Assembly (NCBI RefSeq): GCF_008033385.1
Contig: NZ_VOGY01000004.1
Coordinates: 248,001-312,000 of the forward strand
Length of the DNA: 64,000 bases
Source: Algibacter pacificus
GTDB taxonomy: Bacteria > Bacteroidota > Bacteroidia > Flavobacteriales > Flavobacteriaceae
Direction: 5' to 3'
Shown: positions 1 through 64,000 of the stretch, one piece after another
Layout of the letters: each line of letters opens with the position of its first letter
Position numbering within the stretch: position 1 is the stretch's first letter
The notes under the pieces: model-generated
What the model saw: the letters and a program-made list of their open reading frames with translations, nothing else
Told to the model about the DNA's origin: nothing
Databases searched by the model: none
Position numbers and translations under genes: made by a program

Positions 1-840
1 GCTTTCGACCTTTATAAAAAACATCCCGAATTTAATGCGTATAACAATCATTTTAATATTGAAGATTTTAAAAGCATTTACTTTTGGGAATGGTTGCACC
101 GCGTTATCGGACGTTCGATTGGAATGGTTTTTATCATTCCCTTTTTCTATTTCTTAATACGCAAAAAACTCACAAAAAGCACTATAAAAAAATGTCTCGT
201 GTTACTTTCTCTCGGTGCTTTTCAAGGTTTTTTAGGTTGGTATATGGTTAAAAGTGGCTTGGTAGATATGCCCGATGTGAGTCATTACAGGCTCGCAGCC
301 CACTTAATTACCGCATTTATCACTTTTGCAGCAACGCTTTGGGTGGCTTTAGATCTCATTTACCCCAATAGAAAGCCTGCAAACAAGCCGATGAAAAATT
401 TAATTTTGATAAGCTATTTTGTTATTATAATTCAAATTATATACGGTGCATTTATCGCTGGTTTAAAAGCTGGTTTACTTCACAACCATTGGCCTTTAAT
501 GAACGAAGGCGCCTTTATGCACTTTACGGTTTACGTATTAGATCCGTTTTATAAAAACCTTATTGAAAACCCAAGCGGTATTCAATTTGTACACAGAATA
601 CTTGCCTATGTTGTAGTGTTTCTAATTGTTAGTATTTGGATGAAATCTAAAAAATTCACATTAACAACACTTCAAAAACAAGGTGTTAATTCATTACTAA
701 TTATCGTTTTATTACAGTTTATATTGGGTGTTTTAACCTTAATTTATCAAGTTCCGTTAGGATTAGGTATTGCTCATCAAATCGGTGCATTTTTCTTATT
801 AACAGGTATGACATTTACCCTACATCGTTTCAGTAGGTAG
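1..840 (+). CDS. ctaA: Heme A synthase (COX15/CtaA family), 5' truncated by window edge
   Basis: The reading frame is open from base 1, so the true start lies left of the window and 279 residues are visible. The protein is a polytopic membrane enzyme that oxidises the methyl group of heme O to make heme A for cytochrome oxidase. Visible support: an EWLHR motif (bases 88-102) typical of a heme-ligating helix, a second His-Arg pair in FVHRILAY in the second half, an AHQIGAF segment near the C-terminus, and about seven hydrophobic helices. A TTG at base 94 is the first start-like codon in the window, but it is the Leu of EWLHR and so is not the start. The family call rests on the helix and histidine pattern. 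Confidence 0.88.
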   Translation, partial: AFDLYKKHPEFNAYNNHFNIEDFKSIYFWEWLHRVIGRSIGMVFIIPFFYFLIRKKLTKSTIKKCLVLLSLGAFQGFLGWYMVKSGLVDMPDVSHYRLAAHLITAFITFAATLWVALDLIYPNRKPANKPMKNLILISYFVIIIQIIYGAFIAGLKAGLLHNHWPLMNEGAFMHFTVYVLDPFYKNLIENPSGIQFVHRILAYVVVFLIVSIWMKSKKFTLTTLQKQGVNSLLIIVLLQFILGVLTLIYQVPLGLGIAHQIGAFFLLTGMTFTLHRFSR

Positions 841-851
841 TTTTAATTGTA

Positions 852-859
852 TACTTTTG
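852..859 (+). promoter_or_regulatory. Bacteroidota-type -7 promoter box
   Basis: The sequence TACTTTTG matches the TAnnTTTG -7 consensus of the Bacteroidota housekeeping sigma factor. A TTTC about 20 bases upstream (828-831) is an imperfect -33 element. It lies just after the heme A synthase stop and would give a leader of roughly 95 bases for the gene starting at 963. Confidence 0.5.
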
Positions 860-962
860 CCGTTTAAAATTAAATCTGCTTATTTTAAGATTTAACAACT
901 AAAATTATGCGTTTAAAAGCATAAAAATAAATACTAAAGTTTTTTATATAAAACGACATAAA

Positions 963-1478
963 ATGATTTACAGATTTAGAGTTATACTTGACAACGACAA
1001 CAATGACGAAGATGTTTTCCGCGATTTAGAAATTCGCGAAGACGATACACTTGAAGATTTACATAATATTATTACCCAATCTTTTGGTTTTGATGGCAGC
1101 GAAATGGCATCTTTTTACATTAGTGACGACCAATGGAATCAAGGTGAAGAAATATCTCTTTTCGATTTAAGTGATGATGGATCGGCACGTTTAATGAACG
1201 AAACAGCCATTAACGATGTAACTTTCGAAATGCAAACCAAGCTTATTTATGTTTATGATTTTTTAAGCATGTGGACATTTTATGTTGAATTAGCTGAAAT
1301 TGTAGAAGAAGCTGAAGGTTCCGATTATCCTAACTTAATGTTTGTGCAAGGTCAAGTTCCAGATACAGCTCCCGATAGAGTTTTTGAAGCTGATAACGAC
1401 GAGGACTATGGTGAATTTGATGACGATTTAGATATTGACGACTATGAAGATTTAGACTTTGACGAGCATTGGAATTAA
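963..1478 (+). CDS. Plasmid pRiA4b ORF-3-like family protein
   Basis: This 171-residue acidic protein opens with a short beta strand (IYRFRVILD) followed by the conserved pattern WRDLEI-like/DDTLEDLHNIITQSFGFD, which matches the pRiA4b ORF-3-like (IS1096 TnpR-like) family. The molecular function of that family is unknown; it is not a transposase in this setting. The last 35 residues are nearly all Asp and Glu with aromatics (EDYGEFDDDLDIDDYEDLDF), a long acidic tail. It stands alone with its own likely promoter at 852-859. Family call is good, function unknown. Confidence 0.75.
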   Translation: MIYRFRVILDNDNNDEDVFRDLEIREDDTLEDLHNIITQSFGFDGSEMASFYISDDQWNQGEEISLFDLSDDGSARLMNETAINDVTFEMQTKLIYVYDFLSMWTFYVELAEIVEEAEGSDYPNLMFVQGQVPDTAPDRVFEADNDEDYGEFDDDLDIDDYEDLDFDEHWN

Positions 1479-1542
1479 TTTTCAATACCTAAAACATATC
1501 ACATTATCTATTTAATCAACACAAATGTGTTAATAGCTTAGA

Positions 1543-1923
1543 ATGAAAAAATGGCATAAAATATTAAGCGTATTTCTACTCGTTTCCATTTACTGCTTTG
1601 GTGTCTATGTTCCTGCAAAGACGGCCTTAAATTCTAGTGCACAAACTTTTGAGCAACATAAAGAACAAAAGGAGTACTTAAACAGTGCCTCTAAAATTCT
1701 TTATCCGCATACACAACAATTAGAAAATTCAATTTCGGATATTACGGAATGTTCTTTTTCTAATTTCGACCTTTCTTCTATTGAAGGGTTTTGGACTATT
1801 ATTACCTATTCTGAGGAATTACTGTTTAATGCACGATTCAAACAGTACAAAAACTACTTAAAAACCCTCCTGATTAGGCAACGAAAGTCCGATCTCATCT
1901 TTCCGTTTCATAATTTTTGGTAA
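1543..1923 (+). CDS. Hypothetical secreted or membrane-anchored small protein
   Basis: A 126-residue protein starts at an ATG with the N-terminus MKKWHKILSVFLLVSIYCFG, a clear signal peptide or membrane anchor with no lipobox. The rest is polar and predicted exported, ending in an aromatic tail, SDLIFPFHNFW. I do not recognise a family. The only nearby regulatory sign is a weak 6-bp hairpin at 1939-1957. Exported small proteins of this form with an FPFHNFW-type tail may be lineage-specific, but I cannot check that here. It is probably a real gene because the start, the signal peptide and the codon use agree. Confidence 0.55.
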   Translation: MKKWHKILSVFLLVSIYCFGVYVPAKTALNSSAQTFEQHKEQKEYLNSASKILYPHTQQLENSISDITECSFSNFDLSSIEGFWTIITYSEELLFNARFKQYKNYLKTLLIRQRKSDLIFPFHNFW

Positions 1924-1974
1924 TCCATATTTATTAAAAACGACACTTTTAGTCGTTACAAATTAAATTAAAAA

Positions 1975-1998
1975 TATGTTACGATGTATCGTAACATA
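1975..1998. promoter_or_regulatory. Perfect 24-base palindrome, candidate operator
   Basis: Arms of 11 bases (1975-1985 and 1988-1998) are exact reverse complements around a central GT. The core is GTTACGAT-GT-ATCGTAAC. It lies 36 bases upstream of the ATG at 2034. Length and symmetry fit a dimeric repressor site; there is no T-run, so it is not a terminator. The cognate regulator is not identified. Confidence 0.5.
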
Positions 1999-2033
1999 AA
2001 GGAATTATTATATCAAAAATTAAAAATATAACA

Positions 2034-2501
2034 ATGAATTTAGGAACAACTATTATAGGAATTATATTTGTTGCACTGTGTGCAATGCCTTTTGTCTTAA
2101 CCAGTTTTAATAAAAAGAAAAAAAAGAATAAAGCACTAAAAACGCTTCAAGATTTATCTAAAGAGTATAACAGTGAAATATCTCAACATGAAATTTTTAG
2201 TTATTATGCCATCGGGATAGACCACTCTAAAAAAACGGTTTCATTCATGTCTGAAAATGAAAAAACCATTACAAAAACTTTTATTAATCTGTCGAATATA
2301 AAAACTTGCGACATCGTGAATTTCAAAAAAGGAAAAGAAACAGATCGTCTGTATTTAAAACTCAGTTATATTGATAAAAGCCAACCCGATGCCATCTTAG
2401 AATTTTTTAATTCTGAAATCAATTACCAATTGGGGAGCGAGTTACCATCCATAGAAAAATGGAATACAATAATTAATGGCATGCTACCAAACAGCAAATA
2501 A
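2034..2501 (+). CDS. Hypothetical membrane-anchored protein
   Basis: A 155-residue protein has an N-terminal hydrophobic segment at residues 4-24 (TTIIGIIFVALCAMPFVLTSF) followed at once by a Lys-rich stretch (NKKKKKNKALK), so by the positive-inside rule the rest is probably cytoplasmic. The soluble part resembles a small beta-rich domain (FSYYAIGIDHSKKTVSFM ... DRLYLKLSY) but I do not recognise the family. It is preceded by a perfect palindrome at 1975-1998 and followed by a strong two-way terminator at 2522-2571, so it forms its own transcription unit facing ligA. Confidence 0.6.
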   Translation: MNLGTTIIGIIFVALCAMPFVLTSFNKKKKKNKALKTLQDLSKEYNSEISQHEIFSYYAIGIDHSKKTVSFMSENEKTITKTFINLSNIKTCDIVNFKKGKETDRLYLKLSYIDKSQPDAILEFFNSEINYQLGSELPSIEKWNTIINGMLPNSK

Positions 2502-2521
2502 AAAACAGACCTTTATTAAAA

Positions 2522-2571
2522 AAATAGCGGATTTAATTATCAAATCATTTCGATAATAAAATCCGCTATTT
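2522..2571. terminator. Bidirectional intrinsic terminator
   Basis: A 13-base perfect inverted repeat (2522-2534 and 2559-2571, core AATAGCGGATTT) continues inward through a second 6-base arm pair (2536-2541 and 2552-2557) with a single A-A mismatch between them. It separates the convergent genes ending at 2501 and 2576 and is flanked by A/T runs on both sides. Confidence 0.85.
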
Positions 2572-2575
2572 CTAT

Positions 2576-5495
<2,920 letters not shown>

Positions 5496-5562
5496 TTAGC
5501 AAATTTAGATGTTTAGCGACTATTGCACCAATTATTAATAACAAATACTCAGTTTAATAAAA

Positions 5563-6057
5563 CTACAAATCCTTCAACATCCAAATACTACAAGAAAAAT
5601 GTCCCGTACCGCCTAGAGCTTTATCCAAATGTTTAAACCCGTGACTTTCATAAATATGAATCGCTGCTTTTAATTGTTCTGCAGATTCTATATAACATTG
5701 TTTATACCCTAACTTTTTGGCTGTTTCCAAACATTTTTCAAACAACAAATTACCATAACCTTTGCCTCTAACTTTTGGGGAAAAATACATTTTTTGAATT
5801 TCGCAAACCGAACTTTCAAAATCCTGCAAAGGTTTTACACCACCGCCACCAAGAACTTCACCATTAACATCGATAACAAAATAGGCATCATTTTCATTCT
5901 GGTAAGCTTCAAACATCTGTTTGGTTTCAGGATCTGTGTAGGCGGTTCCCTCTAAAGGAATTTTAAATTCATGAAAGCAACCACGGATAACTTGCTCCAT
6001 TTCAGCATTATCTTCGGGTTTAATTTCTCGAATAACTATAGTATCTTTGTTCAACAT
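5563..6057 (-). CDS. GNAT family N-acetyltransferase
   Basis: This 164-residue cytoplasmic protein is a single GNAT domain. The acetyl-CoA pyrophosphate loop is RGKGYG at residues 97-102, preceded by the beta-4 strand VCEIQKMYF, and motif B holds AIHIYESHGFKHL. The acceptor substrate cannot be told from the sequence. It sits upstream of prmC on the same strand, divergent from the lipoprotein gene at 6109, so the 51-base gap should hold promoters in both directions. Confidence 0.85.
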   Translation of the reverse strand: MLNKDTIVIREIKPEDNAEMEQVIRGCFHEFKIPLEGTAYTDPETKQMFEAYQNENDAYFVIDVNGEVLGGGGVKPLQDFESSVCEIQKMYFSPKVRGKGYGNLLFEKCLETAKKLGYKQCYIESAEQLKAAIHIYESHGFKHLDKALGGTGHFSCSIWMLKDL

Positions 6058-6108
6058 AATCCATCATTTTTAGATGGGTGAAGATACAGTAAAACATAAA
6101 TATCCTTA

Positions 6109-6564
6109 ATGAAGAAACTCATAATTTTATCAACAGTACTCCTCTCGTTTTTGAGTTGCACCGTAACCGAAAAACCCACTTTTCTTGGAATTCAAAACAT
6201 TAAAGTTTTGGAACGCAGCTCTAAAAACGTCACCTTTGTGGCCGACGCTTTATTCTTAAACCCAAATGATATTGGCGGCGAACTACAAACCGATGGTATT
6301 AAAATTTTTGTAAATAATAATGAAATGGGTCATGTCTCGGCCGAGAATTTCGATGTTCCAGCAAAAAAAGAATTTACAATCCCGTTAAAAGCTATTATTC
6401 CAACCGACAGTATTTTTAGCAATAAAAACTTAAGCGGTTTATTGGGGAGTTTATTCAGTAAAAAAGTAAAAGTGCAATATACCGAAGATATTAATTATAA
6501 AGTATTTGGTTTTTCGCATAGTTACACTATTGATGAAACTGAAGATGTTAAAATAAAATTTTAG
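6109..6564 (+). CDS. LEA14-like (WHy domain) lipoprotein
   Basis: A 151-residue protein begins with a lipoprotein signal (MKKLIILSTVLLSFLSC, lipidated cysteine at 17). The mature part, with phrases such as RSSKNVTFVADALFLNPND and DVPAKKEFTIPLKAIIPT, fits the LEA type 2/WHy beta-sandwich family, found in small periplasmic or outer-membrane lipoproteins of unknown function. The next gene, ribD, starts three bases after its stop, so the two are probably cotranscribed, though no functional link is known. Confidence 0.75.
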   Translation: MKKLIILSTVLLSFLSCTVTEKPTFLGIQNIKVLERSSKNVTFVADALFLNPNDIGGELQTDGIKIFVNNNEMGHVSAENFDVPAKKEFTIPLKAIIPTDSIFSNKNLSGLLGSLFSKKVKVQYTEDINYKVFGFSHSYTIDETEDVKIKF

Positions 6565-6567
6565 TAA

Positions 6568-7620
6568 TTGAATACTCACGAAACATACATAAAACGCTGC
6601 TTAGACATTGGAAAAAATGGCTTAGGCACTACCCGACCAAACCCGATGGTTGGCAGCGTTATTGTGCATAACGATAAAATTATTGGCGAAGGATTTACTA
6701 GCGCATACGGCGGAAATCATGCAGAAGTTAATGCTATTAATTCGGTTAAAGATAAAAGTCTTTTAAAAGCATCCACCATTTACGTTACGCTGGAACCTTG
6801 CTCGCATTACGGTAAAACACCACCTTGTAGCGACCTAATTATTAGACACAACATCCCGAAAGTTGTTATTGGTTGTGTGGACGATTTTGAAAAAGTAGCC
6901 GGCCAAGGCATAAAAAGATTAAGAGACTCTGGTGCCGAAGTTATTGTTGGTGTTCTAGAACATGAATGTCGCGCCCACCACAAACGATTTTTCACATTTC
7001 ACAATAAAAAACGGCCTTATATTATTTTAAAATGGGCAGAATCGGTAGATGGTTTTATTGCACCCAAAACAAAAAACGAGCAAAAACCCGTTTGGATTAC
7101 AAACACCTATTCTAGACAATTAGTTCATAAATGGCGCGCCGAAGAACAAGCTATTTTAGTGGGTACCTCTACAGTAATTGCAGATAACCCGACCTTAACA
7201 ACTCGCGATTATGTTGGCCTAAATCCGACTAGAATTATTTTAGACCGACAAGGAAAACTACCGAATAATTTGGCTGTTTTTAATACTGAAGCTAAAACGA
7301 TCGTGATTTGTGAAACTATTGAACATCCAACTAAGAAACACGATCATATTAAATATGAAACTATAAATTGGGCTTCGAAATCTGAAATTGCCCAACAAAT
7401 CTCAACAATTCTATTTAATCACAATATTAATTCTGTTATTATTGAAGGTGGAGCACAAACACTTCAAACGTTTATAGATGAAAATCTTTGGGACGAAGCT
7501 CGTGTTTTTACAGGTGAAACTCCCTTTAAAACCGGTATTAAAGCTCCGGAATTTTCAGCAACTTTAATTTCAAAAGAACAAATTTTAACCGATATCTTAA
7601 AAATTTACAAAAATGATTAA
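6568..7620 (+). CDS. ribD: Bifunctional riboflavin biosynthesis protein RibD
   Basis: The 350-residue enzyme carries out the deaminase and reductase steps of riboflavin synthesis. The N-terminal deaminase has the zinc ligands H51 with the proton-shuttling E53 (NHAEVNA) and C78/C87 (EPCSHYGKTPPCS). The C-terminal reductase begins near residue 150 (YIILKWAESVDGFIAP) and includes WRAEEQAILVGTSTVIADNP and IIEGGAQTL. The start is TTG: a stop codon sits directly upstream in frame at 6565-6567, and the residues after the TTG (NTHETYIKRCLDIGKNGLG) are the conserved family N-terminus. Its last 8 bases overlap the HAD gene. Confidence 0.96.
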   Translation: MNTHETYIKRCLDIGKNGLGTTRPNPMVGSVIVHNDKIIGEGFTSAYGGNHAEVNAINSVKDKSLLKASTIYVTLEPCSHYGKTPPCSDLIIRHNIPKVVIGCVDDFEKVAGQGIKRLRDSGAEVIVGVLEHECRAHHKRFFTFHNKKRPYIILKWAESVDGFIAPKTKNEQKPVWITNTYSRQLVHKWRAEEQAILVGTSTVIADNPTLTTRDYVGLNPTRIILDRQGKLPNNLAVFNTEAKTIVICETIEHPTKKHDHIKYETINWASKSEIAQQISTILFNHNINSVIIEGGAQTLQTFIDENLWDEARVFTGETPFKTGIKAPEFSATLISKEQILTDILKIYKND

Positions 7621-8224
7621 CACTATAATTTTCGATTTCGGAAATGTATTTATAAACCTCGATCTTGAAGGTGCTGCAAAATATGCTTTTGAAACTTTAG
7701 AAATTGATTCCTTTTCGGAAGAAATGATTGCTTTTAATAGTTTGTACGAGCAGGGTTTAATTTCAACCGATGAATTTTTAGAGTTTTATGCTGAAAACTT
7801 TCCGAAGCTTTCAAAAGAAGAACTAATCTATGTTTGGAATTACATGCTAAAACATTTTCCAAAACAGCGGCTTGAATTTATAAAAGAACTAAAAGCTTCT
7901 TCTAAATATAAATTAATTTTGTTGAGTAATACCAACGAACTTCATATTAATTCCGTACGAGAAAGCATCTCTTTTTATGATGAATTCAAAAATTGTTTTG
8001 ATAAATTTTATCTATCTCACGAGATTAATTTAAGAAAACCAAATACCGATATTTTTGAATTTGTTTTAAATGAAAATAATTTAAAAGCCCAAGAATGTCT
8101 TTTTATAGATGATAATAAAGATAATATTGAAACGGCAAATACTTTAAATTTCAAAACTTGGCATATTAATCCCGAAACGGAAGATGTATGCACCCTATTT
8201 GAAACCCAAAACAACTTATTTTAA
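7613..8224 (+). CDS. HAD-family hydrolase (HAD-IA type)
   Basis: The 203-residue protein has the four HAD motifs: IIFDFGN with the nucleophile Asp at residue 8, LLSNTNELH, the lysine in LRKPNTDIF, and LFIDDNKDNI. It is a small phosphatase of the YihX/epoxide-hydrolase-like branch. Its start overlaps ribD by 8 bases, implying translational coupling. The position next to ribD makes a role as a flavin-pathway phosphatase (dephosphorylating the RibD product) attractive; that is inference from context only, since HAD enzymes do this step in other bacteria. Confidence 0.88.
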   Translation: MINTIIFDFGNVFINLDLEGAAKYAFETLEIDSFSEEMIAFNSLYEQGLISTDEFLEFYAENFPKLSKEELIYVWNYMLKHFPKQRLEFIKELKASSKYKLILLSNTNELHINSVRESISFYDEFKNCFDKFYLSHEINLRKPNTDIFEFVLNENNLKAQECLFIDDNKDNIETANTLNFKTWHINPETEDVCTLFETQNNLF

Positions 8225-8229
8225 ATTCC

Positions 8230-8844
8230 TTGGTAGAAAAAGATACATACAAAACTATAGATCGCGCTATTGAACCTGTTTTATTTAAAGACAAAAACAG
8301 TAAATTTCACGGCTACGCCTACCCTGTTTTTAATGAAGAGGAAGTAAAAGCAAAATTAGAATTATTAAAAAAAGAACATCACGCGGCACGGCATTGGTGC
8401 TATGCCTATCAATTAGGGACAGAGACTATAAGTTACAGAGCCAATGACGATGGCGAACCCAATAACAGCGCAGGTATGCCTATTTATGGCCAAATTCAAT
8501 CTTTCGATGTTACCAACATACTTATTGTAGTTGTTCGGTATTTTGGAGGGGTAAAATTAGGTGTTGGCGGTTTAATAAACGCTTACAAAACCACCGCACA
8601 ACTCAGTCTTGAAGCCTGTAATATATTAGAAAAAACAATCAATATAGACTATCTCATCACTTTCGATTATAAAAACATGAACAAAGTGATGCGTGTTATA
8701 AAGGAAAGAAACCTAAATATAACCAATCAAAAACTGGAGTTGGATTGCCAGATTACCATTTCTGTTCGAAAAAAAGAGGCTAACTCGGTTTTTGAAACCT
8801 TTGATCACCTATTTGAAATTGATATCAAAAAAATAAACACTTAA
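8230..8844 (+). CDS. YigZ/IMPACT family protein
   Basis: The 204-residue protein has the IMPACT N-terminal domain (KFHGYAYPVFNEEEVKAKLELLKKEHH with AARHWCYAYQLG, then DDGEPNNSAGMPI and VVVRYFGGVKLGVGGLINAYKTTA) followed by a short DUF1949-type domain. Family members have been linked to ribosome or translation control, but the biochemical role is unsettled. The start is TTG at 8230; it gives the usual DTYKTI N-terminus and no ATG lies upstream in frame. It follows the HAD gene by 5 bases and ends 3 bases from the convergent thioesterase gene, with no terminator between. Confidence 0.9.
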   Translation: MVEKDTYKTIDRAIEPVLFKDKNSKFHGYAYPVFNEEEVKAKLELLKKEHHAARHWCYAYQLGTETISYRANDDGEPNNSAGMPIYGQIQSFDVTNILIVVVRYFGGVKLGVGGLINAYKTTAQLSLEACNILEKTINIDYLITFDYKNMNKVMRVIKERNLNITNQKLELDCQITISVRKKEANSVFETFDHLFEIDIKKINT

Positions 8845-8847
8845 CTT

Positions 8848-9252
8848 TTAAGCTTCAAGAAGATCCAAAATATATTTAGGTGCTTTAATAGGTTTTCCTG
8901 TTTTTTTATCTACAAACACTAAAATAGTATTCGCTGTTGATAAAAGTTCACCTTTTTCATTAGTAATTTCATACTCAAATTCTAACTTAACTGTAGGTAA
9001 TTTTGAGAGTTGCGTTTTAACATTAATTAAGTCATCATAACCTGCTGATTTTTTATAATTTACATGTAAGGACACTACCGGCAACATCACACCGTTTTCT
9101 TCCATGGATTTATAAGAAACTCCAAGTTTCCGTAACCACTCAATACGCCCCATCTCTAGATATAACGCGTAATTCCCATGATAAACAACGCCCATTTGAT
9201 CGGTTTCACCATACCTCACTCTTATTTGTATTTCATCGGATTTAGGGCTCAT
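8848..9252 (-). CDS. Acyl-CoA thioesterase, YbgC/FadM hot-dog family
   Basis: A single 134-residue 4HBT hot-dog domain hydrolyses acyl-CoA thioesters. The signature RVRYGETDQMGVVYHGNYALY contains the catalytic Asp at residue 17, followed by EMGRIEWLR. Length is normal for YbgC-like enzymes. It is transcribed away from dnaA, so the interval 9253-9433 carries two divergent promoters. Confidence 0.92.
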   Translation of the reverse strand: MSPKSDEIQIRVRYGETDQMGVVYHGNYALYLEMGRIEWLRKLGVSYKSMEENGVMLPVVSLHVNYKKSAGYDDLINVKTQLSKLPTVKLEFEYEITNEKGELLSTANTILVFVDKKTGKPIKAPKYILDLLEA

Positions 9253-9372
9253 ATTTAAATATTTTTTTGTAGATTCGACAAGTGTTTAAACTTGAGAAAA
9301 AAATTCCAATTAATCAATAGTAAATCATTTTTTTTTTAAGAATTTTGTTCACATCTTTGCCAAACGCAAAAC

Positions 9373-9380
9373 AAAGGAGG
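9373..9380 (+). promoter_or_regulatory. Full-strength Shine-Dalgarno sequence in the dnaA leader
   Basis: AAAGGAGG is an exact complement to the 16S rRNA 3' tail but lies 53 bases upstream of the dnaA ATG, too far to position that start. The correctly spaced codon after it is ATT (9388), which would open a 25-codon frame that ends inside dnaA in another phase. Flavobacteria rarely use such sites, so it may act in regulation. No other gene in the window has one at its start. Confidence 0.45.
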
Positions 9381-9433
9381 TATAAAGATTTCGTTTTTTA
9401 CCTATAATTTAACAAACATCAAGAGTCATAAAA

Positions 9434-10861
9434 ATGAGTATAACTGCGCAAACGGTATGGAATAATTGTCTAAACTTTATAAAGGATAATATTCAGCCGC
9501 AAGCTTACAAAACCTGGTTCGAACCAATAATAGCAGTTAAACTAACGGATAACGCTTTAAGTATTCAGGTCCCTAGTAAATTCTTTTACGAATGGCTAGA
9601 AGAGCATTACGTTAAAATTTTAAAAGTATCTTTAACCAAAGAATTGGGTGAACAAGCCAAGTTAGTTTACATTATTAAAATGGAAAACACTTACGGCAAT
9701 AAACAACCCTTTACAGAAAAAATTCCGAGTGCCAATAGAAGTGGTTTAAAATCTCAAGATGTTGATATTCCTTTAAAAAATAAAAATCCAGAATTACGCA
9801 ATCCATTTGTTATACCAGGGATTAGAAACGTAAAAATTGAATCGCAATTAAACCCCAACTATAGTTTTGAAAACTTTCTGGAAGGTGATTCAAATCGTTT
9901 AGCCAGAAGTGCAGGATTAGCTGTCGCTGCAAAACCAGGTGGCACTTCTTTTAATCCCTTATTAATTTTTGGTGGTGTTGGTTTAGGTAAAACCCATTTA
10001 GCGCACGCTATTGGTGTTGATATTAAAGATAAATATCCAGAGAAAACCGTTTTATATATTTCAGCTGAAAAATTTACGCAACAATATATAGATTCTGTTA
10101 AGAAAAATAACAGAAATGATTTTATTCATTTCTATCAAATAATAGATGTTTTAATTATTGATGATGTGCAATTCCTAACCGGAAAAACAGGAACACAAGA
10201 TGTATTCTTTCACATTTTTAATCATTTACATCAAAATGGAAAACAAGTGATATTAACTAGTGATAAAGCACCGGTTGATATGCAAGATATCGAACAACGT
10301 TTATTATCACGTTTTAAATGGGGCCTTTCAGCAGAGCTGCAACATCCAGATTTTGAAACACGTGTTTCTATTTTAAAGAATAAATTATATCGTGATGGTG
10401 TTGAAATGCCAGAAGACATTATTAATTATGTTGCCAAAAACATCAAATCGAATGTCCGCGAATTAGAAGGTGCTATTATTTCATTAATTGCACAATCGTC
10501 TTTCAATAAAAAGGAAATCACTATTGATTTAGCTAGAACTATTGTTGAGAAGTTTGTAAAAAACACAAAACGGGAAGTTTCAATAGATTATATTCAAAAA
10601 GTAGTGTCGGATTATTTTCAAATGGATATCGACACCCTTCAATCTAAAACAAGAAAACGCCATATTGTACAAGCGAGACAACTCGCTATGTTTTTTGCTA
10701 AAAAGCTTACAAAAGCATCCTTAGCGAGTATTGGTTCTCAAATTGGGAAACGCGATCATGCTACGGTTTTACACGCTTGCAAAACGGTAGATAACCTATC
10801 TTCAACAGATAAACAATTTAAAAAATATGTTGAAGATATTACTAAAAAACTTTCTGTTTAA
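9434..10861 (+). CDS. dnaA: Chromosomal replication initiator protein DnaA
   Basis: The 475-residue protein shows all four DnaA domains: the N-terminal DnaB-interaction domain (WNNCLNFIKDNI ... YKTWFEPI), a short linker, the AAA+ core with Walker A GGVGLGKTH at residues 180-188 and Walker B VLIIDDVQFL, and the C-terminal DNA-binding domain with RKRHIVQARQLAMFFAKKL and the DnaA signature GKRDHATVLHACKTV. It binds DnaA boxes and opens the origin. The leader carries an unusual AAAGGAGG at 9373-9380. No DnaA-box cluster is visible in the 180 bases upstream, so the origin is probably elsewhere. The phosphatase gene follows 12 bases downstream. Confidence 0.98.
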   Translation: MSITAQTVWNNCLNFIKDNIQPQAYKTWFEPIIAVKLTDNALSIQVPSKFFYEWLEEHYVKILKVSLTKELGEQAKLVYIIKMENTYGNKQPFTEKIPSANRSGLKSQDVDIPLKNKNPELRNPFVIPGIRNVKIESQLNPNYSFENFLEGDSNRLARSAGLAVAAKPGGTSFNPLLIFGGVGLGKTHLAHAIGVDIKDKYPEKTVLYISAEKFTQQYIDSVKKNNRNDFIHFYQIIDVLIIDDVQFLTGKTGTQDVFFHIFNHLHQNGKQVILTSDKAPVDMQDIEQRLLSRFKWGLSAELQHPDFETRVSILKNKLYRDGVEMPEDIINYVAKNIKSNVRELEGAIISLIAQSSFNKKEITIDLARTIVEKFVKNTKREVSIDYIQKVVSDYFQMDIDTLQSKTRKRHIVQARQLAMFFAKKLTKASLASIGSQIGKRDHATVLHACKTVDNLSSTDKQFKKYVEDITKKLSV

Positions 10862-10873
10862 AACTGTAATACA

Positions 10874-11344
10874 ATGACTAAAATTCTGATGGTATGTTTG
10901 GGAAACATTTGTCGTTCTCCACTTGCCGAAGGTATTTTAAAAGCTAAATTATCTAGCAACTTTATGGTAGACTCGGCTGGAACAGCCAATTACCATACAG
11001 GAAGCGCTCCCGACCAACGGTCTGTTGCTGTTGCAAAAAAATATGGTTTAAATATTTCAAATTTAAAAGGCAGACAATTTACCGTTTCGGATTTTGATAG
11101 GTTTGATCGTATTTATGTCATGGACAGTTCCAATTACCAAAACGTTACCAAACTTGCCAGAAACGAAAACGATCTTTCCAAAGTAAACTTTATTTTAAAC
11201 GAAGTTTACCCGAATGAAAATTTCGATGTGCCAGACCCCTATTATGGCGGTAACGAAGGTTTTGAAAACATCTACAACATGCTAAACGAAGCATGTACCA
11301 TTATTGCAAATAATTTAACTTCAGAACAAAATGACATCAGCTAA
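10874..11344 (+). CDS. Low-molecular-weight protein-tyrosine phosphatase
   Basis: The 156-residue enzyme has the P-loop CLGNICRS with nucleophile Cys8 and Arg14, and the general-acid Asp121 in VPDPYYGG. It is of normal length for this family, which dephosphorylates tyrosine kinases or other proteins. No partner kinase is in the window. It lies between dnaA and the RsmI-like gene, overlapping the latter by 14 bases, so all three are probably one operon. Confidence 0.93.
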   Translation: MTKILMVCLGNICRSPLAEGILKAKLSSNFMVDSAGTANYHTGSAPDQRSVAVAKKYGLNISNLKGRQFTVSDFDRFDRIYVMDSSNYQNVTKLARNENDLSKVNFILNEVYPNENFDVPDPYYGGNEGFENIYNMLNEACTIIANNLTSEQNDIS

Positions 11345-12047
11345 AGGCCAACTTTATTTAATACCAACCACTTTAGGTGACAATAATCCGCTTGATGTTT
11401 TACCGATTACCGTAAAAAACACCATTGATAAAATTGATGTTTTTATAGTTGAAAATGAAAAAACCGCTCGCCGATTCATAAAAAAGATTTGTCCTGAAAA
11501 ACCACAACCCTCATTAAAATTATTCACACTAAACAAACGAACTGAAAACAGTGAACTTCCAAGTTTTTTAGCACCATGTTTAGCTGGTATTAATGTGGGA
11601 TTATTATCCGAAGCAGGCTGTCCTGGAGTAGCCGATCCCGGAGCCGATGTTGTAAAAATAGCCCATCAACAAAACATAAAAGTTATTCCTTTGGTTGGCC
11701 CCTCGTCTATTTTAATGGCCATGATGAGTTCCGGAATGAACGGGCAAAGCTTTGCCTTTAATGGCTATTTACCCATTGATAAAGGCGAACGAAAAGCAGA
11801 AATAAAACGTTTGGAACGTCTTTCTTTTGAGCATGACCAATCGCAACTCTTTATTGAAACACCATACAGAAATAATAAAATGCTTGAAGATTTAAGCAAC
11901 GTTTTAGAAAACAACACGGATATCTGTGTGGCTTGTGATATTACTTTGGACACAGAATTTATAAAAACCAAAAGTGCTCAAGCATGGAAAAAAAATAGCG
12001 TTGACCTTCATAAAAGACCAACGCTATTCATTATACATAAAAGCTAA
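11331..12047 (+). CDS. RsmI-like tetrapyrrole methylase family SAM methyltransferase
   Basis: The 238-residue protein belongs to the tetrapyrrole methylase superfamily that includes RsmI (16S rRNA C1402 2'-O-methyltransferase). Support: LYLIPTTLGDNNPLDVLP at the N-terminus, LLSEAGCPGVADPGADVV and VIPLVGPSSILMAMMSSGMNGQSFAFNGYLP in the middle, and FIETPYRN later. It is shorter than E. coli RsmI because the C-terminal extension is missing, as in other Bacteroidota versions. rRNA methylation is likely but not proven. It overlaps the phosphatase gene by 14 bases and its stop is 1 base from the convergent lysozyme-like gene. Confidence 0.85.
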   Translation: MTSAKGQLYLIPTTLGDNNPLDVLPITVKNTIDKIDVFIVENEKTARRFIKKICPEKPQPSLKLFTLNKRTENSELPSFLAPCLAGINVGLLSEAGCPGVADPGADVVKIAHQQNIKVIPLVGPSSILMAMMSSGMNGQSFAFNGYLPIDKGERKAEIKRLERLSFEHDQSQLFIETPYRNNKMLEDLSNVLENNTDICVACDITLDTEFIKTKSAQAWKKNSVDLHKRPTLFIIHKS

Positions 12048-12048
12048 T

Positions 12049-12711
12049 TTAAATGGCTTTTGCTTCTTTGTTTGGCTTAACAAACGATGTGTCGTACCCA
12101 GAAAAACGTTTCATATAATATTGAACTGTCGTTCCAAAACCATCAGAAAAATTATCTAAACCGTAACTTCTTAAATAGGTTTTAACACTTCCTGGTCCTG
12201 CCAAATGCGCAGCTGCCAAAATACCAGATTCTGTTACCAAAACCCCATTAATACGACGTCCTACAAAGTTCTTAATGTCGCGACGCAATATCCATTTATT
12301 TCTAGCCGCATTAGCAATAAATGCTTTCTCCTGAAGTTTAGGACTTTTTAAAAATTGAGCTGGATTATTAATACCAATCATTTTTAAAGTTTCTTTCCCA
12401 AACTGATATTTGCCTAAATAACCAAAAGTATTAACAGATTTGTAATTTCCTCTTGATTCTTTAAAACCTATAGCTTCTCTAAAGCCTACAAATGATTTCC
12501 CTAAAAATGGAGAAAACATTGCATCCTCGTCATTTGACACTAAGGCATCTTCATTGACACCCTCGTCAAGACTTACAGTATAATTTAACTCTAAGCCTTC
12601 TGTTGAATATTTACTTAAATCTACAGTCGAATCATTTGATGAAAACGACACACTTAACATAATTACAGTGATAAGTACCAAGACTAAGTAACTTGCAATA
12701 TTCTTTGTCAT
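12049..12711 (-). CDS. Lysozyme-like peptidoglycan-active protein
   Basis: A 220-residue exported protein has an N-terminal hydrophobic segment (residues 7-24) and a lysozyme/lytic-transglycosylase-like domain from about residue 75. The catalytic Glu is probably E85 in KESRGNYKSVNTFGYLGKYQFG, and IANAARNKWILRR with SGILAAAHLAGPGSVKTYL forms the rest of the fold. It probably trims peptidoglycan in the periplasm. The neighbours upstream on the same strand (DUF2279 protein, mltG, dapF) also serve the cell wall. Confidence 0.75.
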   Translation of the reverse strand: MTKNIASYLVLVLITVIMLSVSFSSNDSTVDLSKYSTEGLELNYTVSLDEGVNEDALVSNDEDAMFSPFLGKSFVGFREAIGFKESRGNYKSVNTFGYLGKYQFGKETLKMIGINNPAQFLKSPKLQEKAFIANAARNKWILRRDIKNFVGRRINGVLVTESGILAAAHLAGPGSVKTYLRSYGLDNFSDGFGTTVQYYMKRFSGYDTSFVKPNKEAKAI

Positions 12712-12821
12712 AACTTCTAAATTCTTCAGTGAAAATACATTTTAAAATCACCTGAAATTTTGAGCGTGCAAATGTACGTCTTTTTATGAAACCAACAAAA
12801 TTTATATACTAATTAAATATT

Positions 12822-13733
12822 TTAATTGAAGAATAGATGAGGAATAACCTTGTTTTTATTGATTTCTAAGGTAGGAAATGGAATTTTTATAATATTTAGT
12901 ATATCAAAAACGGAGTTTATAACCGGTGATTTTGTTTTAATCTTACTTAAATTAACATCAAAACTTAAATAATACTGCCTGTATCTATCATCAGATTTTA
13001 ACAACTGATTATTAGGATTTTGCACGCCATTCAACATAGCTTCACCACCATATCCGATAGAAAAATCTAACCATTTTGGAATTTTACTTTCTTTAAAAAA
13101 GGAATGTAAATTAAAATTTAACCAATAGGTTTGTCCGTTATAGTCTTTTAAAATCTCTTCAAACAAACCATCACCAAGCTTATCTGGGTTTTGTTTAGCA
13201 AATTTTGTTTGATGAAAGCTGAATTTTAACGAAACTCGCTGTTCTTTCCACAACAATTCTTGTCCAATATATAAACTCGAACCAGAAGCATTTGCCAAAA
13301 TATCCCCCCAAGAAAAGCCCCATTCATCAGAAAATCCATCTAAAACTTCAACAGCCGTTAAAAAACCTAATCCTAAAGTACCTCCATAAATGAGTTGATT
13401 TTTTTTACTTTCCCCACTCCAATTTAAAAGCTGTGCACCATATTTCCCCATTTGATATGCAGAAAAAGCATGGCCAAATTTATCCATTTGCAACCATTCA
13501 TGAGTATCGTTTATAGTATGGAATTTAGAACGCTTATAATCGGCATACCATAACTGATTTAAACCAACTAAAGTTATTCCAGCGATAGCGGCTTCAGAAA
13601 TTAAAACCGTATTGCGTCGGGATTTATTTAAAGAATCAGAAGCTTTAAAAAATGAATTGAATTCTGTTTGCGAAAAAGTTAATGATGAAACTAACAATAG
13701 AAACAACGTATATTTCAACCGAAAAAGCCCCAC
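12822..13733 (-). CDS. DUF2279 (YfiM-like) envelope protein
   Basis: The 303-residue protein has a signal peptide (residues 1-22, ending SLTFSQ) and the DUF2279 pattern: TLVGLNQLWYADYKRSKFH, DKFGHAFSAYQMGKY, VEVLDGFSDEWGFSWGDILANASGSSLY. The C-terminal half alternates like outer-membrane strands. Function is unknown. The start is GTG at 13733, whose G is shared with the TAG stop of mltG (TAGTG), pointing to translational coupling. There is no ATG in the signal peptide region that would serve instead. Confidence 0.8.
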   Translation of the reverse strand: MGLFRLKYTLFLLLVSSLTFSQTEFNSFFKASDSLNKSRRNTVLISEAAIAGITLVGLNQLWYADYKRSKFHTINDTHEWLQMDKFGHAFSAYQMGKYGAQLLNWSGESKKNQLIYGGTLGLGFLTAVEVLDGFSDEWGFSWGDILANASGSSLYIGQELLWKEQRVSLKFSFHQTKFAKQNPDKLGDGLFEEILKDYNGQTYWLNFNLHSFFKESKIPKWLDFSIGYGGEAMLNGVQNPNNQLLKSDDRYRQYYLSFDVNLSKIKTKSPVINSVFDILNIIKIPFPTLEINKNKVIPHLFFN

Positions 13734-14776
13734 TATTTATGAATCCCTTGGGCCGAAAGATAACGTTGATATTCGCGAGCATTTACATTATGCTGCGATA
13801 AAGTTTTTGCAAATTTATGAAACCCGAACTTTTTAGCATTCGCGGCAAAATACAGATATTGATGTTTTTCATAATTTAAAACCGCATCGATAGCCGAAAT
13901 ATCTGGCATAGCAATTAAACCTGGTGGTAACCCCTGATTTTTATAAGTATTATAAGGCGATTCAATAGCTTTATGGACATTTAAAACACGCTTTATAATG
14001 GTGTTTTTATATTTTGGAAGTTGATAAGCCGCAAATTTTAAAGTAGGATCCGCCTGCAATGGCATGCCTATTCTCAATCTATTCATATAAACACCCGCTA
14101 TTGTTGGTTGCTCGGTGGCTTCTTTCGATTCTTCGTATACAATAGACGCTAAGGCAATTACTTCATTTGGAGACAATCCTATGGCTTCTGCTTTTTTAGT
14201 TCTTTCAGCATTCCAAAACCGCTTGTATTCTTTAAGCATTCTAGCTCTAAAACCTTCAGCATCGGTATTCCAGAAAAACTCATAACTATTTGGCAAATAC
14301 ATCCCTAAAGCAGTAGCTTGATTAAAATTATTTTTAGCTAAAAATTCCGAATCTTTCATTGCTTTTAATAACGATACACTATCCGCTTCAATATCTCTAG
14401 AAATACGGCCAGCCAACTTTTCTAAAGAAGATTGGTTATTAAAAGATACTTTAATCGGTAAATTACCAATCCTGATTGAATTGATAATATCATTATTTGT
14501 CATCCCTTTTTTAATAGCATATTTCCCAGCTTTAATATTTGTGGTGTATTTTTTCTGTTCGGCCAAATCATCAAAAGAATTAATATCTTTCAATAACGGC
14601 TCTAACTGACTCCGCACCTCTTCATAACTTGCGCTAGATGGAATGTATACATAAGCGACATCATTATTAAAAGCCGTGTTAGGTTTCAGCATGGCTTTAT
14701 AAACAAAATTTGCAAAAAAAGCAGCTACAATTAACCCAATAACGGCAATGGCGATAAGTATTTTTTTTATGTACAT
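13733..14776 (-). CDS. mltG: Endolytic murein transglycosylase MltG
   Basis: The 347-residue protein has one N-terminal membrane helix (residues 5-27) and a periplasmic YceG/MltG domain. The catalytic region is ALASIVYEESKEA (Glu at 215 or 216), followed by IAGVYMNRLRIGMPLQADPTLKFA and SPYNTYKNQGLPPGLIAMP, both signatures of the family. MltG cuts nascent glycan strands at the inner membrane and sets their length. It is preceded directly by an acetyltransferase gene (no spacing) and overlaps the DUF2279 gene by one base. Confidence 0.96.
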   Translation of the reverse strand: MYIKKILIAIAVIGLIVAAFFANFVYKAMLKPNTAFNNDVAYVYIPSSASYEEVRSQLEPLLKDINSFDDLAEQKKYTTNIKAGKYAIKKGMTNNDIINSIRIGNLPIKVSFNNQSSLEKLAGRISRDIEADSVSLLKAMKDSEFLAKNNFNQATALGMYLPNSYEFFWNTDAEGFRARMLKEYKRFWNAERTKKAEAIGLSPNEVIALASIVYEESKEATEQPTIAGVYMNRLRIGMPLQADPTLKFAAYQLPKYKNTIIKRVLNVHKAIESPYNTYKNQGLPPGLIAMPDISAIDAVLNYEKHQYLYFAANAKKFGFHKFAKTLSQHNVNAREYQRYLSAQGIHK

Positions 14777-15301
14777 TTAATTATTAATAAGCTGAAATAA
14801 ATATTCGTTTTTATATGAACCATTCACGTAGTTCCAGTCTTTTTTAAGTCCAACCTGTTTAAAACCTTGATTTTTAAACAGTTTAAGACTCCTAATATTT
14901 TCTTCGGAAATATTACAATAAAGTTGATGTAAATCTAAATGCGTAAAACTATAATTTATTAATAAAGACAAGGCTTCTTTACCAGCTCCTTTCCCTCTAT
15001 TAACTTCATCTTTTACCAAAATCCCAATACCCGCGCGTTTACTTTTAAAATCGAAATCGAACAAATCTATTAGCCCAATAGCTTCTTTTTGATAATTAGA
15101 AATCACCAGTCGGAGTTGTTTAACATCGTAAATATCTCGGTGGGCTTCCTCTAAATATTGTTTAATTAAAAACCTAGAATATGGTGTTTGTGTGTTGCTA
15201 ATTTCCCAAACAGCTTCATCATTTTCAATGGCATGAATAAACTCCAAATCTTCTGGCTCTAAAGCACGTAAATAAATATTTTCGCCTTTTAAAGTTATCA
15301 T
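14777..15301 (-). CDS. GNAT acetyltransferase, RimJ/RimL-like
   Basis: The 174-residue protein starts MITLKGENIYLRALEPEDLEFIHAIEND, the usual opening of RimJ/RimL/SpeG-type acetyltransferases. The acetyl-CoA loop is VNRGKGAGKEAL and motif B is NIRSLKLFKNQGFKQVG. The acceptor is unknown. It overlaps dapF by 4 bases (ATGA arrangement) and abuts mltG with no gap, so dapF, this gene, mltG and the DUF2279 gene read as one operon. Confidence 0.88.
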   Translation of the reverse strand: MITLKGENIYLRALEPEDLEFIHAIENDEAVWEISNTQTPYSRFLIKQYLEEAHRDIYDVKQLRLVISNYQKEAIGLIDLFDFDFKSKRAGIGILVKDEVNRGKGAGKEALSLLINYSFTHLDLHQLYCNISEENIRSLKLFKNQGFKQVGLKKDWNYVNGSYKNEYLFQLINN

Positions 15302-16077
15302 ATTTTGCCTTTAAACACCAATTTTGCTGGTCCTATAAGCCAAACATTTTTGTAAACGCCATTATCGACATCAAAACTTACTCTTAGTTTTCCACCTTGA
15401 ACATTTAATTTTATCAATGTTGCGTTGGTTTCATTAATAGCATGCATAGCAATAGCCACTGCCGTTGCTCCTGTTCCACAAGATAAGGTTTCATCTTCCA
15501 CTCCTCGTTCGTAGGTTCGCATTCTAAAAACTTCATCAGTAACTTTTTTAACGAAATTAACGTTTGTTCCTTCATTAAAATAAGGTGCTCCATTTCTAAT
15601 TTTAGCACCTTTCTCTTTTATATCAAAATATTCGATAGCATCTTCAAATTGCACATGGTGTGGCGATCCAGTATTTAAAAATACGTGATCGTCAAACTTT
15701 TCAACTTTATCAACATCCAACATCTGAAGCTTTACAATATCGCCATCACCTTCAATTTCAGCATGATGCAAACCATCAATAGCTTCAAAAACAGCTTTAT
15801 CTTCAATAACGCCCAATTGTTTGGCAAAAGCCACTAAACAGCGCCCACCGTTTCCACACATGGTACTTTCATTTCCATCGGCATTAAAATACACCATTTT
15901 AAAATCTAATGTATCATGATTTTCCAGTAGAATAAGTCCATCTGCTCCTATTCCAAAACGTCTATCGCATAAAAAAGCAATGCGTTTTGTGTCTCTCTTG
16001 TTGAACGTTTGCTCACGGTTATCAACCATGACAAAATCGTTACCTGTTCCTTGATATTTATAAAAAGTCTGTTGCAT
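15298..16077 (-). CDS. dapF: Diaminopimelate epimerase DapF
   Basis: This enzyme converts LL- to meso-diaminopimelate for peptidoglycan and lysine. From the ATG at 16077 it is 259 residues. The two catalytic cysteines are C74 (STMCGNGGRC) and C200 (ETLSCGTGATA), both in their conserved motifs, and the N-terminus YKYQGTGNDFVMVDN is typical. A TTG four codons further upstream (16089) could be read as a start, but the ATG gives the family N-terminus and is preferred. First gene of the minus-strand cell-wall operon. Confidence 0.96.
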   Translation of the reverse strand: MQQTFYKYQGTGNDFVMVDNREQTFNKRDTKRIAFLCDRRFGIGADGLILLENHDTLDFKMVYFNADGNESTMCGNGGRCLVAFAKQLGVIEDKAVFEAIDGLHHAEIEGDGDIVKLQMLDVDKVEKFDDHVFLNTGSPHHVQFEDAIEYFDIKEKGAKIRNGAPYFNEGTNVNFVKKVTDEVFRMRTYERGVEDETLSCGTGATAVAIAMHAINETNATLIKLNVQGGKLRVSFDVDNGVYKNVWLIGPAKLVFKGKI

Positions 16078-16262
16078 AATAAACGACAAATATATGAATA
16101 AAGAATGTTATTTTCTGCTCACAAATTCATGAAATAATTTAGAAAAACATAAATTTAAGCAGAAAAATTATAGAGTTCCCATAACTTTTTAATGGTCTAA
16201 AAAAAATGTAGCTCGCCAATTATTCTTATGTATATTTATTAAAGATAATCGTTTATCCCTTT

Positions 16263-16302
16263 GTTAAACAGGCGTTAAAACCCGCGTTAAAAATCGTTAA
16301 AA
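16263..16302 (+). repeat. Four GTTAAA direct repeats at helical spacing, upstream of the HtrA gene
   Basis: GTTAAA(A/C) occurs at 16263, 16274, 16286 and 16296, that is at 11-, 12- and 10-base steps, all on one DNA face. The array ends just before the -7 box at 16304. This resembles a tandem binding site for a response regulator; the protein is unknown. Confidence 0.55.
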
Positions 16303-16303
16303 G

Positions 16304-16311
16304 TAAATTTG
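16304..16311 (+). promoter_or_regulatory. Bacteroidota-type -7 promoter box of the HtrA gene
   Basis: TAAATTTG is an exact TAnnTTTG match, 75 bases upstream of the protease ATG. The expected -33 TTTG is replaced by the GTTAAAA repeat region, which fits a promoter that depends on an activator bound there. Confidence 0.6.
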
Positions 16312-16385
16312 CTATTCAATAAATTTTTAATTTTAATCGTTCAATAAATGGAACAAAAAAATTAATATTCAAAATAGTAAATAAT

Positions 16386-17795
16386 ATGAAGAAGATTTTA
16401 ACCTTAGTCATGGTATCTGTATTAGGTGGTGTTGTAACACTTGGTGCATACAAACTCTTTTTAGAAAAAGACAACACGGTAATGGTTACAACCACCCCAG
16501 AAAAACCTGCGTTTCTACCTACAACAAACTTAAATATGGCGCTAAATGCTGCTGAAAACACCAATTTTACTACAGCTGCAGATAATGCCGTGCATGCTGT
16601 TGTTCACGTAAAAAACGTAACTATTAGTTCCGGACATATGACTCTTCAAGATTTTTTTTCGGGAAGAAGCCCACAACGCGCTCAAATGGGCACGGGTTCT
16701 GGAGTTATTGTTAACGCCGATGGTTATATTGTAACCAACAACCACGTTATTCAAAATGCAAGTGAACTTTCGGTAACCTTAAATAACAACAAAACCTATA
16801 CTGCTCAAGTAGTTGGAACCGACCCAAAAACAGATATCGCTTTATTAAAAATTGACGCCGATGAAGATTTACCTTATATTACTTTTGGAGATTCTGATAA
16901 TGTGAAAATTGGCGAATGGGTTTTAGCCGTTGGTAATCCATTCAACTTAACCTCTACGGTAACTGCTGGAATTATAAGTGCAAAATCTAGAGATTTAACA
17001 GGACAAAGTTCTCAGTCCTTTTTACAAACCGACGCTGCTGTAAACCCTGGAAACTCGGGAGGCGCTTTAGTAAACACCAATGGCGAACTTATTGGAATTA
17101 ACACCGCGATATCCTCTCAAACCGGATCTTATGTTGGGTACTCTTTTGCTGTACCAAGTAATATTGCCCGAAAAGTTATTGAAGATATTATGGAATTTGG
17201 TAATGTACAAAATGGCGTTTTAGGAATCCAAGGTGGTACTTTTAATAGCGCTGTTGCGGAAGAAATGGGCGTAAATTATACCGAAGGCGTTTATGTAGCT
17301 GATGTTGTTAAAAACTCAGGTGCCGAAAAAGCGGGTATTAAAAAAGGGGATGTTATTAAAAAATTGGACAATATAGAAATATCAAAATTTGAAGATTTAA
17401 GTGGATACATAAAAACTAAACGTCCAAATGATACAGTGACTGTAGAATTATTAAGAGATAATGATATAAAATCGGTTTCGGTGACATTGACTAAAACAGA
17501 AATATTTACTGTTAATTTCATGAAAATGGAATTACAGGATTTATCAGATTCTTTTAAAGAAAAGTATGATATTAGCTATGGTGTCATGGTTAAGAAAACA
17601 GAAAACCGTTGGTTGTATTCAAATTTAGGTATTTCTGAAGGCTATATTATCACAGGAATCAACGATAATAAAATTGAAAGTATCTCTGATATTTCAAAAT
17701 TTAAAGAAGCATATGGTGACGATGTTTTAGACCATATTAAAAAATTAGAATACATAAACACCCGAAAAGAGAAAAAAGAAGTGCTTTTCAAATAG
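16386..17795 (+). CDS. DegP/HtrA (Do family) periplasmic serine protease
   Basis: The 469-residue protein has an N-terminal membrane anchor or signal (residues 3-26), a trypsin-like domain with the triad H120 (YIVTNNHVI), D150 (KTDIALLKI) and S224 (NPGNSGGAL), and two PDZ regions (from about 275, GVLGIQGG, and a shorter degenerate one after 380). It degrades misfolded envelope proteins. The second PDZ lacks a clear carboxylate-binding loop. A tandem GTTAAA array and a -7 box precede it, and a terminator at 17818-17854 follows, so it is a single-gene unit likely under stress control. Confidence 0.95.
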   Translation: MKKILTLVMVSVLGGVVTLGAYKLFLEKDNTVMVTTTPEKPAFLPTTNLNMALNAAENTNFTTAADNAVHAVVHVKNVTISSGHMTLQDFFSGRSPQRAQMGTGSGVIVNADGYIVTNNHVIQNASELSVTLNNNKTYTAQVVGTDPKTDIALLKIDADEDLPYITFGDSDNVKIGEWVLAVGNPFNLTSTVTAGIISAKSRDLTGQSSQSFLQTDAAVNPGNSGGALVNTNGELIGINTAISSQTGSYVGYSFAVPSNIARKVIEDIMEFGNVQNGVLGIQGGTFNSAVAEEMGVNYTEGVYVADVVKNSGAEKAGIKKGDVIKKLDNIEISKFEDLSGYIKTKRPNDTVTVELLRDNDIKSVSVTLTKTEIFTVNFMKMELQDLSDSFKEKYDISYGVMVKKTENRWLYSNLGISEGYIITGINDNKIESISDISKFKEAYGDDVLDHIKKLEYINTRKEKKEVLFK

Positions 17796-17817
17796 TAATT
17801 TTTAAATTTGTTTTAGT

Positions 17818-17857
17818 AAACACCCTATTTAGTTTCATACTTTAAAGGGTGTTTTTT
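17818..17857 (+). terminator. Intrinsic terminator of the HtrA gene
   Basis: Arms AAACACCCT (17818-17826) and AGGGTGTTT (17846-17854) are exact complements with a 19-base loop and lead into a run of T residues. Confidence 0.8.
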
Positions 17858-18011
17858 TTATTTGTTTTAAATTGTGATGCCCAACATTTCATAAAAACCA
17901 CACTTGATTAAAAAAGTAAAACATCTAAAACAATACCAGCTCCGTATATAAGTTAGTCTAATTTTAATACGGCTATTTAATTAATTACAATCATATTTTC
18001 ATAACTTCGCA

Positions 18012-18025
18012 GTTTGAATTCAAAC
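18012..18025. promoter_or_regulatory. 14-base perfect palindrome
   Basis: GTTTGAATTCAAAC lies 20 bases upstream of the ATG at 18046 and just after a partial -7 box (TAACTTCG, 18002-18009). It could be an operator, but short AT-rich palindromes arise by chance. Confidence 0.3.
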
Positions 18026-18045
18026 GATTAAATATTTTTTTAGAA

Positions 18046-18660
18046 ATGAGTTTTACAAAACAACTGTTTTTCCTTGCTTGTACGTTTTTATTAACGCTAT
18101 CCTCTTTTTCCCAAACCAATAGTACTGAAGAAACAGACAAATTATCACTAAACAGTGGCTCTATAGATAACCAATTTGAATTTGTTATCCGACGCTCGAA
18201 CAGCTGGCAAGATTATAAAACTGTAAAAAAGACGTGGCTTTACACGCTTAAAGCCCATACTTTAGACACTTTAAAAGCCGTACATAAAGAACTTGCCGAC
18301 ACACAAATAGTTGTTAAAAATCAAGAAAAAGAAATAGCCGATTTAAAGCTAAATTTAACGAATACCCAAACCGATTTAGACCAAACCAATATAGAAAAAA
18401 ACAATATGGCCTTATTTGGTTTACAAATGAGCAAATCGAATTACAATGTGCTTATGTGGTCTATTATTGGAGGCTTATTAGTACTATTACTTTTCTTTAT
18501 TTACAAATTTAATAATAGTAATGCCATTACTAAAGAAGCAAGAAAAAACTTAGCCGACACCGAAGAAGAATTTGAGGAACACCGAAAAACAGCTTTAGAA
18601 CGCGAACAAAAAGTGCGTCGCCAATTACAAGACGAAATTAACAAGCAAAGAAAAGCTTAA
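18046..18660 (+). CDS. Single-pass membrane protein with coiled coils
   Basis: The 204-residue protein has a signal peptide (ends LSSFSQ, about residue 22), a periplasmic region with a coiled coil (LADTQIVVKNQEKEIADLKLNLTNTQTDLDQT), a membrane helix at about 144-162 (VLMWSIIGGLLVLLLFFIYKF) and a charged cytoplasmic helix to the end. I know no function; genes of this form sit in front of trmD in other flavobacteria and are sometimes mislabelled as the tRNA methyltransferase itself. It has no methyltransferase motif. A terminator at 18686-18709 separates it from trmD. Confidence 0.75.
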   Translation: MSFTKQLFFLACTFLLTLSSFSQTNSTEETDKLSLNSGSIDNQFEFVIRRSNSWQDYKTVKKTWLYTLKAHTLDTLKAVHKELADTQIVVKNQEKEIADLKLNLTNTQTDLDQTNIEKNNMALFGLQMSKSNYNVLMWSIIGGLLVLLLFFIYKFNNSNAITKEARKNLADTEEEFEEHRKTALEREQKVRRQLQDEINKQRKA

Positions 18661-18685
18661 AAGCTACATCTATTATATTTTAAAA

Positions 18686-18716
18686 AGCGGCAATTTAAAA
18701 ATTGCTGTTTTTTTTT
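18686..18716 (+). terminator. Intrinsic terminator
   Basis: AGCGGCAATT (18686-18695) pairs with AATTGCTGTT (18700-18709), with two G-U pairs, a short AAAA loop and a following T-run of nine. Confidence 0.8.
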
Positions 18717-18785
18717 GCATTATACTAAAGAAATACTTTAAAAATCCTTCCAAAAATCCCCACATAAAATACCAAACAATTCATT

Positions 18786-18793
18786 TATCTTTG
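18786..18793 (+). promoter_or_regulatory. Bacteroidota-type -7 promoter box of trmD
   Basis: TATCTTTG is an exact TAnnTTTG match 19 bases upstream of the trmD ATG, leaving a very short leader. No good TTTG is seen at the -33 position. Confidence 0.55.
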
Positions 18794-18812
18794 TGCCAGA
18801 TAAAAACAAGTT

Positions 18813-19490
18813 ATGCGCATAGATATTATTACCGTTTTACCCGAATTACTTAAAAGTCCGTTTGAAGCTTCCATTTTAAAACGTGCTATTGAAGCCGGTT
18901 TGGTAGAGGTGCATTTTCATAATTTACGCGATTACACCACCGATAATTACAAATCTATCGACGATACGCAATTTGGTGGCGGTGCTGGCATGGTCATGAT
19001 GATAGAACCTATTGATAAATGTATTTCGGCATTGAAAACCCAACGTGATTACGACGAGGTAATTTACATGACTCCCGATGGGGAAACCTTAAAACAAGGT
19101 ATCGCAAACCAATTATCGTTACACGAAAATATTATAATTTTGTGCGGACATTATAAAGGTGTGGATCAACGGGTGCGGGACCAGTTTATTACTCGTGAAA
19201 TTTCTATTGGAGATTATGTGCTATCTGGCGGAGAATTGGGAGCTGCCGTACTTTGTGATGCTGTTATTAGGTTAATTCCTGGTGTTTTGGGAAATGAAAC
19301 ATCGGCTTTAACCGATTCATTTCAAGATAATTTATTAGCCCCACCTATTTACACCAAACCTAGAGAATATAAAGGCTGGAAGGTTCCAGAACTTCTGTTT
19401 AGCGGAAATTTACCCGAAATTGAAAAATGGCGTGAAGAACAGGCTTACCAACGTACTAAAGATAAACGTCCTGATTTATTGGATGAATAA
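18813..19490 (+). CDS. trmD: tRNA (guanine37-N1)-methyltransferase TrmD
   Basis: The 225-residue enzyme makes m1G37 in tRNAs to prevent frameshifting. It has the SPOUT knot signatures [28 protein letters not shown], and [31 protein letters not shown], and the C-terminal RPDLLDE. Length is normal. It is followed by a second tRNA-modification gene (DTW domain) and, after a structured intergenic element, by rplS; trmD and rplS are neighbours in many bacteria. Confidence 0.97.
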
Positions 19491-19539
19491 AATATTGCAG
19501 ATGCACCTTAAGCTGTCTTAACAATAGAAAAAAACAAAA

Positions 19540-20388
19540 TTGAGCAAAGAAAAAGAAGCGTATCAAGAATTATCAAATTCATTAGTTGAAACCATTTCAA
19601 ATTCTGATTTAACTAATATTGGAAAAGATATTCTTGACATTGGAGCGGTTAAAATATTAGCAGATGGTCTTGCAAAGAAAACCCCAAGAACGACCTGTTA
19701 CAAATGTATGCGACCCTCCAGCACTTGTATTTGTGAACACATTAGTCCTTTACAGACTAAAACACGCTTTATTATTCTTATGCACCCCAAGGAATACAAA
19801 AAAGAAAAAAGCGGAACGGGACATATAACTCATCTTCAACTTGAAAATTCGGAAATTATAGTTGGTGTCGATTTCACCAATAATAATCGTGTAAATGAAA
19901 TACTAGCTAAAGAAAACAGTGCTTCTTTCTTACTTTATCCCGGGAAGGATAATTTCAACTTATCCACAAGAAAAAATTCTGAAATCAATTCTTATATAGG
20001 TAACAATTCACATATATTCCTTATCGATGGCACATGGCCTTGCGCCCGTAAAATGCTTAAACTAAGTAAGAACTTGCAACAACTAAAACGAGTGAGTTTT
20101 GATAATAAAATTAAATCGAAATTTATTATTAAACAACAGCCAGAGTCGCTTTGCCTTAGTACGATTGAATCTGTTTATACGGTATTAAATTTACTTAAGG
20201 GAAGTAACTTAGAACAATGCGACACGAAAAACTTCCTTATTCCTTTTGAAAAAATGATTGAGCATCAACTCGAATATATGCTAAACCCAAATAATAAAAA
20301 CTATTGTTCTTCTAAGAATGGAGCAATTATTCCTAAAAACAAGTACAAGAAAAATACCGAAAGAAATATTATTTTTGAACAAGAATAG
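19540..20388 (+). CDS. DTW-domain protein, tRNA-uridine aminocarboxypropyltransferase-like
   Basis: The 282-residue protein has the paired cysteines C53/C56 and C63/C65 (CYKCMRPSSTCIC), the strand RFIILMHPKEYKK with GTGHITHLQL, and the DGTW signature at residues 163-166. DTW-domain enzymes of the TapT/TuaA type add the 3-amino-3-carboxypropyl group of SAM to tRNA uridine (acp3U). The start is TTG at 19540, with an in-frame stop at 19525-19527, so a longer version is excluded; the first 50 residues are not part of the conserved domain. A role in tRNA modification agrees with the trmD neighbour. Confidence 0.85.
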   Translation: MSKEKEAYQELSNSLVETISNSDLTNIGKDILDIGAVKILADGLAKKTPRTTCYKCMRPSSTCICEHISPLQTKTRFIILMHPKEYKKEKSGTGHITHLQLENSEIIVGVDFTNNNRVNEILAKENSASFLLYPGKDNFNLSTRKNSEINSYIGNNSHIFLIDGTWPCARKMLKLSKNLQQLKRVSFDNKIKSKFIIKQQPESLCLSTIESVYTVLNLLKGSNLEQCDTKNFLIPFEKMIEHQLEYMLNPNNKNYCSSKNGAIIPKNKYKKNTERNIIFEQE

Positions 20389-20448
20389 ATGTCATGTCTA
20401 TATAGATGGTATTACACCTTTCCTGTAGATAAATGTTGGCAGATAGCT

Positions 20449-20599
20449 GTGTTAAGGATAGCAGCGGCATCCTTTTTGTGAAGCTAAAAAAAAACTTTTT
20501 ATAAATACAGAAACCTTTTTAACGATCTCTAAACACAGAAAAACAAACGAAACACTTCACAAAAAGATATAGCGAATAGCCTGACCCGTAGGGGAACAC
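20449..20599. ncRNA. Candidate structured RNA element between the DTW gene and rplS
   Basis: Within 151 non-coding bases, four pairings nest: a closing stem GTGTT (20449-20453) with AACAC (20595-20599); a hairpin GGAT-A-GC...GCATCC (20456-20472); a 12-base perfect long-range stem (20472-20483 with 20555-20566, CTTTTTGTGAAG/CTTCACAAAAAG) that encloses 71 A-rich bases; and a small CCC-GTA-GGG hairpin (20585-20593). Short G/C-rich words (AGCAGCGGC, AGCGAATAGCC) stand out against AT-rich surroundings. I have an unverified impression that similar elements recur between genes in flavobacteria. Strand and function are not settled. Confidence 0.5.
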
Positions 20600-20641
20600 C
20601 ATAAAAAATAAATTTTTAATTGGATGTATTAAATTATTGAG

Positions 20642-20649
20642 TATATTTG
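20642..20649 (+). promoter_or_regulatory. Bacteroidota-type -7 promoter box of rplS
   Basis: TATATTTG is an exact TAnnTTTG match with a TTGG 18 bases upstream as a partial -33 element. Transcription would start near 20656 and leave a leader of about 70 bases. The flanking string TTTGCAGCCAATTT is shared, apart from the -7 variation, with the rpsF promoter at 33222-33236. Confidence 0.65.
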
Positions 20650-20651
20650 CA

Positions 20652-20724
20652 GCCAATTTCGGGTTAACCTCTGGCGAAAATCGTGAATGTTGTTCTGAAT
20701 TAATAATTAAATAACTATAAAGAT
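20652..20724 (+). promoter_or_regulatory. rplS leader, possible ribosomal-protein autoregulatory RNA
   Basis: The leader contains two mutually exclusive pairings: GCCA (20652-20655) with TGGC (20672-20675), and TTTCG (20657-20661) with CGAAA (20675-20679), the latter enclosing the palindrome GGTTAACC (20662-20669). Leaders in front of flavobacterial ribosomal-protein genes have been described as autoregulatory; whether this one belongs to such a class needs a covariance search. Confidence 0.35.
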
Positions 20725-21075
20725 ATGCAATCTTTAATAAAATTTGTTCAAGACGAGTTTGTAACAAAAAAGGATTTTCCAGAGTTTGGAGCTGGAGACA
20801 CAATTACTGTGTTTTACGAAATTAAAGAGGGTGCTAAAACACGTACTCAGTTTTTTAGAGGTGTAGTAATTCAAAGAAGAGGTTCAGGTTCAACTGAGAC
20901 TTTTACAATTAGAAAAATGTCTGGTACTATTGGTGTGGAACGTATTTTCCCTGTTAATTTACCGGCATTACAAAAAATAGAAGTTAACAAACGTGGTAAA
21001 GTACGTAGAGCTAGAATCTTCTACTTTAGAGGTTTAACTGGTAAAAAAGCCAGAATTACTGAGCGTAGACGTTAA
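20725..21075 (+). CDS. rplS: Ribosomal protein bL19
   Basis: The 116-residue protein has normal L19 length and the conserved segments GDTITVFYEIKEG, RTQFFRGVVIQRRGSGSTETFTIRKMS, GVERIFPVNLPAL and GKVRRARIFYFRGLTGKKARI. It is a large-subunit protein at the interface with the small subunit. It has its own promoter (20642-20649) and a strong terminator (21103-21132). Confidence 0.98.
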   Translation: MQSLIKFVQDEFVTKKDFPEFGAGDTITVFYEIKEGAKTRTQFFRGVVIQRRGSGSTETFTIRKMSGTIGVERIFPVNLPALQKIEVNKRGKVRRARIFYFRGLTGKKARITERRR

Positions 21076-21102
21076 TTACAAAACACTGTTTTACAGTAAG
21101 TT

Positions 21103-21136
21103 AAAAGCCTTAAGATATCTCTTAAGGCTTTTTTTA
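21103..21136 (+). terminator. Intrinsic terminator of rplS
   Basis: AAAAGCCTTAAG (21103-21114) and CTTAAGGCTTTT (21121-21132) are exact complements with a 6-base loop and a downstream T-run. Confidence 0.9.
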
Positions 21137-21674
21137 TTAACAAAAGTTAATAACCTAAGTTCGTAAGTTGTTGACAACTAAAACCTTAAGCGTTTTAAAA
21201 ACAGAGATTGTGGTTGTATATTAGCAATAGAAATAATGACAACACTAGTTGGTTTCACTTAAAAACTGAATTTACATGATATTCTAAATAAGACCAGGTT
21301 CTTATAGATATTGTTTTTTAAGATTTTGTGACTTCAGGTGTATGCGTGAGTTACAAAAACAGTCGTTGGAAAGCCTAAAATGCTAAAAGCAAGATAGCTT
21401 AACAATAGACAGCTTATAAAAAGGCACATAAACGAAAATTTATGTCCGTTTTAAAAGTTTTACGCTTGGTAAGATATATGTGAAAGCATAGAAAAACCAT
21501 GAGTATCGAGAAAAACAGTTACCCTGATATATTAATATAATAGGTCAATACATTTTGAAAATTATAGTAATATGTCAATTGAAATAGTAAATTGGAATTG
21601 AATAGATTTTGATGTATCTTCAAATCGGCTTAGTAGCAATACTAAATTCAAGAAAACAAAAAAACTATTTCAAA
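21133..21674. other. Long gene-free interval with local hairpins
   Basis: No open frame of useful length is present on either strand. Local structures include a palindrome AGTTGT-TG-ACAACT (21166-21179), a GTGACT/AGTTAC stem (with one G-U pair) around 21328-21353, and a perfect 7-base hairpin ACATAAA/TTTATGT (21426-21432, 21439-21445). Possible contents are a small RNA or the worn remains of inserted DNA. I cannot assign it to either. Confidence 0.35.
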
Positions 21675-21720
21675 AAAAGCCATATCAAAGGAGGTTAAAT
21701 ACGTCATTGATATGGCTTTT
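21675..21720. terminator. 14-bp hairpin with AGGAGG loop, probable bidirectional terminator
   Basis: Perfect 14-base arms (21675-21688 and 21707-21720, core AAAAGCCATATCAA) enclose an 18-base loop that begins AGGAGG; the whole string CAAAGGAGGT at 21686-21695 equals ten bases of the dnaA leader (9372-9381). Read on the minus strand the stem is followed by seven T residues; on the plus strand the stem itself ends in TTTT. The exposed Shine-Dalgarno-like loop is unusual. Confidence 0.6.
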
Positions 21721-21836
21721 ACATTTTGTAAAATAGGGCTTCTTTTTTATTTTATTATCCTTCAATATCGCGTATCGACTTCCCAATCGCCAAATGTAAA
21801 AGTGACGAGATTATTTTAAATGTAAAAAATACATTT
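21717..21836. promoter_or_regulatory. Inverted TGTAAAA motifs upstream of the gal operon
   Basis: TTTTACA-TTT-TGTAAAA (21717-21733) and AAATGTA-AAAAA-TACATTT (21818-21836) are perfect dyads; TGTAAAA also appears at 21795 and 21881. They could be operator sites for a sugar-responsive regulator. AT-rich composition makes chance copies possible. Confidence 0.35.
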
Positions 21837-21874
21837 AATTTCAATAAAACAACTGTTTTTCAAAATTCAGTTCC

Positions 21875-21882
21875 TATATTTG
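21875..21882 (+). promoter_or_regulatory. Bacteroidota-type -7 promoter box of the gal operon
   Basis: TATATTTG is an exact TAnnTTTG match 28 bases upstream of the galM TTG start. No TTTG is found at -33, which would fit an activated promoter. Confidence 0.6.
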
Positions 21883-21910
21883 TAAAACAAATTATTTTAA
21901 ACTAAACATT

Positions 21911-22789
21911 TTGTACACAATAAACCACACTAAAAGCACTCTAGAACTCACTAATTCTAACCAAAGCGTTTTTGCTAAAGTATGTTTAGAAGATGGTGCT
22001 AGTCTAAAAGAATTAAAACTTTCTGGCCACTCATTAATACAAGATCTAAGTCCGTTAGAATACAAAAACACTTATGCCTCGTCCATTTTATTCCCTTTCG
22101 CAAATAGAATAAACAATGGCGTTTATGATTATAAAGGCGCACGTTACAAATTCCCAATTAATGAAGAAGCCAATAACAATGCTATTCACGGTTTAATTTT
22201 TAACAAAACATTTAAAGTTACAAACGAGGTTGCTACAAAAGACAGCGCATCGGTAACACTTGTTTATGATGAACAACAACCCTCTATAGGTTTTCCTTTT
22301 ACATATAAAATTACGCTGGATTATATTTTAACGGCAATCAATTTGGATTTAAAAATTACCGTTACCAATACAGACACCAAAGATTTTCCTTTTACCTTAG
22401 GTTGGCATCCGTATTTTTTAAGTCAAGATTTACCGCAAAGCACCTTATCTTTTCAAAGTTCTAAAAAAATGGTTTTTAACGACCAAATGATTACCATTGA
22501 TACCATTGATAATCCAGATGATTCTGAGCTGAAAATAGAAAACAAACAACTGGATGATTGTTGGGAATTAGACCAGACAGAAGTTCTTTTCTCGACACCA
22601 AATTACAACTTGAGTATCAATTCTACTGAAAAAAACAGCTTTTTACAGGCCTATACCCCACCGCTTAATAACGTGATTGCTATAGAACCTACAACCGGTA
22701 TTTCAGATAGTTTTAATAATAAAATAGGCTTAAAAACGCTGGAACCTAATGAAACTTATAAAGTAACCTGGAACCTTAGACTAAACTAA
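21911..22789 (+). CDS. galM: Aldose 1-epimerase (galactose mutarotase)
   Basis: The 292-residue enzyme interconverts alpha and beta anomers of galactose. Family marks are NRINNGVYDYKGARYKFPINE, the histidine in NAIHGLIFN, a second in LGWHPYF, and IEPTTGISDSFNN with the catalytic Glu. The start is TTG at 21911 (TTG TAC ACA ATA), which fits the family N-terminus and the short leader after the -7 box. First gene of galM-galK-galT; the gap to galK is 17 bases. Confidence 0.93.
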   Translation: MYTINHTKSTLELTNSNQSVFAKVCLEDGASLKELKLSGHSLIQDLSPLEYKNTYASSILFPFANRINNGVYDYKGARYKFPINEEANNNAIHGLIFNKTFKVTNEVATKDSASVTLVYDEQQPSIGFPFTYKITLDYILTAINLDLKITVTNTDTKDFPFTLGWHPYFLSQDLPQSTLSFQSSKKMVFNDQMITIDTIDNPDDSELKIENKQLDDCWELDQTEVLFSTPNYNLSINSTEKNSFLQAYTPPLNNVIAIEPTTGISDSFNNKIGLKTLEPNETYKVTWNLRLN

Positions 22790-22806
22790 AACGCTACTAC
22801 AATATT

Positions 22807-23955
22807 ATGAATACTACATTAGTACAAACAATAAAGCAACAATTTCTAAAAAAATTCAACCAAAATCCTTTAATGATATTTTCTCCCGGAAGAATCAACA
22901 TTATTGGAGAGCACACCGATTACAACGATGGTTTTGTATTTCCTGCCGCCGTAAACAAAGGAATTATTGCTGCTATTAATAAAACCACAGCAGAAACATC
23001 AATAGTTTGTGCCAATGATTTAGATGACACCATTATGTTTTCAGTAGATACCATAGCCCCAATGGCCAAAGAGAGTTGGGGAAATTATGTATTGGGTGTT
23101 ATTGCTGAAATTCAGAAACTAGGGAAAACGATCGGTAATTTTAATATGGTTTTTGGTGGCGATATTCCATCTGGTTCTGGCATGTCTTCTTCTGCTGCAT
23201 TAGAAAACAGTGTTGTTTTTGGACTAAATGAATTATTTAACTTAGCGCTAAGTAAAGCCGAAATGATATTAATATCGCAAAAAGCGGAACATCATTATGT
23301 TGGTGTTAATTGCGGAATTATGGACCAATACGCCAGTATGTTTGGTATTAAAAACCATGCTTTACTTTTAGACTGTCGTTCGATTGAAGCGAAACCTTTC
23401 GAAATTAATTTCGAAAATTACGAGCTGATGCTCATCAATACCAACGTAAAGCATAGCCTATCCGATAGTGCTTATAACGACCGCCGATCGGTATGCGAAA
23501 GTATTTCCGAAATGCTAAATATAAAAGCTTTGAGAGATGCTACCGAGAGTGATTTACAGCAAGTAAAAGATAAAGTAACTCCCGAGAATTATCAAAAAGC
23601 ACTATTCGTAATACAAGAAAACACGCGCGCAGAACAAGCCTCTATAGCTATGGAAAATGGCGATTTAGAAACATTAGGTGCTCTAATTTATGGCTCACAC
23701 AATGGGTTACAACATCAATATAAAGTAAGTTGTGATGAGTTGGATTTCCTTGTAGACCGTACCAAAGAAAATAAAGCCATTTTAGGTGCCCGCATGATGG
23801 GTGGAGGTTTTGGCGGTTGTACCATAAATTTAATAGCCAAAGATGCTGTTGAAGATTTTAAAACTACGGTATCAAAAGCTTATAAAAACGAGTTTGGTAA
23901 AGACTGCTCTATTTATTCTGTAGAACTTTCCGATGGCACGCATCTTATAAAATAA
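22807..23955 (+). CDS. galK: Galactokinase
   Basis: The 382-residue GHMP kinase phosphorylates galactose at C1. It shows the galactokinase signature GRINIIGEHTDYNDGFVFP, the ATP loop GGDIPSGSGMSSSAALE, the catalytic-base region CGIMDQYASMFG, and the C-terminal ARMMGGGFGGCTINLI. Length is normal. It lies between galM and galT, with no transporter or epimerase GalE in view, so UDP-glucose 4-epimerase must be elsewhere. Confidence 0.97.
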   Translation: MNTTLVQTIKQQFLKKFNQNPLMIFSPGRINIIGEHTDYNDGFVFPAAVNKGIIAAINKTTAETSIVCANDLDDTIMFSVDTIAPMAKESWGNYVLGVIAEIQKLGKTIGNFNMVFGGDIPSGSGMSSSAALENSVVFGLNELFNLALSKAEMILISQKAEHHYVGVNCGIMDQYASMFGIKNHALLLDCRSIEAKPFEINFENYELMLINTNVKHSLSDSAYNDRRSVCESISEMLNIKALRDATESDLQQVKDKVTPENYQKALFVIQENTRAEQASIAMENGDLETLGALIYGSHNGLQHQYKVSCDELDFLVDRTKENKAILGARMMGGGFGGCTINLIAKDAVEDFKTTVSKAYKNEFGKDCSIYSVELSDGTHLIK

Positions 23956-23977
23956 TTCAATATTTAAAGACATTAAA

Positions 23978-24997
23978 ATGACAACCGATTTACAAGATTA
24001 CTCTCATAAGCGTTACAATATATTAACTGGCGAGTGGGTTTTAGTTTCTCCACACCGTGCTAAACGACCTTGGCAAGGCCAAAACGAAACGGTAAATAAC
24101 GAAGTCCGTCCATCTCATGATGAAAACTGCTATTTATGCGCAGGAAACACCAGAATTAATGGTGAAAAAAATCCTGATTATAAAGACGTTTTTGTATTTA
24201 CAAACGATTTTGCCGCTTTACAAACCGATTCTAAAGCATTTAAAGTTGAAGACGGGCTACTAAAAGCGCAAAGCGAACAAGGCATTTGTAAAGTGATATG
24301 TTTTAGTCCAGACCATTCTAAAAGTTTAGCAGATATGGCACCAGTTGACATTATAAAAGTGGTACTAGCTTGGCAAAGAGAATACAAAGCACTTGCAGAA
24401 TATGATTTAATAAATTATGTTCAAATTTTTGAAAATAAAGGCGCAGTTATGGGCTGTAGCAACCCGCATCCGCATGGACAAATTTGGAGTCAAACCACTT
24501 TACCTAATGAAGTTGACAAGAAAAACACGCATCAATTAAACTACTTTAATAAAAACAAAAGCAGTCTTTTAGGCGATTATTTAGCTCAAGAATTAGAAAA
24601 TCAAGAACGTATTATTTTTGAAAACGATGCCTTTGTTGTGCTGATTCCATTTTGGGCCGTTTGGCCATTCGAAACCATGATTGTTCCTAAAAAACATCAA
24701 AAAAATATTTTAGAATTATCTGGAAAAGACACCTTGCTTTACGCGGAAGCGATTTCGGTAATAACAAAAGCTTACGATAAGTTGTTTAACACCTCTTTTC
24801 CATATTCTAGTGGCATTCATCAAGCGCCAACAGACGGCGAAGCTAATACACATTGGCATTGGCACATGAGTTTCTATCCACCATTATTACGTAGTGCCAC
24901 CGTTAAAAAGTTTATGGTAGGTTACGAAATGTTTGGATCGCCTCAACGTGATATTACAGCTGAAAGTGCTGTAAACATGTTGAAGGATTTACTCTAA
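23978..24997 (+). CDS. galT: Galactose-1-phosphate uridylyltransferase
   Basis: The 339-residue enzyme exchanges UMP between UDP-glucose and galactose-1-phosphate. The catalytic HPH motif is CSNPHPHGQIW with nucleophile H166. A CYLCAGNTR zinc site lies near residue 51 and the C-terminal HWHWHMSFYPP supplies the other metal site. Last gene of the Leloir operon; a strong terminator (25012-25047) follows. Confidence 0.97.
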   Translation: MTTDLQDYSHKRYNILTGEWVLVSPHRAKRPWQGQNETVNNEVRPSHDENCYLCAGNTRINGEKNPDYKDVFVFTNDFAALQTDSKAFKVEDGLLKAQSEQGICKVICFSPDHSKSLADMAPVDIIKVVLAWQREYKALAEYDLINYVQIFENKGAVMGCSNPHPHGQIWSQTTLPNEVDKKNTHQLNYFNKNKSSLLGDYLAQELENQERIIFENDAFVVLIPFWAVWPFETMIVPKKHQKNILELSGKDTLLYAEAISVITKAYDKLFNTSFPYSSGIHQAPTDGEANTHWHWHMSFYPPLLRSATVKKFMVGYEMFGSPQRDITAESAVNMLKDLL

Positions 24998-25011
24998 ACT
25001 TTATAAAACAA

Positions 25012-25047
25012 AAACGGCCTGAAAAGCATATTACTTTCAGGCCGTTT
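25012..25047. terminator. Bidirectional terminator between galT and mazG
   Basis: AAACGGCCTGAAA (25012-25024) and TTTCAGGCCGTTT (25035-25047) are exact complements with a 10-base loop. It lies between convergent genes. Confidence 0.9.
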
Positions 25048-25065
25048 CATATATAAAAATATTAA

Positions 25066-25839
25066 TTACAATAGTTTAGCTTCTTCCCAAAACACATCCA
25101 TTTCTGCAAGTGTCATTTCTGATAAAGGTTTATTCAAACTTTTTGCTTTAGATTCCAAATACTGAAAACGTTTAGAAAACTTTTTATTTGTGCGTTCCAA
25201 AGCATTTTCTGGGTTTATATTTTTAAAACGGGCATAGTTCACTAACGAAAAAAGCACGTCGCCAAACTCACTTTCCATAGCGTCTTCATTATTGGCTTCC
25301 ACTTCTGCTTTAAACTCGTTGATTTCTTCTTCTACTTTTTCCCAAACTTGATTTGGTTCTTCCCAATCGAAACCAACACCAGCTACTTTTTCCTGAATAC
25401 GATTTGCTTTCACTAAAGCCGGTAAACTTTTTGGAACCCCTTCCAAAACACTTGTTTTACCTTCTTTAAGCTTTAAATTTTCCCAATTACGCTTAACATC
25501 AGCTTCATTTTCAACTTTAACATCGCCATAAATATGTGGGTGCCTGTGAATTAATTTTTCACAAATGCCATTGCAAACATCAGCAATATCAAAATCATTA
25601 GTTTCGCTTCCTATTTTGGAGTAAAACACAATATGCAAAAGCACATCGCCCAATTCTTTTTTAACTTCTTCCAGGTCATTATCCAAAATAGCATCGCCCA
25701 ACTCGTAAGTTTCCTCTATGGTTAAATGCCTTAGCGTTTCCATAGTTTGCTTTTTGTCCCACGGACATTGCGCACGCAACTCGTCCATAATGGTTAGTAA
25801 TCTATCGAATGCTTTTAATTGATTTTCTCTGGAATTCAT
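25066..25839 (-). CDS. mazG: Nucleoside triphosphate pyrophosphohydrolase MazG
   Basis: The 257-residue protein has two MazG domains. The first holds CPWDKKQTMETLRHLTIEETYELGDAI and the metal-binding KKELGDVLLHIVFYSKI; the second has EEINEFKAEVE ... ESEFGDVLFSLVNYARF. It hydrolyses NTPs to NMP and pyrophosphate and, in other bacteria, affects ppGpp levels. It follows hisS by 8 bases on the same strand, so the two are cotranscribed. Confidence 0.96.
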   Translation of the reverse strand: MNSRENQLKAFDRLLTIMDELRAQCPWDKKQTMETLRHLTIEETYELGDAILDNDLEEVKKELGDVLLHIVFYSKIGSETNDFDIADVCNGICEKLIHRHPHIYGDVKVENEADVKRNWENLKLKEGKTSVLEGVPKSLPALVKANRIQEKVAGVGFDWEEPNQVWEKVEEEINEFKAEVEANNEDAMESEFGDVLFSLVNYARFKNINPENALERTNKKFSKRFQYLESKAKSLNKPLSEMTLAEMDVFWEEAKLL

Positions 25840-25847
25840 AATTCAAT

Positions 25848-27221
25848 TTAACTTTTAATTTTCGCTATTAAAATCTCTAAAGCGACTTTATCTTGCTCAC
25901 CAGAAATCATATTTTTCAATGTATACGTATTCGATTCCATTTCCTGATCGCCTACTAAAACTACAAAAGGAATAGCACGTTTGTTGGCGTGATTCATTTG
26001 TTTTTTCATCTTGGCAGCATCGGGGTAAAGCTCGGCATTAACACCAGCTTCACGTAATGCTTTAATAGCTTTTAAACTGAATAAAGCCTCTTTATCTCCA
26101 AAATTGATAAATAACACTTCGATGTTTTTTGCTACCGTTTCTGGAAATAATCCTAATTCTTCAAGTACTAAATAAATACGGTCCAGTCCAAAACTAATCC
26201 CTACACCACTGACATCTTTCATTCCGAAAATGCCCGTTAAATCGTCATAACGGCCACCACCACCAATAGAACCCATACTTACGGTTTTTGGTGCAGCCAC
26301 TTCAAAAATTGCTCCGGTGTAATAATTTAAACCTCGTGCTAAAGTAACATCGAGCTGTAAGGCTGCGATTTTTAAACCTAATTCTGAAATAGCTTGGTTA
26401 ATAAATGCCAATTCTTCAATCCCTTTTTTTCCTTCTTCGGAAGTATCTAAAATAGATTTTAAACTTTCAATTTGAGATTCGAAATCCCCTGAAAGTGTAA
26501 ATAAAGGTTGAAGTTTAGTGATCCCTTCTTCTGAAATACCTTTAGAACGCATTTCTTCCTTTACCTTCTCCTCGCCTATTTTATCAAGTTTATCTAATGC
26601 AACTGTAAAATCGATTAATTTATCACTAGCTCCAATAACTTCCGCAATACCAGACAGTATTTTTCGGTTATTAATTTTGATAGTAACACCTTCTAATTTT
26701 AAAGCTGAAAACACCGTATCGTAAAGCTGAATAAACTCCACTTCTTGCCAAAGCGATTTAGACCCGACTACATCGGCATCACACTGAAAAAACTCTCTAA
26801 AACGTCCTTTTTGTGGTCTATCGGCACGCCAAACAGGCTGAATTTGATAGCGTTTAAAAGGGAATTCTATCTCATTTTGGTGTTGTACTACATAACGCGC
26901 GAATGGTACGGTTAAATCGTAACGGAGGGCTTTTTCTGAAATACTTGACGTTAATTTCGTCGAATTTTTTTCAGCGTAAGCTTGGTCATTAGCTTTCTTC
27001 AAAAAATCGCCAGAATTCAAAATTTTAAAAATCAATCGATCCCCTTCTTCGCCGTATTTCCCCATTAAGGTATCGGAATTTTCAAAACTAGGTGTTTCTA
27101 TAGGTTGAAACCCGAAGGTTTGAAACGCACCACGAATACTATTAAAAATATAGTTTCGTTTTGCAACTTGTTCTGGGTTAAAATCTCTGGTTCCTTTTGG
27201 AATGCTTGGTTTTTGAGCCAT
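25848..27221 (-). CDS. hisS: Histidyl-tRNA synthetase
   Basis: The 457-residue class II synthetase begins [21 protein letters not shown] (motif region), with motif 2 [23 protein letters not shown], the histidine-binding [14 protein letters not shown], and motif 3 [19 protein letters not shown] ... [12 protein letters not shown]. The C-terminal anticodon domain is present. Length is normal. Repeats typical of the intergenic space lie just upstream (27229-27380). Confidence 0.97.
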
Positions 27222-27228
27222 ATTTATG

Positions 27229-27242
27229 CCTGCGAAAGCAGG
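27229..27242. repeat. REP-like palindrome, copy 1
   Basis: CCTGC-GAAA-GCAGG forms a 5-bp hairpin with a GAAA loop directly upstream of hisS. It shares the CCTGC/GCAGG stem with copy 2 at 27352-27371. Short dispersed palindromes of this type are common between genes in many bacteria. Confidence 0.55.
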
Positions 27243-27317
27243 TATCTTTTTAATGATTACTAAATGCTTAATATTAGAATCCGCATCTTACCACCACTAA
27301 GGTAATTTGTATGATGA

Positions 27318-27380
27318 GGAATGACAAAAATAATAGTTTAAATTGAAACAGATTCCTGCCTTCGCAGGAATGACAAAAAT
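27318..27380. repeat. Direct repeat GGAATGACAAAAAT plus REP-like palindrome copy 2
   Basis: The 14-base string GGAATGACAAAAAT occurs at 27318-27331 and again at 27367-27380. The second copy joins a perfect hairpin ATTCCTGC-CTTC-GCAGGAAT (27352-27371). The arrangement suggests a dispersed palindromic repeat unit with partial duplication. Confidence 0.6.
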
Positions 27381-27847
27381 TAATTTATCAACTTATAAAA
27401 ATAGTTATACAATTCGCCTTTAGTTATAGAAGCGCCTTGCTCAATCATTTTAAATTTATCTAAGTTTTTATCATCAGAGTATGCTTTATCGGCTTGTAAA
27501 AACTCGACATTTTCGTCCATTAAATTACCACGAAGCCAGTTGTAACCTTCTTGTGTGGTGATATCAACATCATTTTTTAGATTGACAACAATAGCATGCA
27601 TTTTATCTTCTTTTAAATGAAATAAATACATGTGTTGTGGTGCAAAATGCTCAAGATATTCTGCTTTATTTAAAGCGCCTTCCCAAATTAAATCACTAAA
27701 CACATCCAATTCCATTTCAGCTAAATCGGGTTTATTCGCTTTTAAGTTTGTCCACTCATCGGCAGTTATAGATTGTGTTGCCAAAAAGTTTATAAATTCT
27801 TGGTGTAATTCTTCGAACTGTTCTTTTGTTAATCTTGAATATTTCAT
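27380..27847 (-). CDS. DUF6495 family protein
   Basis: From the ATG at 27847 this is a 155-residue protein beginning MKYSRLTKEQFEELHQEFINFLATQ, the usual opening of a flavobacterial protein family of unknown function (DUF6495 as I recall it). Other recognisable parts are EWTNLKANKPDLAEMELDVFSDLIWEGAL and GYNWLRGNLMDENVEFL. It is soluble and has no signal peptide. A TTG eight codons upstream is possible but the ATG fits better. Function unknown. Confidence 0.75.
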   Translation of the reverse strand: MKYSRLTKEQFEELHQEFINFLATQSITADEWTNLKANKPDLAEMELDVFSDLIWEGALNKAEYLEHFAPQHMYLFHLKEDKMHAIVVNLKNDVDITTQEGYNWLRGNLMDENVEFLQADKAYSDDKNLDKFKMIEQGASITKGELYNYFYKLIN

Positions 27848-27886
27848 GATAATCTTTTTATTCTCGCACAATCGAGAATTCTATTT

Positions 27887-28768
27887 TTATTTTTTAATAT
27901 TTAAACTTGCTGCCGCCGCAAAAGGTCTATCGGTTGCAATAACATCGATACCTAAATCTACCCATTTTTGATACAGGGTATCTCCTTTAGCTTCGGCTTG
28001 TTTATCTAAGTTCCCTAGGGTTCCTAACATACAGGTCATTCCTAAATCGTGCAATTTTTTATAAAATGCTTCCGATGACAATCGTGTTCCAGTAAAAGCA
28101 ATCATGTTTTCTGTTGGAATTTCGGAGTGTAATAACCAATCCAATTCTTCTTCATTTCTTGCCGAAACGGATAATAATAAATTTGGCGAAGCTTTATACG
28201 CCGCGCTGGCTTGTTTCATATCATAAGTAATAATTACAGAAACATCTTCTGCTCCAACCTCTTCCACCATAGCCACAACTTGGTCTACAGCAACGCTCTT
28301 TTTTATATCAATAGTTAATATCACATTATTTGTTTTTGCCCAAAGGAGCACGTCTTTAAACAATGGAATTTTAAAAGTGGTTTCGTTTCCAAAATCGTCT
28401 TCCAAATTGTATTGTAATAATTCGTTATAAGTATAATTGGTAATATCGCCTTCGCCTGTAGAGGTTCTATTTAAGGTATTATCATGCATTAATACCAAAA
28501 CATTATCTTTAGTTTTAGCGATATCAATTTCATAAACAGCGGGAATACTATCGTTTATAAACATGATGGTTTCCAAACAATTTTCTGGGTAATACGCTAT
28601 GGACTTACCACCTCTGTGCACACTAATAATAGGCGTACTCTTAGACTGATAAGCGAATCGCTCAAGTAAAATTGATTTTGAAGATTGCTCCTCTTTTTTA
28701 GTCTTTTCTTTACACGAGAAACTCGCTAAAAAAAGACAAAGCATAACTATATATTTCATATTAAACAT
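27887..28768 (-). CDS. Glycerophosphodiester phosphodiesterase lipoprotein
   Basis: The 293-residue protein has a lipoprotein signal (FLASFSC) and a GDPD barrel: ISVHRGG ... YPENCLETIMF, YEIDIAKTKDNVLVLMHDNTLNRTSTGEG with the catalytic His/Glu/Asp residues, and VIATDRPF near the end. It hydrolyses glycerophosphodiesters in the periplasm or at the surface. Two ATGs are possible, 28768 and 28759; the second gives the shorter signal peptide. A terminator T-run abuts the first ATG, so expression is likely to involve read-through or a promoter inside the terminator region. Confidence 0.88.
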   Translation of the reverse strand: MFNMKYIVMLCLFLASFSCKEKTKKEEQSSKSILLERFAYQSKSTPIISVHRGGKSIAYYPENCLETIMFINDSIPAVYEIDIAKTKDNVLVLMHDNTLNRTSTGEGDITNYTYNELLQYNLEDDFGNETTFKIPLFKDVLLWAKTNNVILTIDIKKSVAVDQVVAMVEEVGAEDVSVIITYDMKQASAAYKASPNLLLSVSARNEEELDWLLHSEIPTENMIAFTGTRLSSEAFYKKLHDLGMTCMLGTLGNLDKQAEAKGDTLYQKWVDLGIDVIATDRPFAAAASLNIKK

Positions 28769-28797
28769 AAAAAAAGCGCCCCTTAGTTAAGGAGCGC
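28769..28797 (-). terminator. Intrinsic terminator of the Oar-like receptor gene
   Basis: On the minus strand GCGCTCCTT-AACT-AAGGGGCGC (28797-28776, one G-U pair) is followed by seven T residues that end directly at the glycerophosphodiesterase ATG. Confidence 0.85.
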
Positions 28798-28824
28798 AAA
28801 TTTAAGAATATATATGTTATTATC

Positions 28825-31800
28825 TTAGAAAATATAACGTAAACCTACTTGAGCTTGCCATCTAGAAGCTAAACTAGAATCGAAACCAAAAGTTTTTGTT
28901 TGATTGCTGTTAAAAGAATAAATAGGCGTGCCAGTAGTATCATCAAAAGTCACCCCTATTGGTTGCACATTATTGGGTTGCTGAATAATTCCCCAATCTG
29001 AATTTAGTAAATTACCAAAGTTTAAAATATCGAGACTAAATTGAATAGTATTAGTTTTATCTTCCGATACTTTTATTCTATAATCTTGTAAAAATTTAAC
29101 ATCCCATTTACCTCTCCAAGGCGCTAATGCTCCGTAACGCTCTGCATAATCACCTCTATTATCACTTAAGTAATCGTCTTGAACAATGTATGCCTCTAAA
29201 GCAGCAGCATCTCCTGTACCAGCAAATTGCATTTGTCCAATTTCGCTAGCTGTTGGAATATAAATTAAATCGTTAATTCCAGATCCGTCACCATTAATAT
29301 CTCCACCATAAATATAGTTAAAACGAGCGCCTTGTGCATATTCAAAAAATGTAGAAATTGTAGTAGACCATTTGTCGTTACCATAATCCCATTTTTTACT
29401 AGCTACACCAATAAAGCGGTGCTTATCACCATATTTAGAGTTTGAAAGCACATCGTTATTTACATCACCCCTTGCTGGGTTACCATTAAAAGCATCTCCT
29501 GTGATTTCTGCTTCAATAGAGTTTACATCTTTCGCATCTAAATAACTATAAGCTAGCATAGAATAAATACCGTTAGCAAATGTTTTTTGAGCTTTTAATG
29601 ACGCGTTCCAAATACGACCTTTATTGGAGTTTGTCATAACAAAAGCATTTGCATTAGTAACCTCACCCCACGGTAATGTTGCTGTTGCATGATCTCCGGC
29701 TACATAAACTGCTCTATTATCTACACCTTGCAATTGACCTGTTGGTTTGTCTAATCCCCAATTTTGAACGTGAACACCATTTACATCTTTGGTATAAGAT
29801 ACATCTGCTGTTAAAATAACGCCATTTTCAAGTTTTCTATCTAGACCTAAATTTGTTCTCCAAACTTGTGGAAATTTAAAATCTGGATCTACCGCCTGAT
29901 AGAAAAACACATCAACTCCACTCACTTGATTTCCTACCCAAACAAAAGGAAAACGACCGGTAAATAAACCCGTACCACCTCTTAATTGAAAAGAACTATC
30001 ACCATTAGCATCATAATTAAATCCAACTCTAGGTGATACTAACCAATCTGTACTTGGCATTTGCGTAGAATCTATCAACAATGCTTCTCCGGTGTTAGGA
30101 TTAATATATTCTGTTTCTGGTAAATAAATTTCACCATTATCTGTATCAATAAAATTTTGAGCATTATCTGCCGTATCAAAAAACAATGGCTTATCAAAAC
30201 GGATACCATATGTTAATTTGAAATTTTCTGATAAATTCCATTCATCTTGTGCATAAAATGCTAACTGTCCAACATTAGTTTCAGCTAATAACCAACCGCC
30301 ATCTGCGCCATCAGGCAATCCGTTTTTAGAAGCAAACGTAGCTTGCGCTCCTGAAAAATCGTAATTAGCAGCATTAAATTTAGCAATATCGACTCTCCCA
30401 AATACATCAAAACCATAACCTTTTAAGTTAAAAGAATTATCAAACTCGAATTTCTCGAAAGATATTCCTATCGTGAATGTGTGATCCCCTTGAAAGAAAT
30501 TTAAATTATCGGTAAACTGAAATACCTTCTGATCTAATTTATTATTAATTGAAAAAGGTTCGTGACCTGCAATAATATAAGGAGAGCCATCTTTATAAAT
30601 ATTTATAACCGGTGACGGTGTAGAGAACGGCGTTCTAAAATCATCAAAATGTGTATAACCAACTTGTAACTTATTGGTTGAAGTCTCTGATAAAGTTGAA
30701 TTTAATTCTAGTTGTATAGATTTTAAATTGTTATTAATCTCGTAACCCGAATTTTGAAATTGTAATGTTGAAGCATCTGGTCCTCTTAGATTAATAGCCG
30801 AAGGATGCGCAGGCTTTTCTTGAGAGGCATTTAAGAAATTATAAATAACGGCCAAACGGTTATTATCATTAATATTCCAATCAATTTTAAAAATACCCTT
30901 AGTAGATTCTGAAGCATGTGTAAAACCTTGGTAAGCACCAGGATCATAACCTTGAGCTCTTAAAGCCGTTTGCACAGCGATTAAATCACTTTCTAAAACT
31001 CTAGATTCGGTAATACCACCTGTACCTGTATTTGGAGTCCAGCCGTTAGTTCCTAAATCGTCACGCTCATCTTTTTCAAAATTAGCGAAAAAGAATAATT
31101 TATCTTTAATAATTGGGCCACCAATACTTACTCCATATTGAGCTTGGTTTAAATCTGGTCGTGCAACATCTTCACCTTTTATTTTCTTCCCGGTCATGGT
31201 TTCATCTCTGTAAAATCCATAAACAGTTCCATGAAAATCGTTTGTACCACTTTTAGTTACTGCGTTTACAGAAGCTCCTGTAAACCCAGATTGTGTCACA
31301 TCATAAGGTGCTGTAGAAACTTGAATTTGCTCAATAGCATCTAAAGAAACCGGTTGAGATCCTGTTTGCCCACCTGGCGTTGCAGCATCTAACCCAAAAG
31401 GATTATTAAAAATAGCTCCATCTAATGAGAAATTGTTAAACTGATCGTTTCTACCTCCAAAAGAACCTCCGCTAGCTGTTGGTTCTAATCTTGTAAAATC
31501 CGATTGAGATCTTGAAATCGTTGGTAAACGGGTTAATTCTCTACTGCCAACACTAGTTTCTGCGCCCGTTCTATCACTTCCAAAAGTTCCAGTACCACCG
31601 GTACCTTTAATTACAACAGCATCTAATTGTTCTCCATCATCTGATAAAGTAACATCTAGATTTTGTGTTTTCCCTAAGGTTAAATATACATTTTCAAAAA
31701 TTTGTTCTTTGTAACCAATATAGCTAATGGTAACCTTATATGGCCCACCAACTCTTAAGTTTAATAAGTTAAACCGACCATCAAAATTGGTTGCTGCGCC

Positions 31801-31962
31801 ATACTTAGTGCCTGTTGGGGTATGGATTGCAAGAACATTTGCGCCTGGTAACGGAACCGAGCCTTGATCTAAAACGAGTCCTTTTATATTTGATGTCGTG
31901 ACTTGCGCTAAAGCCATCACGCCCATAAATAAAAAGAAAATTAAAAATGTAGTCTTTTTCAT
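28825..31962 (-). CDS. Oar-like TonB-dependent outer-membrane receptor
   Basis: The 1045-residue protein has a signal peptide (residues 1-20, ending MALAQ), a carboxypeptidase-regulatory-like beta-sandwich (SNIKGLVLDQGSVPLPGANVLAIHTPTG, about 23-112), a plug domain (SRELTRLPTISRSQSDFTRLEPTASGG ... SLDAIEQIQVSTAPYDVTQSGFTGASVNAVTKSGTN) and a 22-strand-type barrel ending in Phe (QVGLRYIF). The pattern is that of Oar-like TonB-dependent receptors. The substrate is unknown; there is no SusD partner next to it, so a polysaccharide-utilisation locus is unlikely. A palindrome (31999-32014) lies in its upstream region. Confidence 0.88.
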   Translation of the reverse strand: MKKTTFLIFFLFMGVMALAQVTTSNIKGLVLDQGSVPLPGANVLAIHTPTGTKYGAATNFDGRFNLLNLRVGGPYKVTISYIGYKEQIFENVYLTLGKTQNLDVTLSDDGEQLDAVVIKGTGGTGTFGSDRTGAETSVGSRELTRLPTISRSQSDFTRLEPTASGGSFGGRNDQFNNFSLDGAIFNNPFGLDAATPGGQTGSQPVSLDAIEQIQVSTAPYDVTQSGFTGASVNAVTKSGTNDFHGTVYGFYRDETMTGKKIKGEDVARPDLNQAQYGVSIGGPIIKDKLFFFANFEKDERDDLGTNGWTPNTGTGGITESRVLESDLIAVQTALRAQGYDPGAYQGFTHASESTKGIFKIDWNINDNNRLAVIYNFLNASQEKPAHPSAINLRGPDASTLQFQNSGYEINNNLKSIQLELNSTLSETSTNKLQVGYTHFDDFRTPFSTPSPVINIYKDGSPYIIAGHEPFSINNKLDQKVFQFTDNLNFFQGDHTFTIGISFEKFEFDNSFNLKGYGFDVFGRVDIAKFNAANYDFSGAQATFASKNGLPDGADGGWLLAETNVGQLAFYAQDEWNLSENFKLTYGIRFDKPLFFDTADNAQNFIDTDNGEIYLPETEYINPNTGEALLIDSTQMPSTDWLVSPRVGFNYDANGDSSFQLRGGTGLFTGRFPFVWVGNQVSGVDVFFYQAVDPDFKFPQVWRTNLGLDRKLENGVILTADVSYTKDVNGVHVQNWGLDKPTGQLQGVDNRAVYVAGDHATATLPWGEVTNANAFVMTNSNKGRIWNASLKAQKTFANGIYSMLAYSYLDAKDVNSIEAEITGDAFNGNPARGDVNNDVLSNSKYGDKHRFIGVASKKWDYGNDKWSTTISTFFEYAQGARFNYIYGGDINGDGSGINDLIYIPTASEIGQMQFAGTGDAAALEAYIVQDDYLSDNRGDYAERYGALAPWRGKWDVKFLQDYRIKVSEDKTNTIQFSLDILNFGNLLNSDWGIIQQPNNVQPIGVTFDDTTGTPIYSFNSNQTKTFGFDSSLASRWQAQVGLRYIF

Positions 31963-31998
31963 TTGTTGAGGATTGAGTTAAAGTTTTTAGTTAGATTT

Positions 31999-32014
31999 GT
32001 TATGCACGCATAAC
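31999..32014. promoter_or_regulatory. Palindrome upstream of the Oar-like receptor gene
   Basis: GTTATGC-AC-GCATAAC has exact 7-base arms with a 2-base centre, 37 bases before the receptor ATG. It shares the outer GTTA...TAAC half-sites and 2-base centre with the palindrome at 1975-1998, but the inner bases differ. Candidate operator. Confidence 0.45.
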
Positions 32015-32031
32015 TGCAAGTAAAAATAAAG

Positions 32032-32060
32032 CAAAAAAAAACCACTCCAAAGGAGTGGTT
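32032..32060 (-). terminator. Terminator of the rpsF-rpsR-rplI operon
   Basis: AACCACTCC (32040-32048) and GGAGTGGTT (32052-32060) are exact complements with a 3-base loop; on the minus strand a run of about nine T residues follows. Confidence 0.9.
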
Positions 32061-32099
32061 CAATATATTCTAAAGATTTATTAACTTTATGTTAACAAA

Positions 32100-32546
32100 C
32101 TAGTTAGCTTGAGCAATAACTTCAAATTCTAAATCAACATTTACATCTCTGTGTAAACGTATAGCGGCAGTATACTTACCTAAACGTTTAACAGTAGTTA
32201 CTGTGATGAATTTTTTATCAATTGCTTGACCTTCTTTTTCTAAAGCAGCAGCTAAGTCAATGTTGTTTACAGATCCAAATAATTTGTCTCCTGTTCCAAC
32301 TTTTGCTGGTATTTTAATTTCTAATGTTTTTAAAGTTTCAGCAATTACGTTAGCATCATCAACGATTTTCTTTTCTTTAAAAGCACGTTGCTTTAAATTT
32401 TCAGCTAATACTTTTTTAGCCGAAGCAGTTGCTAAAACGGCTTGTTTTTGAGGAATTAAAAAGTTTCTACCATAACCGTTCTTAACTGTTACAACATCGT
32501 CTTTAAATCCTAAATTTTCAACGTCTTGTTTTAATATAAGTTCCAT
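32100..32546 (-). CDS. rplI: Ribosomal protein bL9
   Basis: The 148-residue large-subunit protein begins MELILKQDVENLGFKDDVVTVKNGYGRNFLIPQKQAV, the bL9 signature, followed by the long linking helix and the C-terminal rRNA-binding domain (FGSVNNIDLAAAL ... AIRLHRDVNVDLEFEV). Last gene of rpsF-rpsR-rplI; spacing to rpsR is 13 bases. Confidence 0.98.
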   Translation of the reverse strand: MELILKQDVENLGFKDDVVTVKNGYGRNFLIPQKQAVLATASAKKVLAENLKQRAFKEKKIVDDANVIAETLKTLEIKIPAKVGTGDKLFGSVNNIDLAAALEKEGQAIDKKFITVTTVKRLGKYTAAIRLHRDVNVDLEFEVIAQAN

Positions 32547-32559
32547 TGTTATCGGTATT

Positions 32560-32856
32560 TTATTTTAATAAATCAGCTACGTAAGGCATTAAAGCTAAGT
32601 GACGTGCTCTTTTTACAGCAACAGACACTTTTCTTTGATACTTTAAAGAAGTTCCTGTTAAACGACGAGGTAAAATTTTACCTTGCTCGTTTACAAATCT
32701 TAATAACCAGTCTGCATCTTTATAATCAACATACTTGATACCAGATTTTTTGAAACGACAATATTTCTTTTGCTTATTAGTTTCAATATTTAGAGGCGTT
32801 AAATATCTAATTTCGCCGTCTTTTTTTCCTTTAGATTGTTGTTCTATTGATGACAT
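32560..32856 (-). CDS. rpsR: Ribosomal protein bS18
   Basis: The 98-residue small-subunit protein carries the S18 core [63 protein letters not shown] (in part). The N-terminal 28 residues are a lineage extension. It forms a heterodimer with bS6, encoded 2 bases upstream. Confidence 0.98.
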
Positions 32857-32858
32857 AA

Positions 32859-33197
32859 TTAAGCTTTTTGTTTAAGTTTTTCTCTTCTTCTTTCTGCCCA
32901 AGCAACAGCGTGCTTATCTAACGCTACTGTTAAATAACGCATAAAACGCTCGTCACGTCTAAACTCTATTTCTAAAGAGTTGATAACCTCTCCGGCTACT
33001 TGATACTCAAATAAGTGATAAAAACCACTTTTTTTGTTTTGAATTGGATAAGCTAATTTTTTAAGCCCCCAATTTTCTTTTGATACCATCTTAGCGCCGT
33101 TAGAAACAAGAAAATCTTCGTATTTCTTTACTGTTTCCTTTATCTGATCTTCAGATAAAACGGGATTTAAGATGAAAACAGTTTCATAATGATTCAT
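32859..33197 (-). CDS. rpsF: Ribosomal protein bS6
   Basis: The 112-residue protein begins [23 protein letters not shown] and contains [26 protein letters not shown], typical of bS6. It is the first gene of the operon. A -7 box at 33229-33236 on the minus strand gives a leader of about 25 bases. Confidence 0.98.
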
Positions 33198-33228
33198 AAA
33201 AATCTATTTTATTGTTAAAAATTGGCTG

Positions 33229-33236
33229 CAAAATTA
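33229..33236 (-). promoter_or_regulatory. Bacteroidota-type -7 promoter box of the rpsF operon
   Basis: On the minus strand TAATTTTG matches TAnnTTTG, with GTTG 20 bases upstream (33260-33257) as a partial -33 element. The following CAGCCAATTT is also found after the rplS -7 box. Confidence 0.6.
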
Positions 33237-33404
33237 ACCTATTTATACATACTACACAACTTTAATTCAATATAAAATGAAACTAATCATCCATTTCCTA
33301 TTTAAATACTCAAAAATTTAATAAATTTAAATCGGGCTTGCTCCTTAGGTTTTTAGCTTAAGTTTTCGTAATATTGTTCGCACTTAACCATAATTTTATT
33401 GAGT

Positions 33405-34103
33405 ATGATATTAAACTGTGTAGTAGTTGATGATTCAGCCATACAACGTCTAGCTATTATTAAACTGGTGGAAAATCATCCATCATTAAATTTGATAGCA
33501 GAATACAGCAGTGCTTTAGAAACAAAAAATGGCTTAAACACCCACCAAATAGATTTAATTTTTTTAGATATTGAAATGCCTGTTTTAAATGGTTTCGAAC
33601 TTTTGGATGTTTTAAACAACAAGCCCCAAATTATATTTGTTACTGGTAAAACGGAATATGCATTTAAAGCATTTAATTATGATGCTACCGATTTTTTACA
33701 AAAACCCATAACCAAAGAACGTTTTAATACATCTGTAGACAAAGCACTTGAACAACATAAATTAACGATAGCTTTTAATGAAGAAGATGCCGAACACATT
33801 TTTGTAAAAAGCAATTTAAAGAAACGAAAAGTATACATTAAAAGCATTAAATGGATAGAAGCTCTTGGCGATTATATTAAATTAATTACCGAAGACAGTA
33901 GCTTAGTTGTTTTATCCACTATGAAGGCTTTTGAAAAAGAATTACCCGAAGGTAAGTTTTTAAGAATTCATAAATCTTATATTGTTAATCTAGACAAAAT
34001 AGATAAGTTTAACAGTAAAAATGTTGAAATAGACAACAACCAAATCCCTTTAAGTAGAAACAAAAAAACCTTACTTGCCGAGGCTTTAAGCAACATGTCT
34101 TAA
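33405..34103 (+). CDS. LytTR-type response regulator
   Basis: From the ATG at 33405 this is a 232-residue two-domain protein. The receiver domain has the acidic pocket VVVDDS and the phospho-acceptor D55 in LIFLDIEMP, with the Lys in LQKPITKERF. The C-terminal LytTR DNA-binding domain begins near 130 (IFVKSNLKKRKVYIKSIKWIEALGDYIKL) and ends with FLRIHKSYIVNLDKI and IPLSRNKK. A TTG two codons upstream is also possible. No sensor kinase is adjacent; LytS-type partners are often separate. It is divergent from rpsF. Confidence 0.93.
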   Translation: MILNCVVVDDSAIQRLAIIKLVENHPSLNLIAEYSSALETKNGLNTHQIDLIFLDIEMPVLNGFELLDVLNNKPQIIFVTGKTEYAFKAFNYDATDFLQKPITKERFNTSVDKALEQHKLTIAFNEEDAEHIFVKSNLKKRKVYIKSIKWIEALGDYIKLITEDSSLVVLSTMKAFEKELPEGKFLRIHKSYIVNLDKIDKFNSKNVEIDNNQIPLSRNKKTLLAEALSNMS

Positions 34104-34170
34104 TACATTGTTCTGGTTTTTATACTAACGACTATTGCATTAAAACATTTCCCTTTTTCTAAAAAATGTT

Positions 34171-36621
34171 TTAATAATTATCCACATTAAGTATAACCCG
34201 AATCGAACGAAAATCTTTTATATTCAAGAAGCTATTGTTAATTTTAATAATAGCTTCTTTTGTTTTCCCTAAAGACTGCTGCTTCGGAATTTTTACCAAA
34301 ATATTTTTGTGGTATTGATTTCTAATCCTTGACACCGGTGGAAACTCTGGTCCCAATACATGATCTTTAAACACTTGTCTTAACGATGTTGCATACCAAT
34401 CTGCCCCAGTTTCTACACGATTATAATCTTTATGTTTTAGCGTAATTTTTATTTGCTTATAAATAGGTGGATATTTAAAATTATACCGCTCATTCATTTG
34501 TTCTTTAAACATATCGATATAATTATTTGTAGAAACCTGCTGCAAAATATTATGAAAGGGATTATACGTTTGTATAATCACTTTCCCGCGTTCTTCGGTT
34601 CGCCCTGCCCTACCCGATACTTGTAACATGAGCTGAAAACTCCGTTCGTGCGCCCTAAAATCGGGAAAATTTAACATACTATCAGCATTCATAATCCCCA
34701 CCAATTTTACGTTTCTAAAATCTAATCCTTTGGTTAGCATTTGTGTACCCACCAAAATATCGATTTCCTGCTGTTCCAAGGCTGTTATAATTTTCTCATA
34801 ACCATATTTACCACGCGTGGTATCCAAATCCATTCTAGCGACTTTATGCTCTGGAAACAACAGCTTTACTTCGGTTTCAATTTGCTCGGTACCAAAGCCT
34901 TTATTATCTAATTCTGGACTCCCACAAGCAGCGCATTTTTTAAGCATAGCAATAGTGTAACCACAATAATGACAGCGTAATTGATCTCGATAACGATGAT
35001 AAGTTAAACTCACATCACAATTTGGGCATTGTGGCGATTCCCCACAACTACTACACTCGACAATAGGCGAATACCCACGTCGGTTTTGAAACAAAATAAT
35101 TTGATGCCCGTCAGCCAAAGTTTCTGTCATTTCTGCAATAAGTCTATCGCTAAAATGGCCTTTCATTCGTTTTTTCTTCTGCTGTTCTTTTATATCCACC
35201 AATTCTATATCTGGCATCAGCACATCATTAAATCGATGCATGAGTTCCACAAACCCATATTTATTTTGTTGTGCATTAAAATAACTCTCTAAACTAGGGG
35301 TTGCCGACCCTAAAAGCACTTTAGAATGATGGATATGTGCCAAAACCACAGCCGTATCTCGGGCATGATAACGTGGTGCAGGATCGAATTGTTTAAACGA
35401 TTGCTCATGCTCTTCATCCACTATTATTAATCCTAAATTATCGAAAGGTAAAAATACCGATGAACGCGCCCCAAGTACTATTTTCGCTTTCGCGGAAAAT
35501 TCTAAAACTTGCTTCCAAACCTCAACACGCTCATGAGACGAATATTTAGAATGAAATACCGCTACTTGATCTCCAAAATAATTTTGAAGTCGATTTACCA
35601 ACTGGGTTGTTAAAGCTATTTCTGGTAACAAATACAATACTTGCTTACCAGAGCTGATAACATCTTCTATCAACTTTACATAAACCTCTGTTTTTCCAGA
35701 AGAAGTTACCCCATGTAATAAGGTAACTTGATGTTTTTCAAACGTCGATTTTATTTCAGCTAAAGCTGTTTCTTGATAAGCGTTTAATTTTTTTGTATCT
35801 TCATTTTCTTCTCCAGAATATTGAACGCGATCAGTCTGGATAAAATATTCTTCAAGAATTCCTTTATCAATTAAAGTTTTTATAATGGAAGATGAAGCGC
35901 CACTTTCGGCAGATAAATCGGATACTTTTACAGGTTTTCGTGTTTTAGCAGAAATAGAAAATAAGGTCATGACCACCTCGCGCTGTTTTGGCGCCCGACT
36001 TAATTCATTCATTAACTCGTGAAATTCCTTTTCTGTAGAATAGAATGTATGAAGTTTAACATAGCGTACTAATTTGGGTTTGTACTTTTCATAAACTTCT
36101 TCTTCAACAGAAATAACCTCCTTTTCAATTAATCTTTTAATTACTGAAAGGACACTCTTTTTATCTAAAATATTAGATATATCTTGTATTTTTAAGGACG
36201 ATTGATGGTTGAGCGCATCAAAAATCAAAAACTCATCATCTTTTAAAGTAGATTCGTCTATGGATGCTTTTATGTTTTTCGAAACTACGGTTTCACTTTC
36301 TAAAATAAAAGCATTAGGAAGTGAGGCTCTCATAACGTCCCCCAACGTACACATATAATATTTAGCAATCCACTCCCATAATTTTAATTGCTTATCATTT
36401 ACAACAGGTGTTTCATCTAAAATTTGTTGAATTTCTTTTGCTTCGTAAGCTATAGGTGCATCATTATGAACACGAAACACAATACCTGTATAAATTTTTG
36501 TTTTTCCAAAAGGTACAGCAACTCGCATACCTGCTTTTAAAAAATTAAACTCCGAAGCCGTTATACTATAGGTGAATAACTTTTGAAGCGGAATAGGAAT
36601 GATAACGTCTATAAAATACAA
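34171..36621 (-). CDS. priA: Primosomal replication helicase PriA
   Basis: The 816-residue protein restarts stalled replication forks. It has the N-terminal 3'-DNA-binding domain (VIIPIPLQKLFTYSI), the helicase Walker A HGVTSSGKTEVY, DEEH, and eight zinc-binding cysteines (CSSCGESPQCPNCD, then CHYCG and CAACG), then GTEQIETEVKLLFP and GTQMLTKGLDF ... SGRAGRTEERG. Length is normal. The start appears to be TTG at 36621 (TTG TAT TTT ATA GAC), which gives the family N-terminus; no ATG lies nearby upstream. Confidence 0.96.
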   Translation of the reverse strand: MYFIDVIIPIPLQKLFTYSITASEFNFLKAGMRVAVPFGKTKIYTGIVFRVHNDAPIAYEAKEIQQILDETPVVNDKQLKLWEWIAKYYMCTLGDVMRASLPNAFILESETVVSKNIKASIDESTLKDDEFLIFDALNHQSSLKIQDISNILDKKSVLSVIKRLIEKEVISVEEEVYEKYKPKLVRYVKLHTFYSTEKEFHELMNELSRAPKQREVVMTLFSISAKTRKPVKVSDLSAESGASSSIIKTLIDKGILEEYFIQTDRVQYSGEENEDTKKLNAYQETALAEIKSTFEKHQVTLLHGVTSSGKTEVYVKLIEDVISSGKQVLYLLPEIALTTQLVNRLQNYFGDQVAVFHSKYSSHERVEVWKQVLEFSAKAKIVLGARSSVFLPFDNLGLIIVDEEHEQSFKQFDPAPRYHARDTAVVLAHIHHSKVLLGSATPSLESYFNAQQNKYGFVELMHRFNDVLMPDIELVDIKEQQKKKRMKGHFSDRLIAEMTETLADGHQIILFQNRRGYSPIVECSSCGESPQCPNCDVSLTYHRYRDQLRCHYCGYTIAMLKKCAACGSPELDNKGFGTEQIETEVKLLFPEHKVARMDLDTTRGKYGYEKIITALEQQEIDILVGTQMLTKGLDFRNVKLVGIMNADSMLNFPDFRAHERSFQLMLQVSGRAGRTEERGKVIIQTYNPFHNILQQVSTNNYIDMFKEQMNERYNFKYPPIYKQIKITLKHKDYNRVETGADWYATSLRQVFKDHVLGPEFPPVSRIRNQYHKNILVKIPKQQSLGKTKEAIIKINNSFLNIKDFRSIRVILNVDNY

Positions 36622-36672
36622 ATTGGTAATGTTTTCTTGTTTATGAAATAACCGAGATGGAACGGTTTATAA

Positions 36673-37095
36673 TTAATTATGTCGGATCCAATATTGTGTA
36701 AGATAAAAAAAGGCTATATAACCGCGAACCTGAAGTTTTCCGGTTGCTTTATCTAGCATTAATTTACACTTATACTCTTTACCGTTTTCTGCATCAAAAA
36801 TTGTCCCGTTTTTATATTGGTCGCCGTGTTTTTCAAGATCATTAATAATAACCATATTCAATATAGGTTGGTCTTTTTTTTCTCCCGTGCAATCTTTACA
36901 CAGGGTGTGTTTATCAAATGGTTCTAATATTTCTATTACTTTACCAAAGACTTTTCCTTCTTTTTCATAAATTTCTACAATAGATTTATTAGCACCAGTT
37001 TCATCGTCCACCGTTTTCCATTTTCCAAAAATGTCTTGAGATTGGACTGTAAACGATATCATAAAAATTGTAATTATCCATATGTAATTTTTCAT
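36673..37095 (-). CDS. DUF2147 domain exported protein
   Basis: The 140-residue protein has a signal peptide (MKNYIWIITIFMISFTVQSQ) and a single DUF2147 lipocalin-like domain: DIFGKWKTVDDETGANKSIVEIYEKEGKVFGKVIEI, HTLCKDCTGEKKDQPILNMVII, NGTIFDAENGKEYKCKLML, LQVRGYIAFFYLTQYW. The cysteines of LCKDC may hold a metal or form a disulfide. Function unknown. It is separated from the YihY gene upstream by 2 bases, so they share a transcript. Confidence 0.85.
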   Translation of the reverse strand: MKNYIWIITIFMISFTVQSQDIFGKWKTVDDETGANKSIVEIYEKEGKVFGKVIEILEPFDKHTLCKDCTGEKKDQPILNMVIINDLEKHGDQYKNGTIFDAENGKEYKCKLMLDKATGKLQVRGYIAFFYLTQYWIRHN

Positions 37096-37097
37096 AA

Positions 37098-38039
37098 CTA
37101 AAAGCTTTTTCTAAGTTTATTTAATGAGGCATTCAACTCGTAACCTAATAATAAAATATTAGAATTTAGCCATAAGTAGAACATTAATATTAATAACGCA
37201 CCAATAGACCCATATAGTTTATTGTATTGCCCAAAATTTTCAATATAGATACCAAATAAGTACGATGTTAATATAATAAGTAAGGTGGTAAATAGAGCTC
37301 CTACAGAAAAAAAGTTAGAATATTTTCCTTCTTTTGTTCCAAAGTAATACAAGGTTGCGGTTGCTAAATACACCATTATTACAAAAAATAAGTACTTAAC
37401 CACATCGGTCCAAAAAATACCCTGACTGGCAACTTCATAACCGCGATGTTCTAAAGCATCGAATAACCCTTGAACTACATAAAGTTGAAAATACCCTAAA
37501 ACAACAATGGTTATAATAAGTAAAAAAGCCAATATTAGCGCAATACCCAAGGCATATAAATATTGCTTAAACACATTACGTGTAAGTTGCTCGTGATAAG
37601 AGTTTTCAAAACCAGAAAACACAGCGTTTACACCGTTCGCCATTAAACCAATAGACAGTACAAACACAGATGATAACAACCCACCACGTTGTGATTGATC
37701 TATATTTTCAAAAATATTTTGAAAGAAAAAATCGGACGTATTTGGTGGTAAAAACGATTCTAGAAATACTAAGAATTCTATTTTAAAATCGTCTATAGGG
37801 ACGTACGGAATAATAATTAAAACGAACAATAAGAATGGAAATATGGCCATAAAAAAACTAAAGGCAATGGCACTAGCTCTTGTAGTTAAAGCGCCTTTGG
37901 CTATCCCAATAACGTAAAGTTCTAACAAGTCGTAAAACGAAAGTCCCTCGAGTCCTGGTAATTTTATTTTCTTTAAAAACCGCACCAAGAGATTAATTAC
38001 AGGAATTTTATCTAGCTTGTCTTCTATGGGTTTTGTCAT
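37098..38039 (-). CDS. YihY/BrkB family membrane protein
   Basis: The 313-residue protein has about six transmembrane helices and the family segments TTRASAIAFSFFMAIFPFLLF, VFLESFLPPN, and SIGALLILMFYLWLNSNILLLGYELNA near the C-terminus. Once misnamed RNase BN, the family has an uncertain role, possibly transport. Normal length. It follows nadC after a terminator. Confidence 0.92.
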   Translation of the reverse strand: MTKPIEDKLDKIPVINLLVRFLKKIKLPGLEGLSFYDLLELYVIGIAKGALTTRASAIAFSFFMAIFPFLLFVLIIIPYVPIDDFKIEFLVFLESFLPPNTSDFFFQNIFENIDQSQRGGLLSSVFVLSIGLMANGVNAVFSGFENSYHEQLTRNVFKQYLYALGIALILAFLLIITIVVLGYFQLYVVQGLFDALEHRGYEVASQGIFWTDVVKYLFFVIMVYLATATLYYFGTKEGKYSNFFSVGALFTTLLIILTSYLFGIYIENFGQYNKLYGSIGALLILMFYLWLNSNILLLGYELNASLNKLRKSF

Positions 38040-38098
38040 TAATTACTAAAATTAAGATAAAATACAAAGTTAGCAAAGTATTTACTGAAAGCAAGGTA

Positions 38099-38127
38099 TA
38101 AAAAAAGACTCCCTTTTCCGGCAGTCT
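38099..38127 (-). terminator. Intrinsic terminator of nadC
   Basis: On the minus strand AGACTGCC (38127-38120) pairs with GGGAGTCT (38113-38106) with one mismatch, and a run of T residues follows (38105-38099). Confidence 0.75.
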
Positions 38128-38153
38128 CTTTTAAATATTTTATAAAATTAAAT

Positions 38154-39014
38154 TTACTTCATGGCTTTTAAACTTAAATCCATATTATGTACCGAGTGTG
38201 TTAATGCGCCACAAGAAATATAATTAACACCACATTCTGCGTAGTGACGAATAGTGGCTTCGTTTATATTACCCGATGATTCTGTTAAACATGTATTACC
38301 TATAAGTTCTACTGCTTTTCTGGTATCTTCATAATCGAAGTTATCAATTAGAATACGGTAAACCCCATCGGATTCTAAGATTTCTTTAACTTCACTTAAA
38401 TCACGCGCTTCTACCATAATTTGCAAATCTCTACCCGTTTCCTGCAAATATTCTTTAGCCATTGTAATGGCTTTGGTAATACCTCCAGCAAAGTCAATAT
38501 GATTATCTTTAAGCATAATCATATCATAAAGTGCAAATCTATGATTTTCTCCTCCTCCAATTTTCACAGCCCATTTTTCTAGCACACGAATTCCAGGGGT
38601 TGTTTTTCTAGTATCTAAAATTTTTGTTTTAGTCCCTTCTACCAAATCTACAAACATTCTTGTTTTAGTAGCTATAGCACTCATACGTTGCATCGCATTT
38701 AAAACCGTACGTTCTGCTTTTAAAATAGATTGAGAGGATCCTTCAACATACATAACAATATCACCATAGGTAACTTCGGTTCCATCTTCAATACGTACAT
38801 CTAACTTTAAATTTTTATCAACGTAAGCAAAAACTTTTTTCGCAAAATTAACGCCACCAATAATACCTTTATCTTTTACTAAAAGTTTAGCTTTGCCTCT
38901 TGCATTGTCAGGAATACAAGCTAAAGAACTATGATCTCCATCGCCAACATCTTCACGAATAGCATTGGCTATTATCATCTTTACTTCTGTATCAAATTGC
39001 TCCTGTGTAATCAT
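38154..39014 (-). CDS. nadC: Nicotinate-nucleotide pyrophosphorylase (quinolinate phosphoribosyltransferase)
   Basis: The 286-residue enzyme converts quinolinate to nicotinate mononucleotide in de novo NAD synthesis. Support: EDVGDGDHSSLACIP, AERTVLNAMQRMSAIATKT, the substrate-binding LDTRKTTPGIRVLEKWAVKIGGGENHRFALYDMIMLKDNHI, and LTESSGNINEATIRHYAECGVNYISCGALTHS. Normal length. nadA/nadB are not in the window. It is divergent from rlmH. Confidence 0.97.
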   Translation of the reverse strand: MITQEQFDTEVKMIIANAIREDVGDGDHSSLACIPDNARGKAKLLVKDKGIIGGVNFAKKVFAYVDKNLKLDVRIEDGTEVTYGDIVMYVEGSSQSILKAERTVLNAMQRMSAIATKTRMFVDLVEGTKTKILDTRKTTPGIRVLEKWAVKIGGGENHRFALYDMIMLKDNHIDFAGGITKAITMAKEYLQETGRDLQIMVEARDLSEVKEILESDGVYRILIDNFDYEDTRKAVELIGNTCLTESSGNINEATIRHYAECGVNYISCGALTHSVHNMDLSLKAMK

Positions 39015-39139
39015 ATTTTTTTGGTTTGCAACAAATGTAAGAAATTGAATTACGAAAATAAATTTTACTTTTACGAAATTTAAGATTTTTTATTATTTAA
39101 ATACATTATTCATAAATACTAATCAACAATTTTGCTTAT

Positions 39140-39613
39140 ATGACTATCAAACTTATTGCCATTGGAAAGACGGACAACAAGCAACTTTTACAGTTAATGA
39201 CGGACTACCAGAAGCGTTTAGGGTTTTATATTAAATTTTCAATAGAAATTATTCCAGATATAAAAAATGCCAAAAACTTAAGCGAAGACTTACAAAAACA
39301 AAAGGAAGGTGAACTTATTTTAAAAAAAATTACCAACACCGATGTTTTAATTTTGCTAGATGAAAATGGAAAACAGTTTAATTCTGTAGATTTTTCTAAC
39401 TATCTACAGAAACACATGAATTCAGGCATTAAACAATTGGTTTTTGTTATTGGCGGCCCTTACGGTTTTTCTGACGAGATTTACAAAACAGCCAAAGGAA
39501 AAATATCTTTATCAAAAATGACTTTTTCTCATCAAATGATTCGTTTATTTTTTATTGAACAATTATACCGTGGTTTTACTATTTTGCGCAATGAGCCTTA
39601 TCACCACCGTTAA
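39140..39613 (+). CDS. rlmH: 23S rRNA pseudouridine1915 N3-methyltransferase RlmH
   Basis: The 157-residue SPOUT enzyme methylates pseudouridine 1915 in helix 69. Marks are LLDENGKQFNSVDFSNYL, FVIGGPYGFSDEIY, LSKMTFSHQMIRLFFIEQLYRGFTILRNEPYHHR at the C-terminus. Normal length. It faces hpf convergently over a repeat-rich spacer. Confidence 0.97.
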   Translation: MTIKLIAIGKTDNKQLLQLMTDYQKRLGFYIKFSIEIIPDIKNAKNLSEDLQKQKEGELILKKITNTDVLILLDENGKQFNSVDFSNYLQKHMNSGIKQLVFVIGGPYGFSDEIYKTAKGKISLSKMTFSHQMIRLFFIEQLYRGFTILRNEPYHHR

Positions 39614-39620
39614 GGGTATT

Positions 39621-39673
39621 CAGTCTCAGTCTCAGTCTCAGTTTTTAGTTTTTAGTTTTTAGTTTTTAGTTTA
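39621..39673. repeat. Two adjoining short tandem repeats
   Basis: Three exact copies of CAGTCT plus CAG (39621-39641) run straight into four exact copies of TTTTTAG (39642-39669) and a partial TTTA. Both are low-complexity arrays of the slipped-strand type, between rlmH and the convergent terminator. Confidence 0.85.
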
Positions 39674-39679
39674 TTGTAA

Positions 39680-39716
39680 AAAAAAATAGCTAAAATATAA
39701 TTTTAGCCATTTTTTA
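39680..39716. terminator. Bidirectional terminator between rlmH and hpf
   Basis: GCTAAAAT (39689-39696) and ATTTTAGC (39700-39707) form an 8-bp stem with T-runs on either side (TTTTTT at 39710-39716 on the plus strand; nine T residues on the minus strand). Confidence 0.75.
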
Positions 39717-39738
39717 GTCTTGCCTCTGCAAAAATCAC

Positions 39739-40038
39739 TTAATGTGTTTTGTAGACTTCTTTTCGTTTTTTTAATTGACGTTCTAAGTCGCTAATCGTTT
39801 CTCGCACCGAGACTTCGAAATTGCGTTCATTTGATGTTGCAAATATTCTTGGTCCTGGTAAACTTAATTCAATATTACAAATTTTCCCAGTATCATGAGA
39901 TTTTTCGTCTTGCTTAAACCTAATGGTTGCACTGATTAAAAATTCATATCGATTAAATAATTTTTCTAATTTTTCTTCTGTGAAAGTTGATAAAGTATCA
40001 CTTGCATCTACACCTACGTATTCAAAATTTACTGTCAT
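39739..40038 (-). CDS. hpf: Ribosome hibernation promoting factor, short HPF/RaiA type
   Basis: The 99-residue protein is a short HPF: EYVGVDASDTLSTFTEEKLEKLFNRYEFLISATIRFK, then CNIELSLPGPRIFATSNERNFEVSVRETISDLERQLKKRKEV. It binds the small ribosomal subunit in resting cells. It lacks the long C-terminal dimerisation domain of long HPF. Confidence 0.93.
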   Translation of the reverse strand: MTVNFEYVGVDASDTLSTFTEEKLEKLFNRYEFLISATIRFKQDEKSHDTGKICNIELSLPGPRIFATSNERNFEVSVRETISDLERQLKKRKEVYKTH

Positions 40039-40156
40039 ATTTTATGTTTTAGATTATCAAATATAGCTTAGCCTGTTATTTTTTTTAATGACTTTGGTCA
40101 TATATCATCCATTATAGAGCCTATTTATTTTACATTAGAAACTCAATCTACTCATT

Positions 40157-40570
40157 TTAATTAATATTAATTAATTTCTCCATAACACTTTTTAACTTAC
40201 CTGGTTCTATAGGTTTTATAATATAATCGGAAACATCACTTATTCTTTTAGCTCTTTCAATATCTATTGGGTCTACAGATGAAGACACCATATATATTAC
40301 TGTTTTTTTACCGAGTTGAGATTTAATTTTCCCATACTCTTCCATAAATTGAAACCCATCCATTATTGGCATATTAATATCTAGAAAAATAACATCGGGA
40401 AGCTTTTGATTTTCATCAAGGTTATTTACCAAAAAATCTAATGCTTCTTCCCCATCAGAAAAACTCATTATATTTTTTTTAAACTCTAGAAGTTCCAATG
40501 TTTTAACTACTGTAAATTGATAAATATCATCATCATCAACGATACAAATATTAATAGGATTATTCTTCAT
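40157..40570 (-). CDS. Single-domain response regulator (receiver only)
   Basis: The 137-residue protein is only a receiver domain: ICIVDDDDIYQFTV (acidic pocket), phospho-acceptor D64 in VIFLDINMPIMDGFQFMEEY, the switch Ser/Thr region YMVSSSVD, and the Lys in DYIIKPIEP. There is no output domain. Its first 11 bases overlap the end of the multi-PAS kinase gene, so the two are translationally coupled and it is the obvious phosphoryl acceptor of that kinase. It may pass the signal on to another protein. Confidence 0.93.
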   Translation of the reverse strand: MKNNPINICIVDDDDIYQFTVVKTLELLEFKKNIMSFSDGEEALDFLVNNLDENQKLPDVIFLDINMPIMDGFQFMEEYGKIKSQLGKKTVIYMVSSSVDPIDIERAKRISDVSDYIIKPIEPGKLKSVMEKLININ

Positions 40571-43500
40571 AATTACTCAACTCATTAAAATTAATGTTAA
40601 AAACAGTACCTTTATTTACTTCACTTGTTGCATAAATAGTACCATTTAGTGCCTCAACTTGTGTTTTTACCATAAACAAACCTACGCCCTTAGCCTCGGG
40701 GTGTCTATGAAACACTTTATTTAATCCAAATAATTTATGCCCATGCCTTTCTAAATCGATACCTAAACCATTGTCCTTAAACATCAATTTAATTTTTCCA
40801 TCTATAATTTTAGACTTAATATCTATTTTAGGTATGCGATCCTTAGACCTATATTTTATTGAATTGCCCACTAAGTTAAGAAAAATACTTTCTAAATAAA
40901 TTCTATCATATTTTATTTTAGATATTTCGGAGAAATCACTAGTAATTATAGCCCCACTTTTTAGAATTTCACCAGTAAGTATATCTTCAGTTTTGCTTAA
41001 AACTTTACTAAATGTAACCTCTTCAAATTTATGAGATGTATTATTTTTAATTCTAATAGCATCCACTAAAGTGTTTAATGTTAAAGTGAGATGAAGAATA
41101 ACGTTTTCGAATTTTTCAAAAAACATTTTTTTATCATCTTCATTTGTTGAAGTATTATACAGCCCTAGAAGAGAATTAAGGTTGCTTACTGGAGCTCGTA
41201 AATTGTGAGAGGTAATATGTGCAAAATCGGCTAATTGATTATTATTTTTAATGAGTCGCTTTGTTAAAATTTCTAAATCATTTTTGGCTTTAATAATTTT
41301 ATTTCTCGATGCCTTTTGCTCTGTTATATCTCGTACTACGGCAGACACCAAAATTCCTTCTTCTGTTTTTAAAGGGCTTAACCCTAGCTGAATTGGAAAT
41401 TCCTTGCCGCTTTTGGCTATTGCAAATAATTCTCTCTTATCTGAAAAACTAATCGTTTTTGGTGTTTTGAAAAACGATTGTCGTTGATATTCATGGTTAT
41501 CTAAATACCGCTTAGGCAATAGTAAATCGACAGATTTATTATAGATTTCTTCTATTTTATAACCAAAAAGTTTTTCTGCTTGTTTATTTATTAATTGAAT
41601 ATTTGAATCTTCATTAATAATTACCATGGCATCTGGAGCCGATTCTAATAAGCCTCTAAACTTATTTTCTGCCATTTTTTGTGCGGTTACATCTTGGCAA
41701 GTACCTAACAGTTCTATAACATTTCCTTGACTATCTGTAACAACCTTTGCTAGAAGCTGTATGGTTTTAACCGTACCATTGGTTAACACGATTTTATGGG
41801 TTAAATTTAAGGGGCTTTTATCAATAATAGTTTTACCGATATATTTGGTTACTCGTTCCTTATCTTCTTCGCAAACAAAATTAAAGTAGGTATTGTAACA
41901 TAATTCTGTATTTTCGGGAATTTGAAAAATAGTAAATAAGTTGCTAGACCATTCTACTTTATTAGTAACAATATCCCATTGCCAATTGCCCATCATGGTT
42001 ATTTTTTCGGCAAAAGTAAGTAGTTGATTTTTTCGCAATATTTCGTTTTCGGCCTTTTTTTGTGCGGTTATATCCCGTATTGCTGCCGATAATAATAGTC
42101 CTTGTTCGGTTTGAAGTGGACTAAGACTTATTTGTATAGGAATTTCTTGTCCTTGTTTATTTATGCCATACAACTCTTTTCTAGCTCCTTCTAGTCTATT
42201 TTTAGGGTCGCCAAAAAAACCCTTGCGGTGCTCTATATGCATCTCGCCGTACCTTTTAGGAATAAGCATTTCTACAGATTTATTTAAGAGCTCGTCTATT
42301 TTATATCCGAATAATTTTTCTGCTTCTTTATTTATTAGCTGAATTTTATCATTTTCGTCTACAATTACCATAGCATCTGGTGCAGATTCTAACAAGCCTC
42401 TAAACTTATTCTCTTCCATTTTTTGCTCTGTAATATCTTGACAAGTTCCCATCATCTCAATAACTTCGCCTTGTTCATTAAGTATTACCTCTCCTAAATA
42501 ATGGACGGTTTTTATTTTACCGCTACAGGTTACAATTCGATGTATAAAATTATCGGGGAATTTTTTTTCTATAAATGAATTTTGCACATAAGTGGTAATA
42601 TAATCTTTATCATCGGGATGAACTTGACTAAAAAAGGTATCGTAAGTTAAATTGGTTAGCTTCTCATCATACTCATAGATTTTATATAGATTAGTAGACC
42701 ATTTTAAAGTGTCTGTAACCACATCCCATTGCCAATTTCCCATTTTGGTTATTCTCTCAGCGCAGCTTAAAAAATGGTTTTTTCTTAAAAGGTCTGTCTC
42801 GGCTAATTTTTGAGCGGTAACATCTTGGCAGGTACCAATTACTTCGGTTACTTGCTCGTGGATATCGGTAATAACCTTGCCTAAAAGTTTTACAATTTTA
42901 ATGGTACCATCACTTAATAAAATACGATGCACTAATTCTGTGAACTCCTTCTGTTCAATTGTTTTGCGCATATGTAGAGCAACACGATCCTTATCTTCCG
43001 GATGTGTAAAATTCACATAAGTGTCCAACGTTGTAAATGTATCTTCATGTACTCCAAAAATATGATACATATTCTTTGACCATTTAACAAAATCGTTGAT
43101 AATATCGGCTTGCCAATTTCCAAGTAAAGTAATTTCTTCGGCAAAATTTAATATTTGGTTTTTACGCAATAGCTCATTCTCTGTCATTCTTTGCTCTGTT
43201 ACATCTTGACAAGTACCAATCATTTCAATAACGTCACCAGAATTATCGGTAATTACCTCTCCTAAAAGTTGAATAATTTTTAAAGTTCCATCACCTGCTA
43301 TGATACGGTGTGTAAAACGTTTTAGGCTTTTATCTTCTCTTGTATTATCAAAATATTTAATGACACTATCTTTATCTTCTGGATGAACAAAATTAAAATA
43401 AGTATCAAAATTTAAAGCATCTACAGATGTATCAAGTCCAAAAATATTATATAAATTTCGAGACCATTCCACTTTATCGCTAACAGTATCCCAAATCCAA

Positions 43501-45434
43501 TGCCCCATTAAAGTTATTTTTTCAGCAAAATTTAGTAACTGGTTTTTTCGTAATAGTTCATTCTGAACTACTTTTTTATCAGAAATATCTGTTGAAACTC
43601 CCAAATACCCAATTAGCTTGCCGTTTTCGTTTTTTATAGGACTTAAGGTTAATTGCACAGGAATAGTAGATCCATCTTTCCGTAAATAGGTCCATTCACG
43701 AGTATCGTAGGCATTATGTTTAGAGAGCTCTAATGACGGGCTTAATCCTACTGGATTTTTACCATATAACTCGGCAATATCAAATCTAAATCTATCAAGT
43801 TCCTCTTGTAAATGATAATATTTAGGCCTTTGCAATCCAACCATTTCAGAGGCTGAATACCCTGTTAAAATTTCGGCTCCTCTATTAAAATGGTTTATAA
43901 TACCATCTGTACCCGCAGACACAATACCTATAACGCCAGAATTAAATATGGCCTTTAATTCCCTGTGGGCATTATTTAATGCTATTTGAGATCTTTTAAT
44001 TTTATTTATATCTTGAAATACACCATAAATACGCACGCATCTTCCGTTTACCATATCGGCTTGACCAATAGCGCGAGTCCAGATAACATTTCCTTTTAAA
44101 GTTACGAGTTCTACTTCCACATCATAAGGTTGGCCTTGTTCTATGGCTAACTTCACTGCTTCTGCAATAGTTTCACGGCTTTTCCCTTCTTTAAAAAAAT
44201 TAATAGCTGTTTCTAATTCAGGCACAAACCCTTCTGGAACCTCATGTATTTCTAACACAACTTTACTCCAAAAAACAGTATTTTTCACTAAATCTACATC
44301 CCAGGTTCCAATACGGGCAATTTCATTGGTTTTCTCTAAGATTTTATCATTACGTTTTTTTAAATCCTCCTTTTCTTTTATATGGGTAATATCACCAGTA
44401 TGCATAATTAATCCCCCAATATTATCCTCTGATATATACCACGGGCGTACATCCCAATAAATCCATTGTACCGATCCGTCTTTCCTTATAAACGGTGCTT
44501 CTTCACATTTATCTATGGCGCCACTTAAACATTTTTGATGATTCGCCTTCCAATCATCACTTATTTCCGGAAAAAGATCATAATGAGAACGCCCAATAAT
44601 TTCTTGTCCTTCCATTTTATAATCAGACACCCATTTTTTAGAGGCTGCTATATAGCACATGTTTTTATCTAGCATAGCAATAGCCGTTGGGGTTTGCGCT
44701 ATAAAATCCCGGTTTAAAGCCTCTTTTAGCTCTAAATCTGTTTTTAGCTTTTCTAAATCTAACAAGCTTTGTTTTAGTTTACTTTTAGATAGGGCTAAAT
44801 CTTCGTTTAATTGACTAAGGTTTATATTTTGTTTTAACAAGTTGCTTAAAACAGGCTTTAAAATAAACAAAAAATAAACCACCATTATAACAAAAATTAT
44901 AACAGCTATGATATACAAGGTGTTTTTAAATTTCTGAAGATGTTCTTCTGATTTGTTTTGATATGTATGCATCAAAACCTCTGCATTTTTAAGGTAATTT
45001 TTTTCTTTTTCTAAAACATCTTTTAGTTGTTCTTTTAATAAAATTGAATTAGAATTTTCAATGTTTTTTTGACACGAAGATAACATTTGTTTAAAATAAA
45101 CTTTGTTATTTTCTAATTGTGAATTTACCTTAAATTGAATTTTTTGCTGCTTACTAATGGACTTTAAAACACTATGAATACTGTCCCATTTTTTTTCAAT
45201 TACTTTTAATTCACTCAAATAGACATCATTGGCATCCAGCCTTGAAATAAAAGCCAAATCGCTTAACCGATGACTTAAAGCTATTTCCTTATCAAGATTA
45301 CTAATAAAATTAGTATTTAAAACTTGAGTATTTACACTTTTTTGTACAAAAACAAAAACAGGAATGGCCACAAGTACAATTGAAAAAACAAATATCAAAT
45401 GTGCTTTTTTTATTATGTTTTCTGTTTTCTTCAT
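40560..45434 (-). CDS. Multi-PAS membrane sensor histidine kinase
   Basis: The 1624-residue protein starts with two membrane helices (about 12-30 and 170-192) bounding a periplasmic helical sensor of about 135 residues, resembling CHASE3-type domains. About nine PAS/PAC domains follow between 230 and 1340. Four of them (starting at each LLRKNQ-type linker) have closely similar MGNWQWD...WS...F...HPEDKD...GTCQDVT sequence, and two others share KFRGLLESAPDAMVI, a sign of internal duplication. The kinase core has the phospho-His H1410 (HITSHNLRAPVSN), N-box NLVGNSIKYRS, G1 DNGLGID at 1554-1560 and G2 GVGLFMVK. Signals are unknown. The receiver gene overlaps its 3' end. Confidence 0.95.
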   Translation of the reverse strand: MKKTENIIKKAHLIFVFSIVLVAIPVFVFVQKSVNTQVLNTNFISNLDKEIALSHRLSDLAFISRLDANDVYLSELKVIEKKWDSIHSVLKSISKQQKIQFKVNSQLENNKVYFKQMLSSCQKNIENSNSILLKEQLKDVLEKEKNYLKNAEVLMHTYQNKSEEHLQKFKNTLYIIAVIIFVIMVVYFLFILKPVLSNLLKQNINLSQLNEDLALSKSKLKQSLLDLEKLKTDLELKEALNRDFIAQTPTAIAMLDKNMCYIAASKKWVSDYKMEGQEIIGRSHYDLFPEISDDWKANHQKCLSGAIDKCEEAPFIRKDGSVQWIYWDVRPWYISEDNIGGLIMHTGDITHIKEKEDLKKRNDKILEKTNEIARIGTWDVDLVKNTVFWSKVVLEIHEVPEGFVPELETAINFFKEGKSRETIAEAVKLAIEQGQPYDVEVELVTLKGNVIWTRAIGQADMVNGRCVRIYGVFQDINKIKRSQIALNNAHRELKAIFNSGVIGIVSAGTDGIINHFNRGAEILTGYSASEMVGLQRPKYYHLQEELDRFRFDIAELYGKNPVGLSPSLELSKHNAYDTREWTYLRKDGSTIPVQLTLSPIKNENGKLIGYLGVSTDISDKKVVQNELLRKNQLLNFAEKITLMGHWIWDTVSDKVEWSRNLYNIFGLDTSVDALNFDTYFNFVHPEDKDSVIKYFDNTREDKSLKRFTHRIIAGDGTLKIIQLLGEVITDNSGDVIEMIGTCQDVTEQRMTENELLRKNQILNFAEEITLLGNWQADIINDFVKWSKNMYHIFGVHEDTFTTLDTYVNFTHPEDKDRVALHMRKTIEQKEFTELVHRILLSDGTIKIVKLLGKVITDIHEQVTEVIGTCQDVTAQKLAETDLLRKNHFLSCAERITKMGNWQWDVVTDTLKWSTNLYKIYEYDEKLTNLTYDTFFSQVHPDDKDYITTYVQNSFIEKKFPDNFIHRIVTCSGKIKTVHYLGEVILNEQGEVIEMMGTCQDITEQKMEENKFRGLLESAPDAMVIVDENDKIQLINKEAEKLFGYKIDELLNKSVEMLIPKRYGEMHIEHRKGFFGDPKNRLEGARKELYGINKQGQEIPIQISLSPLQTEQGLLLSAAIRDITAQKKAENEILRKNQLLTFAEKITMMGNWQWDIVTNKVEWSSNLFTIFQIPENTELCYNTYFNFVCEEDKERVTKYIGKTIIDKSPLNLTHKIVLTNGTVKTIQLLAKVVTDSQGNVIELLGTCQDVTAQKMAENKFRGLLESAPDAMVIINEDSNIQLINKQAEKLFGYKIEEIYNKSVDLLLPKRYLDNHEYQRQSFFKTPKTISFSDKRELFAIAKSGKEFPIQLGLSPLKTEEGILVSAVVRDITEQKASRNKIIKAKNDLEILTKRLIKNNNQLADFAHITSHNLRAPVSNLNSLLGLYNTSTNEDDKKMFFEKFENVILHLTLTLNTLVDAIRIKNNTSHKFEEVTFSKVLSKTEDILTGEILKSGAIITSDFSEISKIKYDRIYLESIFLNLVGNSIKYRSKDRIPKIDIKSKIIDGKIKLMFKDNGLGIDLERHGHKLFGLNKVFHRHPEAKGVGLFMVKTQVEALNGTIYATSEVNKGTVFNINFNELSNYEE

Positions 45435-45574
45435 TACCTATTTATTAGAAACTATTTTTTTTAAGTTTAAAATAAGCCGAGCTCTAATTTATAAATATAG
45501 AGTTTTATTATTAAATTTTGCTATCCTTGACGCAAGAAAACACCTAAACTCTAGTATTCAACATAAATAAATCA

Positions 45575-45598
45575 TTTTGTTTTCAATTTAAAACAAAA
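45575..45598. repeat. 9-base AT-rich inverted repeat upstream of rdgB
   Basis: TTTTGTTTT (45575-45583) and AAAACAAAA (45590-45598) are exact complements with a 6-base loop in the divergent spacer between the kinase gene and rdgB. No other strong site was recognised in 45435-45688. Confidence 0.35.
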
Positions 45599-45688
45599 AT
45601 AAAACCATGCTATTTTCAAATACCGCTTTTTTTCTAGTTACTAAATAAAAGTTATTAGTATTTTGCAAACACTTAAAAACTAAAATAA

Positions 45689-46267
45689 ATGCAACTCGTA
45701 TTCGCAACTAATAATTTAAATAAACTTAAAGAAGTTCAAGCTTTAATACCTAATCACATTAAACTATTAAGCCTAAAAGATATTGGCTGTCTGGAAGATA
45801 TTCCAGAAACCCAAAACACTATAGAAGGTAATGCCAAACAAAAAGCGGTATACATAAAAACAAATTATAATTACGATTGTTTTGCTGATGATACAGGCTT
45901 AGAAGTTGATGCGCTTAATGGTGCCCCAGGCGTTTATTCTGCACGCTATGCAGGGGAACAACGCAACGCCGAAGACAACACCAATAAACTTTTATTTGAA
46001 TTGAAAAACCACCCCAACAGATCGGCTCAATTTAAAACCGTAATTGCATTACACTTAAATGGACAATTATACAGCTTTACAGGAATTTGCAAAGGAGAAA
46101 TTACAACCGAAAAATATGGCGAAAAAGGTTTTGGTTACGATCCTGTTTTTAAGCCAAACAACCAAAACGATACCTTTGCCCAAATGGATTTAACTCTAAA
46201 AAATAGTATTGGACATCGCGGCAAAGCTGTTAAACAATTAGTTGATTTTTTAAGTGAAAAAAAATAA
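45689..46267 (+). CDS. rdgB: Non-canonical purine NTP pyrophosphatase (RdgB/HAM1)
   Basis: The 192-residue enzyme removes dITP/XTP from the nucleotide pool. It opens MQLVFATNNLNKLKEVQALIP, with CFADDTGLEVDALNGAPGVYSARYAG and GEKGFGYDPVFKP, the characteristic substrate and metal sites. Normal length. spoT follows 64 bases downstream on the same strand. Confidence 0.97.
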   Translation: MQLVFATNNLNKLKEVQALIPNHIKLLSLKDIGCLEDIPETQNTIEGNAKQKAVYIKTNYNYDCFADDTGLEVDALNGAPGVYSARYAGEQRNAEDNTNKLLFELKNHPNRSAQFKTVIALHLNGQLYSFTGICKGEITTEKYGEKGFGYDPVFKPNNQNDTFAQMDLTLKNSIGHRGKAVKQLVDFLSEKK

Positions 46268-46331
46268 AAAAACAGATTAAAAAAAAACTTTTTCGAATTG
46301 ACATTTAAAATTGTTTTACTACTTTTAGTCT

Positions 46332-48557
46332 ATGACAGAGGAATATATAGAAAAAGAGAACGCAGCTATTAAAAAAGCGTATAAAGAGCTCCTAAAAGTT
46401 AGTTATACAACGCTTTCTGATGATGATAAAAAACTAATTCGTAAGGCATTTGAGATTGCCGTAGACGGACATAAAGAGCAACGTCGTAAATCTGGAGAAG
46501 CCTATATTTTCCACCCCATTGCTGTTGCAAAAATTGTAGCTCAAGAAATTGGATTGGATGCTACTTCTATTGCAGCCGCATTACTTCATGATGTTGTTGA
46601 AGATAGTCCCGATTATGAAATTGAGGATATTGAAAAATTATTTGGAAAAACCATAGCAACCATTGTTGCTGGTTTAACAAAAATATCGTCTTTAAGTAAA
46701 GATCAAGATATGGATGTTTCACTGCAAGCTGAAAACTTCCGTAAAATGCTCCTCACCTTAAATGATGATGTACGTGTTATTATTATTAAAATTGCCGATA
46801 GGTTGCATAACATGCAAACCATGGACTCTATGCGTCCGGATAAGCAAATTAAAATAGCCTCGGAGACCTTATATATTTACGCGCCTTTGGCACACCGAAT
46901 TGGTCTTTATAATATTAAAACAGAACTAGAAGATTTAGGTTTAAAATATCTTGAACCAGCCGATTATAACGATATTTTAAATAAAACCAAAGAAAGCAAA
47001 AAAGACCAAGACCTTTATATTGAACAATTTAGCGAGGTTATAAAACAATCTTTAGATAAAGAGAAACTAAATTACACCATAAAAGGACGCCCAAAATCCA
47101 TTTTTTCAATACGAAAAAAAATGATCGCGCAAGGAGTCTCTTTCGATGAAGTTTACGATAAATTTGCCATAAGAATTATTTATAAATGTGATGCCGACCC
47201 GCAAAACGAAAAATTCTTGGCTTGGAAAATATATTCCATAGTTACCGATCATTTTAGACCCAACCCTATTCGTCTTCGCGATTGGATTTCCTCGCCAAAA
47301 GGCACAGGCTACGAAGCACTTCATATTACTGTAATGGGGCCAAAAGGTCGCTGGGTGGAAGTTCAAATACGTAGCGAACGTATGAATGAAATAGCCGAAA
47401 AAGGCTATGCCGCACACTATAAATACAAACAAGCCACTGAAAAAGAAGACAACCTTGAAAGCTGGATTAATAGATTGCAGGAAGCTCTAGAAAATCCGCA
47501 TACCAATGCTGTAGATTTCGTTGAGCAATTCAAACTCAATTTATACTCAAAAGAAATATTTGTTTTCACACCAAAAGGCGATTTAAAATCGTTACCCAAA
47601 GGCGCTACAACCCTAGATTTCGCCTTTAGCATTCACACCGAAGTTGGTATGAAAACGCGTGGCGCCAAAGTAAACGGGAAATTAGTACCTCTTAGCCATA
47701 AATTAAAAAGTGGCGATCAAGTTGATATTTTAACGTCAGAAAACGCAAAACCCAACCCAAACTGGTTAGATTATTCTACAACGGCACGCTCTAGAAGTAA
47801 AATAAAATCGGCCTTAAAAGAAGACAAAAAACTTATCGGTGAAGATGGTAAAGAAATTTTAAGACGAAAACTAAAACAACTTAAAATTAACCTAAACGAA
47901 GCATCGGTCAACGAAATGGTTAACTATTTCAAGTTAAAAACCAGCTTAGATTTATTTTACCGTGTTGGTCTTGGCACCATAGATAACACCATGCTTAAGG
48001 CTTACGCGGCCTCAAGAAGCAACGCTTTAATGAGTTTTCTTAAAAGTAAAATAACACGTAAAGCAAATATTAATACCGAAGACATAGAAAAAGATGAAGT
48101 AACATCAAACTACGACTCTATTGTTTTTAATAAAGAAGAAGAAAAACTAGATTATAAATTAGCAACCTGTTGCCACCCCATACCTGGTGATGATGTTTTT
48201 GGATTTTTAACTGTGTCCGATGGATTGAAAGTTCATAAAATGAATTGCCCGAACGCGTTAAGTTTACAAGCCAATTATTCCTATAGAATCATGCCTGCAA
48301 AATGGATCGATTCGTCTCAACAAGAATTCTTAGCTCATATTTCTCTTACAGGAATAGATCATATTGGCTTGGTAAATGATATTACCACTGTCATTTCAGA
48401 CAATATGAGTGTGAACATGAAAAGTATAAGTTTTGATAGTAATGATGGCCTTTTTTCAGGAAAAATAGACGTTGTTGTTAAAAATAAAACACTTTTGAAA
48501 AAACTTTTAGACCGTCTTAAAAAAATTAATGGTATCGATAAGGTTACTAGAGTGTAA
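46332..48557 (+). CDS. spoT: Bifunctional (p)ppGpp synthetase/hydrolase (RelA/SpoT homologue)
   Basis: The 741-residue protein has all Rel domains: the HD hydrolase (GEAYIFHPIAVAKIVA, LLHDVVEDS with HD at residues 86-87, KIADRLHNMQTMDSM), the synthetase (KGRPKSIFSIRKKMIAQG, YEALHITVMGPKGRWVEVQIRS, EKGYAAHYKYK), the TGS domain (EIFVFTPKGDLKSLPKGATTLDFAFSIH) and a C-terminal ACT domain (AHISLTGIDHIGLVNDITTVIS). Both active sites look intact. It makes and destroys the stringent-response alarmone. Neighbouring purA draws on the same purine pool. Confidence 0.97.
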   Translation: MTEEYIEKENAAIKKAYKELLKVSYTTLSDDDKKLIRKAFEIAVDGHKEQRRKSGEAYIFHPIAVAKIVAQEIGLDATSIAAALLHDVVEDSPDYEIEDIEKLFGKTIATIVAGLTKISSLSKDQDMDVSLQAENFRKMLLTLNDDVRVIIIKIADRLHNMQTMDSMRPDKQIKIASETLYIYAPLAHRIGLYNIKTELEDLGLKYLEPADYNDILNKTKESKKDQDLYIEQFSEVIKQSLDKEKLNYTIKGRPKSIFSIRKKMIAQGVSFDEVYDKFAIRIIYKCDADPQNEKFLAWKIYSIVTDHFRPNPIRLRDWISSPKGTGYEALHITVMGPKGRWVEVQIRSERMNEIAEKGYAAHYKYKQATEKEDNLESWINRLQEALENPHTNAVDFVEQFKLNLYSKEIFVFTPKGDLKSLPKGATTLDFAFSIHTEVGMKTRGAKVNGKLVPLSHKLKSGDQVDILTSENAKPNPNWLDYSTTARSRSKIKSALKEDKKLIGEDGKEILRRKLKQLKINLNEASVNEMVNYFKLKTSLDLFYRVGLGTIDNTMLKAYAASRSNALMSFLKSKITRKANINTEDIEKDEVTSNYDSIVFNKEEEKLDYKLATCCHPIPGDDVFGFLTVSDGLKVHKMNCPNALSLQANYSYRIMPAKWIDSSQQEFLAHISLTGIDHIGLVNDITTVISDNMSVNMKSISFDSNDGLFSGKIDVVVKNKTLLKKLLDRLKKINGIDKVTRV

Positions 48558-48583
48558 AAAAAGTGTAAATTTGCCATGAAATT

Positions 48584-49051
48584 ATGGATACAAAAGTAGA
48601 TACTAAAAATCAAGACATAGTTAAAAGCGTTTTTACTAGCTTTTTAGAAAAAAAGGGACACCGTAAAACTCCCGAGCGCTATGCTATACTCCAAGAAATT
48701 TATAATAACAACGATCATTTCGATATAGAATCTCTATATCTTAATATGAAAAATAAAAAGTATCGTGTTTCCCGAGCAACATTATACAACACCATAGAAT
48801 TACTTTTAGAATGTAAATTGGTTAGAAAACATCAATTCGGGCAAAACCAAGCACATTACGAAAAATCTTATTTCGACAGGCAGCACGATCATGTAATTTT
48901 AACCGATACCGGTGAAGTTATCGAGTTTTGCGACCCTCGAATTCAATCTATAAAAAAAACTATCGAAGACGTTTTCGATATTGAAATAAATAATCATTCA
49001 CTCTATTTCTACGGGACAAGAAAATCTCCCGATAGCGAAAAAGATAACTAA
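48584..49051 (+). CDS. Fur-family transcriptional regulator lacking the CxxC zinc site
   Basis: The 155-residue protein has the Fur winged helix ([63 protein letters not shown]) and the metal-binding hinge [23 protein letters not shown]. Where classic Fur has CxxC after the HDH motif, this protein has ILTDTG, so the structural zinc site is missing. Otherwise it follows the Fur pattern (HDH and the Asp/Glu at the dimer domain). It lies 26 bases after spoT and 11 before purA. Fur, Zur or PerR specificity is undetermined. Confidence 0.9.
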
Positions 49052-49062
49052 TTAATTTTACA

Positions 49063-50340
49063 ATGGCAGTAGATTTACTACTTGGATTACAATGGGGAGA
49101 CGAAGGCAAAGGAAAAATTGTTGACGTACTAACCTCTAACTACAACATTATCGCCCGTTTTCAAGGCGGTCCAAACGCAGGACACACTTTAGTTTTCAAC
49201 GGTAAAAAACATGTTTTACACACAATTCCTTCAGGAATTTTTCATGATAATGCTACAAATTTAGTAGGAAATGGTGTGGTTATAGACCCCGTAATTTTTA
49301 AAGGTGAACTTGACAAACTTGAAGAACAAAGCGTAGATTACAGAAAATCGCTAGTTATTTCGAGAAAAGCTCACATTATTTTACCAACACATAGATTGCT
49401 TGATGCCGCTAGTGAAACCTCTAAAGGGAAAGCTAAAATTGGATCAACCTTAAAAGGTATTGGTCCAACATACATGGATAAAACTGGAAGAAACGGTATT
49501 CGTGTTGGTGATTTAGAATTAACCGATTGGAAAGAAAAATATAGAGCACTTGCTGATAAGCACGAATCTATGATTTCTTTTTACAATGTAGATATAGAAT
49601 ACGATTTAAAAGAACTTGAAGCGGAATTTTTTAAAGCTATTGAAGTTTTAAAATCATTAAAATTCATAGATTCTGAAGAATATATTTACCAAGCTCAAAA
49701 ATCTGGTCAAACTATTTTAGCCGAAGGTGCACAAGGCTCTCTATTAGATATTGACTTTGGAACCTATCCGTTTGTAACTTCTAGCAATACCACTGCGGCC
49801 GGTGCTTGTACAGGTTTAGGTGTTTCGCCAGGACAAATAGGTGAAGTCTTTGGTATTTTTAAAGCTTATACAACTCGTGTGGGTTCTGGCCCATTCCCTA
49901 CTGAGTTATTCGATGAAGATGGCGCACAAATGGCGAAAATTGGTAATGAATTTGGCGCTACAACTGGACGTCCACGTCGTTGTGGTTGGTTAGATTTAAT
50001 TGCACTTAAATACGCCTGCCAAGTAAATGGTGTTACTCAATTAATGATGATGAAAGGTGATGTGCTTTCTGGTTTTAAAACCCTAAAAGTATGTACTGCT
50101 TATAAATATAAAGGTGAAGTTATCGAGCATTTCCCTTACAACATTGAACCAGAAAACGTAGAACCAGTTTACACAGATTTTAATGGCTGGAATGAAGATT
50201 TAACAGAAATGTCGGAAGCTTCTCAACTTCCAAAAGCTTTAAACGAATACATCGAGTTCTTAGAAAAAGAATTAGAAATCCCTATTACTATCGTTTCTGT
50301 TGGACCAGATAGAAAACAAACTATTTTTAGAAATAAATAA
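49063..50340 (+). CDS. purA: Adenylosuccinate synthetase
   Basis: The 425-residue enzyme makes adenylosuccinate from IMP with GTP. The P-loop GDEGKGK sits at residues 12-18, with RFQGGPNAGHTLVF, GPTYMDKTGRNGIRVGDL, EGAQGSLLDIDFGTYPFVTSSNTTAAGACTGLGVSP and TTGRPRRCGWLDL. Length normal. Two consecutive terminators follow at 50362-50397 and 50430-50460. Confidence 0.98.
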   Translation: MAVDLLLGLQWGDEGKGKIVDVLTSNYNIIARFQGGPNAGHTLVFNGKKHVLHTIPSGIFHDNATNLVGNGVVIDPVIFKGELDKLEEQSVDYRKSLVISRKAHIILPTHRLLDAASETSKGKAKIGSTLKGIGPTYMDKTGRNGIRVGDLELTDWKEKYRALADKHESMISFYNVDIEYDLKELEAEFFKAIEVLKSLKFIDSEEYIYQAQKSGQTILAEGAQGSLLDIDFGTYPFVTSSNTTAAGACTGLGVSPGQIGEVFGIFKAYTTRVGSGPFPTELFDEDGAQMAKIGNEFGATTGRPRRCGWLDLIALKYACQVNGVTQLMMMKGDVLSGFKTLKVCTAYKYKGEVIEHFPYNIEPENVEPVYTDFNGWNEDLTEMSEASQLPKALNEYIEFLEKELEIPITIVSVGPDRKQTIFRNK

Positions 50341-50361
50341 AAAAGTTTAAAATAATTTTTA

Positions 50362-50397
50362 AAACCTGACTTGTTTTCAAAACAGTCAGGTTTTTTT
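50362..50397 (+). terminator. Intrinsic terminator 1 after purA
   Basis: AACCTGAC (50363-50370) and GTCAGGTT (50385-50392) form the outer stem, with TGTTTT/AAAACA (50372-50377, 50379-50384) inside and a T-run to 50397. Confidence 0.85.
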
Positions 50398-50429
50398 ATG
50401 ATTAAATATTAACAACAACTTAAACAATT

Positions 50430-50463
50430 AAAACACTTCAATAATTTTTGAAGTGTTTTTTAT
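50430..50463 (+). terminator. Intrinsic terminator 2 after purA
   Basis: AAAACACTTCA (50430-50440) and TGAAGTGTTTT (50449-50459) are exact 11-base arms followed by T residues. A second tight stop before the OstA-like gene. Confidence 0.8.
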
Positions 50464-50494
50464 TTCAATACAATTATACCATATTAATAATCGT

Positions 50495-50502
50495 TATTTT
50501 TG
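50495..50502 (+). promoter_or_regulatory. Bacteroidota-type -7 box of the OstA-like gene
   Basis: TATTTTTG matches TAnnTTTG. Transcription from here would begin near 50509, about 11 bases before the TTG start at 50520, which supports that start and excludes longer frames that begin inside the terminator. Confidence 0.6.
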
Positions 50503-50519
50503 TCACAAATATTTTCATT

Positions 50520-52646
50520 TTGATAAAAACAAAACACATATATACTTTAATATTTTTCCTTTTAGGACTTACGGCGATATTAAACGCCCAAACTAAACAA
50601 ATAAACATTGAATACGCTGGGCGCTTAAATGTAGATGAAGAAAACTATCCTGACGCAAAAATACTTACACGTAACAATATGCAACAGGTCCATATTGCAC
50701 ACGTAGGAAGTAATCTATGGTGCGATAAAGCAATATATTATAGCAAGGACAATTTTGTTGAAGCCTACGGAAATGTTATTGTAAAACAAGGAGATACCAT
50801 TACTATGACTTCCAAATATGTGGAATATAGTGGTACAACACAGCTAGCTTTTGCAAGTGGCGAAGTTGTTTTAAAAAGTCCGAATTCTACAATATCTACA
50901 GATACTTTATATTTTGATAGAATAAAACAACAATCGTTTTACAAAAGTGGTGGAACGGTAGTAAAAGACTCGTCTGGAACCATTACAAGTAAAATTGGTC
51001 GCTATTATATGAACGACAAAAAATTTCAATTTGTCGAAGACGTTGTTTTAACAGGTGAAGGCGCCATAGTAAACTCAAATTATTTTGATTTTTATGAAGA
51101 TACCGGACTTGCATATTTATTTGGCCCATCGACCATAACGACAGAAAAAAGCAAAACCTATTGCGAAAAAGGCTTTTACGACACCAAAAACAACACAGGT
51201 TATGCCTTAAAAGACTCTAAGATACATTACGACGATCGTATTATTGAAGGCGATAGCCTCTATTTCGACAACAACAAAAATTTTGCTTCAGCATCCAACA
51301 ACATAAAAGTTACAGACACCATAAACAATAGCATTATTACAGGCCACTATGCTGAGGTTTATAAGGATAAAGATTCCCTCTTTATCACTAAACGTGCCTT
51401 AGTAACTACTGTTCAGGAAAAAGATTCTATATATTTACATGCCGATAAAATTATGGTTACAGGAAAACCTGAACACAGAATTACACGAGCTTATTATAAC
51501 GCGAAAATTTTTAAAACCGATATTAGCGCAAAGGCAGATTCTATACATGCCGATCAAAAAACGGGTATTACCGAATTAATTAACCTAGACCGGTTTGCTT
51601 CTAGCGACGCTTTTTCTGTAAAACGACGCCCTATTCTTTGGAACAATGAAAACCAAATGACGGGAGATACCATTCATTTAATTTCAAATTCTAAAACTGA
51701 AAAACTAGACTCCCTACGTGTTTTCAATAATGCTTTCATTATTAGTAAAGATACAATAAGCGACAATGCCTATAACCAAATTTTTGGAATAACCCTAGTG
51801 GGCTTATTTAACGAGGCTAACGAATTACGTGAAGTCAATATCAATAAAAATGCAGAATCTATTTTTTATACCCGAAATGAAAAACAAGAACTAATTGGTA
51901 TAGACAAAGCCAAATCGGGCAGTATAAAAATGTTATTTGCTAATGGTGATATTGAAGAATATACCCGGTTAAACTCCGCCGATGGCACTTTATTTCCCGA
52001 AACCGATTTTCAAGAAAAAGACAAATTTTTAAAAGGTTTCGACTGGAGAGAAGATGAACGACCGCTAAGTGTTCAAGATTTATTTAAAGAAGACAAACCA
52101 TATAAATTACCTACTATTAAAGGCTTAGAAGATTATGTGCCACAGGAAAACTTTTTTGATGAGGAGTTGTTGGAAAATTTAAGAAAAACCAAGATGGATT
52201 ATAAAGTACGCCAATTAGATGTAAGCATGACTGATAACATTTTAAAATTTGGAAATCAATTTAATAATCCTGCTTGGACAAAAGATAAAACAACAATAGA
52301 GTCAAATGCTATAAAAGCACCAGATGGCAACATGACAGGTAATAAAATTATGTATGCAGGAAACTCTTCTGGCAGAATACTACAGCTGTTTGATGTAAAT
52401 AAAGGAAAATATTCTTTTTCTATCTGGCTAAAAGGAGAAGGAGAAATTAAAATTCGGTTAGTGGTCGTTTCAGGAAATGCATCTAAAAACCAAGAACTAA
52501 AGGTGGAACTTGGACCAACTTGGAAAGAATACGTAATAAACTTCACGAAACCAATAGATACTAAAAAATCGGCTATTGTTATAAGTGAAATTAATTCAAA
52601 AAATAAAGTTTATGCATGGAAAGCTTACTTAAAACCTGTTAAATAA
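50520..52646 (+). CDS. OstA-like LPS-transport protein with C-terminal carbohydrate-binding-like domain
   Basis: From a TTG at 50520 this is a 708-residue exported protein with signal peptide MIKTKHIYTLIFFLLGLTAILNA. The first 490 residues are repeating OstA/LptA-type beta segments (WCDKAIYYSKDNFVEAYGNVIVKQGDT, MTSKYVEYSGTTQLAFASGEVVLK, YYMNDKKFQFVEDVVLTGEG). A frame open from an ATG at 50448 is excluded because it begins inside a terminator upstream of the promoter. After DWREDERPLSVQDLF (about 505) come a linker and, from about 576 to 708, a separate beta-sandwich-like domain (FGNQFNNPAW ... GKYSFSIWLKGEGEIKIRLVV ... WKEYVINF) that looks like a CBM4/9-type module. Such an extension is not usual in this family. 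Confidence 0.8.
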   Translation: MIKTKHIYTLIFFLLGLTAILNAQTKQINIEYAGRLNVDEENYPDAKILTRNNMQQVHIAHVGSNLWCDKAIYYSKDNFVEAYGNVIVKQGDTITMTSKYVEYSGTTQLAFASGEVVLKSPNSTISTDTLYFDRIKQQSFYKSGGTVVKDSSGTITSKIGRYYMNDKKFQFVEDVVLTGEGAIVNSNYFDFYEDTGLAYLFGPSTITTEKSKTYCEKGFYDTKNNTGYALKDSKIHYDDRIIEGDSLYFDNNKNFASASNNIKVTDTINNSIITGHYAEVYKDKDSLFITKRALVTTVQEKDSIYLHADKIMVTGKPEHRITRAYYNAKIFKTDISAKADSIHADQKTGITELINLDRFASSDAFSVKRRPILWNNENQMTGDTIHLISNSKTEKLDSLRVFNNAFIISKDTISDNAYNQIFGITLVGLFNEANELREVNINKNAESIFYTRNEKQELIGIDKAKSGSIKMLFANGDIEEYTRLNSADGTLFPETDFQEKDKFLKGFDWREDERPLSVQDLFKEDKPYKLPTIKGLEDYVPQENFFDEELLENLRKTKMDYKVRQLDVSMTDNILKFGNQFNNPAWTKDKTTIESNAIKAPDGNMTGNKIMYAGNSSGRILQLFDVNKGKYSFSIWLKGEGEIKIRLVVVSGNASKNQELKVELGPTWKEYVINFTKPIDTKKSAIVISEINSKNKVYAWKAYLKPVK

Positions 52647-52658
52647 ATTGGCTCAAAA

Positions 52659-53861
52659 ATGAAAAAAGACTTCCTAAATCACCAAGCACAAACCTCTCCT
52701 CACCCTCTAGAAATGGAAATCTCCTACGCTAAAGGTTCTTATATCTACGATTCAAACAACAAAGCTTATTTAGATTTTGTTGCAGGAGTTTCGGCATGCC
52801 CGTTAGGGCATCAGCACCCCAGAATTACTAATGCTATAAAAGATCAGCTAGACAAATACGCGCACGTGATGGTTTATGGAGAATACATTCAAAAACCTGC
52901 CGTAGAACTCACCAAACTTTTAGCAAAACATTTACCAAAATCATTACAATCTACCTATTTAACAAACTCCGGGACCGAAGCTATCGAAGGTGCTTTAAAA
53001 CTAGCCAAACGCGCTACCGAACGTAGCGAAATTATTGCCGCAAACCATGCGTACCACGGGAACACTATGGGAGCGATGAGCGTCATGGGCTTTGAAGAAC
53101 GCAAACAAGCCTACCGCCCTTTATTGCCGGGTGTTAAATTTATCGATTTTAATAATGAAGAGCATCTAAAACAAATAACCACAAAAACAGCATGTGTTAT
53201 TTTAGAAACCATTCAAGGAGGCGCAGGATTTATTCAACCAAAAAATAATTATTTAGAAAAAGTTAGAAAACAATGTGATGCTGTTGGAGCCCTTTTAATT
53301 TTAGATGAAATTCAACCTGGATTCGGAAGAACAGGAAAACTTTTTGGCTTTGAACATTACAACTGCATTCCCGATATTTTAGTTACAGGAAAAGGTTTAG
53401 GAGGCGGTATGCCAATAGGTGCTTTTACAGCCTCTTTAGAATTAATGAACCTGCTTCAAGACAACCCAAAACTTGGACATATTACAACATTTGGAGGACA
53501 TCCCGTTATAGCTGCATCTGCTTTAGCTACTTTATCAGAAATTACCGAAAGTTATTTAATGCAAGAAGTTCTAGAAAAAGAGCTACTTTTCAGAAAACTA
53601 TTAGTGCATCCATTAATAAAAGAAATCCGCGGTATTGGACTCATGCTTGCCATAATCACACCTTCTCCCGAAATTACAAATACACTTATTTTAAAATGTC
53701 AAGATGCCGGTTTAATACTTTTTTGGTTACTCTATGAACCAAAAGCCGTTAGAATGACGCCGCCATTAACCATTTCAAATAAAGAAATCATCGAAGGTTG
53801 CACTAAAATAATCTATGTTTTAGATGAAATACTATCAACACAACAACCTCAACAACAATAA
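52659..53861 (+). CDS. Class III PLP aminotransferase (acetylornithine/ornithine-like)
   Basis: The 400-residue enzyme has the fold-type I class III signatures: YIYDSNNKAYLDFVAGVSACPLGHQHPRI, TYLTNSGTEAIEGALKLAKRAT, ANHAYHGNTMGAMSVMG, LLILDEIQPGFGRTGKLFGFEHYNCIPDILVTGKGLGGG with PLP-lysine K245, and TFGGHPV. The substrate cannot be settled; related proteins act on acetylornithine, ornithine or 4-aminobutyrate. It follows the OstA-like gene by 12 bases, so it may be cotranscribed. Confidence 0.88.
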   Translation: MKKDFLNHQAQTSPHPLEMEISYAKGSYIYDSNNKAYLDFVAGVSACPLGHQHPRITNAIKDQLDKYAHVMVYGEYIQKPAVELTKLLAKHLPKSLQSTYLTNSGTEAIEGALKLAKRATERSEIIAANHAYHGNTMGAMSVMGFEERKQAYRPLLPGVKFIDFNNEEHLKQITTKTACVILETIQGGAGFIQPKNNYLEKVRKQCDAVGALLILDEIQPGFGRTGKLFGFEHYNCIPDILVTGKGLGGGMPIGAFTASLELMNLLQDNPKLGHITTFGGHPVIAASALATLSEITESYLMQEVLEKELLFRKLLVHPLIKEIRGIGLMLAIITPSPEITNTLILKCQDAGLILFWLLYEPKAVRMTPPLTISNKEIIEGCTKIIYVLDEILSTQQPQQQ

Positions 53862-53990
53862 ATTACAATTTTATTTTATTAAAAAAGCATAAAATGTTGA
53901 TTACTTTGTTAAAAACATTTAGCACCATTTTAGTGTAAACCGTAAATAGAATGTTAAATTTATTACAATAGAACCCTTACAAATGTACTT

Positions 53991-55382
53991 ATGGAGTTTG
54001 GTCATAACGACAAAAATAACTTAACATTAACCAAATTCGAATCGATGCTAAAAACAAATCATGTTTTATTTTTCGATTCAGAAGAATTTGAAAACATTAT
54101 ACACCACTATCTTAACTTTGGCAAAATGGCTTTAGCAAAAAAAGCCATTAAATTAGGTTTAGATCAGCACCCTACATCTATAAATTTAAAATTATTCAAG
54201 GCCGAAGTTTTTATTTTTGAAAATAAACTTAAAGATGCCGAAATTTTGTTAGACAATCTATACGCCATAGATCCACTAAACGAAGAAATCTATATTCAAA
54301 AAGCAAATATTTTCTCAAAAAAAGATCAACACGAAAAAGCAATTGATGTTTTAAAACAAGCCTTAAAACTTACCGATGATGTTGTGGATTTATACTCATT
54401 AATTGGAATGGAATACCTGTTTTTGGATAAATTTGAAGAAGCCAAAACTAACTTTATGAAGTGCTTAGAAAATGATATTGAAGACTACTCGGCTCTTTAC
54501 AATGTTATTTATTGCTTCGAATATTTAAATCAAAATAAAGAAGCCATCACCTATTTAAATACGTTTTTGGATAAAAACCCTTATTGCGAGGTGGCTTGGC
54601 ATCAATTAGGTATTCAATATTTTACACTAAAAAAGTTAAAAAAAGCTTTGGCTGCATTTGATTTTGCTATTATTTCTGACGATACTTTTATTGGAGCTTA
54701 TATTGAACGCGGAAAAGTTTTAGAAAAATTAGGTCGCTATGAAGATGCTATTGAAAATTATTCCATTACTCTAAAATTAGATGACCCAACCTCTTTTGCC
54801 CTATTACATATTGGAAACTGCTATGAGAAATTAAAACAAGACGATTTAGCCCTTCAATATTACGATAGAACCGTACACGAGGATCCTTTACTAGACAAAG
54901 GTTGGATTGCTATTACAAAATTCTATAAACGAAAAAAAAATTATCAACGCGCACTCTATTTTATAAATAAAGCCATTAATATTGATTCGGAAAATGTAAC
55001 CTATTGGAAACTTTACGCACAAATAAATGAGCGCCTAAATTTTTATGAAGAAGCAGAACGCGGATACAGAAAAACACTAGACTTAGGAAATTACGAACTA
55101 AACACGTGGTTAACCCGAGGTGATTTATTAATAAAATTAGGCGAACTTGAAGCTGCTGTTTATAACTTTGAACAAGCTGTTGATTTTTACCCTGAAAACC
55201 CCGAATTAGAATACAGACTGGCTGGCTTATATTTTACGCTTAGAACCCCCCATAAAGGGACATTTCATCTAAAAAATGCATTAAAACTAAACCACGATTA
55301 CAGTTTTATAATTGAAGAACTCTTTCCTGAGATATTCTCTAAAGTCTCCGTACAAAAATTGCTTAAACAAAATTATAAGTAA
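53991..55382 (+). CDS. TPR-repeat protein
   Basis: The 463-residue soluble protein, without signal peptide, is an array of about ten tetratricopeptide repeats, for example LLDNLYAIDPLNEEIYIQKANIFSKKDQHEKAIDVLKQAL and GAYIERGKVLEKLGRYEDAIENYSITLKLDD. It serves as a protein-interaction scaffold; partners are unknown. It lies between the aminotransferase and the DUF368 pair, with a 129-base gap before it that shows no strong promoter box. Confidence 0.85.
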   Translation: MEFGHNDKNNLTLTKFESMLKTNHVLFFDSEEFENIIHHYLNFGKMALAKKAIKLGLDQHPTSINLKLFKAEVFIFENKLKDAEILLDNLYAIDPLNEEIYIQKANIFSKKDQHEKAIDVLKQALKLTDDVVDLYSLIGMEYLFLDKFEEAKTNFMKCLENDIEDYSALYNVIYCFEYLNQNKEAITYLNTFLDKNPYCEVAWHQLGIQYFTLKKLKKALAAFDFAIISDDTFIGAYIERGKVLEKLGRYEDAIENYSITLKLDDPTSFALLHIGNCYEKLKQDDLALQYYDRTVHEDPLLDKGWIAITKFYKRKKNYQRALYFINKAINIDSENVTYWKLYAQINERLNFYEEAERGYRKTLDLGNYELNTWLTRGDLLIKLGELEAAVYNFEQAVDFYPENPELEYRLAGLYFTLRTPHKGTFHLKNALKLNHDYSFIIEELFPEIFSKVSVQKLLKQNYK

Positions 55383-55451
55383 GTTTTATATTCTTTTAAA
55401 CATTTTCATTAAAATACATACCTTTGGTTTTTATGCAAAAAAAATCAAAAC

Positions 55452-56372
55452 ATGCAAAGACAATTAAAAGATTATTTAATCATTTCACTTAAAGGCCTTG
55501 CTATGGGAGCTGCCGATGCTGTTCCAGGTGTTTCTGGTGGAACCATTGCTTTTATTTCTGGTATTTATGAAGAACTAATTAATACCATAAGTAATATAAA
55601 TGCCGCTTTAATTAAAACCCTATTTTCTAAAGGTATAAAACCCTTTTGGCAACAACTTAACGGTAATTTTTTATTAGCTTTAATGGCTGGTATCATGGTT
55701 AGTTTTATCTCAGTCATGCGTTTAGCCAAATATTTATTAGAAAATCACCCTATTCTTATTTGGTCTTTCTTTTTCGGGCTCATTATTGCGAGTATTTTTT
55801 TTGTTGGAAAACAAATTAAAAAATGGAATTTAGGAGTTATTATTAGTTTAATAATAGGCGCCTTTATCGCTTATTACATCACAACGCTTCCGGCGTCTTC
55901 AAATAACGAGAATCCTTGGTTTTTATTCATTGCGGGTGCTATTGCTATATGCGCCATGATTTTACCAGGGATTTCTGGAGCTTTCATCCTAATCGTTTTA
56001 GGAGCTTACAAAGCTTTAAGTGATGCGTTTCATGATTTCGACATCAAAAAAATATTAATTTTTGCTACCGGAGCACTTGTTGGCTTGTTAAGTTTTAGTC
56101 ATTTATTAAAATGGCTTTTTAAACATTACCACAACATTACTTTAGCTATACTTACTGGTTTTATTTTTGGATCTTTAAACAAAGTATGGCCATGGAAAAA
56201 AACGTTAACGTGGCACACCAATTCCGAAGGCATTAAATCTGCTGTTTTACAAGAAAGTGTTTCGCCTTTTTCTTTCAACGGAAACAATCAATTACTTTTT
56301 GCTATAACCCTAATGATACTTGGTTTTTTAACTATTTTTATTCTTGAAAAAGTTGGAAACAAAAAACAATAA
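55452..56372 (+). CDS. DUF368 (PopT-like) polyprenyl-phosphate transporter, copy 1
   Basis: The 306-residue integral membrane protein has two inverted-type repeat motifs of the DUF368 family, MGAADAVPGVSGGTIAFISGIYEELI at about 17-42 and ICAMILPGISGAFILIVLGAYKAL in the second half, plus HNITLAILTGFIFGSLNKVWPWKK. DUF368 members (PopT) have been shown to return undecaprenyl phosphate across the inner membrane. That role is from family knowledge; the lipid carried here is unproven. Its stop overlaps the start of copy 2 by one base. Confidence 0.85.
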   Translation: MQRQLKDYLIISLKGLAMGAADAVPGVSGGTIAFISGIYEELINTISNINAALIKTLFSKGIKPFWQQLNGNFLLALMAGIMVSFISVMRLAKYLLENHPILIWSFFFGLIIASIFFVGKQIKKWNLGVIISLIIGAFIAYYITTLPASSNNENPWFLFIAGAIAICAMILPGISGAFILIVLGAYKALSDAFHDFDIKKILIFATGALVGLLSFSHLLKWLFKHYHNITLAILTGFIFGSLNKVWPWKKTLTWHTNSEGIKSAVLQESVSPFSFNGNNQLLFAITLMILGFLTIFILEKVGNKKQ

Positions 56373-57388
56373 TGGAAAGCACTAGAACACTTACCGACAA
56401 AATTTTTCTAATCTTAAAAGGATTAGGTATGGGAGCTGCCAACAAAGTTCCTGGAATTTCTGGTGGTGTTGTGGCTTTTGTTGCTGGTTTTTACGAAGAG
56501 TTTATTTACGCCTTAAAAAAAGTAAACGGCAAAGCGTTTAAATTATTAATTAATGGCAGGTTTAAAAGTTTTTACAACTACATAAACGGTAAGTTTTTAA
56601 GCCTACTTTTTTTTGGAATGATTGTAAGTTATTTTAGTGTATCTAAAATACTAGATTACCTTATCAAGCATTACGAACTCTATGTTTGGAGTGTTTTCTT
56701 CGGCATGATAATTGGCTCTATTTATTACATTAGCAAAGATTTTAAAGATCGTAATTACAAAACATTTTTATCTTTAGCCATTGGGATATTAATTGGTGTT
56801 AGTATTAGTTTTTTAAGTCCAGCAAAAGAAAATGACAATTTATGGTTTGTGTTTTTTTGTGGTATTATAAGCGTATCGGGAATGACACTCCCTGGCTTTT
56901 CTGGTTCTTTCATTCTTATTTTACTAGGCAATTACGTGCTTCTTTTGGTGGACTCTGTCAATGCCCTTTACGATACCTTTTCCGAATTAATTAACGGCAA
57001 TTTCAGTTTTACATCAAACCCAGAACGTTTAAGATTACTAGAAGTTTTAGCTGTTTTCACTCTAGGCTCTATTACCGGCTTAGTTACGTTTTCACATCTA
57101 TTAAGCTATATACTAAAATATTACAAAAGTATTACAACTTCCGCGATATTAGGGTTTATTATTGGATCTCTAGGCGTGGTTTGGCCTTGGAAAAAAACCA
57201 TTTACAAACTGGGTCCACGTGGAGAATTTCTATTCGACTCTACAGGATCGAAAGTCGTGAAAAATTATCAACGTTTTTTCCCAGAATTAAACACCGACAC
57301 CTATTTAGCCATTGCTTTCATTTTACTAGGTATTGCCTTAGTTTTAGCCTTGGAATGGTATGGGCAAAAAACAAGACATTTAAAATAA
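56372..57388 (+). CDS. DUF368 (PopT-like) polyprenyl-phosphate transporter, copy 2
   Basis: A 338-residue paralogue of the preceding protein: MGAANKVPGISGGVVAFVAGFYEEFI at about 19-44, SGMTLPGFSGSFILILLGNYVLLL in the second half, and ITTSAILGFIIGSLGVVWPWKK. Start ATG shares its first base with the TAA of copy 1 (TAATG), so the two are translationally coupled and may form a heteromer. Divergence between copies is high enough that it is an old duplication. aroE follows 21 bases downstream. Confidence 0.85.
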   Translation: MESTRTLTDKIFLILKGLGMGAANKVPGISGGVVAFVAGFYEEFIYALKKVNGKAFKLLINGRFKSFYNYINGKFLSLLFFGMIVSYFSVSKILDYLIKHYELYVWSVFFGMIIGSIYYISKDFKDRNYKTFLSLAIGILIGVSISFLSPAKENDNLWFVFFCGIISVSGMTLPGFSGSFILILLGNYVLLLVDSVNALYDTFSELINGNFSFTSNPERLRLLEVLAVFTLGSITGLVTFSHLLSYILKYYKSITTSAILGFIIGSLGVVWPWKKTIYKLGPRGEFLFDSTGSKVVKNYQRFFPELNTDTYLAIAFILLGIALVLALEWYGQKTRHLK

Positions 57389-57409
57389 TAATATAAAAAA
57401 CATTTTCTC

Positions 57410-58147
57410 GTGAATAAATTAGGACTTTTAGGAAAAAACATATCATATTCGTTTTCAAGAAATTATTTTAAAGAAAAATTTCAAAAAGAAAACATTGCAG
57501 ATACTAGTTACGAAAATTTCGATTTAGAAAGTATCGATCTATTTCCATCAATTATAAAAAACACCCAAAACATAAAAGGCTTAAACGTCACCATTCCGTA
57601 CAAAGAAGCTGTTATGCCTTATTTAGACAAAATCAATAAAAAAGCCAAAGCTATTGGTGCTGTAAACACCATAAAAGTGACTAAAAAAGGAAAACTCGTC
57701 GGCTACAATACCGATTGTTACGGATTTAAAAACACCCTAAAACCTTTCATAAAATCGCATCATAAAAAAGCTTTAATTCTAGGCACTGGTGGGGCTAGTA
57801 AAGCGGTGGCTTTCAGCTTAAATGAATTAGGAATTGAATACAAATACGTGTCCCGAAAAGCAGCTGAAAAAGTAACTTTCACGTACAATGATTTAACAGA
57901 AAACATTATTTCAGATCATCAAATTATTGTAAACTGTACGCCATTAGGCACCTTCCCAGATGTTAATGTTTGTGCAAACATTCCGTACAGCGGCATAACC
58001 GACAAACATATTTTATTCGATTTAATTTATAACCCAAATGAAACTAAATTCTTAAAACAAGGTAAAGATCAAGGCGCAATTACCATCAACGGATTAAATA
58101 TGCTTAAATTGCAAGCAGAAAAATCCTGGGCCATTTGGGATTTATAA
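57410..58147 (+). CDS. aroE: Shikimate dehydrogenase
   Basis: The 245-residue enzyme reduces 3-dehydroshikimate with NADPH. It has the shikimate site LGKNISYSFSRNYF and NVTIPYKEAVMPYLDKI, the catalytic-region AIGAVNTI, NADP loop LGTGGASKAVAFSL and NCTPLGTFPD, ending QGAITINGLNMLKLQAEKSW. The start is GTG at 57410, which gives the usual NKLGLLGKNISYS N-terminus. Slightly short, as in other Bacteroidota. Confidence 0.95.
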   Translation: MNKLGLLGKNISYSFSRNYFKEKFQKENIADTSYENFDLESIDLFPSIIKNTQNIKGLNVTIPYKEAVMPYLDKINKKAKAIGAVNTIKVTKKGKLVGYNTDCYGFKNTLKPFIKSHHKKALILGTGGASKAVAFSLNELGIEYKYVSRKAAEKVTFTYNDLTENIISDHQIIVNCTPLGTFPDVNVCANIPYSGITDKHILFDLIYNPNETKFLKQGKDQGAITINGLNMLKLQAEKSWAIWDL

Positions 58148-58236
58148 AAAATATACGCACCTAAGCCTTTGTAAATAATAGACTTGTTAGTATCTTTAAA
58201 GTCTAGAGTAATAACAACGAACCTAAACATTTTAAA

Positions 58237-60225
58237 ATGTCTGACTTAAATAATCCTAATACGGAAAACGAAAAAAACGTTACCCCTATAAACAATGAAT
58301 CTACAACTACAGAAACATCATCTATTGAAACTGTAAAACCAGAAGATTCGAAACATTCTGAAACCACTAAAGTTGAAGAAACTACTGCTGTAAATCCAGA
58401 ACCATCTAAAGCTGAAAACGAACACGACGAAGTTATTAATGAAATTGAAGAATCGAATGCTGAAGATGCAGAAGATGAAGGCAATAAAGACAGGCATACA
58501 ATTGAGGTAAAAGAATACGATAGCATGTCGCTGGAAGCTTTAGCCGTTGAATTGGAAAAACTTGTAAAGTCGGAAAAAGTTCAGGCTATAAAAACGCATG
58601 TCGATGGAATTAATGCGGAATTTAAAACAAAATTCCAAGCATTAGTTGAAGAAAAAAAAGAAGATTTTTTAAATGATGGCGGGAATGAAATAGACTTCTA
58701 CTTCTCCTCTCCTATAGAAAAACGTTACAAAGCAGCTTATAAAGAATATCGCAATAAAATAAGTGATCACTATAAAAGTTTAGAGAAAAACTTAAAACAA
58801 AACCTTAGCGATAAACTTGAAATTATTGAAGAACTAAAAGGGTTAATAAATGTTGAAGAAAACATAAACACCACCTATAAACACTTTAAAGAATTACAAG
58901 AACGCTGGAGAAATACAGGACCAATTCCTCGTGATAAATATAATAATGCATGGAATAGTTACCACCACCATGTTGAAATGTTTTACGATTTTTTACACCT
59001 AAATAGAGACTTACGCGATTTAGATTTCAAACATAATTTAGAAAAGAAATTATTAATTATTGAACGCGCCGAGGAGTTAGCACAAGATGATAATGTAATG
59101 AGATCCTTTAGAGAACTTCAAGAATTACACAAAATGTGGAAAGAAGAACTAGGACCTGTAGGTAAAGAACATCGTGAAGAAATTTGGGATCGCTTTAAAG
59201 CGGCTACAAAAATTATTAACGACAAACGCCAAGCCTATTATAAAGAAATAGATAAAGTTTACGAAAAAAACTTAGAAACTAAACTTGAAATTATTTCAAA
59301 CATTCAAGTTATTGCGCAACAACAAACTGGATCGCATAACGAATGGCAAAAACGTATTAAAATTATCGAAGACTTAAGAAATCAATTTTTTAATGCCGGA
59401 AAAGTACCCTTGAAAGTTAATGAAGATACTTGGGCTAAATTTAAAGATGCCGTAAGAACTTTTAATAGAAATAAAAACGCTTATTATAAAAATCTTAAAA
59501 AAGAGCAATATACCAATTTACAAAAAAAATTGGAATTAATTAAAATTGCTGAAGATAATAAAGACAGTGAAGATACGGCCGTAACAACACCTTTGATGAA
59601 AAAAATTCAAGGGGATTGGAAAAAAATTGGACACGTACCAAGAAAAGATAGCGACAAAATTTGGAAACAATTTAAAGCAGCTTGCAACCATTATTTCGAT
59701 AAAATACATGCCAAACGAAATGCAGCAAGCCAAGAACAAATTGATGCTTTTAATAAAAAAGCAGCATTGCTAGATACGCTTAAAACCGTAAAACCTTCGG
59801 GCGATAAGGAAAAAGATATAGAAGCTATTAAAGCGGAAATTAAAGTTTGGAAAACCTTAGGCCATGTCCCTAATGACAAACGTTATATTGACGATAAATT
59901 TCAAAAAACCATAGACGATTTATTATCCAATTTAAAAATGGATAAAACTGAAATCGAAATGATTAAGTATGAAAACAAATTAGACAGTTTATCTTCTGCC
60001 GATGGTGATACTAGAAATTTAGATAATGAACGCTTATTTATCCGTAAAAAAATGGACGAAGTAAAAGCGCAAATTAATCAATTAGAAAACAACTTACAGT
60101 TTTTTACTAATGTAGATGATAATAATCCATTGGTTAAAGATGTACACAATAATATAAAAGGACATAAAAGCGCTTTAAATATATGGAAAGAAAAATTAAA
60201 AAAAATTAAAGAACGCTACCAATAA
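58237..60225 (+). CDS. DUF349 coiled-helix protein
   Basis: The 662-residue soluble protein opens with about 85 low-complexity, Glu/Thr/Ser-rich residues and then contains repeated DUF349 helical units, e.g. FKELQERWRNTGPIPRDKYNNAWNSY, FRELQELHKMWKEELGPVGKEHREEIWDRFKAA, KKIQGDWKKIGHVPRKDSDKIWKQFKAACNHYF. It ends in coiled coil. The family function is unknown. Followed by a strong terminator. Confidence 0.9.
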   Translation: MSDLNNPNTENEKNVTPINNESTTTETSSIETVKPEDSKHSETTKVEETTAVNPEPSKAENEHDEVINEIEESNAEDAEDEGNKDRHTIEVKEYDSMSLEALAVELEKLVKSEKVQAIKTHVDGINAEFKTKFQALVEEKKEDFLNDGGNEIDFYFSSPIEKRYKAAYKEYRNKISDHYKSLEKNLKQNLSDKLEIIEELKGLINVEENINTTYKHFKELQERWRNTGPIPRDKYNNAWNSYHHHVEMFYDFLHLNRDLRDLDFKHNLEKKLLIIERAEELAQDDNVMRSFRELQELHKMWKEELGPVGKEHREEIWDRFKAATKIINDKRQAYYKEIDKVYEKNLETKLEIISNIQVIAQQQTGSHNEWQKRIKIIEDLRNQFFNAGKVPLKVNEDTWAKFKDAVRTFNRNKNAYYKNLKKEQYTNLQKKLELIKIAEDNKDSEDTAVTTPLMKKIQGDWKKIGHVPRKDSDKIWKQFKAACNHYFDKIHAKRNAASQEQIDAFNKKAALLDTLKTVKPSGDKEKDIEAIKAEIKVWKTLGHVPNDKRYIDDKFQKTIDDLLSNLKMDKTEIEMIKYENKLDSLSSADGDTRNLDNERLFIRKKMDEVKAQINQLENNLQFFTNVDDNNPLVKDVHNNIKGHKSALNIWKEKLKKIKERYQ

Positions 60226-60244
60226 ATCCGCTTATTTATAATTT

Positions 60245-60282
60245 AAATAGCGCCTAGAAATTATATTTCTAAGCGCTATTTT
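60245..60282 (+). terminator. Intrinsic terminator after the DUF349 gene
   Basis: AAATAGCGC (60245-60253) pairs with GCGCTATTT (60273-60281), and AGAAAT (60256-60261) with ATTTCT (60265-60270), with a mismatched pair between. T-rich sequence follows. Confidence 0.85.
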
Positions 60283-60315
60283 ATTTTGTAAATTTGAACA
60301 AAACCAACCAATTCT

Positions 60316-61953
60316 ATGAAAACGTTATTTTTAGTCCCCTGTTTGTTAGTTAGTATCGCAATAAAAGCCCAAGGTTTACTTAGCGAAAAACAACATTTTA
60401 CCAAACAAGACACACTTCGAGGCAGTATAACTCCAGAACGTGAATGGTGGGATTTAACTTATTATCATTTGGATATAAAAGTAAACCCAGAAGAGAAATT
60501 TATTTCAGGAAAAAACACCGTTCAATATAAAGTATTAAAACCAGCATCGGTAATGCAAATCGATTTGCAAACGCCCTTAAAAATCACTAAAGTTATTCAA
60601 GACAACATTGAACTTGCTGTTAAACATGAAGGCAACGCTCATTTTATACAACTTAAAGAAAACCAACCCATAAATACGATAAAAAGTCTTGATATATATT
60701 ATGAAGGTCATCCAAAAGAAGCCGTTAACGCCCCATGGGATGGCGGAATTTCTTGGAAAAAAGACAATAATGGAAATCATTTTATAGCCTCGTCTTGCCA
60801 AGGTTTAGGAGCCAGTGTTTGGTGGCCTTGCAAAGACCATATGTACGATGAAGTGGACAGTATGCTTATTAGTGTAAACGTACCAAAGGATTTAATGGAT
60901 GTGTCAAACGGAAGATTACGTCGTGTAGAACAAATTAATGACACCAAAACCTACAGCTGGTTTGTGAAAAACCCAATTAATAATTATGGTGTTAATATAA
61001 ACATTGGCGATTATGCTCATTTTTCTGAAGTTTATAATGGACAAGGTGGTTTTTTAGATATGGATTATTATGTATTAAAAGACAACTTAGATAAAGCTAA
61101 AATCCAATTTAAAGATGCGACAAAAATGATGAAAGCCTTCGAGCATTGGTTTGGGCAATATCCTTTTTACGCCGATGGCTATAAACTTGTAGAAGTTCCC
61201 TATTTAGGAATGGAACATCAAAGCTCGGTTACCTATGGCAATAAATACCAAAATGGCTATTTAGGGCGCGATTTATCAGAAACAGGTTGGGGATTAAAGT
61301 TCGATTTTATTATTATTCACGAATCGGGACACGAATGGTTTGCAAATAATATAACCGATAAAGACATTGCCGATATGTGGATACACGAAAGCTTTACAGC
61401 CTATTCCGAAGGTTTGTTTTTAGATTATTACTATGGTAAAAAAGCCGCGGCCGAATATGTCATTGGCACTAGAAAAAAAATTATAAACAATAGTCCAATT
61501 ATTGGAACATATAACGTGAACCATGAAGGTTCGGGCGATATGTACTACAAAGGAGCCAACATGCTCCATACCTTACGTCAACTTATTAGTGATGATGAAA
61601 AATGGCGACAAATACTTCGCAAAATGAACCTTACTTTTTACCATCAAACGGTAACAACACAACAAATTGAAAACTTTTTATCTGAAGAAACAGACATCGA
61701 TTTAACAGCATTTTTCAATCAATATTTAAGAACTATTAAAATTCCTACATTAGAATATTCTCTTAAAAATAAATCTTTAAAATACAGATGGACAAACATA
61801 GTTGAAGGTTTTGATATGCCCATTCAGGTTTTAATAAACAATGAAGAATCTTGGATAAATCCTTCTTCCGAATGGAAAACATTAGAATTAAATTCAAAAA
61901 ATCCTAACTTTGAAATAGATAACGATTTTTATGTTTATTCAAAAAAAATATAA
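60316..61953 (+). CDS. M1-family zinc metallopeptidase, short form
   Basis: The 545-residue exported peptidase has a signal peptide (residues 1-19) and the zinc site HESGHEWF with H335, H339 and E358 (MWIHESFTAYSEGL). The usual GAMEN exopeptidase motif is replaced by LGMEHQSS (298-304), which alters the binding of the substrate N-terminus. It stops after a small C-terminal segment and lacks the large helical domain of full-length aminopeptidase N. Function: peptide breakdown at the envelope. ydeI-like gene follows 5 bases later. Confidence 0.92.
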   Translation: MKTLFLVPCLLVSIAIKAQGLLSEKQHFTKQDTLRGSITPEREWWDLTYYHLDIKVNPEEKFISGKNTVQYKVLKPASVMQIDLQTPLKITKVIQDNIELAVKHEGNAHFIQLKENQPINTIKSLDIYYEGHPKEAVNAPWDGGISWKKDNNGNHFIASSCQGLGASVWWPCKDHMYDEVDSMLISVNVPKDLMDVSNGRLRRVEQINDTKTYSWFVKNPINNYGVNINIGDYAHFSEVYNGQGGFLDMDYYVLKDNLDKAKIQFKDATKMMKAFEHWFGQYPFYADGYKLVEVPYLGMEHQSSVTYGNKYQNGYLGRDLSETGWGLKFDFIIIHESGHEWFANNITDKDIADMWIHESFTAYSEGLFLDYYYGKKAAAEYVIGTRKKIINNSPIIGTYNVNHEGSGDMYYKGANMLHTLRQLISDDEKWRQILRKMNLTFYHQTVTTQQIENFLSEETDIDLTAFFNQYLRTIKIPTLEYSLKNKSLKYRWTNIVEGFDMPIQVLINNEESWINPSSEWKTLELNSKNPNFEIDNDFYVYSKKI

Positions 61954-61958
61954 TCTTT

Positions 61959-62531
61959 TTGAAAACACCAGAGTTATATTTTAAAACGCATATTGAATGG
62001 CGCAAATGGCTTCATGAAAATTATAAAAATTATAAAGGAATACATTTAATATTTTATAAAGTTGAAAACAAAGAAGCTTCTATGCGTTGGGAAGATGCCG
62101 TAAAAGTAGCGCTTTGCTATGGTTGGATAGATTCTACCGTAAAAAGTTTAGGAAACGGAAAGCGCCGACAATACTTTTCACCAAGAAACCCTAAAAGCGT
62201 TTGGAGTGCACTTAATAAAACATATATTGAAACCCTTTTAAAGGAGAATTTAATGCATAATTCGGGGTTAAAAACCATAGAAATAGCTAAAAAAAATGGT
62301 AGCTGGACGGCTCTGGATAATGTTGAAAAAGGCATTATTCCAGATGAATTACAACGCGCGTTTCATAAAAACCCTCAAGCTTTTGAAAACTATAATAATT
62401 TTGCACCATCCTATAAAAAAGGGTATTTATACTGGTTAAACCAAGCCAAACGAGAAGCCACTATAAAAAAACGCATAACTGAAATTATTCAGTTATGCGC
62501 TAATAATATTAAAAGTAGAGATACTAGATAG
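61959..62531 (+). CDS. YdeI/OmpD-associated family protein
   Basis: The 190-residue protein has the YdeI family pattern: ELYFKTHIEWRKWLHENYKNYKGIHLIFYK, MRWEDAVKVALCYGWIDSTVKSLGNGKRRQYFSPRNPKSVWSALNKTYI, and the C-terminal PSYKKGYLYWLNQAKREATIKKRITEIIQ. The TTG start at 61959 is directly after the peptidase gene. The C-terminal coding stretch also holds the terminator for the opposite-strand glycosyltransferase gene. The function is uncertain. Confidence 0.88.
   Translation: MKTPELYFKTHIEWRKWLHENYKNYKGIHLIFYKVENKEASMRWEDAVKVALCYGWIDSTVKSLGNGKRRQYFSPRNPKSVWSALNKTYIETLLKENLMHNSGLKTIEIAKKNGSWTALDNVEKGIIPDELQRAFHKNPQAFENYNNFAPSYKKGYLYWLNQAKREATIKKRITEIIQLCANNIKSRDTR
62465..62499 (-). terminator. 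Terminator for the glycosyltransferase gene, lying inside the YdeI gene
   Basis: CGCATAACTGAA (62472-62483) and TTCAGTTATGCG (62488-62499) are exact 12-base arms with a 4-base loop; read on the minus strand the stem is followed by seven T residues (62471-62465). It ends the gene at 62546 and lies within the opposing coding sequence. Confidence 0.85.
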
Positions 62532-62545
62532 CCTTAGGCTTTATC

Positions 62546-63826
62546 TTAATAAAATAAATTAGACTCCATAGTTCGCTGGTTAATAGAACTAGTAAACACC
62601 TGCAGCATGCGTTTTGCTATACCTGTCCAACCAAAATTACGTCGTGCAAAACGAGCACCTTCTACAGATAGTTCATTACGCATTTTAGGATACAATAAAG
62701 GCATAGCCATCATAGCACCAAATTCAACAGGTCTATGCGGATCGGCAAACAAAGCCTGATTTCCAAAATCTATTAAATCGTACAATCCGCCATGCACAGT
62801 AACAACACTTGGCGTACCACAGGCCATAGCTTCAATAGCTACCATACCAAAAGGTTCGTAACGCGATGGCATAACAAAAATATTAGCCGCACGGTATACA
62901 TTGGCTAAATCTTCATCTGCTATATAATTTTTCCAGGTTATTTTATCTAAAACACCTAATTCTTTGGCTAGCTTTTTTAGACCAGCAACCCCTTTATCAT
63001 CTTGCTCAGACTGATCGCCACCAATGGCAGCCACTAATCGCGCTTCTGGACAAAGTTCAAAAACTGTTGGTAGCGCTCTAATAAGTAAATCGTACCCCTT
63101 ATTATGTGCCATTCTTCCTAAGGCTAAAATATCGGTAGGTTGTATATCATATTTAGCTCGAATTTTATCATTCTCTTTTGTTGGAACAGGGTAAAATCTG
63201 TTTTCATCAATTCCGGGAGGAATCATGGTGCAATTTCTAGAAAGCACATCATATTGCTGGGTTAATAAATCAACTTGCGGCAAAGTTGTTGCTACAATAT
63301 GATTACACATTTGATAAACAAAATATTCCTTTCTAATACGTTCTTTAAACCTATAGGTCTTTTCCATTTCCTTTTCATCCATATCGCTTCCCATACTGTG
63401 TTGTTTCCACCACCCTAAAGAATGCGGTGTATGTACGTGAGACACCCCTAGTTCTTCGGCTATTTTTTGTCCAGCCCAACCAGCATCCCAGTAATGAGAA
63501 TAAACAACATCATATTTTTTGTTATTCTTTTTTATTGCCGCCAAAGTATTGGTTACAAAAGCTTTAAGATGATCGTGCATATCCTCTTTTCTAATAAACT
63601 TTTTTCCTCCAAAAGGAATACGCCATACACTATAATTTTCGTGTACATGATCATATTCAGGTTGATTTTCAAACTGTCGTGTTACTAAATCGACACGTTT
63701 ACCTAATCTACTAAAACGTTCTGCTAACTCTAGAACATAAACGACTTGGCCGCCCGTATCTGGTTTACCTAATTCCGGATTGGCTGCTACATATCCATGT
63801 AAAGAGATCATTAAAATTGACTTCAT
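62546..63826 (-). CDS. GT4 glycosyltransferase, sucrose-phosphate-synthase-like
   Basis: The 426-residue GT-B enzyme has the N-terminal donor-domain loop LHGYVAANPELGKPDTGGQVVYVLELAERFSRLGKRVDLVTR, VYSHYWDAGWAG and HTPHSLGWWK, and the C-terminal nucleotide-sugar site ALGRMAHNKGYDLLIRAL, EPFGMVAIEAMACGTPSVV. These are the marks of sucrose-phosphate synthase or mannosylfructose-phosphate-synthase-type enzymes. It is paired with a glycoside hydrolase gene on the same strand. The exact acceptor cannot be read from sequence. Confidence 0.85.
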   Translation of the reverse strand: MKSILMISLHGYVAANPELGKPDTGGQVVYVLELAERFSRLGKRVDLVTRQFENQPEYDHVHENYSVWRIPFGGKKFIRKEDMHDHLKAFVTNTLAAIKKNNKKYDVVYSHYWDAGWAGQKIAEELGVSHVHTPHSLGWWKQHSMGSDMDEKEMEKTYRFKERIRKEYFVYQMCNHIVATTLPQVDLLTQQYDVLSRNCTMIPPGIDENRFYPVPTKENDKIRAKYDIQPTDILALGRMAHNKGYDLLIRALPTVFELCPEARLVAAIGGDQSEQDDKGVAGLKKLAKELGVLDKITWKNYIADEDLANVYRAANIFVMPSRYEPFGMVAIEAMACGTPSVVTVHGGLYDLIDFGNQALFADPHRPVEFGAMMAMPLLYPKMRNELSVEGARFARRNFGWTGIAKRMLQVFTSSINQRTMESNLFY

Positions 63827-63847
63827 AATTTTATCGTTTTTAGTTTA

Positions 63848-64000
63848 TTATTTCTTAATTATTTTTAAATCGTGACAAGCAGAAATGTATTGCGCTGCAG
63901 ACCATGCTTGATAGGCTTTTCCCATAGCTTTTCCCGATATACCATGTGCCCATTCATTAAACTCCCATTCTTCATTTAAACCTTCCTTATTAATTAATGC
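63848..64000 (-). CDS. C-terminus of a glycoside hydrolase ((alpha/alpha)6 type), truncated by window edge
   Basis: Fifty residues are visible, ending in TAA: LINKEGLNEEWEFNEWAHGISGKAMGKAYQAWSAAQYISA and so on. The FNEW.HG..GK.MG..YQAWSAA pattern is typical of the C-terminal end of six-hairpin hydrolases such as amylo-1,6-glucosidase/invertase-like (GH63/GH100/GH133-like) enzymes. The start is outside the window. It is 22 bases upstream of the glycosyltransferase gene on the same strand, which suggests a joint role in oligosaccharide or sucrose-type sugar metabolism. Confidence 0.6.
   Translation of the reverse strand, partial: ALINKEGLNEEWEFNEWAHGISGKAMGKAYQAWSAAQYISACHDLKIIKK

Follow-up and report, generated by a model that had tools for sequence, protein, structure and literature searches.

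Flavo-1 (Rfam accession RF01705) is an RNA family of Bacteroidetes published by Weinberg et al. (2010; PMC2864571), whose Table 1 marks it as an RNA ('y') and as neither cis-regulatory ('n') nor a switch ('n'). Rfam gives its type as 'Gene; sRNA', and the family also appears in a list in PMC9029176. In the account that Guerin et al. (2021; PMC9723704) give of F. psychrophilum, Flavo-1 hits seemed to fall indistinctly sense or antisense to transcribed regions and many fell in none; no function thus emerged there. REP and BIME repeats resemble Flavo-1 in that they reach about 100 or more copies, are intergenic and palindromic, are preserved by complementary changes and often lie beside stop codons (PMC2817692, PMC12306157 and PMC3733652). 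Flavo-1 elements are larger (approximately 80–200 nt, compared with 20–40 bp for REPs; PMC3733652) and form a three-way junction with exchangeable tips rather than a small simple palindrome. The cognate Y1 (RAYT) transposase flanked by repeats, which characterizes REP/RAYT systems, was not found for Flavo-1 at 30 loci. The nearest precedent for an activity comes from E. coli, where REPs that lie less than 16 nt from a stop codon are able to stall ribosomes and reduce translation (PMC12306157). A GTAG or CGTC head is a feature of the REP/RAYT repeats, and GTAG REP termini often supply stop codons themselves (PMC3733652).

We analyzed a 64,000-nucleotide window of the Algibacter pacificus genome, in which all features described below lie on the + strand. 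Two Rfam matches were identified in the window by cmscan, RF01705 and RF03130. Both fall in the gap between a DTW-domain ORF (19,540–20,388, with a TTG start as listed; Pfam accession PF03942, 173.8 bits) and the rplS ORF for ribosomal protein L19 (20,725–21,075; 92–98% identity in four congeners), which measures 336 bases, as an earlier note on this DNA had stated. The RF01705 match (20,441–20,590) covers the full model (positions 1–76) and scores 51.5 bits against a gathering cut-off of 42. Judged by its sequence, the window element is one copy of Flavo-1, which it matches in sequence, in its long arm with internal loops and in host range.

The earlier note had proposed that the element was new, a claim that falls to the existing family (RF01705; Weinberg et al., 2010; PMC2864571). 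Its proposal of a structured element agrees with the match above the cut-off and with covariation among copies, and its suspicion of a repeated family in other flavobacteria is confirmed by copies in the host, in congeners and in genomes from across the phylum. The same cut-off and covarying fold bear out its view that the pairings exceed AT-rich chance; folding energy is by itself merely suggestive (z = −1.93, with 8 of 200 shuffles folding equally well). The present analysis adds a fuller fold, a set of tip classes and docking at stop codons. We found no description of the stems named P1 and P3 below, of tip exchange or of stop-codon docking, for Flavo-1 or for repeats of the phylum, in our searches of the open-licence PMC literature.

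The whole window element (20,446–20,603) is a three-way junction and scores 77.5 bits (E = 8.6e-16 over the window) with our own model, R1, whose 22 sequences omit the window copy and include the same site from two other genera (L110 and L115). Its closing stem, P1, pairs GTGTT (20,449–20,453) with AACAC (20,595–20,599), after which follows the conserved element end. This is the 5-bp closing stem of the earlier note, and the interval given there (20,449–20,599) coincides exactly with its outer ends. The long arm, P2, consists of a 5' arm with two 3x3 internal loops (20,455–20,471, within the word AGCAGCGGCATCC picked out by the earlier note) and a 3' arm (20,566–20,582, equal to its word AGCGAATAGCC). 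Both arms are drawn as in the Rfam alignment and covary, the 5' arm in helices 2 and 3. The apical stem is the 12-bp perfect long-range stem previously drawn, in which 20,472–20,483 is the perfect complement of 20,555–20,566, although C20472 is unpaired in the consensus. The second pair above its T5/A5 run is U-A, A-U or C-G in copies from the same site.

The apical stem encloses exactly 71 bases, as claimed, which form a hypervariable, A-rich tip loop of the long-tip class (20,484–20,554). In congeners, the tips at this site belong to the same length class but differ in sequence, and no second copy of the 71-nt loop was found in the host genome (nothing else below E = 0.28). The small G/C hairpin is also present as P3, a CCC-GTA-GGG side hairpin (20,585–20,593) in which 20,585–20,587 pairs with 20,591–20,593. 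A 6-bp hairpin with a bulged A, also proposed earlier, can be drawn (20,454–20,459 with 20,469–20,474); it shows no bulge and is not part of the conserved fold. It represents an alternative only, because most of its bases pair with the far arm in that fold.

The same architecture describes the family. The Flavo-1 unit is a three-way junction that comprises the closing stem P1, the long arm P2 with a replaceable tip, and the side hairpin P3. The Rfam model covers the long arm and ends inside the element, so that P1 and P3 lie outside it. We drew P1, P2 and P3 on an alignment of 22 short-tip copies (A1, the source of R1), which were selected for a matching P1, a short tip and P3, with 4 of 26 candidates left out. 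Across the 24 pairs, 97.9% of 528 cells are paired, and 13 pairs and 43 cells are changed on both sides. The corresponding averages for shuffled controls are 88.6% of cells paired and 5.0 pairs and 9.3 cells with two-sided changes; the maxima for slid controls are 60.8%, 6 and 7. The covariation score is 0.277, compared with 0.100 for shuffled alignments (0 of 500 shuffles reach it), and falls to 0.024–0.058 when columns are slid by 1–3.

All five P1 pairs vary in A1, four of them on both sides, with 100% of cells paired in sequences that were chosen with P1 present. The case for P1 thus rests mainly on an exact-match control: 49 of 63 elements from the host, its relatives and named genera carry the exact P1 complement within 60 nt after the arm, compared with 6.9% (218 of 3146) when P1 is swapped from other elements. 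A looser rule ('>=4 of 5 pairs within 70 nt') was not relied on, since swapped P1 sequences reach 46%. P3 varies among copies in both length and sequence, with 86.4% of cells paired in its short forms. Homologous copies exist, and their closing stem, arm and apical stem all show compensatory changes, contrary to the refuting outcome named in the earlier note.

Flavo-1 is abundant where it occurs. We identified at least 104 R1 matches in G001 and at least 92 in G002 (E <= 0.01), both complete congeneric genomes; these counts are lower bounds from 150 candidates scored per genome. In the host, RF01705 gives 40 matches at E <= 0.001, 14 of them over the cut-off, among the best 150 of 1043 candidates scored, and the window copy itself is absent from the host matches listed. 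Carriers of RF01705 make up 16 of 26 genomes, host included; in a sample of 296 genomes of the phylum, searched under stricter filters, 38 have a match at E <= 1e-6. The Bacteroidota host range and the varying gene neighbors expected of Flavo-1 are thus both observed. The listed copies in G001 look sparse from 3.5 to 4.64 Mb (8 of 81), a stretch that starts at about the estimated terminus.

Our arm patterns favor three of the four tip kinds described below (A, B and C) and under-count type D and a second frame, TTAGCC...AGCTCCTAAA. This second frame (L010, L011, L055, L056, L219 and L220) apparently has no P3 and resembles the flanks of the Rfam consensus; it may be a distinct subfamily. Two collections were assembled: a 168-element set that includes double detections, and a 137-element set kept by score or P1, in which L086, with a 262-nt 'tip', was judged spurious.

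Four kinds of tip occur on one frame. Tip A is a T-run/A-run stem, tip B is AAAGCCCACAGC...GCGAGGACTTG, tip C is TAGCTTTTGGCGAGG... and tip D is GTTGGAGCTCCTC...GAGCGACTGCC. At gathering, tips B, C and D in the loci scanned match no Rfam family, except for one type C copy (L093:322-405) that is recognized as Flavo-1 at 44.5 bits. Counted once per site, tips measure 23–65 nt or 93–105 nt and never between (87 sites). The 41 long tips (93–106 nt) have unrelated sequences, except for same-site copies and the L021/L022 pair, and the mean length of 39 of them is 99.9 nt (sd 3.6). These 39 long-tip loops give no fold signal (mean z = −0.22). We rejected the idea that tips act as guides: apart from self-matches and a known sister copy (L022), the inner loops of 13 host long tips gave nothing stronger than one weak hit at E = 0.0018 and noise.

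Orthologous sites remain occupied and yet carry a different tip or a different element altogether. Orthology of these within-genus sites was established on one or both flanks. Tip B in L026 corresponds to tip A in four congeners (L072, L196, L209 and L230), all with P1 GAGTT; the 100-nt tip of L003 corresponds to 38-nt tips in three congeners (L197, L212 and L233); the 100-nt tip of L008 in the host corresponds to a 35-nt tip in L262, at sites orthologous on one flank; and tip C in L024 corresponds to tip B in L257. No clean empty site was caught among the orthologous sites compared.

Near-identical copies within one genome can have little in common outside the element, so that the element is itself the unit of copying or gene conversion. 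In G003, the L231/L262 pair and the L254/L255/L256 group are 97–99% identical over 101–106 bp and then diverge; this genome has 7% contamination, and flanks common to both were found for L231 and L262. The L262 element is 98–99% identical to copies located approximately 650 nt upstream of three 16S rRNA genes in the same genome, which points to conversion by paralogues. The copies at these three genes (L254, L255 and L256) point away from them. The host also carries a copy just upstream of tmRNA on the same strand (L049:10038-10121), and two 91%-identical copies (L022 and L021, within L051/L050 at C3:354-393 kb) in inverted order about 40 kb apart. The segments adjoining L022 and L021 occur in a different order and orientation in three congeners, as if the repeats had mediated rearrangement.

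Several observations connect Flavo-1 with the ends of genes. We examined 111 elements at 81 sites, using one representative per site; the rplS site was excluded, as were 10 elements that lay inside ORFs or at edges, and neighboring genes were called by a simple longest-ORF rule. First, tandem neighbors are antisense at 35 sites and sense at 15 (p = 0.0066); a further 20 sites are convergent and 11 divergent. Second, the median distance from the 3' end of the element to a stop codon on the opposite strand is 16 nt (n = 55), compared with 83 nt from the 5' end to a same-strand stop codon (n = 35; Mann-Whitney p = 2.7e-6). A stop codon falls within −15 to 20 nt of the 3' end in 29 of 55 cases and of the 5' end in 3 of 35. 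Finally, a second rule applied to the same material, using 117 elements with a P1 partner and distinct flanks, places a stop codon within 20 nt at 24 of 63 3' ends and 8 of 56 5' ends. Of the copies that face a stop codon, only about half are near it, and the window copy does not belong to that half. Read in the sense of the gene, close cases typically show the stop codon, a few nucleotides and then TTTGGGCGTTACC.

The reading that we favor, tentatively and with somewhat less than even confidence, is that Flavo-1 is a dispersed, structured intergenic repeat that works like REP elements at transcript ends, and is neither a gene-specific leader nor a stand-alone small RNA gene. It is position alone that suggests this role. 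Like REP elements, Flavo-1 would act where it is transcribed, at the ends of neighboring transcripts. Its 3' end preferentially borders on the stop codon of a gene on the opposite strand, and the mRNA of such a gene would thus reach the folded element only a few nucleotides from its stop. A folded element in this position might hinder exonucleases, end transcripts or slow terminating ribosomes.

Several observations count against this reading, among them the copies distant from a stop codon, the absence of a clean empty site among those compared, and the contamination and shared flanks in G003. A first count of 57 elements that included the rplS site gave tandem neighbors as 14 antisense and 25 sense, with 15 of the 25 coming from the rplS site, and so no clear antisense bias. 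Orthologous sites in different genera have also kept their copies, a persistence for which a purely selfish repeat would have no need. The evidence from strand is mixed. On the Rfam strand, stem mismatches are G-U in 22 cases and A-C in 8 when one copy is taken per site (p = 0.016), mostly in the apical stem; P1 alone gives 3.7 and 2.1 on the same basis, and earlier counts (9 to 3 in P1 and 20 to 3 in apical pairs) shrink to this pooled 22 to 8. A fold of double-stranded DNA would yield equal numbers of G-T and A-C mismatches, and the lean thus favors a single strand, RNA or ssDNA, of the Rfam sense. The abutting genes lie on the opposite strand, so that their mRNA would carry the reverse complement, in tension with this lean.

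An alternative that we consider unlikely, and that nonetheless survives best among those weighed here, is that Flavo-1 is a non-autonomous mobile element only, whose fold serves a trans-acting transposase or recombinase as a substrate, which has no host role and whose positions reflect insertion preference. The copy numbers given above, the patchy distribution across genomes, the copying with sharp borders and the apparent lack of a promoter of its own are all consistent with mobility. Opposing these are the persistence of sites and fold across genera and the results of several searches for a mobilizing partner. Neither G001 (35 listed Flavo-1 copies) nor G003 (43 listed copies) has a Y1/REP-type transposase match at E <= 0.001. 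Of the 37 Y1 matches listed in 26 genomes, 30 were scanned for Flavo-1 arms within approximately 1.5 kb, with arm patterns that fit tips A–C best, and a complete pair was found at one (the hemF fusion, L040). REP-type mobilization as a current partner was accordingly rejected, the Y1_Tnp search of the 26 genomes having given no supporting link.

Two host genes with Y1-like segments were also noted. On contig C3, a hemF gene for coproporphyrinogen III oxidase (L045:1786-3255, − strand; Pfam, 456 bits) lies 1.4 kb from a Flavo-1 copy and has an in-frame N-terminal Y1/IS200-like transposase region (26.7 bits; 22.8 in a repeat search against a cut-off of 23). On contig C2, an Eco57I/MmeI-like methylase of 1306 aa (L046:886-4806, + strand) has a Y1_Tnp segment (residues 629–686, 30.2 bits) inside its methyltransferase region.

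Reverse transcriptases, searched for in the same 26 genomes, had no match in the host (G000), G009, G010 or G016, all of which carry Flavo-1; a requirement for this enzyme was rejected, since the host and at least three other carriers lack a match. A reverse transcriptase of approximately 510 aa adjoins a Flavo-1-like copy in L309 (G004), L310 (G001) and L311 (G002), preceded in L309 and L310 by a gene for a 199-aa protein. We read this adjacency as one ancestral coincidence.

Further results also oppose the mobile-element alternative. Replication-strand bias is absent among the 81 G001 matches listed (41 of 81, from at least 104 in all), with the origin at about 1.3 Mb and the terminus at about 3.6 Mb as estimated from 20 sampled stretches. 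One 88-nt copy used as a query found no match in 72,556 plasmid or 50,697 phage records. Two exact patterns run over viral contigs gave 0 and 4 hits, among which L327 alone is a real copy (58.4 bits); the other three were judged by eye not to be Flavo-1.

It is improbable that Flavo-1 is a family of trans-acting small RNAs in which every copy is a gene, as the Rfam type 'Gene; sRNA' suggests. The lean of wobble pairs toward the Rfam strand accords with that proposal. We searched 133 elements with enough flank for a consensus promoter (TTG-N17-21-TANNTTTG) within 200 nt upstream, and found 2 in sense and 2 on the other strand, none beyond background. The F. psychrophilum hits, seemingly sense or antisense without distinction and many in no transcribed region according to the account in PMC9723704, also argue against it.

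A connection to rplS, as its cis-regulatory leader or as a boundary for its promoter, is more improbable still. The window copy lies in sense, 60 nt past the stop codon of the DTW-domain gene and just upstream of a probable rplS promoter, TTG-N19-TATATTTG (20,620–20,649), read from the sequence by consensus and retained in three aligned congeners (L082, L083 and L085). The TAnnTTTG sequence is the flavobacterial −7 box (PMC9723704). Between the end of the element and the TTG box of this consensus-based promoter are 20 nt, so that the element would lie outside the rplS 5' UTR. The L19-Flavobacteria ribosomal protein leader (RF03130; 47.5 bits against a gathering cut-off of 31.5) shares the intergenic region with the element and is distinct from it, a separate 28-nt hairpin (20,665–20,692) downstream of the promoter. 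With both the probable promoter and the known leader downstream, a link to rplS regulation finds no support, and approximately 100 further copies lie elsewhere.

A copy upstream of rplS is retained in the host and in all four congeners searched, which speaks for a connection, as does an intact copy with some kind of tip in 19 of 80 named rplS loci. Type A copies occur in 13 of the 80 (score >= 24), and type D tips in six (L093, L113, L140, L147, L161 and L164). Remnants were recognized by eye in L091, L095, L096 and L122, and 55 of the 80 have neither arm pattern within 420 nt of rplS, which argues against a leader. In 15 of the 19 intact copies P1 is GTGTT regardless of tip, whereas GCGTT is the most frequent form overall (57 of 137); the tip at this site has thus probably been changed in place.

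A bidirectional transcription terminator, formed in type A by AAGGAT...ATCCTT followed by T5, would fit transcript ends and has its local hairpin and T-run in the window, but is just as improbable as an rplS leader because the T-run is a feature of tip A that is missing from tips B, C and D on the same frame, and because the covarying pairs are the long-range ones.

If the favored reading, a REP-like repeat at transcript ends, is extended beyond Flavo-1, the family could be the best-known branch of a wider Bacteroidota class of modular, RNA-shaped repeats. Members of this class would exchange tips in place, dock their 3' ends on stop codons, exert general control of 3' ends and spread without a REP transposase. 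A single conserved three-way-junction frame would carry the tip module in four or more kinds, among them one whose hypervariable loop stays close to 100 nt. We regard this extension as possible and rather doubtful.

Since 2010, Flavo-1 has been a flavobacterial RNA without a role, and the treatment of its hits in the 2021 transcriptome study assigned none (PMC9723704). The fuller fold, the tip classes and the docking at stop codons provide testable handles: which strand is transcribed, what becomes of the mRNA that meets the element, and what moves the tips. If the repeat sets the 3' ends of many transcripts, it would bear on gene expression across a large bacterial family.
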